Assembly (NCBI RefSeq): GCF_014647475.1
Contig: NZ_BMPG01000001.1
Coordinates: 992,001-1,056,000, forward strand
Direction of reading: 5' to 3'
Length of the DNA stretch: 64,000 nt
Origin: Halocalculus aciditolerans
Lineage (GTDB): Archaea; Halobacteriota; Halobacteria; Halobacteriales; Halobacteriaceae
Positions within the stretch are counted from its first letter, which is position 1. Each line of letters opens with the position of its first letter. The translations under genes and the position numbers were made by a program. The notes beneath the pieces are model-generated. The model was not told the origin of the DNA. It searched no databases and saw only the letters and a program-made list of their open reading frames with translations. This document shows, piece after piece, positions 1-64,000 of the stretch.

Positions 1-339
1 ATCACGGGTATCCCGACGGAGCGCGTCGTCACGTGGACGTGGATCGTCGGCGGCGGCCTCGCGGGCGCGGCCGGCTACCTCATCGCGCTCAAACAGGGGA
101 CGCTCGGCTACAACCTCGGCTGGCTCCTCTTGCTCCTCATCTTCGCCGCCGTCATCCTCGGCGGCATCGGGAGCGTCTACGGCGCAATCGGCGGCGGCCT
201 CATCATCGGGCTCGCCGCGAAGGTGAGCCTCCTCTGGCTCCCCGAGAGCTCGTTCGCCCGGCCGACCGCGTTCCTCGTCATGATTCTCATCCTCGTCCTG
301 CGCCCGCAGGGCCTCTTCGCAGGGAGGGAGACAGCATGA
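1..339 (+). CDS. livH: Branched-chain amino acid ABC transporter permease LivH (C-terminal part)
   Basis: This is the last 112 residues of a LivH-type inner-membrane permease; the 5' part lies outside the window. The visible part is very hydrophobic, with the glycine-rich segment VILGGIGSVYGAIGGG, which is typical of LivH/LivM permeases, and the usual C-terminal RPQGLF motif. LivH pairs with LivM to form the channel for leucine, isoleucine, valine or related amides. Its TGA overlaps the livM ATG (ATGA), so translation is probably coupled. Confidence 0.93.
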   Translation: MTGIPTERVVTWTWIVGGGLAGAAGYLIALKQGTLGYNLGWLLLLLIFAAVILGGIGSVYGAIGGGLIIGLAAKVSLLWLPESSFARPTAFLVMILILVLRPQGLFAGRETA

Positions 340-1637
340 GCGACGAACCGTTCATCGACCGGGCCGCAGAACGCCTCGGCGGCGACCTCGGTCTCGTCAT
401 CGCGTTCTTCGTCGGCATCTACGCGCTGTACATCGCGTTCGGCCTCCTCCTCGGATACGGGGCGAACGGCACGGCGAACGCGCTCCGCCGCATCACGTTC
501 CTCGCGGCCGTCTACGCGCTCGCCGTCCTCGCCCTGAACCTCCACTGGGGGTACACGGGCCTGTTCAACATCGGCGTCGCCGGCTTCATGGCCGTCGGCG
601 TCTACACGATGGCGATGGTGAGCGCCGCCCCCGTCCCGGGTGCCGCTGCAGGCTCCTTCCAGGGCGGCCTCGGACTCCCGCTCTGGGTCGGCATCCTCGC
701 CGGCATGGCCGCCGCCGGCCTCTTCGGGGCCGTCGCGAGCCTCCCCGCGCTCCGGTTGCGCGCGGACTACCTCGCCATCGTCACCATCGGTCTCTCCGAG
801 ATCGCGCGGTTCACCTACCAGTCGACGACCTTCCAGCCGTGGACGGGCGGCGGGAGCGGGTTCACCCTCGACTCCACGCCCGCGTCCGTCGTCGCCGACC
901 TCTCGCCGAACGTCGCAGTCGGCGGCGTCAGCGCCCCCGTCGTCAACGGGTGGTTCTACGCCATCTTCCTCCTCGTGATGGTCGGCGTCTTCTACTGGTT
1001 CCTCGCGCGCGTCGCGAACTCGCCGTTCGGCCGCGTGCTCGCCGGTATCCGCGAAGACGAGGAAGCGACGCAGAGCCTCGGGAAGCACACGCCGAAGTTC
1101 AAGATGAAGTCCTTCGTCGTCGGCTGTGCGTTCATGGGTCTCGTGGGCATCCTCTGGCAGGGCTCCCGCGGGTTCATCAACCCGACGACGTTCAAACCCC
1201 AGGTGACGTTCTTCATCTGGATCGCCATCATCATCGGCGGCGCGGGGTCGAACACGGGGAGCGTCCTCGGCGGCGCGCTCTTCGCCGGCCTCCTCTTCGA
1301 GGGGCCGCGCTACGTCGCGAACGTCCTCTCCGAGTTCCTCGCGCTCCCGTCCAGCCCGGACACCATCCTCCAGGCCTTCGGCGGCCCCGGCGTCTTCCTC
1401 TCCTACTTCATGAACAACGTCGGCCCCATCCGCCTCATCCTCACGGGCGTCGTCCTCGTCGTCCTGATGCATCGGCGGCCCGACGGCCTCCTCGGCCACC
1501 GTCAGGAGCCCGCCGCCGCCGTCAACATCCTCGGCGACCGCGGGGACGAATCGCGCTCGACGACCACCGGCGAAGCGCTCGCCACCGACGCGACCGACGA
1601 CGACGCCACCGAGGGGAACGGGGGTGAGTCGAAGTGA
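336..1637 (+). CDS. livM: Branched-chain amino acid ABC transporter permease LivM
   Basis: This 433-residue membrane permease is the second channel subunit of the Liv transporter. It has about nine or ten hydrophobic segments, the LNLHWGYTGLFNIGVAGF signature of the LivM family near residue 70, and a conserved IIIGGAGSNTGSVLGGALFAG segment. The start is the ATG that overlaps the livH stop; the frame is open further upstream only as a shadow of livH. A hydrophilic acidic tail of about 50 residues (after RPDGLLGHRQ) is a haloarchaeal extension. It overlaps livG by 4 nt. Confidence 0.95.
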   Translation: MSDEPFIDRAAERLGGDLGLVIAFFVGIYALYIAFGLLLGYGANGTANALRRITFLAAVYALAVLALNLHWGYTGLFNIGVAGFMAVGVYTMAMVSAAPVPGAAAGSFQGGLGLPLWVGILAGMAAAGLFGAVASLPALRLRADYLAIVTIGLSEIARFTYQSTTFQPWTGGGSGFTLDSTPASVVADLSPNVAVGGVSAPVVNGWFYAIFLLVMVGVFYWFLARVANSPFGRVLAGIREDEEATQSLGKHTPKFKMKSFVVGCAFMGLVGILWQGSRGFINPTTFKPQVTFFIWIAIIIGGAGSNTGSVLGGALFAGLLFEGPRYVANVLSEFLALPSSPDTILQAFGGPGVFLSYFMNNVGPIRLILTGVVLVVLMHRRPDGLLGHRQEPAAAVNILGDRGDESRSTTTGEALATDATDDDATEGNGGESK

Positions 1638-2422
1638 GCGATTCTCCCACTGACGTCGTCCTCGACGTCGACTCGCTGGAGAAGCATTTCGGCGGCATCA
1701 CCGCCGTCGACGGCGCGTCCTTCGGCATCGAGCGCGGCGAGTTCACGGGACTCATCGGGCCGAACGGCGCGGGGAAGTCCACGACGTTCAACTGCATCGC
1801 CGGCACGCTCTCGCCCTCCGCGGGCACCGTCACCTTCGACGACACGGACGTCACCGGGATGGAACCCTACCAGGTCGCGAACCAGGGGCTCGTCCGCACT
1901 TTCCAGATCGCCCGGGAACTCTCCGAGATGACCGTTCTGGAGAACCTCATGCTCGCCCCGCCCGGACAGGAGGGCGAGAAGCTCTGGAAGGCCGTCACGC
2001 CGGGCGTTCGCTCCGGCGTCGTCGACCAGGAGTACGACGTCCGCGAGCGGGCGTGGGAGATGCTGGAGTTCTTCGACATCGACCACCTCGCGCGCGAGCA
2101 GGCCGGGAACCTCTCCGGCGGACAGCGGAAACTCCTCGAACTCGCTCGCGCGCTCATGACGGAGCCGGAGATGCTCCTCCTCGACGAGCCGTTCGCCGGC
2201 GTCAACCCGACGCTCCAGAACAAACTCGTCGAACACCTCCACGACCTCATCGACGACGGCTACACCGTCCTCATCGTCGAACACGACATGGACGTCATCA
2301 TGAACAACTGCGAACGCGTCATCGTCATGCACCAGGGCCAGATACTCGCGGACGGCACGCCGGCGGACATCAAAGGCGACGAACGCGTCATCGACGCGTA
2401 CCTCGGGGGTGACGCGGAGTGA
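1634..2422 (+). CDS. livG: Branched-chain amino acid ABC transporter ATP-binding protein LivG
   Basis: This is a 262-residue ABC ATPase. It shows Walker A GPNGAGKST (around residue 42), the signature motif LSGGQRKLLELARAL, Walker B MLLLDEPFAG and the switch histidine in IVEHDM. GVNP after Walker B is typical of LivG. The start is a GTG overlapping the livM TGA. It energises the LivHM channel together with LivF, on the cytoplasmic face. Confidence 0.96.
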   Translation: MSDSPTDVVLDVDSLEKHFGGITAVDGASFGIERGEFTGLIGPNGAGKSTTFNCIAGTLSPSAGTVTFDDTDVTGMEPYQVANQGLVRTFQIARELSEMTVLENLMLAPPGQEGEKLWKAVTPGVRSGVVDQEYDVRERAWEMLEFFDIDHLAREQAGNLSGGQRKLLELARALMTEPEMLLLDEPFAGVNPTLQNKLVEHLHDLIDDGYTVLIVEHDMDVIMNNCERVIVMHQGQILADGTPADIKGDERVIDAYLGGDAE

Positions 2423-3126
2423 GCCTCCTGGCGGTTCGCGACCTCGACGCGGGGTACGGCGAAGACCTCCAGATTCTCCACGGCGTCGACATAGACGTCG
2501 CGGACGGCGAGTACGTCACCATCGTCGGGCCGAACGGCGCGGGGAAGTCCACGGTGATGAAGTCCGTCTTCGGCCTCACCACCCACATGGGCGGCTCCGT
2601 CACCTTCGACGACACGGACATCACGGGCATGCCGCCCGAGGAGGTCATCTACGAAGGCCTCGGCTACGTCCCGCAGAACGACAACATCTTCCCGACGCTC
2701 TCGGTGCGCGAGAACCTCGAGATGGGCGCGTACATCCTCGACGACGTCCCGCAGGACGCCCTCGACGCCGTCTTCGAGCGCTTCCCCATCCTCGACGAAC
2801 GCCAGTCCCAGAAGGCCGGGACGATGAGCGGCGGGCAACAGCAGATGCTCGCGATGGGCCGCGCGCTCATGCTCGACCCCGACCTCCTCATGCTCGACGA
2901 GCCGAGCGCCGGCCTCGCGCCCGACCTCGTCGACGACATGTTCGACCGGATCGACGAAATCAACGACGACGGCACGGCGATACTCATGGTCGAGCAGAAC
3001 GCCAAGGAAGCCCTGCAGCGCTGTGACCGCGGCTACGTCCTCGCGCAGGGCCAGAACCGCTACATGGACGAGGGCGACGTCCTCCTCGCCGACGAGGAGG
3101 TCCGCCAGCAGTTCCTCGGCGGCTAA
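2419..3126 (+). CDS. livF: Branched-chain amino acid ABC transporter ATP-binding protein LivF
   Basis: This is a 235-residue ABC ATPase, the shorter of the two Liv ATPases. Walker A is GPNGAGKST, the signature is MSGGQQQMLAMGRALM, Walker B is LLMLDEPSAGLAP and the H-loop position is MVEQNA, the usual Gln-containing variant in LivF. The GTG start overlaps the livG stop by 4 nt. It is the last gene of the livHMGF operon and is followed by a T-rich palindrome that may end the transcript. Confidence 0.96.
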   Translation: MSLLAVRDLDAGYGEDLQILHGVDIDVADGEYVTIVGPNGAGKSTVMKSVFGLTTHMGGSVTFDDTDITGMPPEEVIYEGLGYVPQNDNIFPTLSVRENLEMGAYILDDVPQDALDAVFERFPILDERQSQKAGTMSGGQQQMLAMGRALMLDPDLLMLDEPSAGLAPDLVDDMFDRIDEINDDGTAILMVEQNAKEALQRCDRGYVLAQGQNRYMDEGDVLLADEEVRQQFLGG

Positions 3127-3155
3127 CCCACGCGGCTCTCACGGCGCTCTCGACG

Positions 3156-3169
3156 CTTTTTCGAAAAAG
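3156..3169 (+). terminator. Oligo-T palindrome after livF
   Basis: The sequence CTTTTTCGAAAAAG lies about 30 nt after the livF stop. A run of five T on the coding strand is the usual archaeal termination signal. The neighbouring gene is on the opposite strand, so a stop to liv transcription here makes sense. This is inferred from sequence only. Confidence 0.45.
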
Positions 3170-3264
3170 AACGAATCGAACGAACCACCCTGGAGGCAGC
3201 CGGTCACCCGTTCACGAGCGTATGCGCCGGGCGCGCTTCGCGCGGCCGAGCGCAGCAGACGACG

Positions 3265-4056
3265 CTACCAGGGCGTGCCGTCGAAGTCGACGATGCGCTC
3301 TTCCGCCTCGATGCCGTCGATTTCGTCGACGTCGTCGGCGTCGAGGTCGATGTCGAGGCTCTCGTAGTTCTCGCGGATGTGCGCCTCGCTGCTCGCCTTC
3401 GGGATGGCGGTGACGTTCTTCTCGCGGAGCCACGCGAGCGCGACCTGCGCTTCGGTCGCGCCGTGTTTCCGGGCGACGGCTTCGAGTTCGGGGACGCCCT
3501 CCACCTGATTCCGGGCGATGGGACAGTAGGCGACGAGGTGGTGGTCGTGCGTGCGGGCGTACTCGCGGAGCTCCTCCTGCTGGAGGAGCGGGTGCATCTC
3601 GACTTGGTGGGCGAAAATCGGCGAGTCGAGGTGGTCGCGCGCCTCGTCGAGGAGGTCCAGCGTGAAGTTCGAGAGGCCGACGTGGTCGATGACGCCGTCG
3701 TCGCGCAGGTCGTCGAGCGCCGCGAGCGTCTCCTCGGGGTCGTAGGAGTCGAGCGGCCAGTGGACGTAGAGGAGGTCGACGGAGTCGACGCCGAGGCGGT
3801 CGAGGCTCGCCGCGGTGCTCTCGATGACGTCGTCGTACGCGAGGTTGTCGGTGTCGAGCTTCGTCGCGAGGAAGACGTCCTCGCGCGGAACCGTGGACTC
3901 GGCGATACCGCGGCCGACGGCCGCCTCGTTGTCGTACATCTGCGCCGTGTCGACGTGCCGATACCCGACGTCGAGGGCGGTCGAAACCGCGTCCGCGCAT
4001 TCGTCCGGGTCGGTGTTCTGGTAGGTGCCGAGACCGAGATCGTGGATTCGAGCCAT
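3265..4056 (-). CDS. Aldo/keto reductase
   Basis: This is a 263-residue NADPH-dependent oxidoreductase with a TIM-barrel fold. The catalytic tetrad is visible: Asp36 and Tyr41 in the segment HVDTAQMYDNE, Lys66 in LATKLD and His99 in YVHWP. The cofactor-binding IPKASSEAHIREN segment is near the C-terminus. The start at MARIHDLGLG was chosen because the family begins there; upstream codons read into low-complexity DNA. The substrate cannot be told; diketogulonate-reductase-like and xylose-reductase-like members share these motifs. It is monocistronic and convergent with livF. Confidence 0.9.
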   Translation of the reverse strand: MARIHDLGLGTYQNTDPDECADAVSTALDVGYRHVDTAQMYDNEAAVGRGIAESTVPREDVFLATKLDTDNLAYDDVIESTAASLDRLGVDSVDLLYVHWPLDSYDPEETLAALDDLRDDGVIDHVGLSNFTLDLLDEARDHLDSPIFAHQVEMHPLLQQEELREYARTHDHHLVAYCPIARNQVEGVPELEAVARKHGATEAQVALAWLREKNVTAIPKASSEAHIRENYESLDIDLDADDVDEIDGIEAEERIVDFDGTPW

Positions 4057-4529
4057 ACGAAGAGCGTGCGGACGGCGCGCCCTTACCGTTTCGGCTAGCC
4101 GACCGCTCGCGCTGACGAGGTCCGCGCGCCTCCTGTGCTGCGCGCTGGCCCGCGTGTCGTTCGCGCGAGCGATAGCGAGTGCGAGCAGCACGTCGCGGAA
4201 CGCGACCGAACGAGCGAGCGCCGCAGGCGCGAGCAGGGAGGAACTCCGTTCCGACCGCGCTCCCGCTCGTTCGCTCCCGTCACCGGAACGCGGTTCTCAC
4301 TCTTCGCTCCCTGCGGTCGACTCACGGCTCCCGTTGGTCGCCGTTCGTTCCTGCGCGGCTCTCACTCGACCGCCTTCGGCGGCCTCGTTCCGAACCGCGT
4401 CGTCGCTCCGAACGCGCCGATTCGACTCCGGTCCGCGCGCTAGCTCGCGTGTCGCTCACGTTCGTTCGCTCCCGCTCGCCTTGACTCGGTTCTCCTTCGG
4501 TCGCGTTCGCTCCCTCAGTCCGAACCGCG
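4057..4529. other. Low-complexity intergenic tract without a credible gene
   Basis: These 473 bases lie between the start of the aldo/keto reductase and the stop of the pentapeptide-repeat gene. They are built of imperfect TCGCTCCCGCTC/GAGCGA words. Open frames on the plus strand (for example 4025-4552) are Ser/Arg-rich and look like artefacts of this composition. The 20-mer at 4271-4290 recurs inverted at 19276-19295. A stop-adjacent inverted repeat occupies 4487-4527. Confidence 0.7.
4487..4529 (-). repeat. Stop-adjacent inverted repeat (GCGGTTC/GAACCG family)
   Basis: Read on the minus strand, the stop codon TAA of the pentapeptide-repeat gene is followed after one base by GCGGTTCGGA, and about 30 nt later by GAACCG. 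This gives a 6-bp stem with a GAGCGA-like loop. Closely related elements follow the stop codons at 19144, 19456 and 62141. It may act as a 3'-end hairpin. Confidence 0.5.
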
Positions 4530-6311
4530 TTATCTGTGAACGGCCCGGGTGAGCGTGAAGAGGAAGAGCGCGGAGAGGAGGACGCCGACGAGGCTCTCCG
4601 AGACGGCGATGAGGCGGACCTGCCAGGACGGGAGGACGGCGGCGGGGTAGTAGACGATGGTGGTAAACGCCTCGCCGGAGAGGAGGATGTAGTCGAGGGC
4701 GACGGGGGCGTGCATGACGGCGTCCGGCGTCGTGCTCCCCTGTTCGAGGGTCGTGCCGGCGGCGCGGAAGCCCGCCCAGAAGAGGCCGGCGTACGCGAGG
4801 ATGACGCCGAACATCACGCCGACGAGGCGATGGGGGTCTTCGGCGTACTCGCAGGTCCAGTCGAACGCGCGGTTGTAGGAGTGGGTGAGCGTCGCGCGGA
4901 GCCACTCGCGCGGCCCGCCGGCGTCCTTTCGGCGGTCGCGGGCGCGCTGGCCGCGGGCGCGCATCTCGCGGACGAAGAACCCGGACTGACAGCGGCCGTC
5001 GCCGATCCTGTCCGCGCCGGCTTTCGCCTTCATGTAGGTGAGTTCCTCCTCGCGCGCGGTGAGGTCGACGGGGGCGACGTCGGTGGCGACGTCGAAGCGG
5101 TGGATGCGGTAGTCGGGTTCGAGTCGCGGCCGGTAGGTGGTGAAGTCGAAGCCGTCGAAGGTCGTGTTGACGAAGCGGAGGAAGTCGATGGCGTCGTTCG
5201 CGGGCGTGCCCTGGGCGTCGACGTCGCCGAGGCGGCCCTGACGGAAGTCGAAGAGGAGGCGGCCTTCGCGGGGCTGGTGGAGGACGCCGCCGCGGATGGT
5301 CGTCCGGTCGCAGGAGACGTAGGTGTCGAGGTCGGCGTCGGCGGGCGCGAATCGGAACTGCTCGCCGCAGCTCGCCTGGTCGAGGACGACCTCGCCGTAG
5401 ATTTCGGCGTCAGTGAAATCCACGTCGGCTTCGAAGCCGGCGTCGGCGAAGTCGACGCCGTCGGCGAACGTCACTTCGGTGAAGTCGAGGGATTCCTCGG
5501 CGGTGACGCGGCGGAAGTCGGGCGCGTCGGCGAACGTTGTGGCGGTGTCGGTGCGGCCGCCGAACTTCACGGGGCCGGCGAAGCGCGAGTTCCGGAAGGA
5601 GGTTTCGCCGTCGAACGCGGCGGCTTCGAAGGTGGCGATGGCTTCGACGACGGAGCCGGCGAAGTCGGCGTCGGCGGTGAAGTGCGCGCCGCGGAAGAAC
5701 ACGCGGTTCTCGAAGAGCGCGCCGCGGAACTGCGCGGGGCCCCCGAAGTCGGTGTCGGTGAAGACGGCGTCTTCGAGGAAGGTCGCGCCGGCGTCGAACG
5801 CGGCGGCGTCCTCGAAGGTGGCGCGTGCGAACACCACGCCGCCTTCGAACTTCGTCGTGGAGGCGGAGACGATACCGCCGAACGTGCAGTCGACGAAGGA
5901 GACGTCGGTGACGAACCGCGTGCCATCGAGGCAGACCTGACCGTGGACGGTCGAGCCGTCGAAGATGAGTTCGGCGACGACGTTCGCGCTGTCGATTCGG
6001 AGGTCGCCGTCGACCGTGACGTCGGTGAGGCGGACGGGGTAGGCGTGGTCGGATTCGACCGTGACGTTCCGGGCGTCGAGCGTCCCGAAGTGCGCGCCGA
6101 CGAACTCGTTGTGGCGCTGCGTGTCGTCGCGGACGCACGCGAGGAGGCGCTCGGAGACGTCGGCATCGGTGAGGCCGACGGCGTCGTACTCGCTCGGCGG
6201 CAGGTGGAAGGCGCAGACGTCGCGGCCGGTGACGGCGTCGTGCGGGCACGACCACTCGCTGTCCGCCGAGTCGTGTACGTACGCGCAGCGACCGCCGGTA
6301 CCCGCGTCCAT
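4530..6311 (-). CDS. Pentapeptide-repeat protein with C-terminal membrane (ion-channel-like) domain
   Basis: This is a 593-residue protein. The N-terminus has a Cys/His cluster (CAY..., SCPHD, VCAFHLP; residues 9-36) that could bind zinc. Residues about 70-330 are a long run of A(D/N)LXX-like pentapeptide repeats rich in F, A and D, for example FDGETSFRNSRFAGPVKF, predicted to fold as a right-handed quadrilateral beta-helix. A Lys/Arg-rich linker follows. The last about 110 residues have two or three hydrophobic helices around DYILLSGEAFTTIVYYP, which resembles the pore-helix region of two-TM ion channels, although no TVGYG filter is seen. It probably sits in the membrane with a cytoplasmic beta-helix. 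The transported ion, if any, is unknown. Confidence 0.82.
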   Translation of the reverse strand: MDAGTGGRCAYVHDSADSEWSCPHDAVTGRDVCAFHLPPSEYDAVGLTDADVSERLLACVRDDTQRHNEFVGAHFGTLDARNVTVESDHAYPVRLTDVTVDGDLRIDSANVVAELIFDGSTVHGQVCLDGTRFVTDVSFVDCTFGGIVSASTTKFEGGVVFARATFEDAAAFDAGATFLEDAVFTDTDFGGPAQFRGALFENRVFFRGAHFTADADFAGSVVEAIATFEAAAFDGETSFRNSRFAGPVKFGGRTDTATTFADAPDFRRVTAEESLDFTEVTFADGVDFADAGFEADVDFTDAEIYGEVVLDQASCGEQFRFAPADADLDTYVSCDRTTIRGGVLHQPREGRLLFDFRQGRLGDVDAQGTPANDAIDFLRFVNTTFDGFDFTTYRPRLEPDYRIHRFDVATDVAPVDLTAREEELTYMKAKAGADRIGDGRCQSGFFVREMRARGQRARDRRKDAGGPREWLRATLTHSYNRAFDWTCEYAEDPHRLVGVMFGVILAYAGLFWAGFRAAGTTLEQGSTTPDAVMHAPVALDYILLSGEAFTTIVYYPAAVLPSWQVRLIAVSESLVGVLLSALFLFTLTRAVHR

Positions 6312-6353
6312 TTTTTCGAGACTACAAGCCCGGTATGGAAAACGGTTTGGGCC

Positions 6354-6629
6354 TCACCGCCGGCTCGTGACGGCTGCGAGGAGTCGCGCGGGGAGGCGGA
6401 TGAGCGTGAAGACAATCACGTACAGCATCGACCCGAGCGCGGCTGTGAGCGTGCCGAGCGTGACGAACGCGAACGAGAGGACGCCCGCGGCGACGCCGAG
6501 CAGCTGTCCGAACACGCCGTCCGCGGGCGTCGCGTCCTCCTCGAGGAACGGGCGGAGCGCGCGATAGGGGCGAACGGCGAGTGTGCGGACGAGGCGGCCG
6601 GCGACCGCCGCGGGTGGCGGGAGCTCCAT
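6354..6629 (-). CDS. Small hypothetical membrane protein
   Basis: This 91-residue protein is not recognised. It has a basic/hydrophobic N-terminus and one or two hydrophobic helices (LLGVAAGVLSFAFVTLGTLTAALGSMLYVIVFTLI, residues about 44-78), and it ends in RLLAAVTSRR. The start codon follows a short spacer from the upstream binding-protein gene on the same strand (45 nt). Codon use matches its neighbours, so it is probably a real small membrane protein. Confidence 0.6.
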   Translation of the reverse strand: MELPPPAAVAGRLVRTLAVRPYRALRPFLEEDATPADGVFGQLLGVAAGVLSFAFVTLGTLTAALGSMLYVIVFTLIRLPARLLAAVTSRR

Positions 6630-6674
6630 ACGTCGACTCGACGCGCGCCGCGTAAAAGAATCGGTGGGGTCGTA

Positions 6675-7922
6675 CTACTGGTCGAACTGGATCTCCGCGA
6701 GCGTCTCGATGACGCCGTCGCCGAAGCCCCAGTACTGGTAGGTGACGGCGCTCATGTCGCCGTTCTCGTCGAAGTCGACGGAAGAGGACGCGCCGCTGTA
6801 GTTCACGCGGTTCCCGTCGAGGACCTCGGAGATGCCCTCGGCGATGTTGTCCGGACCGACGTCGGTCGCGCCGTCCGCGGGGTTCGCGACCATCCGCATC
6901 GACTCCTTGACCGCGGAGCCGGTGTTCTCGCCCGCGTGAGCGTTCGCGAGAATCATCACCATCGCCGAGTCGAAGCTGTGCGGGGTGAAGACGGTCGGTT
7001 CGGAACCGTACTCGTCTTTGTACTGCTGGGTGAAGAAGTCGTTCGCCGGGCCGGACGGGAGCGGCGCACTCCCCTTCGCGTTGTCCATCGGGTTCCCGAC
7101 CTTCGACGGCATGCTCGCCTCCGCCATCCCGTCCGTGAGGAGGATGTTGTGTTCGCCGGAGAAGTTCGAGTAGTAGTCCTTGAAGAGCTGGACGCCGGAC
7201 TCCGGGTAGCCGACGACGATGAGGGTGTCGGGGTTTCCGGAGAGCGCGCTCTGGAGCCGCGACGTGTACGAGGACTGCCCCTTCTCGAAGGAGACGGTCT
7301 GCTGGACCGTCCCCCCCTTGTCCTCGAACGCGCCGACGAACGCGTCGGAGAGCTGCTGGCCGTAGTCGTTGTTCACGAACATCGTCGACGCCGTCCGGTC
7401 CTCCTGGCGCTCGTAGGCGATCTGCGCGAGCACGCGGCCCTGGAGCGCGTCGCTCGGCGCGGTGCGGTAGACGAGGTCGTTGTCGTCGAGCGACGTGACG
7501 CTCGGCGCGGTGCTGGACGGCGAACTCCCGACGACGTTGTTCGGGATGAACACCTGCTTACAGACCGGGAGGTTGACGCCGGAGGACGCCGGCCCGTTCA
7601 CCATCGGGTAGCCCGCGTTCACGAGCGAGTTCGCCGCGCTCACGCCCTGTGAAGGGTCTGTCTGCGTGTCTTCCGACTGCGTGTCGACCGTGATGTCGAC
7701 GTCGGCGTCGTTCACGATGATCGCCGCGAGCTCCCCCGCGTCGCGCATCGGTTTGCCGAGGCTCCCGAGGTCGCCGGTCTCCGGGAAGAGCAGACCGAGT
7801 TTCACCGAACGACCGCCACTCCCCCCGCCACCGCCCGAGCAGCCAGCGAGCCCGGTGAGACCCACTGCCCCGGCCGCACCGGTCGCTTTCAAGAACGAGC
7901 GTCTGTTGGTATCGTACGCCAT
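6675..7922 (-). CDS. Liv-type ABC transporter substrate-binding lipoprotein
   Basis: This is a 415-residue periplasmic-binding-protein type I (LivK/amide-binding) protein. The N-terminus carries a Tat motif (RRSFLK), a hydrophobic stretch and the lipobox LAGC, followed by a glycine/serine linker, so it is exported folded and lipid-anchored outside the cell. KLGLLFPETGDLGSLGKPM is the classic start of the LivK fold. The Met at MAYDTNRR was chosen because it places the Tat motif at the normal distance. It lies 3.5 kb from livHMGF on the other strand. It may supply ligand to that permease or to another one. Confidence 0.92.
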   Translation of the reverse strand: MAYDTNRRSFLKATGAAGAVGLTGLAGCSGGGGGSGGRSVKLGLLFPETGDLGSLGKPMRDAGELAAIIVNDADVDITVDTQSEDTQTDPSQGVSAANSLVNAGYPMVNGPASSGVNLPVCKQVFIPNNVVGSSPSSTAPSVTSLDDNDLVYRTAPSDALQGRVLAQIAYERQEDRTASTMFVNNDYGQQLSDAFVGAFEDKGGTVQQTVSFEKGQSSYTSRLQSALSGNPDTLIVVGYPESGVQLFKDYYSNFSGEHNILLTDGMAEASMPSKVGNPMDNAKGSAPLPSGPANDFFTQQYKDEYGSEPTVFTPHSFDSAMVMILANAHAGENTGSAVKESMRMVANPADGATDVGPDNIAEGISEVLDGNRVNYSGASSSVDFDENGDMSAVTYQYWGFGDGVIETLAEIQFDQ

Positions 7923-7977
7923 ACCAACAAGGAGCACTCCGGTTCGATATAAAGCTGCCCCCTTCCGGGGTTTCGGC

Positions 7978-8511
7978 TCAGACGGCGTGGCAGTCGGCGC
8001 AGACGAGCTGGCCGTTGACGTTCGAGAGCGACCCCGCGAGCGACCCGCAGACTTCGCAGATACTCTGCGTGGAGAACGCCCCGTCCTGACCGCCGTCCGT
8101 CGCCTCGGCGCGCGCGCTCTGCGTCGGATTGAGCGGCTCCCGCGGCTCTGCGCCCGCGTCGACGAGGTCGCGCGCCTCCACGAGCCCCCGCACGCCCTCG
8201 TCGTCGCGGACGACGACGTAGCCGACGCCCGTCTGCCGGACGACCTCCGCGGCCTCGCTCACCGCGGCGTCCGGCCGCACGGCCGTCGGCGGCGCGCCCA
8301 TCGCGTCCGCCACTGTCACCCCGTCGAGCGCTCCGACGTGGTCGAGCACGTCGCTCGCGGTCAGAAGGCCGACGACGGACTCGCCGCGGAGGACGAGCGC
8401 CGCGTTCGCGCCCTCCGACCGTAACACGTCTACCGCGCCCGCGAGGTCGTCCGATTCACTCACGCCCACGAACCGCTGACTCGCGACGTCACGCACTGCC
8501 AGTTGTGTCAT
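7978..8511 (-). CDS. CBS-domain protein with C-terminal zinc ribbon
   Basis: This is a 177-residue protein. Two CBS domains cover residues about 8-60 and 68-120 (VGLLTASDVLDHV and VRGLVEARDLVDAG mark their ends). A short linker leads to a one-zinc ribbon, CEVCGSL...LVCADC, at the C-terminus. CBS pairs bind adenine nucleotides or S-adenosylmethionine, and the ribbon suggests a protein or nucleic-acid contact. The target is unknown. It stands alone, divergent from uridine kinase. Confidence 0.88.
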   Translation of the reverse strand: MTQLAVRDVASQRFVGVSESDDLAGAVDVLRSEGANAALVLRGESVVGLLTASDVLDHVGALDGVTVADAMGAPPTAVRPDAAVSEAAEVVRQTGVGYVVVRDDEGVRGLVEARDLVDAGAEPREPLNPTQSARAEATDGGQDGAFSTQSICEVCGSLAGSLSNVNGQLVCADCHAV

Positions 8512-8631
8512 GATTCAACGTACCACGCTCTCCGGCAAAAGCGTGTCCCCGGTAGGCTTAACCCCCGCCACGACCATCCGCCACGCTCGAAAGCGAGGGA
8601 TTCAAACGCGTCTCGCCGCTCTACACCATCG

Positions 8632-9291
8632 ATGACTCTCCCGTCGTTCGCCATCGGCATCGCCGGCGGAACCGGTGCCGGCAAAACCACTGTCGCCCGC
8701 GAAATCACCGAGAACGTCGGTGAATCAGTCACCCTCATCCCCCTCGACAACTACTACGAAGACCTCTCCCACCTCGACTTCGACGACCGGAAAGACGTCA
8801 ACTACGACCACCCCAACGCCTTCGAGTGGGACCTCCTCAACGACCACCTCGACCGACTCCTCTCCGGACAGGCCATCGAGATGCCGCAGTACGACTTCAC
8901 CGAACACCTCCGGCGCGACGACACCCTCCACGTCGAACCCACCGACGTCATCGTCCTCGAAGGGATTCTGGCCCTCTACGACGACGACATCAACGACATG
9001 CTCGACCTCCACATCTACGTCGAAACCGACGCCGACGTCCGCATCCTCCGCCGCATCGAACGCGACGTCGTCCAGCGCGGCCGCGACCTCGAAGGCGTCA
9101 TGGACCAGTATCTCTCCACGGTCAAGCCGATGCACGAACAGTTCATCGAACCCACGAAGAAGAGCGCCGACATCATCATCCCCGAAGGCGCGAACAAGAC
9201 CGCCGTGACGCTCCTCGAGGAGAAAGTCCACGCGGAAACCCGCGGCCTCGACGCCTGGGTCGACCAGGAAGCAGACGGCCTCGGGAACTGA
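8632..9291 (+). CDS. udk: Uridine kinase
   Basis: This is a 219-residue P-loop kinase that phosphorylates uridine and cytidine in pyrimidine salvage. Walker A is GGTGAGKT (residues 12-19, Lys18). PLDNYYEDLSHLDFDDRKDVNYDHPNAFEWDLL is the conserved nucleoside-binding region of Udk, and IVLEGILAL is the Walker-B-like strand. The ATG at MTLPSFAIGI matches the family start; the frame is open further upstream without family similarity. Confidence 0.94.
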   Translation: MTLPSFAIGIAGGTGAGKTTVAREITENVGESVTLIPLDNYYEDLSHLDFDDRKDVNYDHPNAFEWDLLNDHLDRLLSGQAIEMPQYDFTEHLRRDDTLHVEPTDVIVLEGILALYDDDINDMLDLHIYVETDADVRILRRIERDVVQRGRDLEGVMDQYLSTVKPMHEQFIEPTKKSADIIIPEGANKTAVTLLEEKVHAETRGLDAWVDQEADGLGN

Positions 9292-9294
9292 CCC

Positions 9295-9645
9295 TTACCG
9301 CGTCGTAGTCGTCTCCGACTCCTTCCCCTGCGGGTGGTACTCCCAGAGGTCACCGCGCCGCATCCCCTTCCCCGTCTCGTGGTGGAACTCGACCTTCGTC
9401 TCGAACTCCTCGGACTCCACGTGCTCGAAGATGTCCGCCACGCTCACCACCTTCCGGTAGTTCAAGCGCACCGGATGATCGCCGAACTCCTCGACGAACT
9501 CGGACTTCTCCAGCGGGAAATCCTCCCCCTCGTCGACCTTCTTCGACAGCACCGCCATCCCGTACTTCCGCCCGCCTTCGCTCCCTTCCTCGCCGTCGGG
9601 GTCGTGCGGCCAGTCCTGGCCGGACTCGTCGTACATATCGTCCAT
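9295..9645 (-). CDS. DUF5785-like haloarchaeal protein
   Basis: This 116-residue acidic soluble protein ends 3 nt from the uridine kinase stop, convergently. WPHDPDGEEGSEGGRKYGM near the N-terminus and KVVSVADIFEHVE resemble the haloarchaeal DUF5785 family as remembered. No catalytic motif or membrane segment is visible. The function is unknown. Confidence 0.75.
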   Translation of the reverse strand: MDDMYDESGQDWPHDPDGEEGSEGGRKYGMAVLSKKVDEGEDFPLEKSEFVEEFGDHPVRLNYRKVVSVADIFEHVESEEFETKVEFHHETGKGMRRGDLWEYHPQGKESETTTTR

Positions 9646-9780
9646 ACCTCGAACTTACGGGCAGGACCCAAAACGGTTTCTCCTTCGGAAAGCCCACTCA
9701 CCCGACCCGACGTCGACGACAGCTCCGTGAAACCGACCGGAGCCGCGCCGGCCGCCGCTACGCCCGTTGGGTTCGGTAGG

Positions 9781-9867
9781 ATGCCGTGAGGCGGGATTTG
9801 AACCACAGTCGCGAATCTCCGATTCGCTCCCTGATGCAGATCCCGGCGTGACGATTTCCGCTCACGG
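9781..9867 (-). pseudogene. tRNA-like remnant next to tRNA-Ser
   Basis: Read on the minus strand, this segment ends in GGTTCAAATCCCGCCTCACGGCAT, which is almost identical to the 3' end of the tRNA-Ser 126 bp away (9907-9932). The bases 9861-9867 and 9784-9790 form a perfect 7-bp acceptor-like stem closing 84 nt, the size of a serine/leucine tRNA. A perfect hairpin (9811-9827) sits where a long variable arm would be. The T stem pairs poorly and no normal D arm or anticodon arm can be drawn. It is therefore a decayed tRNA copy or an attachment-site remnant. Confidence 0.45.
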
Positions 9868-9909
9868 GGGACGCCCAGTCGTGACTGCGCGTCTCAGTTC
9901 TCCAGAATG

Positions 9910-9992
9910 CGGTGAGGCAGGGATTTGAACCCTGGAGGCTGAAAGCCACCGGTTTTCAAGACCGGCGCAATAGGCCGCTCTGCCACCTCACC
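9910..9992 (-). tRNA. tRNA-Ser (anticodon UGA)
   Basis: This is a class II tRNA of 83 nt. The acceptor stem GGTGAGG/CCTCACC is perfect. The anticodon stem CCGGT/ACCGG encloses the loop CTTGAAA, giving anticodon TGA, which reads UCA. The variable arm GGCT-TTC-AGCC is present and the T arm CAGGG-TTCAAAT-CCCTG is perfect. The discriminator base is G, as usual for serine. CCA is not encoded and no intron is seen. Confidence 0.95.
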
Positions 9993-10032
9993 ACGAGTAC
10001 GTATTTGCAGGTGGGTGGTTTCAGACTGTCGG

Positions 10033-10779
10033 TTAGTCGGAGTGTCGGGTGACGGTGCGGTCGTCGGTGACGTGGAGGCCGAGGTCGTCGACGACGGCGG
10101 CGGTGTGAGTGGGGACGCGGCGGCCGGCGCGTTCGCGGGCGGAGAGGAGGGGGAGGAGGTCGGCGAGGCCGGCTTCGTCGGTGACGACGGGCGAGGCGGG
10201 GGCGAAGTCGGTGTCGAGGCCGGCGTCGGCGGCGCGCGCGGCGAGGGTGTCGACCTCCGGGGGGTGGTAGGCGTCGGCGAAGTCGAGGGTGTCGGCGAAG
10301 CCGGCGTAGTGAACGCGCCCGCGCTGGCTGGGACCGAGGACGACGTCGCAGCGGCGGAGTTTCATCGCGGCGGAGTCGAGCGTGGTGTGGTCGAGGAGGG
10401 GAGCACGGGGGTCGACGGCGGCGACGCTGGCGGCGTCCTCGTCGCGGAGGAGGTGGGTGACGGTGTTGCCGACGCGCGCGGCGTGCGTGCTGCCGACCTG
10501 GACCTCGAAGCGGACGTCGTCGAGGTCGGGGAGGGCGTCGGCGGCGAGCGCGCGGACGCCGGCTTCCGCGTCGACGCCCTCGTACTCTTCGGGGAGGAGG
10601 TCGGTCGGGCGGTAGTTGACGAGGAGGTCGCCGCCGCTGGCTGCCGCGGCCGCGATGGCGTCTCTCGCCATGGCGGCGTAGAGGTCCGCGGCTTCCGCGT
10701 CGCTGAGGAGGTCGTCGGTGAGGTCGGGGAGGACGAGTCCCGGTCGGGGCGGGTCGACGAGCACGGCGTGAACGGTCAT
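10033..10779 (-). CDS. DUF2064-like (glycosyl/nucleotidyltransferase fold) protein
   Basis: This 248-residue soluble protein starts MTVHAVLVDPPRPGLVLPDL. The layout, with a parallel-strand N-terminus, a GDLLVNYRP strand and CDVVLGPSQRGRVHYAGF in the middle, resembles the DUF2064/CofC-like transferase fold, where the last motif would sit near the nucleotide-sugar site. The assignment rests on general pattern, not on a clear catalytic signature. It is 39 nt downstream of the uracil-DNA glycosylase gene on the same strand. Confidence 0.65.
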   Translation of the reverse strand: MTVHAVLVDPPRPGLVLPDLTDDLLSDAEAADLYAAMARDAIAAAAASGGDLLVNYRPTDLLPEEYEGVDAEAGVRALAADALPDLDDVRFEVQVGSTHAARVGNTVTHLLRDEDAASVAAVDPRAPLLDHTTLDSAAMKLRRCDVVLGPSQRGRVHYAGFADTLDFADAYHPPEVDTLAARAADAGLDTDFAPASPVVTDEAGLADLLPLLSARERAGRRVPTHTAAVVDDLGLHVTDDRTVTRHSD

Positions 10780-10818
10780 GTCTGGTCCTCGGAGTGCGGC
10801 GGCCTTGAAAGCCCCGCG

Positions 10819-11445
10819 TCAGCGCCCGCGGCGTCCCTTCGTCTGCCGGTAGTCGGTGTCGAGGATGTCGGAGACGGCGTCGACGAACGCGTCGGCCTGC
10901 TCGTCGGTCAGCTCCGCGGGGTGAATCATCGGGACGAGCTCGAACCCTCTCCCCCTGATGCGGTCGGCGTGGTGTGCGACGACGTCGAGGTCGGCCACCG
11001 GCGTGGTGGTGTACTCCTCGCCGATGGCGGCGAGCGCGCGCTCCCCGACGGGCACGATGATCTCGGGGTTAATCATCCGGATTTCGGCGTTCAGGAAGGG
11101 CTCGCAGGCGACGACCTCCGGGTCCGCGGGTTCGGTCGGGGCGTGGCAGCGCGCGAGGTAGGTGAGGAAGGCGTTGTCGAGTTCGGGGTCGGTGCTCGAC
11201 GGGAGCGAGCGGTTGAAGCCGAGCCGGCCGAGCATGTCCTGGAGGCGCTCGCCCGCGGGGTCGCCGGTGAAGGGAACGCCGGCGGCTTCGGCGGCCGCGC
11301 TGGGGGCGTCGCCGACGAAGACGAAGTCCGCGCCGACGTCGCCGTAGCCGTGGACGACGCGCTCGCGGTTGGCGGCGCGCGCGCAGTTCTCACAGGCTTC
11401 GTCCATCCCGAACGGGTTCCCCGGGCTCTGCTGGTCCGCGTCCAT
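10819..11445 (-). CDS. Uracil-DNA glycosylase (family 4, iron-sulfur type)
   Basis: This 208-residue enzyme removes uracil from DNA. Four cysteines are placed as in the [4Fe-4S] family 4 enzymes: CENC near residue 15, ARCHAP and VVACEPFL. The motif FVGDAPSAAAEAAGVPFTGDPAG corresponds to the family GEAPG...GxPF(V/T)GxAG, with Asp in place of Glu. MIHPAEL gives the second active-site HP motif. The start is the Met at MDADQQSPG. Confidence 0.88.
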   Translation of the reverse strand: MDADQQSPGNPFGMDEACENCARAANRERVVHGYGDVGADFVFVGDAPSAAAEAAGVPFTGDPAGERLQDMLGRLGFNRSLPSSTDPELDNAFLTYLARCHAPTEPADPEVVACEPFLNAEIRMINPEIIVPVGERALAAIGEEYTTTPVADLDVVAHHADRIRGRGFELVPMIHPAELTDEQADAFVDAVSDILDTDYRQTKGRRGR

Positions 11446-11493
11446 ACCGACTGCTCTCTCGGCCACGGGGTTAGGCGTTACCGAACGCCGGCG

Positions 11494-12264
11494 TCACCGG
11501 ATTCCCGGCGTCGGCGGCCGACGGCGCTTGTGCGCGCTCGCCTCGTGCAGCTCGACGAGGTGTTCGACGGTGGCTTCGTCGACGCCGGCGGCCGCGGACG
11601 CCCCCGCGGTCGAGCGGTCGTCGTCCACGTACGCGCGGAGCACGGGGTCGATGTCCTCGTAGGGCACCCCGATTTCTGCTTCGTCCGTCTGGCCTTCCCA
11701 GAGCTCGGCGGTCGGCGTCTTCTCGACGAGCTTCTCGGGGAGGTCGAGGTGGCGAGCGAGGTCGCGGACCTCCGTCTTGTAGAGGTCGGCGAGCGCGGCG
11801 ACGTCGACCGCGCCGTCGCCGTACTTCGTGTAGTAGCCGAGGAGGTGTTCCGAGCGGTTGTCCGCGCCGAGCACGAGCAGGTCGCGGTCGTTCGCGTACT
11901 CGTACCAGAGCACCATGCGGACGCGCGCGCGAACGTTCCCGACCGTCGTCTTCGACGGCTCTCCGGGGAGCGCGTCGACCGCCGGCTCGACGAGCGGTTC
12001 GATGCGGTGTTCCGCGCAATCGACGCCGAGGTCCTCGCACAGTGCGCGGGCGTCACGCGTGTTCTCGGGGTCGGTCGGCGCGCCCGGCATCAGGAGGCCA
12101 GTGACGTTCTCGACGCCGACGGCGGCCGCGGCGAGCGTGACCCCGACGGCGGAGTCGAGGCCGCCGCTCACGCCGAGCACGTAGCCGCTGGCGTCCGCAG
12201 CGTCGCGTCTCTCGCGGAGGAACTCGCGAATCCTGTCGGCGGCGTCGGCGACGTCGACCGGCAT
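11494..12264 (-). CDS. nadE: NH3-dependent NAD+ synthetase
   Basis: This 256-residue enzyme makes the last step of NAD synthesis from deamido-NAD, ATP and ammonia. The ATP-pyrophosphatase P-loop is SGGLDS (residues 33-38). LLVLGADNRSEHLLGYYTKYGDGAVD is the conserved nicotinate/metal region and LADLYKTEVRDLA matches the family. There is no glutaminase domain, so ammonia is used directly. It is in tandem with the uracil-DNA glycosylase gene, 48 nt apart. Confidence 0.95.
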   Translation of the reverse strand: MPVDVADAADRIREFLRERRDAADASGYVLGVSGGLDSAVGVTLAAAAVGVENVTGLLMPGAPTDPENTRDARALCEDLGVDCAEHRIEPLVEPAVDALPGEPSKTTVGNVRARVRMVLWYEYANDRDLLVLGADNRSEHLLGYYTKYGDGAVDVAALADLYKTEVRDLARHLDLPEKLVEKTPTAELWEGQTDEAEIGVPYEDIDPVLRAYVDDDRSTAGASAAAGVDEATVEHLVELHEASAHKRRRPPTPGIR

Positions 12265-12303
12265 CGGTTCGGTTGTCGTTCCGGCGGCGTAAGAGTGGTG
12301 TGG

Positions 12304-13722
12304 CTACTCGCGGCGGTTCCGGCGGCGCGGCGCGCGGGCGCGTCGGCGGAGGAGCCACCCCGCCGCGCCGAGGACGGCGAGCGTCACGAGGAGTCCGGGA
12401 AGCGTCCAGAGGCCGGCGAGGAGTCGGTCGACGGTGAGCGACCACGCGGGTCGGGCGACGCCCGCGACCTTCAGGGCGACGAGTACGGGGAGGAGCACGG
12501 GGAGCGCGTACTTCACGACCGGGTACGCGCGGCCGAGCTCCCGCTCCGCCGTGTCGTTCGGCGCGACCCACGTGAAGACGACGGCGATGAGGAACGCCGT
12601 GACGGGGAGAGCGAGCGTCCCCACGGACTCGTCGAGGACGTCGAGGAAGGGGACGTCGCCGAGCGCGAACCCGGACGGGCCGTAGCTCAGCGCGGACGGA
12701 ACGCCGAGGAGGAAGACGCCGGTCGTGAGGGCGAGCGTCGCCTTCGCGCGCGACCACTCGAAGGACCGCGTCGCGGCGGCGACGCCGACTTCGAGGAGGC
12801 TCACGGCTGAGGTGAGCGCGGCGAAGAAGAGCAGACCGAAGAACGCGACGCCGACGGCGCGACCCCCGGGCATCGAGGCGAATGCGCGCGGGAGCGTCGT
12901 GAAGGCGAGTTCCGTCCCCGCGGTCGGTGCGAGGCCGAGCGTGAAGACGACGGGGAAGATGACGAGACCGGCCGTGATGGCGATGGCGACGTCCGCGACG
13001 GTGATGACGACCGCGGACCGCCAGAGGTCCGTGTTCTCGTCCATGTAGGCGGCGTACGTGAGCATGATACCCTGGCCGACGGAGAGCGAGAAGAACACCT
13101 GGCCGACCGCTGCCGACCAGACGCCGGGGTCGGCGAGCACCGAGAGGTCGGGAGTGAAGAGGAACGCGAGCGCGTCGGCGAACCCGGGGAGCGTCGCCGC
13201 GTAGACCGCGAGCCCCGCGATGACGACGAAGACGACCGGCAGCACGACTTTCACGAGTCGCTCGATGCCTTCCTTCACGCCGAGGGAGACGATGCCGCCG
13301 GTCGCGACGGTCGTGACGACGAACGCGGCCACCGGCCACCACGTCCCCGTGAACCCCGCGAAGGAGAGGTCGACGCCGAGGAGCGTCGCCACGAGGAAGC
13401 CGAGCACCCACCCGGTGAGCACGAGGTAGTACGAGAGGATGACGAGGACGCTCCCCGCGACCACCCAGCCGAGCGCCGTGTAGTTCACGCCGACCCCACG
13501 GAACGCCGAGACGACGTCGGTGCGGAGCGCGCGCCCGACCGCGAACTCGAAGACGAGGAGGGGGACGGCGAACGCGAACGCCGCGATCAGATAGGGTACG
13601 AGGTACGCGCCGCCGCCGTTCTGCCCCAGCACCGCCGAGAACCGCCAGATGTTTCCTAGCCCGACAGCCGCGCCGATGGACGCGAGGAGGAACCCGAGAT
13701 TCGACGACCAGCGCTCTGCCAT
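12304..13722 (-). CDS. Sodium-dependent transporter (NSS/SNF family)
   Basis: This is a 472-residue membrane protein with about 11-12 helices. The first helix carries GAAVGLGNIWRFSAVLGQNGGGAYL, the sodium- and substrate-binding motif of the neurotransmitter:sodium symporter family. The substrate is probably an amino acid, but it cannot be read from sequence. The start at MAERWSSN places helix 1 at the normal distance. The tail is Arg-rich (RRRARAPRRRNRRE). Confidence 0.93.
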   Translation of the reverse strand: MAERWSSNLGFLLASIGAAVGLGNIWRFSAVLGQNGGGAYLVPYLIAAFAFAVPLLVFEFAVGRALRTDVVSAFRGVGVNYTALGWVVAGSVLVILSYYLVLTGWVLGFLVATLLGVDLSFAGFTGTWWPVAAFVVTTVATGGIVSLGVKEGIERLVKVVLPVVFVVIAGLAVYAATLPGFADALAFLFTPDLSVLADPGVWSAAVGQVFFSLSVGQGIMLTYAAYMDENTDLWRSAVVITVADVAIAITAGLVIFPVVFTLGLAPTAGTELAFTTLPRAFASMPGGRAVGVAFFGLLFFAALTSAVSLLEVGVAAATRSFEWSRAKATLALTTGVFLLGVPSALSYGPSGFALGDVPFLDVLDESVGTLALPVTAFLIAVVFTWVAPNDTAERELGRAYPVVKYALPVLLPVLVALKVAGVARPAWSLTVDRLLAGLWTLPGLLVTLAVLGAAGWLLRRRARAPRRRNRRE

Positions 13723-13797
13723 ACCTACTTCCGGAGTCCGAACCGCGAAAAGCATTCTCCCCCGGTCACCGCGTGATTGGCCGCCGGCCGACCCGAC

Positions 13798-14976
13798 CTA
13801 CTCCCGCCGCGGGTTACTCGGGTGGTAGTCGGTGTCGTACTCGCCGACGTCGCCGTCGAGGCGGTCGGGGTTCAGGCGGCCGCCGAGCAGGAGGAAGTCG
13901 AGCGCGACCAGCCGACACATCGCCTCGACCACGGGGACGCCGCGCGGCGGCAGGACGGGGTCGTGGCGGCCGATGACCTGTTCTTCCGTCTCCTCGCCGG
14001 TCTCCCAGTCCGCCGTCGTCTGCGTCTTCGGAATCGACGTCGGCGCGTGCAGCGTCAGTTCGCCGAACACCGGCTGTCCGGTCGTGATGCCGCCCTGGAC
14101 GCCGCCGTGGTCGTTTCCGACCGGGATCGGGTCGCCCTCCTCGGCGTTGATCTCCTCGCGCTCGCCCTCGTAGAACGTCCAGTCCTCGTTCCGCTCGCTC
14201 CCCGTGTACTCTCGCGCCTCCGTCCCGAGGCCGAACTCGAAGGCCGTCGACGCCGGCACCGACATGAGCGCCTGCCCGAGTCGCGCCTCGAAGCTGTCGA
14301 ACCGCGGCGAGCCCAGCCCTCGGGGGAGACCGCGAACCTCGAAGTAGATGCTCCCGCCGATGGAGTCGCCTTCTTCTTGGTAGTCCTCGATGAGTTCCTG
14401 CATCTCCGCGGCGGCGTCCGGGTCCGCACACCGCACGTCGTTCTCCTCCGCGTGCTCCAGCATGTCCTCCCAGGTGACGTCGCCGGCTTCGACGTCGCCG
14501 ATCTGGTTCACGTGCGCCTTCACCTGGATGTCCTGCGAGCGCAGAATCTTCTTCGCCACCGCCCCCGCGGCGACCCAGTTCACCGTCTCGCGCGCCGACG
14601 ACCGCCCGCCGCCGCCCCAGTTCCGCGTGCCGAACTTCGCCGAATACGTGTAGTCGCCGTGCGACGGCCGCGGTGCCGTGATGAAGGGCTCGTACTTCCC
14701 GGAGCGCGCGTCCTTGTTCTCGATGGTCATCCCGATGGGCGTCCCCGTCGTGTATCCGTCCTGAATCCCGGACTGAATGGTGACCTCGTCCGGCTCCCCG
14801 CGCGAGGTCGTAATCATCGACTGACCCGGCTTCCGCCGGTCGAGTTCGTACTGCACGTCCTCCTCCGTGAGCTCGAGCCCCGCCGGACACCCCGACACCG
14901 TCACGCCCATCCCCGGACCGTGGCTCTCCCCGTACGTCGTCACCTGAAAGAGCCGCCCGAATCGATTCCCGTTCAT
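13798..14976 (-). CDS. aroC: Chorismate synthase
   Basis: This 392-residue enzyme makes chorismate from EPSP using reduced flavin, the last common step of aromatic synthesis. NGNRFGRLFQVTTYGESHG is the N-terminal signature, RPSHGDYTYSAKFGTRNWGGGGRSSARET is the flavin-binding region and NDHGGVQGGI with the later RHDP segment complete the family motifs. The start at MNGNRFG fits the family; the in-frame Met 14 codons upstream does not. The aroA gene lies two genes upstream on the same strand. Confidence 0.97.
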   Translation of the reverse strand: MNGNRFGRLFQVTTYGESHGPGMGVTVSGCPAGLELTEEDVQYELDRRKPGQSMITTSRGEPDEVTIQSGIQDGYTTGTPIGMTIENKDARSGKYEPFITAPRPSHGDYTYSAKFGTRNWGGGGRSSARETVNWVAAGAVAKKILRSQDIQVKAHVNQIGDVEAGDVTWEDMLEHAEENDVRCADPDAAAEMQELIEDYQEEGDSIGGSIYFEVRGLPRGLGSPRFDSFEARLGQALMSVPASTAFEFGLGTEAREYTGSERNEDWTFYEGEREEINAEEGDPIPVGNDHGGVQGGITTGQPVFGELTLHAPTSIPKTQTTADWETGEETEEQVIGRHDPVLPPRGVPVVEAMCRLVALDFLLLGGRLNPDRLDGDVGEYDTDYHPSNPRRE

Positions 14977-15159
14977 ACTCTCCCTTATCTCGGCCGAGTA
15001 AAAGGCCTTGCACAACACGCAAAATCGGACCGACCGCGCGAAGGTTCAAGCCCGATGACGCGGCCACCCCCCCGTATGACGTGAGCGAGAACCGGGGCGG
15101 GCCGCGCGAAACCCGACGGCCGCCCGTCCCGGTGCCACCCACGGCCGTCGTGTTAGCCC

Positions 15160-16491
15160 TCACGCCACCTCGTCCAGCCGCGCGGCCGCGAACGGCACGA
15201 GCATCTCCGCCCTCGTCTGCCCTCCGTGCTGCCCGATGAGCCCCAGATGCTCGTCCGCGTACCACATCCCCTTCGACGCGTGGACGCAGACGAAGTCGGG
15301 CGCGCGCTCCGCGAACGCCCGCCCAAGCCCGCTCGGTATCTCACCGTCTGTCGAACCGGCTCGCACCGGTATCTCACCGTCTGCCGAGCCGGCTCGTACT
15401 GGCCCGAACAGCCCGGCGTCCACGTACTCCTCGCGCGTGTACGTCCGGCAGTCGAAGTCGCGCTCGAACGCCTCGCGGACGCGCCCGACCGTGCCGTCTT
15501 CCAGGTGGAGCTGGAGGTTCCGCGGGCTCCCCACGGGCGGAATCGGCTCGCCGTCCGCCCCGGCTCGGACGTGGTTCCAGAGCGGGTCGTACCCCCGGAG
15601 GTCGACGTTCTCTCCACCGGTGTCGACGTGGCCGTGGTCGGCGGTCAACACGAAGAGCGTGTCCGCCGCGACAGCCGGGTCGAGCCGGCCGACGAGCTCG
15701 CGCTCCACCGCCGCAGCGAGGCTCTCGGCCTGCGCGCGCGTCGCCGCCGTCCCCGGCCCGTCCTCGTGCGCGACGGCGTCAAGGTCCGGAACGTACGCGA
15801 GCGTGTAGCTCGCCGCTCCGTCGTCGACGGCTTCCAGCCGCTCCCGCACGCGGACGGCCATGTCCGCGACGCCGTAGTAGGGTATTCCGGTGGCCCCGAC
15901 GCTCAGTCCGCCGTCGGACGCGCTCCCGATTATTTTCTCGGGCTCCACGACCGCCGAATCGACCCCCTCGGCGCGCTCGTAGACCGTCGACGCGTCGAGG
16001 AGCGCGTCCGCCCACTCGGGCGCGTCCGGGAACGCCTCGTCGACCGGGTCGCCGTCGAACGTCGTCCACGGGAGCGCCGCGACGACCGCCCCGAGCGCGT
16101 CGAGAGACTGGAACCACCCGAGCACGCCGTGCTCTCTCGGGGTGACGCCGGTGTGGAGCGTCGTAATCGCCGCCGCGGTCTCCGAGGGATACGTCGACGT
16201 CAGCGGTGTCACCGTCCCCGCGTCGGCGAGGCGTTCGAGGAGGGGAATCGCTGGCTCCGCGGCGCGCCACTGGTCGTAGCCGAAGCCGTCGAGGAGCACG
16301 ACGACGACGTTCGAGACGTCGGTGTCGACGCCGTCGAAGACGTCACCGGGGAGCGTGTCGCCGGTGTCAGCGCCGAGCACGTCGAACGCCGTGTTCGGCA
16401 CGCGGTGGAAGCCGTAGTCGCCGTAGGCGGGCGGAACGTAGGCGTCGTCGCCGCGGTCCGCCAAGTCGTCGGCCAGCGAATCCCGTCGCAT
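15160..16491 (-). CDS. Type I phosphodiesterase / nucleotide pyrophosphatase family protein
   Basis: This 443-residue protein belongs to the alkaline phosphatase superfamily. Metal ligands can be placed: Asp in VVLLDGFGYDQW, the nucleophile Thr/Ser in TSTYPSETAAA, Asp/His in YVPDLDAVAHEDGPGT and TADHGHVDTGGEN, and the last His in GQHGGQTRAEM. No signal peptide is seen, so it is likely cytoplasmic. A 33-bp tandem duplication near the 3' end adds 11 residues. It lies between aroA and aroC; a link with the shikimate pathway is not evident. Confidence 0.88.
   Translation of the reverse strand: MRRDSLADDLADRGDDAYVPPAYGDYGFHRVPNTAFDVLGADTGDTLPGDVFDGVDTDVSNVVVVLLDGFGYDQWRAAEPAIPLLERLADAGTVTPLTSTYPSETAAAITTLHTGVTPREHGVLGWFQSLDALGAVVAALPWTTFDGDPVDEAFPDAPEWADALLDASTVYERAEGVDSAVVEPEKIIGSASDGGLSVGATGIPYYGVADMAVRVRERLEAVDDGAASYTLAYVPDLDAVAHEDGPGTAATRAQAESLAAAVERELVGRLDPAVAADTLFVLTADHGHVDTGGENVDLRGYDPLWNHVRAGADGEPIPPVGSPRNLQLHLEDGTVGRVREAFERDFDCRTYTREEYVDAGLFGPVRAGSADGEIPVRAGSTDGEIPSGLGRAFAERAPDFVCVHASKGMWYADEHLGLIGQHGGQTRAEMLVPFAAARLDEVA
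15334..15399 (-). repeat. 33-bp in-frame tandem duplication
   Basis: Two adjacent 33-bp units (15334-15366 and 15367-15399) differ at only a few bases and encode VRAGSADGEIP and VRAGSTDGEIP. The length is a multiple of three, so the frame is kept. It lies in a loop-like segment between LFGPVRAG and GLGRAFAE. Confidence 0.85.
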
Positions 16492-16536
16492 ACCCGACTT
16501 CGCGGACGCCGGGAATATGGAACTACTGCTCGCGTG

Positions 16537-17832
16537 CTACTCGTTCTCGTGTGCGACGCTGACGCCGAGGTCGTAGAGCTCGTCGAAGAACTGCGGGAAG
16601 GAGACCTCGACGTGTTCGGCGTGCGAGATCGTGGAGTCCCCGTCGGCGACGAGTGCGGCAGTCGCGAGCGCCATCACGATCCGGTGGTCGCCGTGGCCGT
16701 CGAGGACAGCGCCTTCGAGGTTACTCCCGTCACCGTGGACGACGAGCGCGTCGGGTTCCTCCTCGACGTCCGCGCCCATCTTCGCGAGCTCGCTCGCCAT
16801 CGCGGCGACGCGGTCCGTCTCCTTGTAGCGGACGTGTTCGGCGTTCTCGATGCGCGTCGTCCCGTCGGCGGCCGCGCCGAGCACGGCAATGGTCGGCAGG
16901 AGGTCGGGGGTGTCGCCGACGTCCGCCGTGACGCCGGAGAGCGCGGACCGCTCGACGGTCGCCACGCCGTCCTCCGTGTTCCAGTCGACGCTCGCGCCCA
17001 TCTCCTTGAGGACGTCGAGGATGGCGCGGTCGCCCTGCACGGACGGATAGAGGCCGCGGACGTCGACGCTCGGATCGCCGGCGAGCGCGCCCGCCGCGAG
17101 CAGGTAGGACGCAGAGGAGAAGTCACCGGGCACGTCGTACTCACCGTCGTCGGGCGCGTAGGACTGTCCGCCGGGCACGCGGTAGCCCTCGTCGGTCTCC
17201 GAGGCGTCGACGCCGAACGAGTCGAGGACGTCGAGCGTGATGTCGACGTACGGCGCGGACTTCAACTCCGTCGTCAGTTCGATGTCGATTCCGCGGTCCG
17301 TCACGGCACCGGCCATCAGGAGCGCGGTGACGAACTGGCTGGAGACGTCGCCGGGAAGCGCGACGTCGCCGCCGGCGATGGGGCCTTCGACGACGAGCGG
17401 CGCTTGGCCGTTCCCGCGCGTCGAGATTGCGCGCGCGCCGAGCTGTTCGAGCGCGTCGAGGAGCGCGCCCTGCGGCCGCGACCGCAGGCTCGCGTCCCCC
17501 GTGAGGACGGTCGCACCGTCGACGAGGCCGGCCGCGGCGGTGACGAGGCGCATCGTCGTCCCCGAGTTCCCGCAGTCGAGGATGTCCTCGGGGACTCCGG
17601 GCCGGCCGTCGAACCCGTCGATTTCCGCGGTCCCGTCGACGTCGACTGTGTCCCCGCCGAACGCCGACACCGCGCCCATCGTCTCTCGCGTGTCCGCGCT
17701 CCACAGCGCGTTCTTCACGCGCGTCGTCCCCGCCGTGTAGCCCGCGGCGAGCACCGCCCGGTGCGTGTAACTCTTCGACGGCGGCGCGTACGCCGACCCG
17801 TGAACGTCCGACGGTGAGACAGTGACCTGCAT
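16537..17832 (-). CDS. aroA: 3-phosphoshikimate 1-carboxyvinyltransferase (EPSP synthase)
   Basis: This 431-residue enzyme joins phosphoenolpyruvate to shikimate-3-phosphate. [10 protein letters not shown] (residues 17-26) and [12 protein letters not shown] are the two phosphate-binding motifs, and [13 protein letters not shown] near the C-terminus is the conserved catalytic segment. The length is normal. It is divergent from the M24 peptidase and starts the minus-strand run aroA, phosphodiesterase, aroC. Confidence 0.97.
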
Positions 17833-17959
17833 GTCCGAGGAGTCGACAGGAACCCCGGTAAACGTTCCGGGGTCGGCAACGGTTCGGCGGCTCCGACACT
17901 GCGTCCTCCGTTTAACCGCGACCCGTACGTTTTTCGAGCGGGCGAGCGGAAGAGCGAGT

Positions 17960-19144
17960 ATGGCGAAGGATTTCTCGGCGCTCGACGCGTTTCTCGACGA
18001 ACAGGGCTTCGACGGCTACCTCCTCGACGCGGATTCGACGGCGAGCGACCAGTACTACCTCTCGGGGTTCTTCGCGAACGACCCGTTCGTGACGCTGTAC
18101 ACGCCGGAGGAGACGGCGCTGCTCGTGTCGGGCTTGGAGTATTCGCGGGCGGTGGCGGAGTCGCGCGCCGACGTGGTGCGGAAACACCAGGACTACGAGT
18201 ACGCCGAGCTGGTGCAAGAGCACGGGCAGGAGGAAGCCGGAGCGCGGGTGCGCGCGGCGTTCCTCGACGAGTTCGGCGTGGAGTCGGTGGCGACGAACCG
18301 GCGCTTCCCGCTCGCGACGGCGGACGGCCTGCGCGGCCGCGACGTCGACGTCACGGCGGACACGGAGGACACGGTGACGGACATCCGCGCCGTGAAGACC
18401 GAGGACGAACTCGACGCGATTCGAGAGGCACAGCGCGCGAACCAGGTGGCGATGGCGCGCGTCGACGAACTCATCACCGACGCTACCGTGGAAGGCGGGG
18501 AACTCCACTACGAGGGCGGGGTGTTGACGAGCGAGCGCGTGAAGCGCGAAGTCGACAAGACGCTCCTCGACGAGGGCTGTGCGGCCGAGGAGACCATCGT
18601 CGCCTGCGGCGCGGACGCCGCCGTCCCCCACAACTCGGGGAGCGGCCCGCTCCGCGCGAACGAGACCATCGTCGTCGACGTCTTCCCGAAGAACAAGGAC
18701 ACCCACTACAACGGCGACATGACGCGGACGTTCGTGAAGGGAGATCCCTCCGCCGAGGCCCGTGAGTTCTACGAACTCACCCAGCAGGCGTTCGACGCCG
18801 CGATGGACGCCCTCGAACCCGGCGCGACCGGTGCCGAGGTCCACGGCGCGGTCTGCGACGTCTACGAGAACGCCGGCTACCCCACGCTCCGCAGCGACCC
18901 CGACACCGACACCGGCTACATCCACTCCACCGGCCACGGTATCGGCCTCGACGTCCACGAAGCCCCCAGCGTCAGCCACCGCAGCGACGAACCGCTCCAG
19001 CCGGGCCACGTCGTCACCATCGAACCCGGCCTCTACGACCCCGACGTCGGCGGCGTTCGACTGGAGGACCTCGTCGTCGTCGCCGACAACGACCGGGGGT
19101 ACGAGAACTACACCGACTACACGATGCAGATGGTGAGGGAGTAA
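17960..19144 (+). CDS. M24 family metallopeptidase (Xaa-Pro dipeptidase-like)
   Basis: This 394-residue protein has a creatinase-like N-terminal domain (residues about 1-150) and a pita-bread peptidase domain. The five metal ligands can be assigned: two Asp in [19 protein letters not shown], His in [12 protein letters not shown], Glu in TIEPGLYD and Glu in VRLEDLV. It most likely removes N-terminal residues before proline. The ATG at [11 protein letters not shown] was chosen over open codons upstream. A stop-adjacent inverted repeat begins right after its TAA. Confidence 0.92.
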
Positions 19145-19455
19145 GCGGTCCGGAGCGAACGAGCGACCGGAGGGAGCGAGTGAGTGAGAACCGCGAAACG
19201 GCGAGCGGTGGCGAGAACCGCGAAACGGCGAGCGGTGGCGAGAACGGAGTTCTCGCTCGCAACCGGAACGCGAAGCGTTCCGGTGACGGGAGCGACCGAG
19301 CGGGAGCGACACGCGAGCCAGCGCGGCCGAATAGACCACGAGAAAACGACGAGCGACCACAGGGAGTGAGAATCGCGTTGCTCGCGGTTCACTTCGTTCA
19401 CCGCTCGCTTTCCCGCGGTTCTCGCTCGCGCCGTCGGCGCTCGCTCCGAACCGCG
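19145..19455. repeat. Repeat-rich convergent intergenic region
   Basis: These 311 bases separate two convergent genes and hold no credible gene. The plus-strand stop at 19144 is followed directly by GCGGTCCGGAGCGA and ends its repeat with GAACCGC at 19188-19194. The minus-strand stop at 19456 is followed by the 8-bp stem GAACCGCG/CGCGGTTC (19448-19455 and 19414-19421). Between them lie two exact 27-bp units (19186-19212, 19213-19239) plus a partial third, and a perfect triloop palindrome at 19263-19283. Confidence 0.8.
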
Positions 19456-20403
19456 TTACCGCTGGTGGGGTTGGTTTTCGGAGGCGAGGGTGACGGAGTG
19501 GTTGACGAGGTCGTTCATGCGGGAGAGGGCGGCTTCGACTTCGTCGAGGTCGTCTCGGTCGCCGCTGGCTTTGGCGCGTTCGACCGCGTCTTGTGCGCGT
19601 CGGATGGAGTCGATGAGGTCGTAGGAGAGCATGTTGGTGAGCTCCATCAGGTGGCTGGATTCGGCGGAGCTCGCGTCTTCGGGGGTGGCGCGGAAGTGGA
19701 CGGAGAGGCCGTCTTCGGAGGGGAACGCGCGGACTTCGAGGTGTTCGTCGACGGGGGGAAAGGTCTCGTCGAAGGTGACGGAGTCCTGGGTGGCGATGGC
19801 GCGGTGGTATTCGGTGTAGAAGGTGGTGCCGACGGCTTCGGGGAAGACCTCCCAGAAGTTCTCGCCGATGAGTGCTTCGGCGCGGGCGTCGAGGAGGCGT
19901 TCGGCTTCGGGGTTGACGTAGGTGAAGCGCCAGTCGCGGTCGAGCGCGAAGAAGGCGTCCGTGATGCGTTCGTAGACGTTCCGCGCGAGGTCGTTCAGCA
20001 TCGCGACGTCCTGTTCTGCTTGGTAGCGTTCGGCGGCGTCGCGGACGGCGTTCGCGAGGGTTTCGACGGCGAGGTCGTCGCCGTCGTACATCTGGATGTA
20101 GTCGGTGACGCCGCGGGAGATGGCGTCGCTCGCGACGTTTTCGTCGCCGTCGCCGACGAAGAGGACGAAGGGGATGGCGGGGTCGGTGTCGCGGACGAGG
20201 TTCAGGAGGCCGAGGCCGTCGATGCCGTCGAGGGCGTACTCGCTGACGAGGCAGTCGACGGTGTCTTCGGAGAGCGCGTCGAGAACGGCGGAGCTGTCGG
20301 TGACAGCGGTAACATCGAACTCGCCGGTGGTTTCGAGGGCGTCGGCTCTCGCCTCGCCTTCGGTCCCCCCGGCAGCGTAGAGCACGCGGATCCCCTCGTC
20401 CAT
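19456..20403 (-). CDS. Degenerate receiver-PAS-pseudo-histidine-kinase protein
   Basis: This is a 315-residue protein. Residues 4-120 look like a response-regulator receiver, but the phosphoacceptor position is Glu55 (VSEYALDG), the N-terminal acidic pair is replaced by AAGG, and the conserved Lys position is Met105. Residues about 141-240 are a PAS domain (ITDAFFALDRDWRFTYVNPEAERLL). The last about 65 residues look like a dimerisation helix pair of a histidine kinase, with Tyr261 (LSYDLIDSI) in place of the H-box His, and no ATPase domain follows. It probably acts as a sensor or scaffold by dimerisation, not by phosphotransfer. It is next to a HalX regulator. Confidence 0.85.
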   Translation of the reverse strand: MDEGIRVLYAAGGTEGEARADALETTGEFDVTAVTDSSAVLDALSEDTVDCLVSEYALDGIDGLGLLNLVRDTDPAIPFVLFVGDGDENVASDAISRGVTDYIQMYDGDDLAVETLANAVRDAAERYQAEQDVAMLNDLARNVYERITDAFFALDRDWRFTYVNPEAERLLDARAEALIGENFWEVFPEAVGTTFYTEYHRAIATQDSVTFDETFPPVDEHLEVRAFPSEDGLSVHFRATPEDASSAESSHLMELTNMLSYDLIDSIRRAQDAVERAKASGDRDDLDEVEAALSRMNDLVNHSVTLASENQPHQR

Positions 20404-20441
20404 GCGTCCGTCTGTGTTTCTGGTCGTCGCGTCCTATATAC

Positions 20442-21017
20442 TCACTGGCCCTCGCCGTCTTCGAGCGCGTGGAAGAGCGCCGCCATGTCGTCCGCGTCGA
20501 GCGAGTCGACGAGGTCGTCGAGGTCGCTTCTGAGGTCGTCGAGGCGCTCGCAGAGCTCGATGTAGGCGTCGTTCGATTCGAGCTCTCGCGTGGATTTCTC
20601 GGATTCGAGCGCGGCGCGTTTCGCGGCGAGCGAGAAGTATTCGCTGACCTCGTCGTCGTAGAGGCGGCGGGCGAGCAGGCGGTCGACGACGTCGTCGAGG
20701 TCGTCGCGCGTGACGGGCTTCACGAGGTAGGCGTCGAACCCCATCTCGAGAATGTCGAAGTCGGGGTCGACCGCGCTCACCATCGCGACCGGGGTATCGA
20801 AGCCGCGTTCGCGGATGCGTTCGAGAAATTCGTCGCCGCTCATCTCCGGCAGGCGCCGGTCGAGCAGGACGACGTCAACCTCGTCGTCGAACTGGTCGAG
20901 TGCGTCCGCCGCGGTGTTCGCCGTTCGCACTTCGTAGGCCTGCTGGAGCCATGTGGCGTAGAGTTCAGCCAGTTCGACCTCGTCTTCGACGACGAGGACT
21001 GTCGGTTTGTCCGTCAT
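20442..21017 (-). CDS. Response regulator with HalX domain
   Basis: This is a 191-residue protein. The receiver domain has intact residues: Glu11/Asp12, phosphoacceptor Asp53 (VLLDRRLP) and the Lys in AYLVKP. Residues about 120-190 are a coiled HalX domain (KRAALESEKSTRELESNDAYIELCERLDDLR), common in haloarchaeal regulators and without a DNA-binding helix-turn-helix. The start at MTDKPTVLVV was preferred to a Met five codons upstream. It is 38 nt upstream of the receiver-PAS gene, so both are likely cotranscribed. Confidence 0.93.
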   Translation of the reverse strand: MTDKPTVLVVEDEVELAELYATWLQQAYEVRTANTAADALDQFDDEVDVVLLDRRLPEMSGDEFLERIRERGFDTPVAMVSAVDPDFDILEMGFDAYLVKPVTRDDLDDVVDRLLARRLYDDEVSEYFSLAAKRAALESEKSTRELESNDAYIELCERLDDLRSDLDDLVDSLDADDMAALFHALEDGEGQ

Positions 21018-21122
21018 CCCCGTTCTCTTCATTCACACGCCGGGAGTTAAGTTTCCCCCTTCCGGGAGTCAGTTTCGGAGAGACGAACGGTTTTTGCCGG
21101 GCGGGCGGGTAGTCGCTGGCGT

Positions 21123-21854
21123 ATGGAGGTACTCGTGGTGGGGGCTGGCGAGATGGGGCGGTGGTTCGCGGACGCGGTGGACGCGCCGGTCGCGTTCGCG
21201 GACGCGGACCGCGACGCGGCGGAAGCGGCGGCGTCGGCGCTCGACGCGCGCGTCGTGCCGCTCGACGGGGAGGAGTCGTTCGGCGTCGTCTGCATCGCGG
21301 TGCCGATGTCGGCGGCGGTCGACGCCATCGAGGCGCACGCGCCGCGCGCACAGCAAGCCGTCGTGGACGTGACGGGGCGGATGGCGGAGCCGCTGGCGGC
21401 GATGGCGCGCGTCGCGCCGGCCCGCGAGCGCGTGAGCTTCCACCCGCTCTTCGCGGGCGAGCACGCGCCGGGACGCATCGCGGTGGCGGCGGGCGCGCCG
21501 GGGCCGGCGACGGACGGCGTCAGACGCGACCTCGACGCCGCGGGGAACGAGCTCGTCGATATCGACCCGGGCGAGCACGACGAGGCGATGCAGACGATTC
21601 AGGGGCGGACGCACGCCGCGATTCTGGCGTTCGGTCTCGCGGCTGACGACGTCCCGGACGACCTCGCGACGCCCGTCTACGAGGAGCTCGTGGGCGTCCT
21701 CGACCGCGTCGGCGGCGGGAACCCCGAGGTCTACCGTGAGATTCAGTCGGTGTTCGGCGGGGCGAGCGAGGTGGCCGCGGCGGCGGAGCGCCTCGCCGCC
21801 GCCGTCGACGACCCGGAGGCGTTCGCGGAGGTGTACGACGATGCCGGTCGATAG
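21123..21854 (+). CDS. tyrA: Prephenate dehydrogenase
   Basis: This 243-residue enzyme makes 4-hydroxyphenylpyruvate from prephenate for tyrosine. The NAD(P)-binding Rossmann motif is VVGAGEMGRWF (residues 5-15), with VPMSAAVDAIEA and FHPLFAGEHAPG following as in the family. The bacterial ACT domain is absent, as in haloarchaeal forms. It overlaps the downstream methyltransferase gene by 14 nt, implying coupling. Confidence 0.92.
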   Translation: MEVLVVGAGEMGRWFADAVDAPVAFADADRDAAEAAASALDARVVPLDGEESFGVVCIAVPMSAAVDAIEAHAPRAQQAVVDVTGRMAEPLAAMARVAPARERVSFHPLFAGEHAPGRIAVAAGAPGPATDGVRRDLDAAGNELVDIDPGEHDEAMQTIQGRTHAAILAFGLAADDVPDDLATPVYEELVGVLDRVGGGNPEVYREIQSVFGGASEVAAAAERLAAAVDDPEAFAEVYDDAGR

Positions 21855-23238
21855 GGACGCCGTCGTCTCGAACGCGAAGTACCTGCGGAACATTCGGCCG
21901 GTCGACCCGGACGAGATTTCGGAGTACGTCGAGGGCCACCCGCACGGCGCGGTCGTCCGACAGGTGCTCCGGGAGGAAGCGTGGGACCTCGGGCTGGTCG
22001 AACGCGAGGACGGGACGTTCGTTCCGGCGGACGACGACCCGGTCCGCATCGAGGACGCGGCGGTCGAGGGGCTGCCGAGCGAGTACGCGGCGGCGCTGGA
22101 GGGCGCGCTCGTCGAGCGCTACGGCGGCGAGTGGTACGCCGGCGCGACCGGGGACACCCTCCGGGAGTCGATTCGCCGGCTGAAGGAGGATTACTACCAC
22201 GAGAACCCGGTGGAGTACGACCTAGACGCGGCGTTCGGCTACGCGCTCTACCACCTGCCGGATTTCTACGCGGCCGGCCGGTACGTCTTCGCGGACCTCG
22301 CGCGGGACGGCCGCGTGCCGCGGACGCTGCGCGTGCTCGACGTCGGCGCGGGCGTCGGCGGCCCGGCGCTCGGCCTGCTCGACGCGCTCCCCGAGGACGC
22401 GCTCGTGCGCTACGAGGCCGTGGAGCCGAGCGCGAGCACCGAACTCCTCGACCTCCTCCTCGACGAGACGGGGACGAACGTCCACCCGTCGATTCACGAG
22501 ACGACCGCGGAGGCCTTCGACCCCGGGACGTACGATATCGTGCTCTTCGGGAACGTCCTCAGCGAGCTCGACGCCCCCGTCGCCGTCGTCGAGAAGTACC
22601 TCGACGCGCTCGACGACGACGGGACGCTCGTCGCCATCGCGCCGGCGGACAAGAACACCGCCATCCAGCTCCGCGAGGTCGAACGCGAGGTGGAGGCGAA
22701 CGACTCTGCGACCGTGTTCGCGCCGGCGGTGCGGCTCTGGGAGGGGTACGCGCCGACGGATACGGGCTGGTCGTTCGACGAGCGCCCCGACGTGGAGCCG
22801 CCGCGGATTCAGCGCGAACTCGCGGAGCGCGCGGAGCGCCCGTCGGAGTTCCTGAACGAGACAGTAAAGTTCGCGTACTCGTTCCTCACCGTGGACGGCG
22901 AGCGGCGGTACGACGTCTCGCTCTCGCCGGGGCGGACGCTGCGGATGGCGGACAGCGGCGACCGCGTCACGAACCGCGTCGACGCCTTAGTCGGAAAGCT
23001 CAGCCGGAACCTCGCGGGCGGGGACGCGAACCCCCTCTTCCGCGTCTCCGACGGCTCCGAGCGCGTCGACCACTACGCCGTGCTCGTGCAGGAGACGAGC
23101 CTCAACGTCGCGCTCCGCACGGCCGAATACGGCGACCTGCTCTCCGTCGAATCCGCGCTCCTCCTCTGGAACGACGACGAGGGCGCGTACAACCTCGTCG
23201 TCGACGACGAAACGGTCGTCGACCCCGTCCCGCGGTGA
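21841..23238 (+). CDS. SAM-dependent methyltransferase (Rsm22-like)
   Basis: This is a 465-residue protein. The SAM-binding motif LRVLDVGAGVGGPALGLLDAL is in the middle (around residue 164), followed by YEAVEPSAS and YDIVLFGNVLSEL, the motif I-II-IV order of class I methyltransferases. The N-terminal helical part and the domain order resemble Rsm22-type putative rRNA methyltransferases, which is an inference. The ATG at 21841 is inside tyrA, and the overlap is conserved in style with other coupled haloarchaeal genes. Confidence 0.83.
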   Translation: MPVDRDAVVSNAKYLRNIRPVDPDEISEYVEGHPHGAVVRQVLREEAWDLGLVEREDGTFVPADDDPVRIEDAAVEGLPSEYAAALEGALVERYGGEWYAGATGDTLRESIRRLKEDYYHENPVEYDLDAAFGYALYHLPDFYAAGRYVFADLARDGRVPRTLRVLDVGAGVGGPALGLLDALPEDALVRYEAVEPSASTELLDLLLDETGTNVHPSIHETTAEAFDPGTYDIVLFGNVLSELDAPVAVVEKYLDALDDDGTLVAIAPADKNTAIQLREVEREVEANDSATVFAPAVRLWEGYAPTDTGWSFDERPDVEPPRIQRELAERAERPSEFLNETVKFAYSFLTVDGERRYDVSLSPGRTLRMADSGDRVTNRVDALVGKLSRNLAGGDANPLFRVSDGSERVDHYAVLVQETSLNVALRTAEYGDLLSVESALLLWNDDEGAYNLVVDDETVVDPVPR

Positions 23239-23296
23239 GGAGAGGAAGGGAAGGGAAGGGACACCTCCTTATCGGGCGCGCCGCAAGCCCCGTGCA

Positions 23297-24061
23297 GTGA
23301 CGCTCGACATTCTCCTCACGAACGACGACGGCATCGACAGTCCCGGGCTCCACGCGCTCGACGACGCGCTCTCCGAGATCGGGGACGTCACCGTGGTCGC
23401 GCCCGCGGAGAACAAGAGCGCGACGGGGCGCGCGCTCTCCCGGGACGTCGCCGTCACGGAGCGCGAGCGCGGCTACGCGGTCGACGGGACGCCCGCGGAC
23501 TGCGTCATCGTCGGCGTCGAAGCCATCGGCCCCCGCCCGGACCTCGTCGTCGCCGGCTGTAACGCCGGTGCGAACATCGGAACGTACGTCCTCGGGCGTT
23601 CGGGGACGGTCTCCGCGGCGGTGGAAGCGGCGTTCTGCGACGTGCCCGCCATCGCGTCCTCGATGCTCCTCAAGAGCGAGGACTTCCAGCGAACCGTCGA
23701 GAAAGACGAGTACGCGGCCGCGGCGGACGCGACGCGATACCTCGCCGAGCACGCGTTCGACTCCGGCGTCTTCGAGGAAGCGGACTACCTCAACCTCAAC
23801 GCCCCGCACCCCGAGAGCGACGTCCGCGGGATGCGGGTGACCGCGCCCGCGTCCGGCTACGACATGACCGCGAACCACCAGAAGGGCCGCATCAGCATCG
23901 ACGACCGGATGTGGGACCGCATCGACGCCGACGCCATCACCGACCCGGAAGGGACCGACCGCCGCGCGGTCGTCGACGGCTTCCTCTCCGTGTCGCCGCT
24001 CACCGCCCCGCACTCGACGAGCCACCACGACCACCTCGACGCGCTCGTCGCCGACTACTGA
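23297..24061 (+). CDS. surE: 5'/3'-nucleotidase SurE
   Basis: This 254-residue metal-dependent phosphatase removes phosphate from nucleoside monophosphates. ILLTNDDGIDSPG at the N-terminus holds the metal-binding Asp pair; the conserved Asn is in AGCNAGANIG, and SGTVSAAVEAAF is the family signature. It starts with GTG, because the nearest upstream GTG is followed by a stop. It has no close operon partner. Confidence 0.95.
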   Translation: MTLDILLTNDDGIDSPGLHALDDALSEIGDVTVVAPAENKSATGRALSRDVAVTERERGYAVDGTPADCVIVGVEAIGPRPDLVVAGCNAGANIGTYVLGRSGTVSAAVEAAFCDVPAIASSMLLKSEDFQRTVEKDEYAAAADATRYLAEHAFDSGVFEEADYLNLNAPHPESDVRGMRVTAPASGYDMTANHQKGRISIDDRMWDRIDADAITDPEGTDRRAVVDGFLSVSPLTAPHSTSHHDHLDALVADY

Positions 24062-24115
24062 CGGCGCTCGTCGCCGACCACCAAGCACTAAGCGCGCGCA
24101 CCGCCCCCGTCCGGT

Positions 24116-24799
24116 ATGCAGGACGCGGTCGTCGACCTCCTCGACGCGAACGCCGAGCACGCACGCGAGTTCGCGGGTCGCTTCGACGACGTGCAGGACG
24201 CCCAGCGGCCCGCCGTCGTGAGCGTCTCCTGTGCGGACTCCCGCGTCCTCCACGACCACGTCTGGGGGAACGACGAACCGGGCCGCGTCTTCACGTGTAG
24301 CAACATCGGGAACCGCGTCTTCCAGCGCGTCGACGGGGAAGACGTCGTCTCCGGCGACGTCCTCTACCCCATCGAACACACGGGAACCGAGGTCGCGGTC
24401 GTCGTCGGCCACACGGGCTGCGGCGCGGTCACCGCGACGTACGACGCCGTCCAGGGGGTCCTCGACGAACCCGCGGGTATCGCGCGCTGCCTCGCCCTCC
24501 TCGAACCCCACCTCGCGCCGGGCGTCGACGCGCTCCCCGACGACCTCGGGCGCGCCGAGCGCATCAACCGCCTCGTGGAGTACAACGTCGACCGGCAGGT
24601 CGACCTCCTCCTCGCCAGCGACGACGTCCCCGACGCCGTGGACGTTCTCGGCGTCGTCTACGACTTTCAGGACGTCTACGACGGGGCGCGCGGGGAGGTG
24701 CACGTCGTCAACGTCGACGGCGAGACCGCGCCGGAGGCGATTCGTGAGGCGCACCCGGCTCTCGCCCACCGCATCGGCCGCCTCTGGACGGACGAATAA
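24116..24799 (+). CDS. Beta-class carbonic anhydrase
   Basis: This 227-residue zinc enzyme interconverts CO2 and bicarbonate. The ligands are Cys39, Asp41-Arg43 (CADSR) and His99/Cys102 (HTGCGAV), all intact. HAREFAGRF and VFTCSNIGNRVF fit the family. It lies 26 nt before an Lrp-type regulator and upstream of dabB-dabA, so a role in inorganic-carbon supply to carboxylases is likely. Confidence 0.94.
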   Translation: MQDAVVDLLDANAEHAREFAGRFDDVQDAQRPAVVSVSCADSRVLHDHVWGNDEPGRVFTCSNIGNRVFQRVDGEDVVSGDVLYPIEHTGTEVAVVVGHTGCGAVTATYDAVQGVLDEPAGIARCLALLEPHLAPGVDALPDDLGRAERINRLVEYNVDRQVDLLLASDDVPDAVDVLGVVYDFQDVYDGARGEVHVVNVDGETAPEAIREAHPALAHRIGRLWTDE

Positions 24800-24825
24800 A
24801 GTAGGCGTGCCGCGCACAACCCTGT

Positions 24826-25311
24826 ATGACCGGCGAAGACATCGACGACGTGGACAAGGCGATTCTGTACGCGTTGCAGGAAGACGCGCGGAACACGTCC
24901 TCGGGTGACATCGCGGAGCGAGCCGGAACGTCCGACAGCACCGTGCGAAAGCGCATCCGGCGGCTCGAATCCGACGGCGTCATCAAGGGGTACAGCGCGC
25001 AGGTCGACTACGAGAAGTCGGGGTATCCGCTCCGGATGCTCCTCTTCTGCACGGCGTCGATTCCGGAGCGCGGCGAACTCGTCCCGGAAATCCTCGCCAT
25101 CGACGGCGTCGTCTCCGTCCAGGAGCTCGTCACGGGCGACGAGAACCTCCTGGTGACGATGGTTGGCGAGTCGGACAGCGACATCACGCTCGTCGCCCAA
25201 GAACTCCTGGAGATGGGGTTGACGGTCACGGACGAGGTGCTCGTTCGGAGTCACGAGACGACGCCGTTCGGCGGGTTCGACCCGGCGGCGCACGCCGAGC
25301 CCGACGGTTAA
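24826..25311 (+). CDS. Lrp/AsnC family transcriptional regulator
   Basis: This is a 161-residue protein. Residues about 5-55 form the winged helix-turn-helix (DKAILYALQEDARNTSSGDIAERAGTSDSTVRKRIRRLE), and residues about 65-150 form the ligand-binding RAM/AsnC domain. It probably binds the palindromic site upstream of dabB, only 70 nt from its own stop. A TATA-like GAATAAAG overlaps the end of the carbonic anhydrase gene, about 29 nt before the ATG, so it can be transcribed on its own. Confidence 0.93.
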   Translation: MTGEDIDDVDKAILYALQEDARNTSSGDIAERAGTSDSTVRKRIRRLESDGVIKGYSAQVDYEKSGYPLRMLLFCTASIPERGELVPEILAIDGVVSVQELVTGDENLLVTMVGESDSDITLVAQELLEMGLTVTDEVLVRSHETTPFGGFDPAAHAEPDG

Positions 25312-25380
25312 CCCGGGCGAAACTCACCCGCCACGCCCCACGTGAACTATTACCATATCCTGCGTCCGCGGCAGTTTTTG

Positions 25381-25425
25381 CGAACGATTCGTTCGGTTGA
25401 GAAAGATTAATTACCGAGTCGTTCG
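25381..25425 (+). promoter_or_regulatory. Candidate promoter and operator of dabBA
   Basis: A perfect palindrome CGAACGATTCGTTCG (25381-25395) is followed by an AT-rich box TTAATTA (25407-25413) and a second TCGTTCG half site (25419-25425). The two TCGTTCG copies are exactly 30 bp apart, three helical turns, and flank the TATA-like box. This is a plausible site for the adjacent Lrp-type regulator. The leader to the dabB ATG would be about 35 nt. Confidence 0.55.
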
Positions 25426-25441
25426 TCCAATGCGGTAGACC

Positions 25442-25463
25442 GGCCGGTGCGGCGCGACCGGCC
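25442..25463 (+). promoter_or_regulatory. Hairpin in the dabB leader
   Basis: GGCCGGT (25442-25448) and ACCGGCC (25457-25463) form a perfect 7-bp stem with an 8-nt GC-rich loop. It ends 11 nt before the dabB start codon. It could affect translation initiation or mRNA stability. No alternative partner sequence was noticed. Confidence 0.4.
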
Positions 25464-25474
25464 ACGACCGATCG

Positions 25475-26959
25475 ATGACGAAGGAACACACGCCCGTCGA
25501 ACCGCTCTCGCCCCCGACGACCGACGACGACGCGCTCCCGCGGGCGCTGACGCGACTCGTCTGGGCGCTGTGGCTCGCGAGCGTCGTCGTCCTCGGCGCG
25601 CGCCTCTGGACCGGCGCGGACCTGACGCTCGGCGGCGTCCTCCGCGTGGACGGCCTGACCGCCGTGATGTGGGTCGCGGTCACCTTCTTCAGCGGCGTCG
25701 TCTACAGCTACTCGCGGCGCTACATGGCGGGCGACGCGAACGTCGACCGCTTCTTCGCCACGCTCGCCGCGTTCACCGCGTCCGTACTGGTGCTCGTCTC
25801 CGCCGACCACCTCCTCGTCTTCCTCGCCGCCTGGACCGCGATGGGTCTCGCGATGGCCCGCCTCATCGGCCACGTCGACGACTGGGAGAGCGCGCACGCC
25901 TCGGCCGCGCTCGCCCGCCGGTACTTCCTCGGCGGGAGCGGCCTCCTCGCTCTCGCGTTCGGCGCGCTCTGGTGGACGACCGGCGCGACCACCGTCTCCG
26001 GGGTCGCCGCCGCCATCGCGACGCTCCCGGAGTCCGTCGTCCTCGCCGTCGGCGGCGCGCTCGTCCTCGCCGCGATGGTGCAGTCCGCCCTCGTCCCCTT
26101 CCACCGCTGGCTCCTCTCCTCGATGACCGCGCCGACCCCCGCGTCCGCGCTCATGCACGCCGGCTTCGTCAACGCCGGCGGCGTCCTCCTCGTCCGCTTC
26201 GCTCCCGTCGTCACCGCCGACGACGCCCTCCCGCTCCTCGTCGTTCTCATCGGTGCCGCGAGCGCGCTGACCGGGAAACTCCTGAAGACCGTTCAGCCCG
26301 ACGTGAAGGGCGCGCTCGGCTGCTCGACCGTCGGCCAGATGAGCTTCATGCTCATGCAGGCCGGCCTCGGCTTCTTCGCCGCCGCGCTCACCCACCTCGT
26401 CCTCCACGGCTTCTACAAGGCCTATCACTTCCTCTCCGCCGGCGGCGCGGTCGCCCGCGAAGCACCGGAGACGGCGACGGAGCGTTCGGCCGAGCGCTCG
26501 TCGAGCGCCGTCACGCTCCTCGTCGTCGCCCTCACCGGCCTCGTCGGCGGCGGCGTGTTCGCCCTCCTCACCGGCGAAGGGACCGAGGGCGGCAGCGGCC
26601 TCCTGCTCGTGCTCCTCGTCGTCCTCACCGTCCTGCAGGCCGCGCGCGACGTCGCCGCGCGCGCCGACCTTCCGGCCGCGATTCGGTACGCCGGCGTCCC
26701 GCTCGTCGCCCTCCCCGCCATCGGCGTCTACGCCGGCGTCTACACCGTCGTCCACGGGCTCCTCGCCGGCCTGCCCGGCGTCGGCCACCCGGAGCCGCTG
26801 ACGCCCGTCCACGGCGTCGTCGCCGCCGCCTTCCTCGTCGTCTACCTCGCCGTCGAGACCGGCCTCTACCGGTGCAGCGCCCGGCTCTACGTCGCACTCC
26901 TGAACGCGGCGCGGCCGAGCGCCGGGACGCTCCTCACCGACACGGAGGACTACCAATGA
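25475..26959 (+). CDS. dabB: DabB: proton-conducting subunit of inorganic-carbon uptake system
   Basis: This is a 494-residue membrane protein of the NuoL/MrpA (complex I subunit 5) family with about 13 helices. Typical features are FFSGVVYSYSRRYMAGD, the conserved Lys/His residues in ALVPFHRWLLSSMTAPTPASALMHAGFVNAGG, and HLVLHGFYKAYHFLSAGG. The gene overlaps dabA by 4 nt. In bacteria DabB couples ion flow to DabA; here the same pair is preceded by a carbonic anhydrase and a regulator, so the same role is inferred. An NADH dehydrogenase role is unlikely because no other nuo genes are near. Confidence 0.9.
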   Translation: MTKEHTPVEPLSPPTTDDDALPRALTRLVWALWLASVVVLGARLWTGADLTLGGVLRVDGLTAVMWVAVTFFSGVVYSYSRRYMAGDANVDRFFATLAAFTASVLVLVSADHLLVFLAAWTAMGLAMARLIGHVDDWESAHASAALARRYFLGGSGLLALAFGALWWTTGATTVSGVAAAIATLPESVVLAVGGALVLAAMVQSALVPFHRWLLSSMTAPTPASALMHAGFVNAGGVLLVRFAPVVTADDALPLLVVLIGAASALTGKLLKTVQPDVKGALGCSTVGQMSFMLMQAGLGFFAAALTHLVLHGFYKAYHFLSAGGAVAREAPETATERSAERSSSAVTLLVVALTGLVGGGVFALLTGEGTEGGSGLLLVLLVVLTVLQAARDVAARADLPAAIRYAGVPLVALPAIGVYAGVYTVVHGLLAGLPGVGHPEPLTPVHGVVAAAFLVVYLAVETGLYRCSARLYVALLNAARPSAGTLLTDTEDYQ

Positions 26960-29460
26960 CTACTGACACCGCAGTCGAGGAGAGCATCGACGCGGCCGCC
27001 GACGCGGTCGGCTCCGCGTGGCCGATTCACTCGTTCGTCACTGCGAACCCGCTCGCGGGCTTCGAGGACCGGCCGTTCCACGAGGCCGTCGCCGCCGGCG
27101 AACGCCGCCTCGACGGCGACGGCTACCCCAGCGCCGACACCTTCCGCAATGCCTGGGAAGCCGGCGAAATCGACGGCGACGAGCTCCGCGACCGCCTGAC
27201 CGACGCCGGCTACGCCCCCGACCCCGAGGCCGCGCTCGACCGGCTCGCCGACGCCGAATCCGAAGCGACGACCACCAACACGACCGACGCCGCCACGACC
27301 GACGCCGACGCCGAGACGGCGACTGACCGCGTCGACGCGGTCGTGTCGAAGTGGCTCGCCGCCTTCCTCGACGAGGGCCGCGCGGAGTGGCCGATGCCGA
27401 ACCGGAGTCAGGGGTTCTACGCGGCGTTCCGGACCGTCGCCCCCCACGACGGCGACATCCCCGGGCGCGACGCGCTCGCCGACCTCCCGGACGACCCCTT
27501 GGACGCGATTCGCGACGCGCTCGCGGACGTGCCCGTCGGAGAGTGGCGGGACGTCTTCGAGTACCACCTCACCGCGCTCCCCGGCTGGACGGGGTTCGTC
27601 AAACACCGCGCCGAGGCCGACGGCGACTGGCAGGAGGCACACCCAATCACGCTCGGAGGCTACCTCGCCGTCCGCCTCGCGCTCGTCGACCGCTTCGACG
27701 CCCCGCTCACCCCCGAGGACGCGGACGCGCCCGCGGCCGACGACCCCGACGAGTCCGGCGAGTCCGGCGTGCCGCTCGCCCACGCGTGGCTCGCCGCCTG
27801 GGAGGCCACCTACCGCGACTCCCTCACCGACGCCGTCGCCGCCGAGAGCGCCGCACTCGCCGATACGGGAGCAGGCGAAGACGGGAGCGACGGGGAGCGC
27901 CCGGACGCCCAACTCGTCTTCTGTATCGACACGCGCTCGGAGATTCTCCGCCGGCACGTCGAGGAAGCGGGGGACTACGAGACCTACGGCTACGCGGGCT
28001 TCTTCGGCGTGCCGATGCGCTTCGAGGGGTACGACGCCGCGCTCGCGACCGACGCCTGCCCGCCGATCGTCGACGCCGAACACTACGTCGCCGACCGCCC
28101 GCGCCCGGAGGATGCAGAGACGCACGAGACCGCCGAATCGCGCCGGAGCCTCCTCGAAGCCGGCGCGGAAACTATCGAGGACCTCCGGAAGAACGCGGCG
28201 ACCGCGTTCAGCTTCGTCGAGAATACTGGTGTTGCCTACGGCGCGGCGCTCGCCGCGCGGACGCTCCTCCCCAACCGCGTCTACGACGCCCTCGAACGCG
28301 TCGACGACCGCGTGCCCGACGCCCACGAGTTCTGCGAGCCCACCGTCGACTACAACCCCGACGGCGTCCACGGCCTCCGCGAGGGCCTCACACGCGACGA
28401 ACAGGTCGAGTACGCCGCGAACGCGTTCGAGCTCATGGGCCTCACCGATCTCTCCCGGCTCGTCGTCTTCACCGGCCACGCGAGCGACACGACGAACAAC
28501 CCCTTCGATTCCAGTCTCGACTGCGGCGCGTGCGCCGGCAACCCCGGCGGCCCGAACGCCCGCGTGCTCGCCGCCATCTGTAACGACGACGCCGTACAGC
28601 GGGAACTCCGCGAGCGCGGCATCGACATCCCCGAGGATACCGTCTTCCTCGCCGCCGAACACGACACCACCACGGACGCCGTCGAACTCTACGACGGTGA
28701 CGTCCCCGAGACCCACGCCGACGACGTCGAATCCCTCCGCGCCGACCTCGCGACCGCTCAGGCGGACGCGGCCGCCGAACGCGCCCGCGACATGGGCGTC
28801 GACATCGACGAATCCGACGCCGGGACGGGTGTTCGCGAGGTCGAGCGCCGCGCCGCCGACTGGGCGGAGACACGGCCGGAGTGGGGGCTCGCCGGGAACG
28901 CCGGCCTCGTCGTCGGCCCGCGCGCTCTCACCGACGACCTCGACCTCGACGGCCGCGTCTTCCTCCACTCCTACGACTGGACGACGGACGAGAGTGGAGA
29001 GGCGCTCGCCGCCATCTTCGCCGGCCCGCTCGTCGTCACCCAGTGGATTAACACGCAGTACTACTTCGCCGCCGTCGACAACGCCGCCTACGGCAGCGGG
29101 TCGAAAATCACGCAGAACCCCGTCGGGAACGTCGGCGTCTATCAGGGGAACGGCGGCGACCTCCGCACCGGCCTCCCGCGCGAGTCACTCTTCGCCGCCG
29201 ACGGCACCCCCTACCACCGCCCGCTCCGCCTCTCCGCCGTCGTCCACGCGCCCAGAGAACAGGTGCGCGACGCCGTCGCCGCGAACGAAACTGTCGCTGC
29301 ACTGCTCGGCAACGAGTGGCTCTCGCTCACCGTCGTCGACCCGACCCGCGACCACCGCGCCTTCCGCTACGAAACCGAGGGCTGGACGCCGCTCGATGAG
29401 GAAAAGACCGCCGAGCCGACCGCGAAGGGAGCCCCGACGCCGAGCGTCGCCGACGACTGA
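26956..29460 (+). CDS. dabA: DabA: zinc-dependent inorganic-carbon uptake protein (DUF2309)
   Basis: This 834-residue peripheral protein is related in its zinc site to beta-carbonic anhydrases. The predicted ligands are Cys323 and Asp325 (FCIDTRSE), His508 (TGHASDT) and Cys523 (DCGACAG); the His-Cys spacing of 15 matches the characterised DabA. IHSFVTANPLAGFEDRPF at the N-terminus and QWINTQYYFAAVDNAAYGSGSK near the C-terminus are family hallmarks. It is thought to hydrate CO2 in one direction while DabB supplies energy. The reading frame extends further upstream across dabB, but the ATG overlapping the dabB stop is the real start. Confidence 0.93.
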   Translation: MTTDTAVEESIDAAADAVGSAWPIHSFVTANPLAGFEDRPFHEAVAAGERRLDGDGYPSADTFRNAWEAGEIDGDELRDRLTDAGYAPDPEAALDRLADAESEATTTNTTDAATTDADAETATDRVDAVVSKWLAAFLDEGRAEWPMPNRSQGFYAAFRTVAPHDGDIPGRDALADLPDDPLDAIRDALADVPVGEWRDVFEYHLTALPGWTGFVKHRAEADGDWQEAHPITLGGYLAVRLALVDRFDAPLTPEDADAPAADDPDESGESGVPLAHAWLAAWEATYRDSLTDAVAAESAALADTGAGEDGSDGERPDAQLVFCIDTRSEILRRHVEEAGDYETYGYAGFFGVPMRFEGYDAALATDACPPIVDAEHYVADRPRPEDAETHETAESRRSLLEAGAETIEDLRKNAATAFSFVENTGVAYGAALAARTLLPNRVYDALERVDDRVPDAHEFCEPTVDYNPDGVHGLREGLTRDEQVEYAANAFELMGLTDLSRLVVFTGHASDTTNNPFDSSLDCGACAGNPGGPNARVLAAICNDDAVQRELRERGIDIPEDTVFLAAEHDTTTDAVELYDGDVPETHADDVESLRADLATAQADAAAERARDMGVDIDESDAGTGVREVERRAADWAETRPEWGLAGNAGLVVGPRALTDDLDLDGRVFLHSYDWTTDESGEALAAIFAGPLVVTQWINTQYYFAAVDNAAYGSGSKITQNPVGNVGVYQGNGGDLRTGLPRESLFAADGTPYHRPLRLSAVVHAPREQVRDAVAANETVAALLGNEWLSLTVVDPTRDHRAFRYETEGWTPLDEEKTAEPTAKGAPTPSVADD

Positions 29461-29555
29461 CCCCGCGACCGAGACGACCGCGGCGGCGACGCCGCGGCTG
29501 ACTGGCGACCCGACACACTGCGACACGAGACCGGGTCGGTGACCCGGGAAGAGAC

Positions 29556-29759
29556 TCAGTCCGCCTTCTCGGAGTACTTCTCGTACGCGCTCTTCGCCGT
29601 GGTGCTCGTCTCGCCGACGAACGCGCCGACGAGCCCGCCGACTGCGCCGCCCGTGCTCGCCGCGTTCCGGCTGAGGAGGCCGCCGACGCCCGCGCCGACC
29701 GCGGCACCGATCGCTGCGTACTTCGCTCGACCGACCGCTCGCGTAATTCGTTGCCTCAT
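29556..29759 (-). CDS. Small glycine-zipper protein
   Basis: This 67-residue protein starts MRQRITRAVGRAKYAAIGAAVGAGVGG. Two glycine-rich hydrophobic segments (AAIGAAVGAGVGGLL and GGAVGGLVGAFVGE) resemble glycine-zipper membrane proteins. A longer start 29 codons upstream would add an unlikely Arg-rich leader. It is convergent with dabA. The function is unknown. Confidence 0.6.
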   Translation of the reverse strand: MRQRITRAVGRAKYAAIGAAVGAGVGGLLSRNAASTGGAVGGLVGAFVGETSTTAKSAYEKYSEKAD

Positions 29760-29864
29760 ACTCGACAATACGACCGGGTGGCATAAAACTCGTCCGGCCA
29801 CCGCGACACTCGCCCCCGGAGCCGACTCCCGGCCGCGTCGCGACACGACGCGGTGGTTGAAAGG

Positions 29865-30131
29865 CTATCGGCTCTCGCGCTGTTCGATCTTGTTCAGTTC
29901 GATGAGGAGGCGGAAGATGGCTTTCACCATGTTGGAGTCGACGTCGTAGCGCTCGGCGTACTTGCCGGCGCGCTCCATGACGGCTTCCTCCTGGGTCTCG
30001 TCGGTGGTCGCGAGGTCGCGTTCCTCTTTCACGCGCGCGACGGAGTCGGCGACGTACGTGCGCCGCGCGATGAGCTCGACGATGTCGTGGTCGATCCCCT
30101 CGATCTCCGCGCGCAGCTCGTCGAGGCTCAT
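29865..30131 (-). CDS. aroQ: Chorismate mutase
   Basis: This 88-residue all-helical AroQ-type enzyme converts chorismate to prephenate. LDELRAEIEGIDHDIVELIARRTYVADSVARVKEE carries the conserved Arg and Lys of the active site, and ELNKIEQRES closes the third helix. The ATG at 30131 was chosen because it overlaps the shikimate kinase stop as ATGA. A longer start at 30194 would overlap aroK by 67 nt. Confidence 0.9.
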   Translation of the reverse strand: MSLDELRAEIEGIDHDIVELIARRTYVADSVARVKEERDLATTDETQEEAVMERAGKYAERYDVDSNMVKAIFRLLIELNKIEQRESR

Positions 30132-30985
30132 GTCGTCCGCGCGCCGTCGTTCCTCGTCCGTACCAGTCTCGTCGTTCCGGTCATTTCGTCCCATGAGTTG
30201 CGTATCTCCGTGAGTGCGTCTTCGTCGCCGATGGCGACGTAGCTCGGGCCCGTCCCGGAGAGGGAGACGCCGTCGGCCTCCGGGAGCGCGGCGAGCATCG
30301 GCTCGGTCTGTCGGTCGAGCGCGGCGCAGAACGCCCAGCCGTTGACGGTCATCGCCTCCCCGTACCGGCCGGCGAGCGCGAGCTCCTCCACGACGTCGGC
30401 GGTTCCGGCGACGCGCTGGCAGCGCGCGGTGTCCGCGTCCGCGCTGTACGCGCGCTCGTCGGGCGTGTAGACGAGCGCGTGCGCGTCGAGTTCGTCGCGG
30501 GCGACGAGCGCGTCCTCGGTGTTGTTCGTGACGGTGACGCCGCCGAGCATGCTCGCGGAGGCGTCGTCGAACGCGCCCGTCACGGTCACGCCGGTCTCCC
30601 GGGCGGCGCGCACGCCGACGCGGCAGGCGTCCTCGCGCGACACCTCGTCCGCGCGGCCGAGCGCGTCGAGCGTCGCGAGCACGGTCGCGTTCGCCGCGGC
30701 GCTCGAACTCTTCAACCCCGACGCCATCGGAATCTCGCTCTCCGTCTCCACGACGCCGCCGGGGTCGCTCTCGCCGTACGCCGCGACAGTGAGTTCGACG
30801 CAGCGCTCGACGAGCGACGTGTCCGCGTCCGCGTCGCCGGCGACCCGGCCCTCGACCGACGACTGCTCGGGTTCGAGCGTCACGGACGCCGTCACGTCGA
30901 GGTCGATGGCGAACGCCGACCCGACGCCCGTCGCGAGCGCGCACAGTACGGTTCCGGCTCCGGGCGCGATGGCGCGACCGTCCAT
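30128..30985 (-). CDS. aroK: Archaeal shikimate kinase (GHMP type)
   Basis: This 285-residue GHMP-superfamily kinase phosphorylates shikimate; archaea use this type instead of the bacterial AroK fold. PMASGLKSSSAAANA is the ATP-binding GHMP motif, and LSGTGPSYVAIG is the C-terminal motif. The start MDGRAIAPGAGTVLCAL is the usual family start. It is translationally coupled to the chorismate mutase gene, which makes an aroK-aroQ pair. Confidence 0.92.
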   Translation of the reverse strand: MDGRAIAPGAGTVLCALATGVGSAFAIDLDVTASVTLEPEQSSVEGRVAGDADADTSLVERCVELTVAAYGESDPGGVVETESEIPMASGLKSSSAAANATVLATLDALGRADEVSREDACRVGVRAARETGVTVTGAFDDASASMLGGVTVTNNTEDALVARDELDAHALVYTPDERAYSADADTARCQRVAGTADVVEELALAGRYGEAMTVNGWAFCAALDRQTEPMLAALPEADGVSLSGTGPSYVAIGDEDALTEIRNSWDEMTGTTRLVRTRNDGARTT

Positions 30986-31075
30986 GCGGGAGAGAGTCAC
31001 AGCGGACAGTTAGCGCCTTCGGTCGTGACAAACGCGACTCGGCGCGCTTTTCCGGCGCGCGAGCGAACGACGGGT

Positions 31076-31507
31076 ATGACGCAGCGCACCGAACGCGCCC
31101 CGGACCCGCTCACCGTCGAACTCGACGCCGAAGGCGTCTTCGTCGAGTACGCGGACGGCCGTCGCGTCTTCTACAACGGCGTCCCCGAGAAGCGCGACGG
31201 GAGCGTGCGCACCGCCCCCGAACGCGACGTCCACGTCCTCGTCACCGACGCCGAAGGCGAAGAAGGCGTGCTCGTCTACGTGAACGACCGGAAGACCGAC
31301 GACGCCATCCTCGAGGAGTCCGGCGTGGGCCGCGTCCTCCTCGACGCCGGCGACGAAGAATCGATCTTCCCGGGCGTCGTCGCGCGACAGGAGGGGTACG
31401 CGGTCGAGATCACCGCCGACCTCGACGAGGTCAGCGGCCGCGTCTTCGTCTTCGAGGAGTCCGACCTCGCCGAGTACGCCTACGAGATCGTCCGCTCGAC
31501 TGACTGA
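31076..31507 (+). CDS. DUF5796-like haloarchaeal protein
   Basis: This 143-residue acidic protein starts MTQRTERAPDPLTVELDAEGVFVEYADGRRVFYNGVP. The pattern fits the haloarchaeal DUF5796 family as remembered. No catalytic residues or membrane segments are visible. It is divergent from aroK. The function is unknown. Confidence 0.75.
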   Translation: MTQRTERAPDPLTVELDAEGVFVEYADGRRVFYNGVPEKRDGSVRTAPERDVHVLVTDAEGEEGVLVYVNDRKTDDAILEESGVGRVLLDAGDEESIFPGVVARQEGYAVEITADLDEVSGRVFVFEESDLAEYAYEIVRSTD

Positions 31508-31541
31508 CGACGCTCGCCGGCGACCGCCGAACCGCGGTCGG

Positions 31542-31676
31542 TCACTGGATGTAGGAGGGGTCTTCGGCGTCGCAGTTCGCTTCGTGTGACTCCGCGTCCT
31601 CGACGTTGTCGAAGAGGAGGCCGCATTTCTCGCACTCGTACCACGTCATCCCGTCACGCGTGGTCTCGGTCACCAT
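31542..31676 (-). CDS. Small C2HC zinc-finger protein
   Basis: This 44-residue protein was read directly from the minus strand. It contains one finger-like arrangement, YECEKCGLLF followed by SHEANC, giving C-x2-C-x12-H-x3-C. Such tiny zinc fingers are widespread in Halobacteria, and the C-terminus DAEDPSYIQ is typical. The start is ATG with 5 nt to spare before low-complexity sequence. The partner or target is unknown. Confidence 0.8.
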   Translation of the reverse strand: MVTETTRDGMTWYECEKCGLLFDNVEDAESHEANCDAEDPSYIQ

Positions 31677-31701
31677 GTTCACGTTTCCGTCGGGAGACGG
31701 T

Positions 31702-32502
31702 TTAGTCGTTGTCCCCCCTCAACTGCTTCCGGAGTTCGACGACGTAGTGCGGCGTGTCGGCGGCCGGTTCGGCGTCGGCGACACGCCACTCGGTCCCGGC
31801 GGCGGCATCGCGGAATCGGTCGGGCGCGTAGAGCGTGAACGCGAGCGTGCGCCCGACCTCGCCGTCGTACTCGACGCGGAACGCGCGGGAGGCGAGGCCG
31901 TCGCGGGGGTCGTCGCGGTAGCCGAAGAGGCGGTCGGCGTCGGCGTGCTCGGGGTCGAAGGCGTCGACGAACGCGACGCCGGCGTCGTCCGTGACGCGCG
32001 CGAACTCGTCGAGGACGTCCGTGAACGTCGTTCCCGGCCGGTTGAGCGTCGCCTGCGTGCCGATGCAGTGGACGCCGCGGAACGCGTCCGCGGGGACGGC
32101 GAGGTCGAAGAGATCCATCTCCGCGGCGTGCACGACGCCCATCTCGCGCGCCGCGCATACCGCGTTCGGCGACGCGTCCGCGGCCAGCGTCGTGACGCGT
32201 TCTTGCAGCCAGCGCGCGTGCTGGCCGGCCCCGCAGCCGACGTCGAGCACGCGCCCACCAGCGTTGGCGAGTCGGGAGAGCCGCGCGGGCACGTCCTCGC
32301 TCGCGGGGTTCGGCCCGTCGAAGTAGTTCTCGAAGACCCGAGCGCGTTCGCGGCGCTCGCCACCGACACCTTCGCCGTTCGCGTGTTCCGCGTCGTTTCG
32401 CGGGGCGTCCGCCTCGGCGGTGACGTACTCGCACGCGCCGCGCTCGTAGTCGCCGCGGGCGTAGTCGAGCATCGCGCGACCGAGTGGGTCTGGTCGGCCC
32501 AT
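31702..32502 (-). CDS. Class I SAM-dependent methyltransferase
   Basis: This is a 266-residue protein. Residues about 75-180 form the methyltransferase core: GGRVLDVGCGAGQHARWLQ (motif I), LAADASPNAVCAA (motif II) and GVHCIGTQATLNRPGT in the motif IV region. An N-terminal helical segment of about 70 residues with a low-complexity acidic part precedes it. The substrate is not evident. It runs in tandem 25 nt upstream of the small zinc-finger gene. Confidence 0.88.
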   Translation of the reverse strand: MGRPDPLGRAMLDYARGDYERGACEYVTAEADAPRNDAEHANGEGVGGERRERARVFENYFDGPNPASEDVPARLSRLANAGGRVLDVGCGAGQHARWLQERVTTLAADASPNAVCAAREMGVVHAAEMDLFDLAVPADAFRGVHCIGTQATLNRPGTTFTDVLDEFARVTDDAGVAFVDAFDPEHADADRLFGYRDDPRDGLASRAFRVEYDGEVGRTLAFTLYAPDRFRDAAAGTEWRVADAEPAADTPHYVVELRKQLRGDND

Positions 32503-32563
32503 ACTCGGACTTGCCGCTACTCGTGTGAAAAGCTACTTCGAAACACGGTAGCGAGCTACGCGA

Positions 32564-33556
32564 TTAGGCGGGGAGCGTGACGACGGCGCGGGAGCCGGCG
32601 TCGTCGAAGGCGAGCGAACCGCCGACGCCCTCGACCGTCCACCGGACGAGCCAGAGGCCGAGCCCGCTCCCGTGTTCGAGCTGCGTGATGGGGCGTTCGC
32701 CGAGGACGAGTTCGCGCTCCTTCGCGGGGATGCCGTCCCCGTCGTCGCTCACGCTTACTTCGACGGAGCCGCCCGCGTCGGTCGCGTGAACGGTGACGGT
32801 TCCCGCCCCGTGCTCGACGGCGTTCTCGACGAGCTCGTCGACCGCGGCGCGGAAGTGGTCGTTCGCCGTCGCCGTGAGCGAGTCCGGGGCGTCGAGGACG
32901 AACTCGCGGTCCGCGTACTCGTCGCGCGCGTCGACGACGGCCTCGCGGCAGACCGCGGCGACGTCGATCTCGTGCGGGTGTTCTTCGAGGGACTGCTCGA
33001 TGGTCTTCACGTTCTCGTTCATCTCTGCGAGGTCGTCCGCGACCGTGCGGACGTGCTCTCCGGGGATGGAGTCCGTGTCGACGACGCTCGCGGCGGCGAG
33101 CAGGAGCTGTGCGTCGTGTCGGAGGTTGTGGCGGACGAGCGTGTTCAACACGGCGAGCTTCTCGCGTTCGGTCGCGAGTTCTTCAGCGCGGATACGCCGG
33201 ACGTCGTAGACGCCGATGATGACGTGTGCGACCGCGCCGGCGGAGAGGACGGCGGCGAAGATGAACGGCGTGTTGTCCACCGGCTGGTAGGTGAAGACGA
33301 GCGTGAAGACGAATCCGAGGACGGCGAGGCCGAGGAGGTTCCAGCCGGCGACCCGAGCGGTGTTCACGTCGTCGATGTCGGCGCGGTAGACGAGCGGGCC
33401 GACGGCGACGAGGCCGAGCGAGATGATGGAGGCGAGCGCCGCGAGGACGAAGCCGACGAGCGGCGGGCTGGCGAAGAGCTGTGCGGCGTTCGGGACGAGG
33501 AGGACGAGTCCGGTGAGAGTGATGGACCCGGCGGCGGTGAACCTGAGTAGTTTCAT
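32564..33556 (-). CDS. Membrane sensor histidine kinase
   Basis: This is a 330-residue kinase. The N-terminal about 130 residues hold four hydrophobic helices. The phosphorylation box is LVRHNLRHDAQLL, the haloarchaeal HisKA type. The ATPase domain shows the N box in VDELVENAVEHG, a G1 box in VSVSDDGDGIP and a G2 box in GSGLGLWLVRW. The start at MKLLRFTAAG puts the first helix at the N-terminus. No response regulator lies beside it, so the partner is elsewhere. Confidence 0.92.
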   Translation of the reverse strand: MKLLRFTAAGSITLTGLVLLVPNAAQLFASPPLVGFVLAALASIISLGLVAVGPLVYRADIDDVNTARVAGWNLLGLAVLGFVFTLVFTYQPVDNTPFIFAAVLSAGAVAHVIIGVYDVRRIRAEELATEREKLAVLNTLVRHNLRHDAQLLLAAASVVDTDSIPGEHVRTVADDLAEMNENVKTIEQSLEEHPHEIDVAAVCREAVVDARDEYADREFVLDAPDSLTATANDHFRAAVDELVENAVEHGAGTVTVHATDAGGSVEVSVSDDGDGIPAKERELVLGERPITQLEHGSGLGLWLVRWTVEGVGGSLAFDDAGSRAVVTLPA

Positions 33557-33964
33557 CGGGGGTGCCGTCGTTTCTCGCCGACGACGGATAAACACGCACA
33601 CTCGCCGAGCGGGCTGCGAACAGGCGGCACGCGCTCTCAGGCGTCGGTGTGCCGCGCTCCCGCCTCGGCCGACGCCCGCCATTTTCAGGCGATACCGCGA
33701 GTTCGCCGCGCTCTCACGGATAAACTCTCGCAGGAACAGCCAGTGAAACGGGAATCACAAGCATCGCGCGAGCGAGTGGTTCGGAGTCCGCGCGAGTCGA
33801 AGACGAGTGCGGGCAAGCGGGACCGGTGGGTCCCGCCAAGAACCCGAGCGAGCGCGTTCACCGCGAACGCGACGCGTTCGCGGAGCGTTTTTAGCGTAGC
33901 TTTTTGCGAGGAGGGTTCCCACAGCGAGCGCAGCGAGCGAGGAAACCCGACGAGTAAAAAGGGA
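33557..33964. other. Intergenic region without a credible gene
   Basis: These 408 bases separate the kinase start from the Lhr stop. The kinase-proximal 150 bases look like an ordinary promoter region. The rest is low-complexity CGAGCG DNA with a 16-bp motif, TTTTAGCGTAGCTTTT, at 33889-33904, which recurs at 47068-47083. Confidence 0.65.
33889..33904 (-). repeat. 16-bp motif after the Lhr stop (copy 1)
   Basis: TTTTAGCGTAGCTTTT lies about 60 bp beyond the Lhr stop codon. An identical 16-mer lies about 50 bp beyond the thioredoxin reductase stop (47068-47083). In both cases the stop is followed within about 10 nt by a T4-T5 run on the coding strand, which may be the actual terminator. Confidence 0.5.
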
Positions 33965-36793
33965 CTACCAGAAGGCTTTGGTTCTCGCGTATTCGCGTTC
34001 GCGTTCGAGGATGTCGCGGTAGAAGTCGGCTTCGTCCTCGCGGTGGTTGTTGATGACGCGGGCGGCGTTCTGTGGGCCGACGCCGCGGGCGGTGAGCGCG
34101 ATGACGGCCTTTTTGCCGTGGGTCTGGACGATGCTGGCGTTCCGGTAGGCGCGCTCGGTCATCTTCTCCTCCTCCGGGTCTTTGTCGTCCTGTTTGAGGG
34201 CGGAGACGACGTCGTCGGCCCAGGGGGAGAGCGCGGCGATGCGAGTGGAGTCGCAGTGCGGGCACTGGGGCTGGTCGCGGACGCGCCCGACTTTCGTGGT
34301 GTGCTCGTAGTCGAGGCAGTTGAGGCAGACGAGCTTCACGCGGTCGCCGGCGATGCGTTCTTTCACGGCCCTCACGACGCTGGCGTCGGCGTTCTCGGGC
34401 GTGAGGAGCTCCTTCCCGCTAGAGCGGCCGTCGACGCCGATGGGTGTTCGCCCCCGGTGGGTTTCGACGGCGAGGTCTCCGGATCGGATGCGTTCGAGTA
34501 TCTCGCGCGCTCGCTCGACGTCGAGGTCGCGGTGGAAGATTTCGCGTATCGCCTCGTCGTACACCGGCGTGTCTTCGAGCGCGGCGAGCACGCGGTTGAG
34601 GCCGACGCCGTCGCGTCCCTTCCAGCGTTTGAGCGCGCCGAACTTCGCGGCGACGTGGCTGAGCGTGAACTTCAGCGCGTCGGATTTCTTGAGGGAGAGT
34701 TCGAGGAGCGGCTTGACGTGCGCGGGGTCTGTCGTTTCGAGGACGTCGATGACGTCGGTCGCGCTCGTCTTCGCCGGCACTTCGAGTTCGATGCGGTAGG
34801 GGCCGGCGTCGAGGCCGACAGAGGAGCCGGTCTGCTGGCCGAGGAGCGCGGAGAGGAGTCGTCCGAGGGTTTCGTTCACCCGGTGACCGAACGGTGCGTT
34901 GACGACGATGTCGTTCCCGTGCGCCTCGACGACGAGCGTGTCCTGGTCGGGGACAGGCGCGTCGGCGTCGACGTGCCGTTCGACCTGTTCGAGGGCCTGT
35001 TCGGCGGTGTACTGGTCGGTCGGGTATCGTTGCGTGAACTCGCGCGCGACGCTCGCGGTGTCTGCGCCCGCGGCGAACTGCGGGCCGGCGACGCCTCGAA
35101 TCTCTCCGACTTCCTGCGCGACCTCGTACGGGACGGGAATCTCTCGGCCCGTCCACGAGGGGACTTCGCCGGTCGGGTCCTCGATGGGGGAGACGCGGAC
35201 TCTCGACTCCTCCTCGTCGATTTCGGCGATGCGCCACATCTCGCCGCGCTGGATGAAGGACGCGCCAGGCTCAGCAAAATTCACGACGAAGCGCTCGTCG
35301 AGCGTCCCGATTTGTCTCCCGCGCGCCATGTCGTAGACCTCGTAGGTCTCTTCGTCGGGAATCATCGAGAGGTTCGCGTAGAAGTACTGGAACGTCCCGC
35401 CCGATTTGTTGAGCGTGTCCGCGTCCTCGTCGAGGTAGAGCACGCGGTTCGCGTGGAGCTCTCGCACGACCTCCTTGAACGTCTCCTCGTCGAGGTCGCG
35501 GAAGGGGTAGGCGCGCGTGCAGATCTCGTAGGCGCGGCGCGCCGGGAGTTCGCCGTCGTCCATCACACACCCCACGATCTGGTTCGCGAGCGTGTCGAGG
35601 CTCCCGTGGTGAATCTGCGTGACTTCGACGTCGCCGGCGGCCGCGCGTCGGGCGATAGCGAGCGCTTCGAACGTGTCGTCCGGGTGGCCGGTGATGATCG
35701 TCCCGCGGGAGACCTCGTCCTGACGGTGGCCCGCGCGCCCGACGCGCTGGAGGAGGCGCGCGACTTCCCGGGGACTCTGGTACTGGACGACGTGGTCGAT
35801 GCGGCCGACGTCGATGCCGAGCTCCATCGAACTCGTGCAGAGGAGCGCGTCGAGGTCGCCGGCTTTGAAGCGGTCTTCGACGTCGATGCGCGCGTCCTTC
35901 GAGAGGCTCCCGTGGTGGACGCCGATGTTCGCGTCGAGTTCTTTGAAACGCGAGCCGAGCGCTTCGGCGGTCTGCCGGGTGTTCACGAAGACGAGCGTGG
36001 AGTCGTGGTCCTCGACGAGTTCGAGGATGGCGCGGACGTGACTCGCCATGTCCGCGCTCGTCATGAGTTCGTTCCCGGTCGCCTCGTCGGCGGCGGTGAC
36101 TTCGGGCTCTCGCACTGCGAACTCGACTTTCGAGGCGATGTCGACTTCGACGACTTCGCAGCCGCGGCCGCCCGTGAGGAACGCGCCGACCTCCTCGGGG
36201 TCGCCCACGGTGGCGGAGAGGCCGATGCGCTGGAAGTCGCCCGCGACTTCGACGAGGCGCTCGAGGCCGACCGAGAGCTGCGCGCCGCGCTTCGAGCCCG
36301 CGAGCTCGTGGACTTCGTCGACGACGACGTGCTCGACGTCCGAGAGGGCGACGCGGAGTTTCGACCCGGTGAGCATCGCCTGCAGGCTCTCCGGCGTCGT
36401 CACGAGCACGTCGGGCGGGTCGTCGGCCTGCTGGCCGCGGCGGTACTGCGTCGTGTCGCCGTGCCGGACGTCGATTTCGATGCCTAACTGTTCGCCCCAC
36501 CAGTCGAGGCGCTCGCGCATGTCGCGGTTGAGCGCGCGCAGCGGCGTGACGTAGAGTGCGGAGATACCGAACGTTTCCCCCGATTCGGCGATAGCGTCGA
36601 GCACGGGGAGCATCGCGGTCTCGGTCTTCCCGGTGCCCGTGGGCGCGACGACGAGCGCGTCGCGGCCGGCGACGAGCGGCGGAATCGCGCGCTGCTGTGG
36701 CTCGGTCGGTCGGGTGAAGCCGCGCGCGCCGAGTGCGTCCCTGACGGCGGGTCCGAGGGTCGTGAACGCCTCCACGACGCCCGTTTCGCTCAT
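33965..36793 (-). CDS. lhr: Lhr-family ATP-dependent helicase
   Basis: This is a 942-residue superfamily 2 helicase. Motif I is APTGTGKTETA (Lys56), motif II is DEVHEL, motif III is LSATVGD and motif VI is QRVGRAGHRQ. A winged-helix and Lhr core follows, and near the C-terminus a zinc ribbon is visible (CLNCLDYEH... PQCPHC), as in archaeal Lhr proteins. These enzymes unwind forked DNA and RNA-DNA hybrids in repair and replication stress. The family is usually single copy in haloarchaea. Confidence 0.93.
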   Translation of the reverse strand: MSETGVVEAFTTLGPAVRDALGARGFTRPTEPQQRAIPPLVAGRDALVVAPTGTGKTETAMLPVLDAIAESGETFGISALYVTPLRALNRDMRERLDWWGEQLGIEIDVRHGDTTQYRRGQQADDPPDVLVTTPESLQAMLTGSKLRVALSDVEHVVVDEVHELAGSKRGAQLSVGLERLVEVAGDFQRIGLSATVGDPEEVGAFLTGGRGCEVVEVDIASKVEFAVREPEVTAADEATGNELMTSADMASHVRAILELVEDHDSTLVFVNTRQTAEALGSRFKELDANIGVHHGSLSKDARIDVEDRFKAGDLDALLCTSSMELGIDVGRIDHVVQYQSPREVARLLQRVGRAGHRQDEVSRGTIITGHPDDTFEALAIARRAAAGDVEVTQIHHGSLDTLANQIVGCVMDDGELPARRAYEICTRAYPFRDLDEETFKEVVRELHANRVLYLDEDADTLNKSGGTFQYFYANLSMIPDEETYEVYDMARGRQIGTLDERFVVNFAEPGASFIQRGEMWRIAEIDEEESRVRVSPIEDPTGEVPSWTGREIPVPYEVAQEVGEIRGVAGPQFAAGADTASVAREFTQRYPTDQYTAEQALEQVERHVDADAPVPDQDTLVVEAHGNDIVVNAPFGHRVNETLGRLLSALLGQQTGSSVGLDAGPYRIELEVPAKTSATDVIDVLETTDPAHVKPLLELSLKKSDALKFTLSHVAAKFGALKRWKGRDGVGLNRVLAALEDTPVYDEAIREIFHRDLDVERAREILERIRSGDLAVETHRGRTPIGVDGRSSGKELLTPENADASVVRAVKERIAGDRVKLVCLNCLDYEHTTKVGRVRDQPQCPHCDSTRIAALSPWADDVVSALKQDDKDPEEEKMTERAYRNASIVQTHGKKAVIALTARGVGPQNAARVINNHREDEADFYRDILEREREYARTKAFW

Positions 36794-36861
36794 GGCTGTA
36801 CTACCGTCGGACGGCGGTTAAGCGCACCGCCGCCGGCCGCTTGGTTTCGTGGGGGAAAGGG

Positions 36862-36867
36862 TTTATT
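36862..36867 (+). promoter_or_regulatory. TATA-like box of the beta-propeller gene
   Basis: TTTATT lies about 25-30 nt before the ATG at 36892 and is preceded by purine-rich GGGGGAAAGGG. This spacing fits a leaderless transcript. Confidence 0.5.
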
Positions 36868-36891
36868 TGCAAGCATCTGTAAGTGGAATAT

Positions 36892-39288
36892 ATGTGGGAC
36901 CAAGGCCCCGACGCTGATGACCCGGAATGGCGCGTCGTCGAAACCGACTTCGAGACGGACCTCATGGAGGTCTGTCAGACGGCCGTCGGCCCGTACGCGA
37001 TCGGGAGCGGTGGCGTCCTCGCTGGTAACCGGAACGAGAACGGCTGGGAGATCGTCTTCGACGACGGCCCCGGCGCGAAGGACAACCAGCTCCGCGCGAT
37101 GGACGTCACGGACGACGGGAAGCGCCTCTGGTTCCTCGGCTCCTCCGGCGCGCTCGGCTGCTACGACGTCGAGACTCGCCGGAAGTACGACTACTCGTAC
37201 CCGCACGAGATGACGAGCACGTGGGAGGGAATCGCCGTCTCCGGAACCGCCGGCAGCGAGAAGGGGCTCGCCGCGAACGGCTCCGGCGAAATCCTCCCGT
37301 TCACCATCGACGGCTTCGACGTCAACTGGGAGCCGACGATGAAGCCCGTCAGCGGGAAAGCCGCGAAGATTTCCGCCCTCGCCGCCAGCCCCGAGGGCGT
37401 CGGCTACGCCGTCGACACCTCCGGGAACGCGTTCAAGACCACACCCGACAGCGGCTGGGAAGACGTCGGCGTCGTCGACGCGCAGGTCAAATTCTACGAC
37501 ATCCACGCCGGCACGCACGGCAAAGTCTACGTCGCCGGCGGCGACGGCCGCGTCTACCGCTACGACGACTCCTACCGCTCGTGGACGCCGCTCGCCGTTG
37601 GGAACACGGCTCTCCACTCCTTCGACATCTACGACTCGCAGATGGTCGTTCTCGGCGACGGCGGGAGCTTCTACGAGCGCCAGTTCGGTGGCGACCGCTG
37701 GGAGAAGACGCACACGCCGACGAAGGAGACGCTCTACGACGTCGTCCTCGGCTCGAACGGCGACGTCGCCGTCGGCTCCGGCGGCACCGTCATCGAACGC
37801 CCGCGCGGCCACACGCGCTCCGCCGGCACGAGCGCGGACGGCGACAACTACGACGGCCGCGGCGAGACCTTCGACGGCGACAGCCAGCCCCCCTCGAATT
37901 CGACCGCTGATACCACCGCGAACGCGGACGGCGACGCGACCGCCGACGCCGCCGGCTCCGCGGCCGCTTCGACCACCACGGCCAGCGAGACGCGCTCGGC
38001 CGACCAGCAGACGGACGACACGCAGACGGACGACACGCAGTCCGAGACGGAGACTGCGGCGGCCGCTCAGTCCACAGCGGACGACACGCAGTCCGAGACT
38101 GAGACGGAAACTGAAGGAGACGCCGACGCGCAGTCGCAGTCGTCTGTGGAGACGCAGGCGGAGGCGAGCCAGCAGTCGACGTCTGAGTCCGAGTCGACGG
38201 CGGACCGGAACGCCGACGGGGACAGCGACCCGGCGTCCTCCGACGGTTCCGAGTCCTCCGAGCCCGCTGAGACGACGACGAGTTCGCCGGAGAACGTCAC
38301 CGACGCGACCGACGGCGAGACCTCCGACAGCGACGACACGGCGGCGTCCGACGACTCTGAACAGGCGTCGACGGAGACGGCCGATTCCCCGGAAACGACG
38401 ACGACCAGCGGACCGGACAACGTCACGGACGTGACGGAGACCGAGTCGACGCCCGAGACGGTGGAGTCCGAGGCGGACGCGGACTCCGAGTCCGAGACCG
38501 ATTCGACGGCCGACGAGCCGGTGACGACCGGGCCGGACAGCGTCACGGACCTCCGCGAGGAAGTCGAAGACGCCGAGGCGGCCATCGATAACGCGGAGGA
38601 CGCGCTCGACGACGTGCAGGAGGAAGCCGGGTTGGCCGACGAGCCGGTGACGACCGGACCGGACAGCGTCACGGACCTCCGCGAGGAAGTCGAAGACGCC
38701 GAGGCGGCCATCGACGACGCCGAGAACGCGCTCGACGACGTGCAGGAGGAGACCGACGCGCTCTGGCCGGACGAGAACGCGGCGACGTCCTCGCCGGAGC
38801 AGACGAGCGAGGCGGCGTCCACCGAGTCGGCCGACGCACAGACGAGCGCACAGACCCAGCGGTCCGCACAGGCCGACGCGGGGTCGTCGTCGGTGCAGGC
38901 GACCGGCGCACAGCCGGTCGAGCAGCCGACGCAGGACACGCGGAGTCTCGACGACCTCGCGTCGGAGGCGGAGTCCGTCGAGAGCGTGCAGGAGACGGAG
39001 CCGTCCGACGCCCCGGAGACGACGCAGAGCGACGAGGCCGCCGAGTCCGCTGACGATGCGTCCGCGGACGAGCGGGGCGTCGAGGAGCCGGAGTGGGCCG
39101 ACGAGAACGGGAGTAGCGGCGAGGCGAAGGACCTCGACGAGCTCGCTGAGGGCCTCGACACCGGCATCGAGCATTACGAGCAGGACGACCGCTACGAGGT
39201 CTTCGACCACGCGGAGTACGACGGCGACGGCCACAAGCTCATCATGATGGACGAGTACGGCAACGAGTACGTCATCGTCGAGAAGTAG
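36892..39288 (+). CDS. Beta-propeller protein with acidic repeats and coiled coils
   Basis: This is a 798-residue protein. Residues 1 to about 315 form a propeller-like repeat domain (MWDQGPDADDPEWRVVET..., LGSNGDVAVGSGGTVIERPRG). A long Ser/Thr/Asp/Gln-rich linker follows. Four segments share a TTxGPDxVTD core; two of them, at 541-582 and 583-624, are nearly identical 42-residue units ending in heptad-rich LREEVEDAEAAIDN(A/D)AE(D/N)ALDDVQEE coiled coils. The C-terminus (FDHAEYDGDGHKLIMMDEYGNEYVIVEK) is compact. There is no signal peptide. It is probably a scaffold or structural protein; the function is unknown. Confidence 0.8.
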   Translation: MWDQGPDADDPEWRVVETDFETDLMEVCQTAVGPYAIGSGGVLAGNRNENGWEIVFDDGPGAKDNQLRAMDVTDDGKRLWFLGSSGALGCYDVETRRKYDYSYPHEMTSTWEGIAVSGTAGSEKGLAANGSGEILPFTIDGFDVNWEPTMKPVSGKAAKISALAASPEGVGYAVDTSGNAFKTTPDSGWEDVGVVDAQVKFYDIHAGTHGKVYVAGGDGRVYRYDDSYRSWTPLAVGNTALHSFDIYDSQMVVLGDGGSFYERQFGGDRWEKTHTPTKETLYDVVLGSNGDVAVGSGGTVIERPRGHTRSAGTSADGDNYDGRGETFDGDSQPPSNSTADTTANADGDATADAAGSAAASTTTASETRSADQQTDDTQTDDTQSETETAAAAQSTADDTQSETETETEGDADAQSQSSVETQAEASQQSTSESESTADRNADGDSDPASSDGSESSEPAETTTSSPENVTDATDGETSDSDDTAASDDSEQASTETADSPETTTTSGPDNVTDVTETESTPETVESEADADSESETDSTADEPVTTGPDSVTDLREEVEDAEAAIDNAEDALDDVQEEAGLADEPVTTGPDSVTDLREEVEDAEAAIDDAENALDDVQEETDALWPDENAATSSPEQTSEAASTESADAQTSAQTQRSAQADAGSSSVQATGAQPVEQPTQDTRSLDDLASEAESVESVQETEPSDAPETTQSDEAAESADDASADERGVEEPEWADENGSSGEAKDLDELAEGLDTGIEHYEQDDRYEVFDHAEYDGDGHKLIMMDEYGNEYVIVEK
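38512..38763 (+). repeat. 126-bp tandem duplication
   Basis: Two adjacent 126-bp units (38512-38637, 38638-38763) encode 42-residue repeats that differ at few positions. The unit starts GACGAGCCGGTGACGACCGG. The high identity suggests recent duplication or gene conversion, and the array may vary in copy number. Confidence 0.9.
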
Positions 39289-39378
39289 TCCGAGAGCGCG
39301 TTTCGTCTGTTTCTCCCCGGCCGTCCGGCCGGTTCGCCGACCCGAATCTTTCTCGCCCCCGAGTCCGTAGCTCGCCGT

Positions 39379-40158
39379 ATGTATCTGGCTGACGAGGCGT
39401 GGCCGGACCTGGAGTCGTACTTCGAGGCGGAGTCGCTGGCGCTCGTGCCGCTCGGGAGCACCGAGCAACACGGCCCGCACCTCCCGGAGGGAACGGACCA
39501 CGTCATCGCGGAGGCGTTCGCGCGGGAGGCGGCGGCGCGGACGGGCTACCTCTGCACGCCGACGGTGAACATCGGCGTGAGCCCGCACCACCGCCAGTTC
39601 CCGGGGACGATGTGGGTGGACGCGCCGGCGTTCCGCGACTACGTGGAGAGCTTCACGCGGAACCTCGCCTACCACGGCGTCGACCGCGTCGTCTTCGTGA
39701 ACGCGCACGGCGGGAACGTCCAGCACCTCCGAGAAGTGGGGCGGCGGCTCCGCGACGACGGCGTCGCCTACGCGGTCGAGTGGATGTGGGACGAGTCGAT
39801 TCCCGACGTAGTCGAGGAGGCCTTCGAGCACAACGGGCCGCACGGCGGGCCGAAGGAGACGGCGTTGATTCAGTACCTCCACGGGGACCTCGTCCACGAC
39901 GACCGGCTGGAGGACGCCCACGCGGGCGGCGTGGAGACGATTACGCCGGCGCTGACGATGCAGAACGGCGCGCGGACGTACTACGACGCGGTGGAGAACT
40001 CGGAGAACGGCGTGTTCGGCGACCAGACGGACGCGACGGCCGAGAAGGGCGAGGAGCTGTTCGAGGCGGCGTCCGACCAGCTCGTGCAGCTCTGTGAGTG
40101 GCTCGCCGAGCGGGAGTGGGAGGAGCTCGCCCCGCCCGCGCCCGTCCGCTCAGAGTGA
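39379..40158 (+). CDS. Creatininase-family amidohydrolase (ArfB candidate)
   Basis: This is a 259-residue metal-dependent amidohydrolase. The metal ligands are expected in VPLGSTEQHGPHLPEGTD (Glu, His, Asp) and VFVNAHGGN, followed by a Glu near GPHGGPKETAL. In archaea a member of this family, ArfB, deformylates the F420/riboflavin precursor, and the next step enzyme, ArfC, is encoded 4.5 kb away, so this is a possible ArfB. Creatininase itself is also possible. It overlaps the rpe gene convergently by 9 nt. Confidence 0.82.
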   Translation: MYLADEAWPDLESYFEAESLALVPLGSTEQHGPHLPEGTDHVIAEAFAREAAARTGYLCTPTVNIGVSPHHRQFPGTMWVDAPAFRDYVESFTRNLAYHGVDRVVFVNAHGGNVQHLREVGRRLRDDGVAYAVEWMWDESIPDVVEEAFEHNGPHGGPKETALIQYLHGDLVHDDRLEDAHAGGVETITPALTMQNGARTYYDAVENSENGVFGDQTDATAEKGEELFEAASDQLVQLCEWLAEREWEELAPPAPVRSE

Positions 40159-40914
40159 GCGATACGGGCCGAGGCGCGTGCCGTCGAGGAGATAGGCGTC
40201 CGCCTCCGGGAGCGCCGCGGGGAGGAACGGCGCGAGGAACTCCTGCCCGTCGACGTTCACCCACGTCCCCGACGAGAGGTCGTTGAACGCGGGGAAGACG
40301 ACGAGTTCACCGAACGTGTGGCCCGGTTCGGCAGACGGGTCACCCGAGAGGTTGAAGTCGTCGTAGTGCGCTTCGAACGGCGCGGGGTCGAGGGGGCCGC
40401 GGAGCCAGACGCGTTCGACTCTGGAGCCGCCGACGTCGTCGGCGAGGCGGACAGTGGGGTGTTCGTGGCCCATGCAGACGACGTCCGCGTCGAGCACGCG
40501 GCGGGCGGGCCACGTGTGGCCGTGCGTGAATCCGACGTCGCCGACGCGAATTCCGTCGCCCGCCGTCACGCTGTCGACGACGGCGTCGAGCTTTCCGTCG
40601 TGGTTTCCTTTGACGAGCGTCACGGGGACGTCGATGGCGTCCACGAGCGCCTCCAGCTCCTCGCGTTCCTCGCCGTCGGGTTCGCCGATGTGGTGGCCGA
40701 GGTCGCCGAGGAACACCATCCGGTCCGGGGCCGTCCGGTCGAGGAGGTCGAGGAGTCGTTCGCGGCGCTCCGCGGCGTGCGAGCGGACCTCGAGTCCGTC
40801 GCGGCGGAGGCTCCGCTCGATGCCCGCGTGGTAGTCGGCGACGACGAGGGCGCGCTCCCCGTCCGCGTGCGCGACCGCGGCGGGCGCGTCCGGCACGGGG
40901 TCGACGCGAGCCAC
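40150..40914 (-). CDS. rpe: RPA-associated metallophosphoesterase Rpe
   Basis: This is a 254-residue calcineurin-like phosphoesterase. The metal motifs are LVVADYHAG (DxH form), FLGDLGH, VKGNHDG and the C-terminal GHEHP. It is the third gene of the rpa1-rpap1-rpe arrangement described in Haloferax volcanii. The gene starts 1 nt after the rpap1 stop. A role in RPA or DNA end processing is inferred from context only. Confidence 0.9.
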   Translation of the reverse strand: MARVDPVPDAPAAVAHADGERALVVADYHAGIERSLRRDGLEVRSHAAERRERLLDLLDRTAPDRMVFLGDLGHHIGEPDGEEREELEALVDAIDVPVTLVKGNHDGKLDAVVDSVTAGDGIRVGDVGFTHGHTWPARRVLDADVVCMGHEHPTVRLADDVGGSRVERVWLRGPLDPAPFEAHYDDFNLSGDPSAEPGHTFGELVVFPAFNDLSSGTWVNVDGQEFLAPFLPAALPEADAYLLDGTRLGPYRSL

Positions 40915-40915
40915 G

Positions 40916-42481
40916 CTAGATGGCCTTCAGGTGGTCCTCGCCGGACTCGTAGCACCGCCCGCTCATCAGCGCGGACTGGATGGCGTCCTCGATCTCGTCC
41001 TCGCCGGCGTCGGAGGACTCGACGAGCGTCCGCACGAGCTCGTCGCGGTCAGCGCCGTCGCCGTCGTCGAGCGCCTGCATCTCGTCGATGACGACGTCCT
41101 CGAGGTCGCCGTCGATTTTCCCGGCAGCTTCGTCCTCCGCGTCGGACTCCGGCTCGTCGTACTCGGCTTCGGTGAAGTCGTCGAGGTCGTCCTCGTCTTC
41201 CTCGCTCGCGTCCTCGAAGTCTCCGAGCGGGCCTTCGCCCGGCTCCTCGGCGGCTTCGAGGTCCTCGACGTCTTCGGGCTCCGGCGTCTCGATGTCCGCC
41301 TCGCCCTGGTCGGGGATGTCCGATCCCGTGCTGAACCCGACGTCGAAGTTCTCCTCGACCTCCTCGCGTTCTTCCTCCGTGAGCCCCTGCATCTCGTCCG
41401 TCTCGATAGCGTCGACGTCCTCGGTCACTTCGGAGGTGTCCGCCTGCCCGGACCCGACTTCGGACTCGGCTTCCGCTTCGGCCTCGGAATCCGGTTCGAC
41501 TTCGGCGTCCGGTTCAGATTCGCTCTCGGCTTCCGCTTCGGTCGTGTCGAGGGGTTCCGGCTCCGGTTCCGCGTCCGCGGGTTCGGGTTCGAGGTCGGAC
41601 TCCTCGGGTTCGGGTTCGTCGTCGTCGAGCGCGCGAGCGGTCGGCCCTTCGGCGACCGGTTCCTCGCCGGGGGCGTCGGGGCCGGGTTCGGGCTCCTCGC
41701 GCTCGCTCTCGGCGTCGAGAGGTTCGTCGGCGGTGGCTGCGTCAACGTCGAGAGTAGCGGGTTCGACGGTGCCGTCGCCGTCGGTGTCGGGCGCGCGGTC
41801 GAAGCCGTCGACTTCGCTCTTCTCGCCGGTGACGACGCGCGCGGCGTCGAGCGCGAGGTCGCGGAGGCCCGCGAGGTAGTGTTCGGTGGTGCCGTAGTGG
41901 TCGATGGCGAGCGCGGTCCCGGAGGCGAGCGCCGGGGGGACGCCGCCGTCTTCGAGAACGCTGGCGAGGTCGTCGCCGCGCTCCGGGCGGTCGAGCGCCG
42001 CGGCCATCGTGTTGACGCGGTCGAGCGTCTGTTCTGCGGTCCTGACGACCCAGCGGTCGCGGGTGTCGGCGTCGACCTCGTTCACGGACTCCGGGCGGAT
42101 GCTCGTGTAGACGACGTCGGCGTCGTCGGGTTCGAACGTCCGCGCTTTCCCGGAGAGCGCGACGAACGACGGCGTCTCAGCGGACTCGAGGGAGGCGAGC
42201 GCGTCCGGCTGGTACTGACCGGCGTAGACGACGAACGCCCCCGTCGGGTCGACGATGCGCGCGCGAACGACGTCCTCGTTCACGTCCTCGACTTCGGTGA
42301 GGACGCCGACGACGAACAGCCGGTTGATGCGCGCGCCCGACGGCGTGACGACGTAGTTCGGCGCGCGCTCCTCGTCGGATTCGGCGTAGGAGAAGTCGGC
42401 GTCGTCGAACTCGCTCGCGAACACGCGCCACGCGACCTCGCGGCTCGGAATGACGTCGTTGTCGTTCCCGTTCGAGCTCAT
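40916..42481 (-). CDS. rpap1: RPA-associated protein RPAP1
   Basis: This is a 521-residue protein. The N-terminal about 130 residues form an OB-fold-like domain (SREVAWRVFASEFDDADFSYAES..., YVVTPSGARINRLFVVGVL). Residues about 205-470 are extremely acidic and low-complexity (EPEPEP, ESESEPD). The C-terminal about 40 residues (LVRTLVESSDAGEDEIEDAIQSALMSGRCYE) form a winged-helix-like domain. It partners RPA1 in ssDNA binding. The ATG overlaps the rpa1 stop. Confidence 0.9.
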   Translation of the reverse strand: MSSNGNDNDVIPSREVAWRVFASEFDDADFSYAESDEERAPNYVVTPSGARINRLFVVGVLTEVEDVNEDVVRARIVDPTGAFVVYAGQYQPDALASLESAETPSFVALSGKARTFEPDDADVVYTSIRPESVNEVDADTRDRWVVRTAEQTLDRVNTMAAALDRPERGDDLASVLEDGGVPPALASGTALAIDHYGTTEHYLAGLRDLALDAARVVTGEKSEVDGFDRAPDTDGDGTVEPATLDVDAATADEPLDAESEREEPEPGPDAPGEEPVAEGPTARALDDDEPEPEESDLEPEPADAEPEPEPLDTTEAEAESESEPDAEVEPDSEAEAEAESEVGSGQADTSEVTEDVDAIETDEMQGLTEEEREEVEENFDVGFSTGSDIPDQGEADIETPEPEDVEDLEAAEEPGEGPLGDFEDASEEDEDDLDDFTEAEYDEPESDAEDEAAGKIDGDLEDVVIDEMQALDDGDGADRDELVRTLVESSDAGEDEIEDAIQSALMSGRCYESGEDHLKAI

Positions 42482-43752
42482 GCGTTCACCTCCTCGATGA
42501 GCGCCTCGGCACGCGCGGCCGGGTCGTCCTCGCTGCGTTCGAACTCGGTCGCTTCGAGGTTCGCGCCGTAGTCGTCGACGGAGAGGTGGCCGCGCACGCG
42601 GTACTCGCGGCCGACGATGTGCTCGCGGATCGTGTCCGCGACGACCTCCTGGTCCATCGCCTCGCGCGCGGCCTCGAGCGCGTCCTCCAGCGTGCCGCCG
42701 TAGACGTCCGCCGTCATCTCGTCGTCGAGGATAACGGTGACAGTCCCGGTGCCGTCGTCGAGGATGGCTTTCACGCGGAGGTCGTCCTCGCCGTCGACCT
42801 CGCCGTGCGTCCGACACTGGCCCTTCTGGGTGACGCGGCCGCACTCGGGGCAGCGCTGGATGAGGCCGGAGCCGTCCCGCACCTCGATGACGTTCCCGAG
42901 GAGTTCGACGTCGTACGCGCCGCCGCCCGTGACGGCCTCGCGGATCGAGAGCTTCTGGGGGCCGCCCGGTTCCACCGCCTCGTCGAGTTCGCGCACCGTC
43001 GAGAACTCGGAGACGTTCACCGAGGGGACGCCTCTAAATTCGCGGACGTAGACGTCCTCGATACGCACGGAGGTCCCTTCGGCGAGCTCGGGGTGGGGGT
43101 TCCAATCAGTAAAGGGGAGGCTCGCGGACTCGTCGGCGAGCACGCCGGAGAGAATCTCGGTCTCGCCGTCGCGCCCGTCGATGGTTCGGGTTTCGACGTC
43201 GACGACGCGGACGTCGACGTTCCGCCCGCGGTCGCCGGGGTCGAGGTCCGCGAGGGCGCTGTCCCCGCCGACCTCGTAGGGGATATCGAGATCCTCGCCG
43301 GCGGGTTCGACGGTCGAGGACTCCCCGAAGTTCACCTCGGGGTTCCCCTCGTACTCGCGGACGCTCGCGTTCCCGATCGTCACCGTATCGCCGGCTTCCA
43401 GGCCGAAGTCGTCCCACGCCGTGTAGGAGATCTTTCCCGTCTCGTCGGCGAGTTCGCCCTCGAAGATGACGTGGTCGTCGCCCTGATAGCGGATCGAGCG
43501 CTTCCCGACGGTGAGGACTGTCACGGTGAGCGTGAGACTCCCCGAATCCGGGGTGACGTCCGCGACGTTCGCCGCCGTCGGCGTCGACGACGACCCGCCA
43601 CCGCCGCCCCCGCCGTACTTCCGGCGGAGGCTCTGCTTCGCTTCCTCGAGCGGCACCGAATACTCCACGAGGTTCTCGAGTCCGGTCTTGACCTCCTGTT
43701 TGTCGACACCGAGGTCGGAGGCGAGCTCCTCGGCATGTTGGTCGAGTTCCAT
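42478..43752 (-). CDS. rpa1: Single-stranded DNA-binding protein RPA1
   Basis: This is a 424-residue replication protein A large-subunit homologue. About three OB folds are expected (for example VTVLTVGKRSIRYQGDDHVIFEG and VRVVDVETRTIDGRDG), and a zinc finger CPECGRVTQKGQCRTHGEV follows near residue 303. A glycine-rich linker GGGGGGGSSS near residue 48 joins a short N-terminal helical domain. The length matches Haloferax RPA1 (about 427 residues), and the downstream rpap1 and rpe support this paralogue over RPA3. It protects ssDNA during replication and repair. Confidence 0.93.
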   Translation of the reverse strand: MELDQHAEELASDLGVDKQEVKTGLENLVEYSVPLEEAKQSLRRKYGGGGGGGSSSTPTAANVADVTPDSGSLTLTVTVLTVGKRSIRYQGDDHVIFEGELADETGKISYTAWDDFGLEAGDTVTIGNASVREYEGNPEVNFGESSTVEPAGEDLDIPYEVGGDSALADLDPGDRGRNVDVRVVDVETRTIDGRDGETEILSGVLADESASLPFTDWNPHPELAEGTSVRIEDVYVREFRGVPSVNVSEFSTVRELDEAVEPGGPQKLSIREAVTGGGAYDVELLGNVIEVRDGSGLIQRCPECGRVTQKGQCRTHGEVDGEDDLRVKAILDDGTGTVTVILDDEMTADVYGGTLEDALEAAREAMDQEVVADTIREHIVGREYRVRGHLSVDDYGANLEATEFERSEDDPAARAEALIEEVNA

Positions 43753-43838
43753 CGAGTACGAATCGGAGGCGCGACAGTAAAAACGTTCCTCGCTGACCGG
43801 CCGGAACGGTGAAGTATCCGACGAGTGACGACACCGGT

Positions 43839-44054
43839 ATGGCGCTCACAGCCCTCCCGCTCGCCGCCGGCGGGGCCGGAGCGATCCTCTCCCTCCTCTG
43901 GTTCCTCGTCGTCGTCGGCGTCAGCGTCTACGTCTACCGCGACGCGAAGCGACTCGACAGCCGACACGCGCTCGCGTGGGCGCTCGCCTCCTTCTTCGGG
44001 AGCATCGTCGTCTGGATACTCTACTTCGCCGTCCGCGACGAAGTCGGCCGCTGA
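43839..44054 (+). CDS. Small two-helix membrane protein
   Basis: This is a 71-residue protein with two hydrophobic helices (ILSLLWFLVVVGVSVYVYRDA and LAWALASFFGSIVVWILYFAV). It starts at ATG 43839 (MALTALPLAAGGAGA). It is a plausible membrane protein but has no diagnostic motif. It is divergent from rpa1. Confidence 0.65.
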   Translation: MALTALPLAAGGAGAILSLLWFLVVVGVSVYVYRDAKRLDSRHALAWALASFFGSIVVWILYFAVRDEVGR

Positions 44055-44111
44055 CTGCTCGTCCCATTTTCGGCCCCAACGCCCAACCGGCCTCCGCGGG
44101 TACCGCTGGAT

Positions 44112-44627
44112 ATGCGTCTCTACCAGTCGTGGAAGAACTACGTCGCACAGGCCGCCCTCGGCGTCCCGGTCGCCCGCCACTGGACGCGGTCGTGGCTCGT
44201 CGACCTCCACGCGGACTTCTTCGTCGACGCCTCCGAGGTGGACGCCGAGGCGCGCCGCGCGTTCTTCGAGGCGCTCTTCGACGCGAGCGTCGACGCCTAC
44301 GAGCACGCGCTCGACGAGGGCTACCCGGAGGCCGAAGCCCGCGAAATCACGCACATCATGGGGACATTCGCCTTCACTGAGAAGGGGTGGGGCGACCTCG
44401 TCGAGTTCCCGCCCGCGGAGCGCGACGCCTACTACGCGCGCTACGAGGGGTTCTTCGAGCGCTACGGCGTCGCCCCCGACGATCCGTTCGGCGACTTCAC
44501 GCCGCCCGGCGGACTCCCGGACGCCCCCGAGACGCCGGAGCGCCTCGACGGCGACTTCCCGCTCGCCGAACCCGGCCTGACCGACGACATCTACGTCCCC
44601 GCGCCGAACGTCGACGCGCGAACGTAA
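44112..44627 (+). CDS. DUF6149-like haloarchaeal protein
   Basis: This 171-residue protein begins MRLYQSWKNYVAQAALGVPVARHWTRSWLVDLHADFF. It is largely helical with an acidic C-terminal tail, and appears to match the haloarchaeal DUF6149 family as remembered. No catalytic motif is visible. The function is unknown. Confidence 0.75.
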   Translation: MRLYQSWKNYVAQAALGVPVARHWTRSWLVDLHADFFVDASEVDAEARRAFFEALFDASVDAYEHALDEGYPEAEAREITHIMGTFAFTEKGWGDLVEFPPAERDAYYARYEGFFERYGVAPDDPFGDFTPPGGLPDAPETPERLDGDFPLAEPGLTDDIYVPAPNVDART

Positions 44628-44664
44628 GCGAAACGCGTTTTCGGGCCGCGGCGGTAGAGGCGCT

Positions 44665-45324
44665 ATGTTCGTCCACGTGAACGTCGCCGCGAGCGCGGAC
44701 GGGAAACTCTCCTCGCGGCGACGCGAACAGATCCGCATCAGCGGCTCCGAGGACATGACGCGCGTCGACCGACTGCGCGCGGACAGCGACGCCGTCATGG
44801 TCGGCGTCGGCACGGTTCTCGCCGACGACCCCTCGCTCACCGTGAAAGACCCCGCGCTCGCCGACGAACGCGAGGCCGACAGGAAGCCGCGACAGCCCGC
44901 GCGCGTCGTCGCCGACTCGCACGCCCGCACCCCGCCGGACGCCGACGTCCTCGACGACGCCGCGCGGTCGTTCGTCCTCGTCGCCGAGGAAGAACCCACG
45001 GAGCACGTGCAGTCGCTCGCCGGCGTCGGTGCAGAAATCGTCGTCGCCGGCACGAACCGGGTCGACCTCGCCGACGCCTTCGACACGCTCGAAGGCCGCG
45101 GCGTCGACCGCCTCCTCGTGGAGGGCGGCGGCGAACTCATCTTCTCCCTCTTCGAGGAGGGGCTCGTCGACCGTTTCACCCTTTACGTCGGCTCGATGGT
45201 CATCGGCGGCCGCGACGCCCCCACGCCCGCGGACGGCGACGGCTTCGTCGAGCGCTTCCCGGACCTCGACCTCGTCGACGTCGAACGCCTCGACGACGGC
45301 GTCCTCCTCACCTACGACGTCTGA
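44665..45324 (+). CDS. arfC: 2,5-diamino-6-ribosylamino-4(3H)-pyrimidinone 5'-phosphate reductase
   Basis: This 219-residue NADPH-dependent reductase acts in archaeal riboflavin/F420 precursor synthesis (RibD C-terminal type). HVNVAASADGKLSS at the start, DAVMVGVGTVLADDPSLTV and VEGGGELIFSLFEEGLVD are the family motifs. The deaminase domain of bacterial RibD is absent, as expected for archaea. It overlaps the next gene convergently by 13 nt. Confidence 0.92.
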   Translation: MFVHVNVAASADGKLSSRRREQIRISGSEDMTRVDRLRADSDAVMVGVGTVLADDPSLTVKDPALADEREADRKPRQPARVVADSHARTPPDADVLDDAARSFVLVAEEEPTEHVQSLAGVGAEIVVAGTNRVDLADAFDTLEGRGVDRLLVEGGGELIFSLFEEGLVDRFTLYVGSMVIGGRDAPTPADGDGFVERFPDLDLVDVERLDDGVLLTYDV

Positions 45325-46088
45325 ACGGCCTCGACACACCGCGCGACGAACGCGTTCACCACGTCGACGTCGATGCCGCGGACGTTGTGGACGTCGGGGT
45401 CGACGTGTCCGGGCAGTTCGGTGGCGAGTTCGGGGAACGGGTCGCCGACCTCGACGCCGCCCTCGCCCGCGTGCTTCCGCGCGACGAGGTCGCGCACGCG
45501 GTCGAGCACCCCCTCGGAAACGGCCAGCGCGGTGGCCTCGTCGTCGAGGAATCTCGGAACGTCGAGCGCCGGGAAGGCGTGCGTCGCGAGGACGTACCGG
45601 GCGTAGAGACCCGCGCGGGCGAGGTGGAGGTTCCGAGAGACCGTCGCGTCCGTCCCCGAGCGAACGTACTTCTCGTGCTGGCGCGTCGCCAGCGAGCGGT
45701 AGTGGTGGTAGAGGTCGATGGGTACGAAGTTCGCGTGCGCGTGCTCGGCGAGCGCGTCGGCGTCGACGGCCTCGACGTACTCGACGTCGCTCCCCAGGAA
45801 CTCCAGAACCGTGGGGTTCGACTCCACGACGAGTTCCGCGAGCCGGGTCACGTTCCACGCCTTCACGTCCACGCCCGCGAACGCCTCGTGCACGGACTCG
45901 GTAGCCGTCCCGAGCTGCGCGTACTCCACTGGTGCCTGCGCGAAGACGACGCCGACGTCGTGGTCGCTCGCCGGCCCCGCCAACCCCCACGCCCGACTCC
46001 CCACCTCCCGCGCGAGCACGACCCGAACTTCATGCTTGTCGGCGAGTTCGTCGAGCGCCCGCGCGACGGCCGGCGGCGTCTCAGTCAT
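45312..46088 (-). CDS. Nucleotidyltransferase-domain protein (COG3541 type)
   Basis: This 258-residue protein has a pol-beta-like nucleotidyltransferase core: VGSRAWGLAGPASDHDVGVVF, with the GS motif and the catalytic Asp pair. A helical C-terminal half follows. The family includes YcgL-type proteins associated in some organisms with RNA repair. The substrate is not known here. A TATA-like CATTATGCG lies about 40 nt before the start. Confidence 0.85.
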   Translation of the reverse strand: MTETPPAVARALDELADKHEVRVVLAREVGSRAWGLAGPASDHDVGVVFAQAPVEYAQLGTATESVHEAFAGVDVKAWNVTRLAELVVESNPTVLEFLGSDVEYVEAVDADALAEHAHANFVPIDLYHHYRSLATRQHEKYVRSGTDATVSRNLHLARAGLYARYVLATHAFPALDVPRFLDDEATALAVSEGVLDRVRDLVARKHAGEGGVEVGDPFPELATELPGHVDPDVHNVRGIDVDVVNAFVARCVEAVQTS

Positions 46089-46149
46089 TAGCGTCCGCTT
46101 TTCGTCTTCTTGGCGTAGTTCTACGCATAATGGGTGTTCGTAATGACGC

Positions 46150-46237
46150 GGGCCGCCAGAGGCGGCCCGGCTGCGTTCGCCCGCGGCAACGGGTGGGAAT
46201 CTGCAAGGGGTAAACGGTCGCCGAAGGCGACCGTTTA
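46150..46237. repeat. Two perfect triloop hairpins after a small gene
   Basis: The palindromes 46150-46168 (stem GGGCCGCC, loop AGA) and 46211-46237 (stem TAAACGGTCGCC, loop GAA, 12 bp) lie between two minus-strand genes. Read on the minus strand, the second starts 7 nt after the stop codon of the downstream gene at 46245. It may act as a 3' hairpin. Confidence 0.6.
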
Positions 46238-46244
46238 GGGCTTG

Positions 46245-46529
46245 CTAGTGCTGGTGGCCGGTCGCCTCGCCGTACGTCATGCCGAAGCGCTCCTCGAAGA
46301 GGTCCATCGCCTCGGACTCGACGTCCTCGACGCCCTCGCTCGACTCGCCCTCGCCGTGGTGCGCGATCATGTGCGCGCGGGACGCGAACGCCATCGTCGT
46401 GATGTCGCCGACGACCTGCGCCTGCGACTCGTCGTCCTCCTCGCCGAGCATGTCCACGAGCCCCGCCGGAAGCTCGATCTCGTCTTCGCCGTCCGGACCC
46501 GAAATCGTGAACGTCACGCGTTCAGCCAT
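46245..46529 (-). CDS. Small acidic haloarchaeal protein
   Basis: This is a 94-residue protein starting MAERVTFTISGPDGEDEIELPAGLVDMLGEEDDE. The C-terminus EERFGMTYGEATGHQH carries a His-rich end. A conserved haloarchaeal family of this size and shape is remembered, but its number is uncertain. No function is known. A TATA-like TATACGCG lies about 25 nt upstream on the minus strand. Confidence 0.75.
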   Translation of the reverse strand: MAERVTFTISGPDGEDEIELPAGLVDMLGEEDDESQAQVVGDITTMAFASRAHMIAHHGEGESSEGVEDVESEAMDLFEERFGMTYGEATGHQH

Positions 46530-47133
46530 ACCTATCTGTCTCCGCCTGCGCGTATAGGTGCTGGGTTTCCTATCTGGGGTAGCATTTCGTTTAGGGGGCT
46601 CAGAAGTTCGGACCAGTGTCTATGTCGCTTCCGAAAGCCCCCTCGCCCTCGGCGGTTCTGAGCGACATATCCCTCACTTCGTTCGGGATAGGGGCCGCTC
46701 GGAACCGCCGACGACTCGGCCAGGGCGGGACGCTTCGCGCCCCGCTTGCTCTCACTCGGGCCTGCGGCCCTCGCGAGAACCCTTTCGATTTCCCGCCCGA
46801 ACTGAACGATGAATCAGCTGTGGCCGTCCAAACGAAAACCTGGTGAGCGTCCGGCGACCGAGCGGTCCGTTAGGACCCGGTAGGTCGCCGGTTCACCGCG
46901 GCGAGCGACACGTCGCGCTACGCGCGACGGAACGGGTGAGCGGCGAAGCCGCGAACCAGCGAGCCGCGGGCCGACGACTGAGGGACTGAAAGGACCGAAG
47001 GAGGAGCTGTTCACGAGACGCTTCGCGTCTCGTGAGCCAACCAGAAATCGGAGATTTCTGGTGATGCTTTTAGCGTAGCTTTTACCGAGCGAAGCGGCCG
47101 AAGGCCGCTGAGCGCAGCGTAAAAGGTACTGGT
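46530..47133. repeat. Palindrome array in a long intergenic region
   Basis: These 604 bases hold no credible gene. From 46593 to 47108 almost every base lies in an inverted repeat. Examples are 46593-46643 (AGGGGGCT/AGCCCCCT), 46649-46711 (10-bp outer stem TCGGCGGTTC), 46851-46891 (CCGGCGACC), 46911-46929 (CGTCGCGC, loop TAC), 46940-46952 (loop GAA), 47011-47035 (11 bp, loop TTC), 47040-47062 (10 bp, loop GGA) and 47094-47108 (loop GAA). A second 16-bp motif copy is at 47068-47083. Confidence 0.75.
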
Positions 47134-48456
47134 CTAGTCGTCCGCGGGCGCGGCGTCGGTGGCTTCGATTTCGGGTTGATCGGGGAGGTCTTCGAGGTAG
47201 TCGTCGGCGTCGAGGGCGGCCTCGCTCCCCATGCCGGCGGCGGTGACGGCTTGCTGGTAGTGGAAGTCGACGACGTCGCCGGCACCGAAGAGGCCGGGGA
47301 CGCCGGTTTTGGTCTGGCCGGCTCCGCGGCCGCCTTCGGTGATGAGGTAGCCGTCGTCGTCGGTTTCGACGGCGGTGTTCCGGAGGTAGTCGGTGTTGGG
47401 GGTGTGGCCGATGGCGACGAAGACGGCACCGACGTCCATCTGGAAGGATTCCGTTTCGGGGTCGTCGAGTTTCTCGCTGGGGTGGCCGTCGGGGTTGCGG
47501 ACGAGGTCGACGTGGGAGACGCCGTCTTCGGGGGTGCCGTGGACTTCGGTGAGTTCGGTGTTGGTGAGGATTTCGATGTCGCCGGCCTGGACTTTCTCGT
47601 CGAGGCGCTTTTGCCAGTAGTCTTCGGCGCGGAACTCCTCGCGGCGGTGGACGAGGTAGACGGTGTCGGCGAACTTCGTGAGGAAGTTGGCTTCCTCGAA
47701 GGCGGCGTCGCCGCCGCCGACGACGATCATGTCTTCGCCGCGGAAGAACGCGCCGTCGCAGGTGGCGCAGGTGGAGACGCCGTATCCCATGAGGTCGTCC
47801 TCGCCGGGGATGCCGAGGGTGCGGGCAGATGCACCAGACGCGGCGATGACGGCGTCGGCGGTGTAGACGTCGCCGTTCGCGAGCTCGACGCGGAACGGGC
47901 GCTGGGAGTCGTCAACGTTCTCGATGATGCCGTGTTCCATCTCGGCCCCGAAGCGCTTCGCCTGCTCCTTCATGTTGTTGATGAGCTCGGGGCCGCTGAT
48001 GCCCTCGGGGAAGCCGGGGTAGTTCTCGACCTCGGTCGTGAGCGTGAGCTGGCCGCCGGGTTCGTCGCCCTCGAAGAGGAGGGGGTCGTTGTCGGAGCGG
48101 CCGGCGTAGATGGCGGCGGAGAGCGCGGAGATACCGGTACCGGCGATGATGAGCTTGCGGTGCTCCTCGACGTCGTCGCCGCCGTCGGTGGCGAGGCCGA
48201 GTTTCTCGTCGAGTTCGCCTTTCGCGTCGAGGGCGCTGGTGTCGTCCCAGCCGCCGATGAGTTCGTCGTCGATGAAGACCTCTGGTGCTGTCTCGCGGCC
48301 GTCGGCGCGCTCTTTCATCTCCGCGAACAGCTCGTCGTCGCCGGTGACGTTGTAGGTGACGTAGTCGACGCCTTTCGCGTCGAAGAGGTCCTTCGCCTTC
48401 TCGCAGTACGGGCAGTCCGTCTTCGTGTATATCTCTACCGTCGGCGTCTCGCTCAT
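47134..48456 (-). CDS. Glutaredoxin-thioredoxin reductase fusion
   Basis: This is a 440-residue fusion. Residues 1-80 are a glutaredoxin domain with active site CPYC (Cys15, Cys18) and the cis-Pro motif TAPEVFIDDELIGG. Residues about 100-425 are a thioredoxin-reductase-like FAD/NAD(P) enzyme: IIAGTGISALSAAIYAG (FAD), GGQLTLTTEVENYPGFP, redox site CATC (Cys230, Cys233), GGGDAAFEEA (NADPH) and GVPGLFGAGDVVD. The start at MSETPTVEIYT puts the Grx domain first. The reductase may reduce its own Grx domain. Haloarchaea use gamma-glutamylcysteine, so the physiological thiol is uncertain. Confidence 0.93.
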   Translation of the reverse strand: MSETPTVEIYTKTDCPYCEKAKDLFDAKGVDYVTYNVTGDDELFAEMKERADGRETAPEVFIDDELIGGWDDTSALDAKGELDEKLGLATDGGDDVEEHRKLIIAGTGISALSAAIYAGRSDNDPLLFEGDEPGGQLTLTTEVENYPGFPEGISGPELINNMKEQAKRFGAEMEHGIIENVDDSQRPFRVELANGDVYTADAVIAASGASARTLGIPGEDDLMGYGVSTCATCDGAFFRGEDMIVVGGGDAAFEEANFLTKFADTVYLVHRREEFRAEDYWQKRLDEKVQAGDIEILTNTELTEVHGTPEDGVSHVDLVRNPDGHPSEKLDDPETESFQMDVGAVFVAIGHTPNTDYLRNTAVETDDDGYLITEGGRGAGQTKTGVPGLFGAGDVVDFHYQQAVTAAGMGSEAALDADDYLEDLPDQPEIEATDAAPADD

Positions 48457-48610
48457 ACCCGTATTTCTCGGTGAACGCCTATGAGGATTGTGCTGGCAGG
48501 CACGCGTGCCGCTGTCGCGGGGCGCACCGCGAGCGTCGGCGGCGGCGTCGCGGCGGCGTCGCCGACGGCGTGACGACACGCTTACCCGATGCCTCACCGC
48601 ATCTACGGGT

Positions 48611-48895
48611 ATGGCTGCGGAGTTAGCAGAGAAGACGGAACGGTACGAGCGACTGCTCGCGGAGGCGCTGGACGCGGCGGAGGTCGCGCCACCCGCAGAG
48701 ACCCCGCTCGGCGAGGCCGCCGCCGAGTTCGAGGAGATGGCGCAGTCCTACCTCGACGACGGCCGGCACTTCAAGGCGGAGGGCGACCTCGTGAACGCGC
48801 TCGCGTCGTTCTCCTACGGCCACGGCTGGATGGACGCGGGCGCGCGCATCGGCGTCTTCGACGTCCCCACCGAGGGCCACCTGTTTACGCAGTAA
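48611..48895 (+). CDS. DUF357 family protein
   Basis: This is a 94-residue helical protein. KTERYERLLAEALDAAEV and AQSYLDDGRHFKAEGDLVNALASFSYGHGWMDAGARIG match the archaeal DUF357 family. The latter segment looks like a tetratricopeptide-like helix pair. The function is unknown. It is divergent from the reductase fusion. Confidence 0.85.
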   Translation: MAAELAEKTERYERLLAEALDAAEVAPPAETPLGEAAAEFEEMAQSYLDDGRHFKAEGDLVNALASFSYGHGWMDAGARIGVFDVPTEGHLFTQ

Positions 48896-48936
48896 CCCCG
48901 CACCCTTTAGGTGGCTGCCGGGCGACGTTCTGCGTG

Positions 48937-49212
48937 ATGGAGGCCGTCCTCTGGTACGTGTTCACGGGTACGCGGGGCGGCCCGAACCGCGCGCGGCTCG
49001 TCCGCGCCGTCGACGAGCGACCGCGGAACGCGAACCAGCTCGCCGACGCGCTCGACCTCGACTACAAGACGGTCCGCCACCACCTCGACGTGCTCGTGGA
49101 CAACAACGTCTTGGAGGCGAGCGGCGACGGCTACGGCGACATCTACCTCCCGACCGATCAGGCGCGCACGCACTGGGAGACGGTCGAGGAAATCCTCGCG
49201 GAGGTCGAGTGA
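48937..49212 (+). CDS. Winged helix-turn-helix protein
   Basis: This is a 91-residue ArsR-like DNA-binding protein. NRARLVRAVDERPRNANQLADALDLDYKTVRHHLDVLVDNNVLEASGDGYGDIYLPTD forms the winged HTH. The next gene encodes a small membrane protein, a pairing seen in several haloarchaea. Such pairs may sense at the membrane and control transcription. Confidence 0.88.
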   Translation: MEAVLWYVFTGTRGGPNRARLVRAVDERPRNANQLADALDLDYKTVRHHLDVLVDNNVLEASGDGYGDIYLPTDQARTHWETVEEILAEVE

Positions 49213-49269
49213 TTATGGGCGAATTTGGGAAAGAGTATATCCACGGCGACGGGGTACGGTGAGACAAGC

Positions 49270-49575
49270 ATGGGTCTCTGGCTAGACGTCGTTCGGGCCG
49301 CATCCGCGCTGAACGTCATCGTGTTGCTCGCGCTGTGTGCGGTGTGGGTGCGGAACTACTGGCAGTTCCGCTCGAAGCACGCGCTCGGCCTGTCGGTCTT
49401 CGGCGTCCTCCTGCTCGCGGAGAACGCGCTCGGCTTCTACTTCTTCACCATCGACGAGGTCCGCGCGGCGTGGTTCTCCTCTGCCGTCCCGCCGGTCGCC
49501 GGCACGGCGCTGATGGTGCTCCCCGTCCTCGAACTCGCCGCGCTCGCGTTCCTCGCGTGGGTCACGCTCGACTAA
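49270..49575 (+). CDS. Small membrane protein next to HTH gene
   Basis: This 101-residue protein has three hydrophobic helices (ALNVIVLLALCAVWV, HALGLSVFGVLLLAENALGFYFF and TALMVLPVLELAALAFLAWVTL). The ATG at 49270 follows a GTATAT box by 30 nt, so it can be transcribed leaderless. It is probably a partner of the preceding HTH protein. Confidence 0.75.
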   Translation: MGLWLDVVRAASALNVIVLLALCAVWVRNYWQFRSKHALGLSVFGVLLLAENALGFYFFTIDEVRAAWFSSAVPPVAGTALMVLPVLELAALAFLAWVTLD

Positions 49576-49579
49576 CCCA

Positions 49580-49587
49580 TTTATATA
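49580..49587 (+). promoter_or_regulatory. Strong TATA-like box in intergenic DNA
   Basis: TTTATATA lies just after a stop codon and 131 nt before the next ATG. It would give a transcript with a leader of about 105 nt to the surface-protein gene, which also has its own nearer box at 49691. It could also drive a small RNA. Confidence 0.4.
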
Positions 49588-49690
49588 CCTCCGTTCGTTC
49601 TCGCCGCTTTCAGCATCGCGCTCGTCACGGCTTGAGTCGTCGTTTGGGACGGAGTGGGGAGAGATTTGGGTGAGAGTCCGGAAAACCCTC

Positions 49691-49696
49691 TTTAAG
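49691..49696 (+). promoter_or_regulatory. TATA-like box of the surface-protein gene
   Basis: TTTAAG lies 22-27 nt before the ATG at 49718, which fits a leaderless mRNA. Confidence 0.5.
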
Positions 49697-49717
49697 TGGA
49701 CTGGTGTCGGTGGGAGT

Positions 49718-51712
49718 ATGCGGCAACGCATTCAGGCGATAGCGCTCACAGCACTGCTCGTCGTCTCCCTCGCCGGCGTGGCGGCCCCCGTGGCCGCGCA
49801 GTCGGCGGGCGCGAGCGCGACGATTTCGAACCAGACCTCCGGCGGCTCCACCGTCACCGTCGACTCCGTTACCCTTCCCGACGGCGGCTTCGTGACGATT
49901 CACGACGCCAGCGTGACCGATGGCGACGTCCTCGGGAGCGTCGTCGGCTCCTCGACGTACCTCGCGGCGGGGACGCACCAGAACGTCACCGTGCGCCTCG
50001 ACGAACCGCTCGCCGACTCCGGCACGTTCGTCGCGATGCCGCACATGGACACTGACGGCGACCGCGTCTACGAGTTCGTCTCCGCGAACGGCGCGGCCGA
50101 CGGCCCGTACACGGCTGACGGCTCCGCCGTCGTCGACACCGCGAACGTCACCGTCGCCGCCTCCGTCTCGATGTCCGCGCAGCCGACCGACGGCGACTCC
50201 GTCGTCGTCGACCGCGTCGAACTCAGCCAGCCCGGCTTCGTCACGGTCCACGGCGCGTCCGTGACGGACGGGAAGGTCTTCGAGTCGATTAAGGGGACCT
50301 CGCCGTACCTCTCCGCGGGCGTCCACGAGAACGTCCGCGTCGACCTCGACACCGCGGTCGGCAACACGACGCTCGTCCCGATGGCGCACGTGGACACGAA
50401 CGGCAACGAGATGTACGACTTCGTCACCAGCGAGGGCGAAGCGGACGGTCCCTTCACGACCGCTGACGGCTCTGCCGTCGTCGACACGGCGTCCGTGACG
50501 ACCGCCCAGCACGCGATGGTTTCCGTGAGTAACCAGACGACCGGCGGCCACGCGGCCACGGTCGACTCGGTCTTCCTCCCCGACGGCGGCTTCGTCACCG
50601 TCCACGACGGTACCGTCACCGACGGCAAGGTCTTCGACTCCATCAAGGGGACCTCGCGGTACCTCGAACCCGGCCTCCACCGGAACGTCCAGATCACGCT
50701 CGACGCGCCCTACACGGACGACGGCACGCTCGTCCCGATGGCGCACGAGGACACGAACGACAACGAGACGTACGACTTCGTCACCAGCGAGGGCGCGAGC
50801 GACGGCCCGTACACGGCTGACGGCTCCGCCGTCGTCGACACGGCGTCCGCGACCGTCTCGGCGTCCGTCGCGCTCGACGCCCAGCAGTCCGACGGACACA
50901 CCGTCGTCATCGACACCGTCGACATGACCGACGGCGGCTTCGTCGCCGTCCACGACCCCTCGCTCGGCGCGGGGAACGTCCTCGGGAGCGTCGTCGGTCA
51001 CTCGACCTACCTCGACGCCGGCGTCCACCACAACGTCACCGTCACGCTCGACACGCCCGTGAACGAGAGCCAGGCGCTCGTCGCGATGCCGCACCTGGAC
51101 TCGAACGGGAACGAGATGTACGACTTCGTCACCAGTGAGGGCTCGAACGACGGCCCCTACGCCGCGAACGGCGGTGCCGTCGTCGACACCGGGAAGGCCC
51201 TCGTGACGGCGACCGTCGTCGCCGACGCGCAGACCGCCGAGAACGGCGAGACCGTCACGGTCGACTCGGTCACGCTCGCGAACGGCGGGTTCGTGACGAT
51301 TCACGACGCCTCGCTCGCCGACGGCGCGGTCTTCGACTCCGTCCGCGGCACCTCCGCCTACCTCTCCGCGGGCACGCACGAGAACGTCACCGTCGCGCTC
51401 GACGACCCGCTCTCCGAGTCCGCCACCGTCTACGCGATGGCGCACGCCGACTCGAACGGGAACGAGATGTACGACTTCGTCACCAGCGAGGGCGCGAACG
51501 ACGGCCCCTACACCGCGAACGGCGCGCCCGTGATGGCGAGCGCCGACGTCACGGTCGAGAGCACGACGACCGCGATGCAGTCCACCACGACGGCGACCGA
51601 CGAGACGACGATGCAGAACACGACGCAGACGAACTCGCCCGGGTTCGGCCTCGTCGCCGCCGCACTCGCGCTCCTCGGCGCGGCCCTCGTCGCGCTCCGC
51701 CGGCAGGACTAA
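49718..51712 (+). CDS. Surface protein with five DUF7282-type repeats and PGF-CTERM anchor
   Basis: This is a 664-residue secreted protein. A Sec-type signal peptide (IQAIALTALLVVSLAGVAAPVAAQ) is at the N-terminus. Five tandem repeats of about 115 residues follow, each with a VTVDSVxLPDGGFVTIHDAS core and ending ...YDFVTSEGxxDGPYTADGSAVVDT. A Thr-rich linker precedes SPGFGLVAAALALLGAALVALRRQD, a PGF-CTERM sorting signal cut by archaeosortase A with lipid attachment. Many N-x-S/T sites suggest N-glycosylation. The ligand is unknown. Confidence 0.92.
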   Translation: MRQRIQAIALTALLVVSLAGVAAPVAAQSAGASATISNQTSGGSTVTVDSVTLPDGGFVTIHDASVTDGDVLGSVVGSSTYLAAGTHQNVTVRLDEPLADSGTFVAMPHMDTDGDRVYEFVSANGAADGPYTADGSAVVDTANVTVAASVSMSAQPTDGDSVVVDRVELSQPGFVTVHGASVTDGKVFESIKGTSPYLSAGVHENVRVDLDTAVGNTTLVPMAHVDTNGNEMYDFVTSEGEADGPFTTADGSAVVDTASVTTAQHAMVSVSNQTTGGHAATVDSVFLPDGGFVTVHDGTVTDGKVFDSIKGTSRYLEPGLHRNVQITLDAPYTDDGTLVPMAHEDTNDNETYDFVTSEGASDGPYTADGSAVVDTASATVSASVALDAQQSDGHTVVIDTVDMTDGGFVAVHDPSLGAGNVLGSVVGHSTYLDAGVHHNVTVTLDTPVNESQALVAMPHLDSNGNEMYDFVTSEGSNDGPYAANGGAVVDTGKALVTATVVADAQTAENGETVTVDSVTLANGGFVTIHDASLADGAVFDSVRGTSAYLSAGTHENVTVALDDPLSESATVYAMAHADSNGNEMYDFVTSEGANDGPYTANGAPVMASADVTVESTTTAMQSTTTATDETTMQNTTQTNSPGFGLVAAALALLGAALVALRRQD

Positions 51713-51837
51713 CGCCCCGACTGGCACCCGAGCACTCGCTCTCGGGCGTCCCCGTCGCCTTCTCCGGTTCTCTCGACGTCGCCCCGTCTCCCTTGGCCAC
51801 TACGACTAATTGGCGTCCGCCGGTAGCCGGTCGTGCA

Positions 51838-52230
51838 ATGCAACACGACGAATTCGTCGGTGCCGTCCAGCACCGAGCAGACCTCGCATCCCGCGGCGAA
51901 GCGATTCGAGTGACTCGCGCGACGCTGACGACGCTCGGCGAGCGCCTCCAGCCGGGCGAGGCCTCGGACCTCGCGGGCGCGCTCCCGATGGAGATCGACT
52001 ACTTCCTCCAGGACGCGCACTCCGGCGAGCTCTTCGACTTCGACGAGTTCGTCAGCCGCGTCTCGCAGCGCGCACAGGCCGAGCAGTCGGACGCGCTCTT
52101 CTACGCGAAAGTCGTCGTCGACGTCGTCGCGGAGTCGGTCCCCGACACCGAGCTCGACGACGTCACCGCACAGCTCCCCGACGCGTACGACGAACTCTTC
52201 GAGCTCGTCGGCGAAGACAGCTACTACTGA
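51838..52230 (+). CDS. DUF2267 family protein
   Basis: This is a 130-residue helical acidic protein. MQHDEFVGAVQHRADLASRGEAIRVTRATLTTLGERLQPGEASDLAGALP and the later FDEFVSRVSQRAQ match the DUF2267 family. The family is often linked to stress response in other prokaryotes, but the role is not known. The start at MQHDEF was preferred to an upstream Met. Confidence 0.88.
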   Translation: MQHDEFVGAVQHRADLASRGEAIRVTRATLTTLGERLQPGEASDLAGALPMEIDYFLQDAHSGELFDFDEFVSRVSQRAQAEQSDALFYAKVVVDVVAESVPDTELDDVTAQLPDAYDELFELVGEDSYY

Positions 52231-52278
52231 CTCCGTCCAGCGAGAAGTTTTTTCCCGAGCCCACTGTTCTACCCCACT

Positions 52279-52461
52279 ATGGCACGTGAAGCATACATCC
52301 AGCTCGTCTGTCCGGAGTGCGAGAAGAAGTGGGAGGAGAACGCGTCCGACCTCCCGAAACCACAGAAGAACTACTCGTGTCCCGACTGTCACGCGACGCG
52401 GAAGACGTCCGAGTTCATGCGGACGGAGCGGGACCTCGAGAACCTGAAACGCCTGCAGTAA
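52279..52461 (+). CDS. Small zinc-ribbon protein
   Basis: This is a 60-residue protein with two CxxC knuckles, LVCPECEKKW and YSCPDCHATRK, which form a single zinc ribbon. A charged helix (FMRTERDLENLKRLQ) closes it. Homologues are common in haloarchaea. It is 48 nt after the DUF2267 gene. The target is unknown. Confidence 0.85.
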   Translation: MAREAYIQLVCPECEKKWEENASDLPKPQKNYSCPDCHATRKTSEFMRTERDLENLKRLQ

Positions 52462-52497
52462 CCGAACGGAACCTGAATCCGGACGCTTCGGTTCTCC

Positions 52498-52896
52498 TCA
52501 GACGGTCGTTCGCGCGCCGCAGGCCTCGCAGGTGAGGCGTTCGACGTCGTCTTTCTGCGTGAGCTTCGTGTCCGGGAGGCCGCACTCCGGACAGCGGACG
52601 TATTTGTCGACGTAGGCGTCGAGGACGTCCTGGATGCGGTCGGCGTCGAAGGAGCCGGTGAGGCGCGCGCGCCCGGACTCGTCGATCTGCGCGGACGTCC
52701 CGAGGTCGTTCTGGATGAACTTCAGGACGTGGCGTTCGCTGCGGTCGAGGCGGTCGACGGTCGCCTGAAAGTTCTCGTAGACCGTGGCGCTCCCCTCGGC
52801 GCGGACGTTCGGGTCGGGGACGGAGAAGCGGCTGTCGCCGGCGTCCTGCTCCGGCTTCTTCGCCATCGCTCTGTCGAGTGAGTCCTGATAATCCAT
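52498..52896 (-). CDS. Translation initiation factor aIF2 subunit beta
   Basis: This 132-residue subunit of the aIF2 heterotrimer helps deliver initiator tRNA. HVLKFIQNDLGTSAQIDESGRARLTG is the core, and a C-terminal zinc ribbon is CPECGLPDTKL...RLTCEACGA. The start at MDYQDSLDRAM fits the family; the frame is open further but without similarity. It stands alone, convergent with the zinc-ribbon gene. Confidence 0.95.
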   Translation of the reverse strand: MDYQDSLDRAMAKKPEQDAGDSRFSVPDPNVRAEGSATVYENFQATVDRLDRSERHVLKFIQNDLGTSAQIDESGRARLTGSFDADRIQDVLDAYVDKYVRCPECGLPDTKLTQKDDVERLTCEACGARTTV

Positions 52897-53120
52897 ACCC
52901 GGACAGTGGGCTGGCGAGCGTAAAAGCGTTTCATCCTTCCCGTCCTCGCCGACGCACACTGGCTCACGCGCGCGTTCCTTTCACCTGTCTCCCCGAGGGA
53001 TGTATCCGAGTGGTCGTCGTCGACGGGTTTCGGTTTCCGTTCGAACCGAAGGGACCCGATAAGGGCTCGGGCGCTTAGAACGCCCATCTCGAAGACGTGT
53101 GGTAACGGCACTCAAGGTAA

Positions 53121-53128
53121 TACTATAA
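53121..53128 (+). promoter_or_regulatory. TATA-like box of the UPF0058 gene
   Basis: TACTATAA lies 27-34 nt before the ATG at 53155, fitting a leaderless transcript. The rest of 52897-53154 shows no gene. Confidence 0.55.
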
Positions 53129-53154
53129 CCCTCGGACCGTTAGCTGTATTCGTT

Positions 53155-53394
53155 ATGAAGAAGCAGGAGCTCATCCACCTGCACGGCCTCCTTGCGGAAG
53201 TGAAAAGCTACCACGAACAGTACGAGGACAGTGACGTAGACCTGACGGACTACGACGACCTCGGCGTACGACCGACATCGATTCACAAATCGAAGACCGA
53301 CCACAAGGCAGCGGTCTTCGCGCTCGCGGGCAGTATTACTTCCTCGATGTCCGACGACACCGAAACCGAGAAGATCGCCGCGCAAGCCGACTAA
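53155..53394 (+). CDS. UPF0058 family protein
   Basis: This is a 79-residue protein. KKQELIHLHGLLAEVKSYHE and SIHKSKTDHKAAVFALAGSI contain conserved His residues suggesting metal binding, as proposed for UPF0058. It is soluble and helical. The function is unknown. Confidence 0.9.
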   Translation: MKKQELIHLHGLLAEVKSYHEQYEDSDVDLTDYDDLGVRPTSIHKSKTDHKAAVFALAGSITSSMSDDTETEKIAAQAD

Positions 53395-53499
53395 TTCCTG
53401 CAGCGCAGTCGCGTACCTCCCCGAAGTCCCGTCCCGTAGCCGCCGGCTCGCCGCGCGAAACCGACACCCTCCTAACGACGCCGCGGGTAGGAGTCGTGA

Positions 53500-54387
53500 A
53501 TGCGAACGGGGAGCATCCCGGTCGACTCGCTCGCGGGCGGGTTCGACCTCCAGTCGACGCTCGAATCCGGGCAGTCCTACCTCTGGTGGCGGCCGGACGG
53601 TGCGGCGTACACGACCGACGGCGCGCACGGCGGGGGCGCGTGGTACGCCACCGTCGCCGACGGCGACGTGTTCCGCGTCCGGCAGCGCGACGGCCTGCTG
53701 GAGTGGGAGTCGACGACGGACGCCGACGCCCGCCTCCGCGAACTCCTGCGACTCGACGACGACCTCGACGCCATCGCGGCCGCCGCGCCCGACGACGACG
53801 TGATTCGGGAGGCGTACGCGGCGTACCCGGGGATGCGCATCGTCGACGACCCCTTCTTCCCGTGTCTCGTCTCCTTCATCTGCTCGGCGCAGATGCGCGT
53901 CGAACGCATCTTCGGGATGCAGGAATCCCTCCGCGAAGCGTACGGCGAGCGCGTCACGTTCGACGGCGAGACCTACCACGCGTATCCGACGCCGGACGCG
54001 CTCGCCGACGCCACGGAGGACGAACTCCGCGGGCTCGGCCTCGGCTACCGCGCGCCCTACGTCACGGCGACGGCGGAACTCGTCGCCTCGGGCGAGCTGA
54101 CCGAGTCCGACGTTCGCGGGCTCGACTACGAGGCCGCGCGCGAGGCCGCGACGGGGTTCGTCGGCGTCGGCGACAAGGTCGCGGACTGCGTCCTCCTCTT
54201 CTCGCTCGGCTACCTCGACGCCGTCCCGCTCGACACGTGGATTCAGACCGCCATCTCCGAGTACTTCCCGGGCTGCGACCGCGGGACCTACGCCGAGACG
54301 TCGCGGGCCATCCGCGAGCGCCTCGGCCCGAACGCCGGCTACACGCAGACCTACGTCTTCCACTATCTCCGGAACCGCGAGGGCTAG
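53500..54387 (+). CDS. DNA glycosylase/lyase of the OGG1/AlkA (HhH-GPD) type
   Basis: This is a 295-residue enzyme. The helix-hairpin-helix motif GFVGVGDKVADCVLLFSLGYLDAVPLDTWI contains the catalytic Lys and Asp of bifunctional glycosylases. FICSAQMRVERIFGM is the conserved helix before it, and an N-terminal beta domain precedes (FDLQSTLESGQSYLWWRPD). 8-Oxoguanine removal is the most likely role; 3-methyladenine activity is the alternative. Confidence 0.9.
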   Translation: MRTGSIPVDSLAGGFDLQSTLESGQSYLWWRPDGAAYTTDGAHGGGAWYATVADGDVFRVRQRDGLLEWESTTDADARLRELLRLDDDLDAIAAAAPDDDVIREAYAAYPGMRIVDDPFFPCLVSFICSAQMRVERIFGMQESLREAYGERVTFDGETYHAYPTPDALADATEDELRGLGLGYRAPYVTATAELVASGELTESDVRGLDYEAAREAATGFVGVGDKVADCVLLFSLGYLDAVPLDTWIQTAISEYFPGCDRGTYAETSRAIRERLGPNAGYTQTYVFHYLRNREG

Positions 54388-54419
54388 AGCCTTAGGTCAC
54401 GCGCCCGCAGCTAGCGCGT

Positions 54420-54707
54420 ATGAACGAGGAGAACGCACGCGCTCGTGCACACGTCTTCGTCTCGGGGAAAGTCCAAGGCGTGTTCTTCCGGAATACGACG
54501 CGGGACAACGCCCGCGAGCTCGGCGTGGACGGCTGGGTGCGGAACCTCGACGACGGCCGCGTGGAGGCGGTCTTCGAGGGGCCGGAGGACGCCGTATCGA
54601 CGATGGTGTCGTGGTGTCACGAGGGGAGTTCGCGCGCTCGCGTCGACGACGTCTCGGTCGAGTACACGACGCCCGAGGGCGAGGACGGCTTCGAGGTTCG
54701 CCGCTAA
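54420..54707 (+). CDS. acyP: Acylphosphatase
   Basis: This 95-residue enzyme hydrolyses acyl phosphates. VSGKVQGVFFRNTTRDNA holds the catalytic Arg and GWVRNLDDGRVEAVFEG the catalytic Asn. The length is normal. It is 32 nt after the glycosylase gene on the same strand. Confidence 0.95.
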   Translation: MNEENARARAHVFVSGKVQGVFFRNTTRDNARELGVDGWVRNLDDGRVEAVFEGPEDAVSTMVSWCHEGSSRARVDDVSVEYTTPEGEDGFEVRR

Positions 54708-54838
54708 TCCGAGACCACCGCCACCCTCAGATACCGGAAATATTTGGGGGTGGAGTTAGGCGGGTGCTGGGTGTCCGGGCGAGTGGCACAGCCGGGACGG
54801 TCGGGGAGTTTTTCCTCGGCCCGAGCGAACCACCGAGT

Positions 54839-56278
54839 ATGGACGGTATCTCTTCGCGGCGGATGGCGGCCGTCGACCGGAACGCGGCCGCGCTCGGCGT
54901 CTCGACGAAACAGCTGATGGAGTCGAGCGGGAGCGCCGTCGCTCGCGCGGTCCGCCGGCACGCCGACCCGGGCGCGTCGGTCGCGGTCGTCGCGGGGCGC
55001 GGAAACAACGGCGGGGACGCGTTCGTCGCCGCGCGCTTCCTCGACGACTACGCGGTTTCGACGTTCTTGCTCGGCCGCCGGGAGTCCATCACGACCGACA
55101 TCTCCCGGTCGAACTGGGACGCGCTCGGCGAGGCGGAGCTCCCCCGGGAGACCGTCACCGACTCGGCGCAGGTCGCCCTCGGCGACCCGGACGTCGTTAT
55201 CGATGGCGTGCTCGGGACGGGCGTGACGGGCGCGCCGCGCGAACCCGAGCGCACCGCCATCGAAGCGATGAACGCGACGGACGCGACGGTCGTCTCCGTG
55301 GACGTCCCCTCGGGAACGGACGCCGACACCGGCGAGGCTGCGGACGTCGCCGTCGAGGCGGACGAAATCGTGACCTTCCACCGGCCGAAGCCGGGACTCC
55401 TCGGCCGCGACGACGTCACCGTCGCGGACATCGGCATCCCGTCACCGGCCGAGACGTTCGTCGGCCCCGGCGACCTCCAGGCCGTCACGCGCGACCCGCA
55501 GGCGCACAAGGGCGACTTCGGCCGCGTGTTCGTCGTCGGCGGCGGCCCCTACACGGGTGCGCCCGCGCTCGCCGCGCAGGCCGCGCTCCGCGCCGGCGCG
55601 GACCTCGCGTACGTCGCCGCGCCCGACCGCGTCGCGGACCGGGTTCAGGGCTACTCGGAAGACCTCATTGTCGAAAGCTACGACGGCGAGGTGCTCACGG
55701 CCGACCACGTCCCCGCGCTCCTCGACCGCGCCGGCGAGCGCGACGTCGTCGTCCTCGGTCCCGGTCTCGGGAGCGCGGACGCGACGCTCGACGCGGTCCA
55801 CGGCTTCCTCGCAGACTACGAGGGGCGAGCGGTCGTCGACGCCGACGCGCTCCAGGTCGTCCCCGACGTCGACACCGAGGCGACGCTCGTCTGCACGCCC
55901 CATCAGGGCGAGCTCGTGAAGATGGGCGGGCCGCGGAGCGACGACTGGCGCGAGCGCCGCGAGACGGTTGAGAACTTCGCGCGCGACCTCGGCCACACGG
56001 TGCTCGTGAAGGGTGCGTACGACGTCGTCACGGACGGCGAGACGACGAGAGTAAATCGAACGGGGAACCCCGGGATGACCGTGGGCGGGACGGGCGACGT
56101 CCTTGCGGGCGCGACGGGCGCACGGCTCGCCGTCCACGACCCCGTCGAAGCGGGCGCGCTCGCCGCCTACGCCAACGGCAAGGCCGGCGACGCCGTCGTC
56201 GACGAGCAGGGCTACGGCCTCCTCGCCTCCGACCTCCTCGACGAACTCCCGCGCGCATTCAAACACGACGATGACTGA
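54839..56278 (+). CDS. nnr: Bifunctional NAD(P)H-hydrate epimerase/dehydratase
   Basis: This is a 479-residue repair enzyme. Residues 1-215 are the YjeF N-terminal epimerase (VVAGRGNNGGDAFVAARFL, DVPSGTDADTG), and residues about 220-479 the ADP-dependent dehydratase (VFVVGGGPYTGAPALAAQAALRAGAD, HQGELVKM, GNPGMTVGGTGDVLAG). It restores hydrated NAD(P)H. The ATG at 54839 was chosen because it opens the epimerase domain. It overlaps moaC by 8 nt. Confidence 0.95.
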   Translation: MDGISSRRMAAVDRNAAALGVSTKQLMESSGSAVARAVRRHADPGASVAVVAGRGNNGGDAFVAARFLDDYAVSTFLLGRRESITTDISRSNWDALGEAELPRETVTDSAQVALGDPDVVIDGVLGTGVTGAPREPERTAIEAMNATDATVVSVDVPSGTDADTGEAADVAVEADEIVTFHRPKPGLLGRDDVTVADIGIPSPAETFVGPGDLQAVTRDPQAHKGDFGRVFVVGGGPYTGAPALAAQAALRAGADLAYVAAPDRVADRVQGYSEDLIVESYDGEVLTADHVPALLDRAGERDVVVLGPGLGSADATLDAVHGFLADYEGRAVVDADALQVVPDVDTEATLVCTPHQGELVKMGGPRSDDWRERRETVENFARDLGHTVLVKGAYDVVTDGETTRVNRTGNPGMTVGGTGDVLAGATGARLAVHDPVEAGALAAYANGKAGDAVVDEQGYGLLASDLLDELPRAFKHDDD

Positions 56279-56774
56279 CCACACAGACGCCGACGGCGAC
56301 GACGAACTGACGCACACGACCGACGAGGGCGACGTCCAGATGGTGGACGTCGGCGCGAAGCCCGACACGAAGCGGCGCGCCGTCGCCCGCGGCCGCATCG
56401 ACCTCGGCTCTTCGACCGTCGACGCGGTCCGCGGCGACGAGCTCGGAAAGGGCGACGTCCTCGCGACCGCTCGCATCGGCGCGATACAGGCCGTAAAGCA
56501 CACGTGGGAGACGATTCCGATGTGCCACCAGATCCCCATCACGAACGTCGACACCGACTTCGACGTCGAGGACGAGTCGATAACGCTCGACGTCGCCGTC
56601 GAGACCACCGGGAAGACCGGCTGCGAGATGGAGGCGATTCAGGGCGTCACGACCGGTCTCGGCGTCGTCTGGGACATGGTGAAAGCCGCCGAGAAAGACG
56701 CGGACGGCCAGTATCCCGGGACGCGAATCGGCGACGTCGAAGTCGTCGAGAAGACGAAGAAGACGCTCGACTGA
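56271..56774 (+). CDS. moaC: Cyclic pyranopterin monophosphate synthase MoaC
   Basis: This 167-residue enzyme acts in molybdenum cofactor synthesis. VQMVDVGAKPDTKRRAVARGRI, KHTWETIPMCHQIPI and GCEMEAIQGVTTGLGVVWDMVKA match the conserved active-site regions. The N-terminus carries an acidic extension of about 20 residues. It is coupled to nnr by an 8-nt overlap. Confidence 0.95.
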   Translation: MTDHTDADGDDELTHTTDEGDVQMVDVGAKPDTKRRAVARGRIDLGSSTVDAVRGDELGKGDVLATARIGAIQAVKHTWETIPMCHQIPITNVDTDFDVEDESITLDVAVETTGKTGCEMEAIQGVTTGLGVVWDMVKAAEKDADGQYPGTRIGDVEVVEKTKKTLD

Positions 56775-56837
56775 CGCCTCGCTTGAGCCGGTTCGGCAGA
56801 CGGCGCAGTAACCGTCTGACTCGGTTCGGGAGTCCAA

Positions 56838-57449
56838 TTACGCCTCGTCGAGGCAGTACCAGGCGAGGGCGACGGAGGCGAACGAGAGGAAGACCGTTAC
56901 CTCGGGGAGAACCCCCAAACTTTCGACGCGGAGGTGGGGGTAGAGGCCGAAGGCGTAGTCGGCGACGTCGCCGAGGAGGAGCCAGCCGAGGGCGACAGCG
57001 AGGATCGGTTTCGAGGTGTTCGCGTAGTAGGGGAGGAGGAAGGCCTCGCCGACCATGACGACGTGGGCGAAGAGGATGCCGAAGTAACTCCAGAGGTCGG
57101 GGTAGTAGGAGAAGAAGAAGTAGTTGAGCGTGAAGACCGTCCACATCCCGTACTTGAAGAGGCTGACGAACGCGAGCGTGTCGACGAGGTCGTGGAACCA
57201 CGAGTTCCGATAGCTCGCGAGCGCGCCCGCGCCGGAGAGCGCGAAGAGGCTGAACGTCATCCACGCGACGGAGAGCGGGCTGTCGGCGATGACCGGCCAG
57301 AGGACGACGTTTCGGTTAGCGAGGAGCTGGGAGAGGTAGAAGTTGATGCCGACGAGGATGGCGAGGCAGTTCGCGAGAATCAGGAGCGCGCGAGAGCCCT
57401 CCTGTTCTAAGTAGATGTCGGCGACGCGCTGGGGGACGAACGTCCGCAT
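56838..57449 (-). CDS. DUF1405 family membrane protein
   Basis: This is a 203-residue membrane protein with five or six hydrophobic helices. NRNVVLWPVIADSPLSVAWMTFSL and KYGMWTVFTLNYFFFSYYP are the DUF1405 hallmarks. The start at MRTFVPQRVADIYLE was chosen over an Arg-rich upstream extension. The function is unknown. Confidence 0.87.
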   Translation of the reverse strand: MRTFVPQRVADIYLEQEGSRALLILANCLAILVGINFYLSQLLANRNVVLWPVIADSPLSVAWMTFSLFALSGAGALASYRNSWFHDLVDTLAFVSLFKYGMWTVFTLNYFFFSYYPDLWSYFGILFAHVVMVGEAFLLPYYANTSKPILAVALGWLLLGDVADYAFGLYPHLRVESLGVLPEVTVFLSFASVALAWYCLDEA

Positions 57450-57564
57450 GGCCGGTGGTTCGCGCGGCGCGTTGTAGGTCTTTCCGGACCGCGCTCGCGC
57501 GCGTCCCGGTCGGGGCTCCGCGGCCCGCGACATACGTATCCCGCCAGGCGGGCTCTCTTCGCGT

Positions 57565-58083
57565 ATGCAACAGTGGGCTTCCGCGGTCGCTCGACGGCGT
57601 CCCGAACTGGCGTTCGGCCTCGCCGGTGGCGCGTTCGCGCTCCTCTTCGTCCTCACCGACGCCGCGCGGGGCCTGCTCGCGGGCGAGCCGGTGACGCCGC
57701 CGTCCGGCACTCTCTGGCTGCTCGTCCTCGGCGGGTTCGCCGGCGGAGCGCTCCTCGCCGCGCTCCTCTGGCGGCGACTCGGCGGCGCGCGGTCACGCGG
57801 CAGGGGCGTCGTCGTCGGCGCGCTCGTCGGCCTGCTCGCCCTCCCCGTCCCCTTCTACATCCTCGAAGTCGGCGTCCTCCTCGTCTCCGGGAACCCCTTC
57901 GGCCCACACCCCGGCGGGCTCACGCCGCTCGTGGTCTTGAGCGACGCCGCCGCCTTCCTGGTCGTGCCGCTGTTCCTCGGCGCGCTCGGACTCATTCCAA
58001 CTTACGGCGGCACGGTCGTCGTCGGCGCGGCCGTCGGCCTCCTCCTCGCGTGGCGAACACCCGTCACTAACGAGGAGGCGTAA
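57565..58083 (+). CDS. Hypothetical membrane protein
   Basis: This 172-residue protein has about five hydrophobic helices, mostly rich in Gly, Ala, Leu and Val (FGLAGGAFALLFVLT, LLVLGGFAGGALLAALLW, GVVVGALVGLLALPVPFYILE). No diagnostic motif is recognised. It is divergent from the DUF1405 gene. Confidence 0.7.
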   Translation: MQQWASAVARRRPELAFGLAGGAFALLFVLTDAARGLLAGEPVTPPSGTLWLLVLGGFAGGALLAALLWRRLGGARSRGRGVVVGALVGLLALPVPFYILEVGVLLVSGNPFGPHPGGLTPLVVLSDAAAFLVVPLFLGALGLIPTYGGTVVVGAAVGLLLAWRTPVTNEEA

Positions 58084-58152
58084 CGCGACGGCGAACCCGC
58101 GGTGAATCGGCGGAGAACTGAGGGCGGTCGACGGAGACGCCGAGCGAATCGG

Positions 58153-59457
58153 TCAGGCCTCGGCGAGCGAACTCGCCTTCGCGCGGGTCTTATCGACGAT
58201 GCTCGGGCGGGCTTCGAAGTCGACGACGACCTCCTCGTCGGTGTAGGAGACGTCGCGGACGTGCGCGTGGTCGTGCACCCAGGAGACGACGCTCATCGTG
58301 TCGTCCGTCATCGGGAGGACGAGGCGTTCGCGGCGGCGCTCGGGGAGGCCGTCGTCGATGCGCTCGCGGAGCGCGTCGAGGTTGACGGCCTCCATCCCGG
58401 AGACGGCGATGGGGTCGGGGGCGAGCGCGGAGAGCGCCTCCCGCTTCTCTTCGAGCTCCGCGTCGCTCACGGCGTCGACCTTGTTCAGCACCGTGACGAT
58501 GGGGGCTTCGTTGCGCTCGTAGAGCGTGTCGTGACACGTCACGAGCTTCTCGTGGATGTCCGCGATGTCCTCCGTGGCGTCGACGACGAGGAGCACGAGG
58601 TCCGCCTGATAGACGGAGTCCAATGTGGACTTGAAGGACTCGACGAGCCAGTGCGGGAGGTCGGAGATGAACCCGACCGTGTCGGTGAGGAGGATTTCGC
58701 GCCGCTCCATCTCCATCCGCCGCGTCGTCGTCCCGAGCGTCGTGAACAAGCGGTCCTCGGACTCCGCGGTCGTGTCGAGGTCTGGGTGGAGGTCCTCGTT
58801 CTCGTCGACGTCCATGTCCGCGGCGAGCTGCCGGAGTAGCGTCGATTTCCCGGCGTTCGTGTAGCCCGCGAGCGCGACGAGGTCGAACCCGGACTCGTGG
58901 CGGCGCTCGCGGCGCTGTTGCTCCGTCTGCTCGATGTCCGCGAGCTCGTCGCGAATCCGCGAAATCTGGGCCTTGATGTCCTGCTCGCGGCTCTCGTCGT
59001 ACTCCCCGAGACCCATGAAGCCCGGGCGCTCGTCGCGCTTCGCGAGGCTCGTCTTCGCCTCCGCGCGCGGCAACTCGTACCGGAGCTCCGCCAACTCGAC
59101 CTGTAGCTGCGCCTTCCGCGTCTGCGCGCGCTGCCCGAAGATATCGAGGATGAGACGGAACCGGTCGATGACCTCCGTCCCCTCCGGGAGCTTCTGCCCG
59201 AGGTTGTAGGTCTGATAGGGGCCGAGGCGATTGTCGAAGACGACCGTCTTCGCGCCCGTGTCGGCGACGACGCGCGCGAGCTCCTCGACTTTCCCCTCGC
59301 CGAGCTGGAGCGCCGGGTCCGCCTTCCGCGACTGCGTCACGACGCCCGCGACGTCGTAGCCCGCCGCCCGAGCGAGGTCGCGAACCTCGCCCGTATCCGG
59401 CTCCCCGGAATCCACTCGCTTCGCCACCACCGCACGCGTGAGACTTTTCCCTGTCAC
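58153..59457 (-). CDS. hflX: GTPase HflX
   Basis: This 434-residue ribosome-associated GTPase has an N-terminal HflX domain (residues about 20-190, including LGEGKVEELARVV and VVFDNRLGPYQTYNL) and a GTPase domain: G1 GYTNAGKSTLL, G3 DTVGFISDLP, G4 NKVD. The GTG at VTGKSLTRAVVAK was chosen because it lies about 28 nt after a TATA-like CTTAAG; a GTG nine codons upstream would sit inside that box. It helps rescue stalled or stressed ribosomes. Confidence 0.92.
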   Translation of the reverse strand: MTGKSLTRAVVAKRVDSGEPDTGEVRDLARAAGYDVAGVVTQSRKADPALQLGEGKVEELARVVADTGAKTVVFDNRLGPYQTYNLGQKLPEGTEVIDRFRLILDIFGQRAQTRKAQLQVELAELRYELPRAEAKTSLAKRDERPGFMGLGEYDESREQDIKAQISRIRDELADIEQTEQQRRERRHESGFDLVALAGYTNAGKSTLLRQLAADMDVDENEDLHPDLDTTAESEDRLFTTLGTTTRRMEMERREILLTDTVGFISDLPHWLVESFKSTLDSVYQADLVLLVVDATEDIADIHEKLVTCHDTLYERNEAPIVTVLNKVDAVSDAELEEKREALSALAPDPIAVSGMEAVNLDALRERIDDGLPERRRERLVLPMTDDTMSVVSWVHDHAHVRDVSYTDEEVVVDFEARPSIVDKTRAKASSLAEA

Positions 59458-59483
59458 TCGCCCCGGATTACGGCGTCCAGGCA

Positions 59484-59489
59484 CTTAAG
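59484..59489 (-). promoter_or_regulatory. TATA-like box of hflX
   Basis: CTTAAG (palindromic) lies about 27-32 nt before the chosen GTG start on the minus strand. It decides between two possible starts. Confidence 0.45.
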
Positions 59490-59548
59490 CCCAAGCCGGA
59501 ATTCCGAGTCCCACAAGAGTCATACGCCACCGGAGCTACCTTCCGAGC

Positions 59549-59869
59549 ATGGCCTTCGACATCAACCTCCAGCAACTCGGCCTCCAGGCCGGCACGGGTG
59601 CCGTCATCGGCGGCATCATCGGCTTCGCCGCGAAGAAGGTCGCGAAGATCATCGCCGTGCTCGTCGGCATCGAACTCGCCGTCTTCGCCTTCCTCGAATC
59701 CCGCGGCATCCTCACCGTCAAATGGGACCGCCTCACCGCCGGCCTCATCGACGCCAGCCAGCAGGCCGCCTCCGGTACCCCGCCCTCCTGGCTCATGAGC
59801 ATCCTCTCCACCATCTCCGTCTCCGGCGGCTTCAGCCTCGGCTTCCTCGCCGGCTTCAAGAAGGGATAA
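59549..59869 (+). CDS. FUN14 family membrane protein
   Basis: This 106-residue protein matches the FUN14 family: GLQAGTGAVIGGIIGFAAKKVAKIIAVLVGIELAVFAFLESRGI with a C-terminal helix GGFSLGFLAGFKKG. Two or three hydrophobic helices rich in Gly are seen. The archaeal role is unknown. It is divergent from hflX. Confidence 0.87.
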   Translation: MAFDINLQQLGLQAGTGAVIGGIIGFAAKKVAKIIAVLVGIELAVFAFLESRGILTVKWDRLTAGLIDASQQAASGTPPSWLMSILSTISVSGGFSLGFLAGFKKG

Positions 59870-59941
59870 CGCGACTCCCCGACCCTGTATCGACGGACCG
59901 ACACCCGAAGACCTATTCTGAATCGGACACCATTTGCTGCC

Positions 59942-61099
59942 GTGACCGACACGGCCGCGACGCGCCGCGGCGCGCTGGCGCTCTTCGGAGGTCTCGCGCT
60001 CTCCGGCTGCTCGTCTACAGGCGTCCCGTCGACCCGGACGAGAACGACCGCACCGAACGTCCGCGAGTGCGACACCACCGTCGCGGCGACCGACTGGCCG
60101 TCGTTCCAGCGTGACGCCGCGAACACCGGGCGCACGAGCGTCTCCGTCCCCGACAGCGGGCCGACTGCCACCGAGACAGTCGCCGACAGCGGGGTAGAGA
60201 CCGCGCCGGTCGCCGTCGGCGGCACCCTCGTCGGCGGCACGTCGACCGGAGTAAAAGCTGTCCCCATCGGGAGCCACGGAGCGAACTGGACGGTCGAGAC
60301 GGACAGCGTTGTGCACGCGGCACCCGCGTTCGGCTGCGGATGCGTCGTTGCGGCGACCACCCGAGCCACGCACGTCCTTGACGCTGAGGACGGTACCGAA
60401 CGCAGCCAGTTCGACGCGGGAAGCGGTGACGCACCCCCGATCGTCCGGGACGACGTGCTCTACGTCGCCGACGGGCCGACAGCGTACTCGCTCCGCGACG
60501 GAACGCGGCGGTGGCGGTCCGACGCCATCGAGGGTGTCGTCTCCGGCGTCGCGGTCGCGGGAAATCGAGTCTTCGTGACGACCGCTTCAAACGCGAACGG
60601 CGACGTCGTCGCGCTCGACGTCGCGGACGGCGGTGAACGCTGGCGGTACACCGACATCGGTGCTGTCCAGACCGTCCCCGCCGTCGCCGACACCGTCGTC
60701 TACGTCACCGAGGCGACGGGGACGCTCCATGCCATCGACGCCGAGACGGGCGAGCGGCGGTGGACGCGGCTCGTCGACGGATCCTTCCCGCCGGCACCGA
60801 CCGTCGGGAGTGAACGCGTCTACGTCTCCGGTGGGAACGCGACCGGCACCCACGCCTTCACAACCGACGGAGAGCGAGCCTGGACTCGCGACCTCGGGAA
60901 GTCGTGGACACCGTCCGTCCGCGCGGCCGATGCACTTCTCGTCCCGACCGCGAACGAGGGTGTGTACGCGCTCGACCCGGTGAGTGGAGACACAATCTGG
61001 CGCGACGGTCGAGAGGGCGCAGAGAGTGGCGTCGCAGTCACCGACGCGGGCGTCTCCATCACGAACTCGGCCGGCGCGGTGGTTCGACTCGCCTTCTGA
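59942..61099 (+). CDS. PQQ-type beta-propeller lipoprotein
   Basis: This is a 385-residue exported protein. The N-terminus has a twin-Arg (TRRGALALFGGLALSGC) with a lipobox, so it is likely Tat-exported and lipid-anchored. A propeller of repeats (WPSFQRDAANTGRTS, VVALDVADGGERWRYTD, LHAIDAETGERRWTRL, GVYALDPVSGDTIWRDG) follows, as in PQQ-like or BamB-type domains. It starts with GTG. The ligand is unknown. Confidence 0.88.
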   Translation: MTDTAATRRGALALFGGLALSGCSSTGVPSTRTRTTAPNVRECDTTVAATDWPSFQRDAANTGRTSVSVPDSGPTATETVADSGVETAPVAVGGTLVGGTSTGVKAVPIGSHGANWTVETDSVVHAAPAFGCGCVVAATTRATHVLDAEDGTERSQFDAGSGDAPPIVRDDVLYVADGPTAYSLRDGTRRWRSDAIEGVVSGVAVAGNRVFVTTASNANGDVVALDVADGGERWRYTDIGAVQTVPAVADTVVYVTEATGTLHAIDAETGERRWTRLVDGSFPPAPTVGSERVYVSGGNATGTHAFTTDGERAWTRDLGKSWTPSVRAADALLVPTANEGVYALDPVSGDTIWRDGREGAESGVAVTDAGVSITNSAGAVVRLAF

Positions 61100-61102
61100 C
61101 GG

Positions 61103-61762
61103 CTACTCGATCAGACGCCGGAGGTCGTGGAGCGTGTCGAGTTCGTGCGTCGGGTCGACACCGAGGACGACGTCGGCGTTGTGGTCGCGGCGGACGAACG
61201 CCGAGTCGAGACCGGCGGCGTGCGCAGCGCGCACGTCGCTCTCGCGGTCGCCGACGTAGAGCGCGCTCGACGGGTCGAGGTCCGCGAGCGCGCGGTCGAG
61301 ATAGTGCGTGTTCGGCTTCTTCCGGTCGAGCGCGTCGACCGTCTTCTCCCGACCGTAGTAGGTGTCGACGGTGTCGTGCAGGCCGAACCGGTCGAGGACG
61401 TACTCGACGGTCGAATGGTGGTTGTTACTCACCACTCCCGTCGGAACCGAAAGCGAGCGAACGGCCGCGAGGTCCGCGTAGGCGTCCCGCTCGCCCGCCT
61501 CGAAATCCGCGAACTGGGACTGCTGGTCGCGGCGCTCGCGCGCCGCCCAGAACACCGCCGGGTCGAGGTCGTAGCCCGCACAGAGCTCGCGGAGCTCCGC
61601 GCTCGACACCCCGTCCACGACGGCGTCGACGTGCTCGTCACGCGCGTCCTCGACGCCGACCGCCTCGAACGCCGCCCGCGTCGCCCCCGACTGCGACTCG
61701 TACCGCGGCGGCGTCACCAACACCCCATCGTTGTCGAAGAGCACCGCATCGTAGCCAGTCAC
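61103..61762 (-). CDS. HAD-superfamily hydrolase
   Basis: This is a 219-residue phosphatase-like enzyme. Motif I is LFDNDGVL with Asp-x-Asp replaced by Asp-Asn-Asp order (DNDGV), motif II is GVVSNN, motif III is the Lys in KKPNTHYL and motif IV is YVGDRESDV. It is of the beta-phosphoglucomutase/PGP type. The substrate is unknown. It is convergent with the PQQ lipoprotein gene, 3 nt apart. Confidence 0.9.
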   Translation of the reverse strand: MTGYDAVLFDNDGVLVTPPRYESQSGATRAAFEAVGVEDARDEHVDAVVDGVSSAELRELCAGYDLDPAVFWAARERRDQQSQFADFEAGERDAYADLAAVRSLSVPTGVVSNNHHSTVEYVLDRFGLHDTVDTYYGREKTVDALDRKKPNTHYLDRALADLDPSSALYVGDRESDVRAAHAAGLDSAFVRRDHNADVVLGVDPTHELDTLHDLRRLIE

Positions 61763-62140
61763 AGTTCAACGCACGGCTTCCACCCAAGGAAACGTTTCGG
61801 GCGAACCACGTGCCTCGCGTGTCGCTCCCTACCGGTCGCTCCCGCTCGGATCCTCCGTGGTTCTCCCTCGCTCACTCAGTCGGAGCAAGTGGTTCGAAAG
61901 GCGCAACGCGCCTTTCGTCATGCCGAGAGACGCGAAGCGTCTCTCGTAGCACTCCTCCCTGCTCGCGTTCGTTTCACTCACGCGAACTCCGTTCGCTCGG
62001 TCCGAACCACGTGCCTCGCGTGTCGCTCCCTACCGGTCGCTCCCGCTCACCCGTTCGGCGGACCTTCGGTCCGCATGGCTCACGGCTATCGCCGTTCGCG
62101 TGTCCGGCGGTTCTCGCTCCCTGCGGTCGCTTCGAACCGC
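61763..62140. repeat. Repeat-rich intergenic region before SBDS stop
   Basis: These 378 bases contain no credible gene. A 46-bp sequence occurs twice in direct order (61802-61847 and 62003-62048). Perfect triloop palindromes lie at 61896-61916 (stem GAAAGGCGC) and 61925-61945 (stem GAGAGACGC). Confidence 0.8.
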
Positions 62141-62141
62141 C
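62106..62141 (-). repeat. Stop-adjacent inverted repeat after SBDS
   Basis: On the minus strand the SBDS stop TAG runs into GGCGGTTC, which pairs perfectly (8 bp) with GAACCGCC about 20 nt later. The loop is GAAGCGACCGCAGGGAGCGA. It belongs to the same family as the elements at 4487, 19145 and 19414. Confidence 0.55.
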
Positions 62142-62866
62142 TACCTCGTCGACAGCTCGTCCTTATCCTTGATGACGCGCGTCTCTCCCTCGCCGCTGGT
62201 GAGTTCGGCGACGAGGTCGTAAAGCTCGTTCCGCATCCCCGCAGGGAAGGTGAGGACGCCGACCCAGGAGCCGTCGGCCTGCCACTCTTCGCGTTCGAGC
62301 TCGCCGAACTGCCGGATCTGCGCCTGCCCGGAGCCCGCGTGCTCGGGCGGGAGGCTCACGGCGACCGTCACCTCCTCGAAACGAATCGGGATGACGGGCC
62401 GGAGCGCCTCCAGCGCGTCGTCCACCTGCCCCTCCACCGGCTCCATCGGATCCACGGTGAATCCCGCCTGCTCGAGCGCGGACTCGATGCGTTCCGGCGG
62501 ATGCGGCGCATCGTCCATCTGCGGATTCACCGCGTTCCGCGCGATGGTGTTGATGAGCTGTTTGCGCTTCTGCTCTTGCATCTCCTGGCGCTGCTCCGCC
62601 GTGATCTGAATCTCCCCGCGCGTCACGACTTCGGGGATGATCTCCATCGGGTCGGTCGTCCCGAACACCTCCTCTAAGTCCTCCTCCGCGGGTCGGTCCC
62701 CGCGGGACGCGTTCTCGAAGACGTCCCGCGCGGCGATGACGTCCTCCAGTTCGCCGTCGAACTCGCCGCGCTTCATCGCCAGCGCCGCGTCCGGGTCGAT
62801 GAGCACTTCGAAGCGCTCACCGTGCGACTCCAACCGCGCTGTGACGGCTTCGTCGAGCGAAATCAT
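62141..62866 (-). CDS. Ribosome maturation protein SBDS
   Basis: This 241-residue archaeal SBDS/Sdo1 protein helps release aIF6 from the large subunit. MISLDEAVTARLESHGERFEVLIDPDAALAMKRGE starts the FYSH domain; VFGTTDPMEIIPEVVTRGEIQITAEQR is the signature region, and a ferredoxin-like C-terminal domain follows. It is in tandem with psmA. Confidence 0.95.
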   Translation of the reverse strand: MISLDEAVTARLESHGERFEVLIDPDAALAMKRGEFDGELEDVIAARDVFENASRGDRPAEEDLEEVFGTTDPMEIIPEVVTRGEIQITAEQRQEMQEQKRKQLINTIARNAVNPQMDDAPHPPERIESALEQAGFTVDPMEPVEGQVDDALEALRPVIPIRFEEVTVAVSLPPEHAGSGQAQIRQFGELEREEWQADGSWVGVLTFPAGMRNELYDLVAELTSGEGETRVIKDKDELSTR

Positions 62867-63055
62867 GGATGCGTAAGCGTTCGCCCGGACCGCCTAAAAC
62901 CCTTTCCGCGCCACCGGACGCTCGCCGCCTCCACCGACCTCCGAACAACTTGCTGCCACCACCGAACCCGAGAACTCGTCCGAGGGTGATTCGACACTCG
63001 GGCGAGAGCGGCGTCGCTACGCGGCGCGAAAAACGGTGAGAATCGGGTGTCGTCG
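62867..63055. other. Spacer between psmA and SBDS
   Basis: These 189 bases hold no recognisable gene. It is GC-rich with no strong TATA box seen, so SBDS could be read through from psmA or from an unrecognised promoter. Confidence 0.4.
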
Positions 63056-63811
63056 TTACTCCGCGGACTCGTCGGATTCGTCCTTCTGGAGGTCGTGCTC
63101 GACGAGGTACTCCTCGATCTCGTCGTTCGTGAGCTCGATGAAGGACTCCGTCTCCGCGTCCACGGTCGCGACGCCGACGCCGCTCGGCGTCAGGCCTTCC
63201 TCGTGGACTTCGCCGAGACCGGCGAGCGCGAGCCCGACCGCCTGGTCGAGTTCGAGGTCCTCGGAGTAGTTGTCCTCTAAGAACGCCTGGACGTCGTCGC
63301 GGCCGCTGCCGATGGCGAGCGCCTTCCACTCGTTCGGCGTGCCGGACGGGTCCGTCTCGTAGAGGTAGGGCTGGCCGTCGTCGACGCCGCCGATGACGAG
63401 CGCGACGCCGAACGGGCGCGCGCCGCCGACCTGCGTGTACTGCTGGATGTGGTCGGTGACGTCCTTCGTCAGCGTCTCCACGGAGATCGGTTCGCCGTAG
63501 CGGAGGCGGTTCACCTGACTGTCGCGGCGCGCGAAGTCGATGAGTTGGCGCGCGTCGGCGACGTGCCCGGCGGACGCGATGCCGATGTGGTCGTCCGCTT
63601 TGTGGATTTTCTCGACGCTCGTCTCCTCCATGAGCGGCGACCGGATGCGCTTGTCCACGACGAGCACGACGCCGTCCTTCGCGCGAACGCCGATGCTGGC
63701 GCTCCCGCGTTTGACGGCTTCACGTGCGTACTCGACCTGGTAGAGCCGGCCGTCCGGGGAGAAGATCGTGATTCCTCGGTCGTATGCCTGCTGTTGGGAT
63801 TGACCCTGCAT
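63056..63811 (-). CDS. psmA: Proteasome alpha subunit
   Basis: This 251-residue subunit of the 20S core particle has the alpha-type N-terminus YDRGITIFSPDGRLYQVEYAREAVKRG and the conserved TLTKDVTDHIQQYTQVGGARPFG. It lacks the catalytic Thr, as all alpha subunits do. It is followed by SBDS and preceded by rnp2 6 nt away. Confidence 0.97.
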   Translation of the reverse strand: MQGQSQQQAYDRGITIFSPDGRLYQVEYAREAVKRGSASIGVRAKDGVVLVVDKRIRSPLMEETSVEKIHKADDHIGIASAGHVADARQLIDFARRDSQVNRLRYGEPISVETLTKDVTDHIQQYTQVGGARPFGVALVIGGVDDGQPYLYETDPSGTPNEWKALAIGSGRDDVQAFLEDNYSEDLELDQAVGLALAGLGEVHEEGLTPSGVGVATVDAETESFIELTNDEIEEYLVEHDLQKDESDESAE

Positions 63812-63817
63812 AATGTA

Positions 63818-64000
63818 TCACTCTAGGTCAGACGCCGTCGCGCCCACGTGTTGGCCGTCCCCCGCGAGATCGACAACGCCGTCGCGACGAACGGCGCGGT
63901 AGGACTGGCCCTGGAACACGACGTCTTCTTCGACTGAACGTTCCGCCGCGCGTCCTAAATACTTTTCTTCCGCAGTCCGCACCGTCCCCGAAATCCCTCG
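63818..64000 (-). CDS. rnp2: RNase P protein component 2 (Pop5/Rnp2), C-terminal part
   Basis: The last 60 codons were read from the minus strand; the rest lies beyond the window. RGISGTVRTAEEKYLGRAAE matches the conserved C-terminal strand of archaeal Rnp2/Pop5, followed by a haloarchaeal acidic extension. Together with Rpp30 it supports the RNA catalysis that trims tRNA 5' ends. Its stop is 6 nt upstream of psmA. Confidence 0.82.
   Translation of the reverse strand, partial: RGISGTVRTAEEKYLGRAAERSVEEDVVFQGQSYRAVRRDGVVDLAGDGQHVGATASDLE

Follow-up and report, generated by a model that had tools for sequence, protein, structure and literature searches.

The window analysed here, a stretch of 64,000 nucleotides from the haloarchaeon Halocalculus aciditolerans, carries consecutive genes for a beta-carbonic anhydrase (CA), an Lrp/AsnC regulator, DabB and DabA, all read as open reading frames on the plus strand. 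This raises the question of which of the four genes belong together and how they would be controlled. An earlier note on this DNA had proposed that all four form an inorganic-carbon module. We consider it probable that DabBA, a private Lrp regulator and an operator of its own constitute a dedicated, regulated bicarbonate-supply unit, with the CA as an optional neighbour. It would combine a DIC pump of a known kind with a dedicated regulatory circuit that has not been described before. The case is built on sequence, namely on gene identities, active sites, the Lrp-dabBA linkage, the conservation and genome-wide specificity of the operator, and co-inheritance.

The DabAB pair has already been predicted for haloarchaea in the passages found (PMC8305020, PMC10880623). 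HVO_2410/HVO_2411, the dabAB genes of Haloferax volcanii, belong to the same family and were predicted as a CO2 transporter pair; the passages found contain the prediction of the pair only and describe neither a regulator nor an operator nor a relation to CA (PMC8305020). A literature search, mostly without subscription papers, returned no haloarchaeal account of an Lrp regulator dedicated to dab, of its operator or of how CA and dab are related. With one regulator, one operator and one transport operon, the family annotation would become a testable circuit in tractable hosts such as Haloferax.

Gene identities and gene order

The four genes of the window are:

24116-24799, plus strand: beta-carbonic anhydrase, 227 aa (Pfam Pro_CA, E=5e-24); probably an optional neighbour, not part of the module core
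24826-25311, plus strand: Lrp/AsnC-type regulator, provisional name DabR, 161 aa (HTH_AsnC-type, E=1e-12)
25475-26959, plus strand: dabB, NuoL-like membrane subunit, 494 aa (Proton_antipo_M, E=3e-36)
26956-29460, plus strand: dabA, cytoplasmic beta-CA-like subunit, 834 aa (Pfam DabA, E=4e-255)

Open reading frames and Pfam families agree with the positions and identities given in the earlier note, and the four-gene observation is confirmed, far beyond chance. DabA matches PF10070 with 849 bits across residues 1-747, a full-length match that includes the Zn ligands and the Asp-Arg dyad. DabB is a NuoL/Proton_antipo_M subunit encoded directly before dabA, with the proton-path Ser, His and Lys residues present, and by sequence the two can be assigned confidently to the DabB and DabA families. 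The regulator contains an AsnC-type HTH domain. The CA carries the C-x-D-x-R and H-x2-C motifs in a canonical active site (C39-x-D41-x-R43, H99-x2-C102), so that its zinc ligands are intact as described before, and the dabB-dabA overlap that had been reported is a shared ATGA. Using profile searches of the organism's own genome, we found a single copy of DabA and a single Pro_CA gene, which is the one in the window. The gap between CA and lrp is 26 bp. A SurE nucleotidase gene (window 23297-24061) is found close to the dab unit and in the same orientation, as it is in the relatives L050, L052, L055, L057 and L118.

For comparison, 120 haloarchaeal dabA neighbourhoods (L047-L166) were annotated by means of profiles that derive from the proteins of the window. 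The order Lrp-dabB-dabA was found on one strand in 118 of them, and the other two start at a contig end. The full order CA-Lrp-dabB-dabA, whose conservation in relatives had been suggested as a check of the module, occurs in only four of the 120 loci, three from the family of the window organism and one from another; the conserved unit is Lrp-dabB-dabA. At about 25 loci (e.g. L076, L095, L105 and L147) Lrp and dabB have an amidohydrolase gene of opposite orientation between them. Within the same phylum, a sample of 315 genomes gave 31 dabA matches, all in haloarchaea and none outside Halobacteria.

Conserved residues and the probable mode of transport

DAB2 (DabA2/DabB2) of Halothiobacillus neapolitanus, whose structure has been solved (PDB 9rd0), shares with the window system its two subunits, fold families, Zn ligands, Asp-Arg dyad, finger-motif Glu and proton-path residues (PMC13144422). 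Cys323, Asp325, His508 and Cys523 of the window DabA, to which the earlier note had drawn attention, are present and align with the Zn ligands C351/H524/C539 and with D353 of DabA2. The window protein thus has the Zn ligands C323/H508/C523, the dyad D325-R327, the finger-motif residue E422, which corresponds to E444 of H. neapolitanus, and L645. Across the 120 haloarchaeal loci C323, D325, R327, S328, E422, H508, C523, H569, D574 and L645 are invariant, and the same holds for all seven DabB proton-path residues, which are kept in the window as S224, H228, K278, S284, H307, H311 and K315. In H. neapolitanus, DAB2 mutants in C351, D353, R355, H524, C539, E444 and the seven DabB proton-path residues have been demonstrated to be defective (PMC13144422).

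None of these mutation-sensitive residues, whether of active site, finger motif or proton path, varies among the 120 haloarchaeal proteins, and we therefore infer transport activity in the form of a vectorial hydration of CO2 that is driven by the membrane gradient. The membrane-bound, NuoL-like DabB and the Zn-containing, beta-CA-like DabA would together act as a vectorial carbonic anhydrase, in which, as judged from DAB2, an ion gradient across the membrane drives the hydration of CO2 to cytoplasmic bicarbonate. The earlier reading of DabAB as an inorganic-carbon system is therefore supported at the level of the mutagenised catalytic and proton-path residues, all of which are kept.

In contrast to DAB2, the window system belongs to a haloarchaeal heterotroph, appears to have a dedicated Lrp-type regulator with a putative operator, and its DabB lacks the transmembrane ion pair K235/D185 of DabB2, for which it has Q203 and S155. 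The position of Lys235 (TM7 in DabB2) is Gln in 119 of the 120 loci, and that of Asp185 is Ser, Thr, Gly or Ala. Substitutions at this pair reduce the function of DAB2 and do not abolish it (PMC13144422), which indicates that the ion pair is a variable and not a defining feature of DabB. A relative from Falsiroseomonas likewise has Gln at the Lys235 position, so the missing pair marks a DabB subtype and not a haloarchaeal invention. As the pair tunes bacterial DabB2, its absence may mean that ion coupling differs in haloarchaea.

MpsAB of Staphylococcus aureus supplies DIC in another heterotroph, and CA and the transporter are alternative DIC supplies in staphylococci, as our genome counts suggest for haloarchaea; for MpsAB, however, Na+ symport has been proposed (PMC6689103, PMC8552792). 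DabAB could be an MpsAB-like Na+/bicarbonate symporter instead of a proton-driven CO2-hydrating enzyme, with the Na+ gradient as the natural driver at high Na+. The Na+-rich habitat and the loss of the K235/D185 pair would fit this, and bacterial MpsAB has been argued to be Na+-dependent (PMC13144422). We regard it as unlikely, since the invariant Zn and Asp-Arg residues of DabA and the seven proton-path residues of DabB fit H+-coupled CO2 hydration and DAB2 itself is Na+-independent (PMC13144422).

The dabB promoter element and the Lrp-type regulator

Between lrp and dabB (25381-25425) we found a palindromic promoter element that is absent from the earlier note. Its parts, and a further element in front of lrp, are:

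24794-24802, plus strand: TATA-like element gaataaagt of a probable leaderless promoter of lrp (from the A/T profile); the element overlaps the stop codon of the CA gene
25381-25395, no strand assigned: upstream operator element, the perfect 15-bp palindrome CGAACGATTCGTTCG, directly 5' of the TATA region; putative Lrp dimer site
25405-25415, plus strand: gattaattacc, region of the dabB TATA box, flanked by the two operator elements (from the alignment of 118 loci)
25421-25425, no strand assigned: downstream operator half-site GTTCG, at the invariant 39-bp GAAC-GTTC spacing

The same 43-bp architecture, which consists of (C)GAAC-N5-G, a TATA box (TTTAATA or CTATAATA) and GTTC, is present in 118 of 119 regions upstream of dabB, and the spacing of 39 bp from GAAC to GTTC does not vary. 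When the 120 loci were scanned with a position weight matrix (4.03 million positions), 115 of 121 matches lay upstream of dabB and the remaining six in or beside the same lrp-dabB intergenic region. The palindrome alone, CGAAC-N5-GTTCG, was rejected as a definition of the operator; it occurs 79 times in the organism's own genome, mostly with GC-rich centres, and specificity therefore rests on the entire 43-bp element, of which the spaced pattern occurs once in that genome.

A sequence-only operator model derived from 35 sites was then run on 392 Halobacteria genomes. It matched 236 of them, nearly always with one site per genome. A site was found in 234 of 240 genomes with dabA and in two of 152 without (Fisher p=3e-98, a value that ignores shared ancestry), where both matches were weak (E>0.003). 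The Lrp orthologue follows the same distribution, with 235 of the 240 and one of the 152 genomes by profile search; orthologues were called at E below 1e-80, the next paralogues scored 1e-58 or weaker, and a clear gap separates 1e-81 from 1e-58. Shared ancestry among the genomes makes the p-values for co-inheritance illustrative only. The co-inheritance of the Lrp with dab argues against a generic amino-acid regulator, and we infer that, by binding the operator, it acts as a dedicated one-target regulator (DabR) at the dabB promoter; the sign of regulation and the signal proposed below follow from the same kind of reasoning. We know of no Lrp partner named for staphylococcal MpsAB.

The element could also be read by another factor or be merely an optimised strong promoter, while the neighbouring Lrp controls something else. 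The assignment of the Lrp to the operator comes from sequence comparison, and the sites of archaeal Lrps, which are usually degenerate, are difficult to predict (PMC2995911). We consider this quite improbable, given that a 15-bp palindrome with a half-site beyond the TATA box is unlike TATA/BRE features, that no further strong site was found in the dab neighbourhoods or in most genomes, and that Lrp, site and dabA co-occur, whereas G205 and G272, two genomes with weak or partial dabA matches, have neither Lrp nor site.

The preferred reading is that of a private Lrp-type regulator, produced from its own leaderless promoter just 5' of dabBA. A profile over 117 loci shows an A/T peak at -27/-26 of the lrp start, and transcription of lrp from such a promoter is probable. 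The Lrp would bind on both sides of the dabB TATA box, at the palindrome GAAC-N5-GTTC and at the half-site GTTC, and would switch dabBA and probably no other target in the genome. Most likely it represses. LrpA of P. furiosus represses by blocking RNA polymerase from a site just downstream of the TATA box (PMC2995911), and the sites on either side of the TATA box, one of them just downstream, resemble this arrangement. Repression would be relieved under shortage of CO2 or bicarbonate. That the Lrp is instead an activator of dabBA, with the upstream palindrome as a UAS as for Ptr2, is a serious possibility to which we give slightly less than even weight: the best-conserved palindrome lies directly 5' of the TATA region, the usual position for an activator, and both activators and dual regulators are known among archaeal Lrps, but the invariant GTTC half-site lies just 3' of the TATA box, where LrpA of P. 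furiosus represses (PMC2995911).

The regulator shares the winged HTH, a predicted beta-alpha-beta-beta-alpha-beta domain and a putative palindromic site near the TATA box with the archaeal Lrps LrpA, Ptr2 and FL11 (PMC2995911). It differs from them in that it apparently has one target per genome and in its effector half, since neither the window Lrp nor any of 45 orthologues matched the AsnC ligand-binding domain in a Pfam scan. An AlphaFold model of low confidence (pLDDT 58) gives the winged HTH and the order of elements typical of Lrp proteins. C75, R82, Q99, E100, T103, G104, N107, D117, T121, D136, E137 and H143 of the effector half are near-invariant. We tentatively suggest, as a possibility that falls well short of even, that Lrp-family regulators with this diverged, near-invariant effector domain are a hitherto undescribed class of archaeal inorganic-carbon sensors, which sense CO2/bicarbonate or a close proxy and act on the single promoter of dabBA across Halobacteria. 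Work on the regulator may lead to a sensor of CO2/bicarbonate in archaea.

Two other loci were noted. In one genome (G128, L196 6007-13006) the Lrp orthologue is kept in the absence of dabA and beta-CA; it is surrounded by genes for UspA, a CooC-like ATPase and the catalytic subunit of an anaerobic CO dehydrogenase, and by a NarK-like MFS gene that is preceded by an operator-like site. A possible Lrp next to dab in Falsiroseomonas (L261) was rejected, as the translation before dabB reads as LysR-type by eye, and the Lrp-dab link therefore looks haloarchaeal. At the same locus of Falsiroseomonas bella, a small gene after dabA (8354-8704) appears PII-type-like by eye.

Carbonic anhydrase beside the dab unit

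If degenerate copies are counted, 49 of the 120 loci have a beta-CA reading frame no more than 2 kb from the dab unit, on one side of it or the other and in either orientation. At least four arrangements of position and strand were found in several families, and ten of the copies counted sit inside the dab unit and have lost their catalytic residues. Linkage that recurs in such varied forms suggests a functional attraction, but not a fixed operon.

Among the 392 Halobacteria genomes, Pro_CA is present in 352 and dabA in 240. We found dabA in 36 of the 40 genomes without CA and in 204 of the 352 with CA (p=5e-5, shared ancestry ignored). Within the family of the window organism, all ten genomes without dabA have CA, while eight of the 13 with dabA do not (p=0.003, again ignoring shared ancestry). 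Presence of a gamma-CA could explain the four genomes that lack both. Over the 392 genomes, CA and dabA seem to behave more like alternatives, the beta-CA being a separate and partly interchangeable bicarbonate supply.

The dab operator is absent upstream of the CA in the window and of most dab-linked CAs, and the idea that the window CA shares this operator was not supported. The lrp gene has a TATA box of its own and thus need not share a transcript with the CA; together with the missing operator this makes co-regulation of the CA improbable. For the CA as a module member, as the earlier note had it, the physical linkage is thus real and recurrent, but the absence of an operator and the genome counts speak against it. 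The four genes could still be one co-regulated unit in which CA works with DabAB, for example by equilibrating imported bicarbonate to CO2 for CO2-using carboxylases. Linkage within 2 kb in so many arrangements is hard to explain without a functional pull, and the CA-lrp gap in the window is short. We nevertheless judge such a unit very unlikely: the exact order is rare, the operator is missing upstream of the window CA and of most linked CAs, lrp has its own TATA box, CA-less genomes keep dabA, and co-expression of CA and MpsAB brought no benefit in staphylococci, where the two are interchangeable (PMC8552792).

It has been argued that having both a CA and a bicarbonate importer is hard to justify, because the CA reconverts imported bicarbonate to CO2; free cytoplasmic CA should short-circuit the accumulated pool (PMC8552792). 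In the window organism, both are present side by side. The adjacent beta-CA would be a second source of bicarbonate, in part interchangeable with the dab unit, beside which it tends to be placed, here with no shared operator. This raises the question why heterotrophs keep a bicarbonate pump and a CA, often next to each other, although theory says that one undoes the other.

CA-like genes were also seen between Lrp and dabB (L069, L080, L104, L105, L108, L110, L115, L119, L131, L138, L161 and L164; in L164 the contig begins before any Lrp, and the gene is upstream of dabB). These paralogues directly 5' of dabB have lost the Asp-Arg dyad (C-x-Met/Leu for C-x-Asp) and kept the His/Cys Zn ligands, the copy in L110 being truncated there. 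Most of them carry their own CGAACGCTTCGGTAA-type site, and the paralogue is probably a Zn protein without catalytic function that belongs to the Dab regulon.
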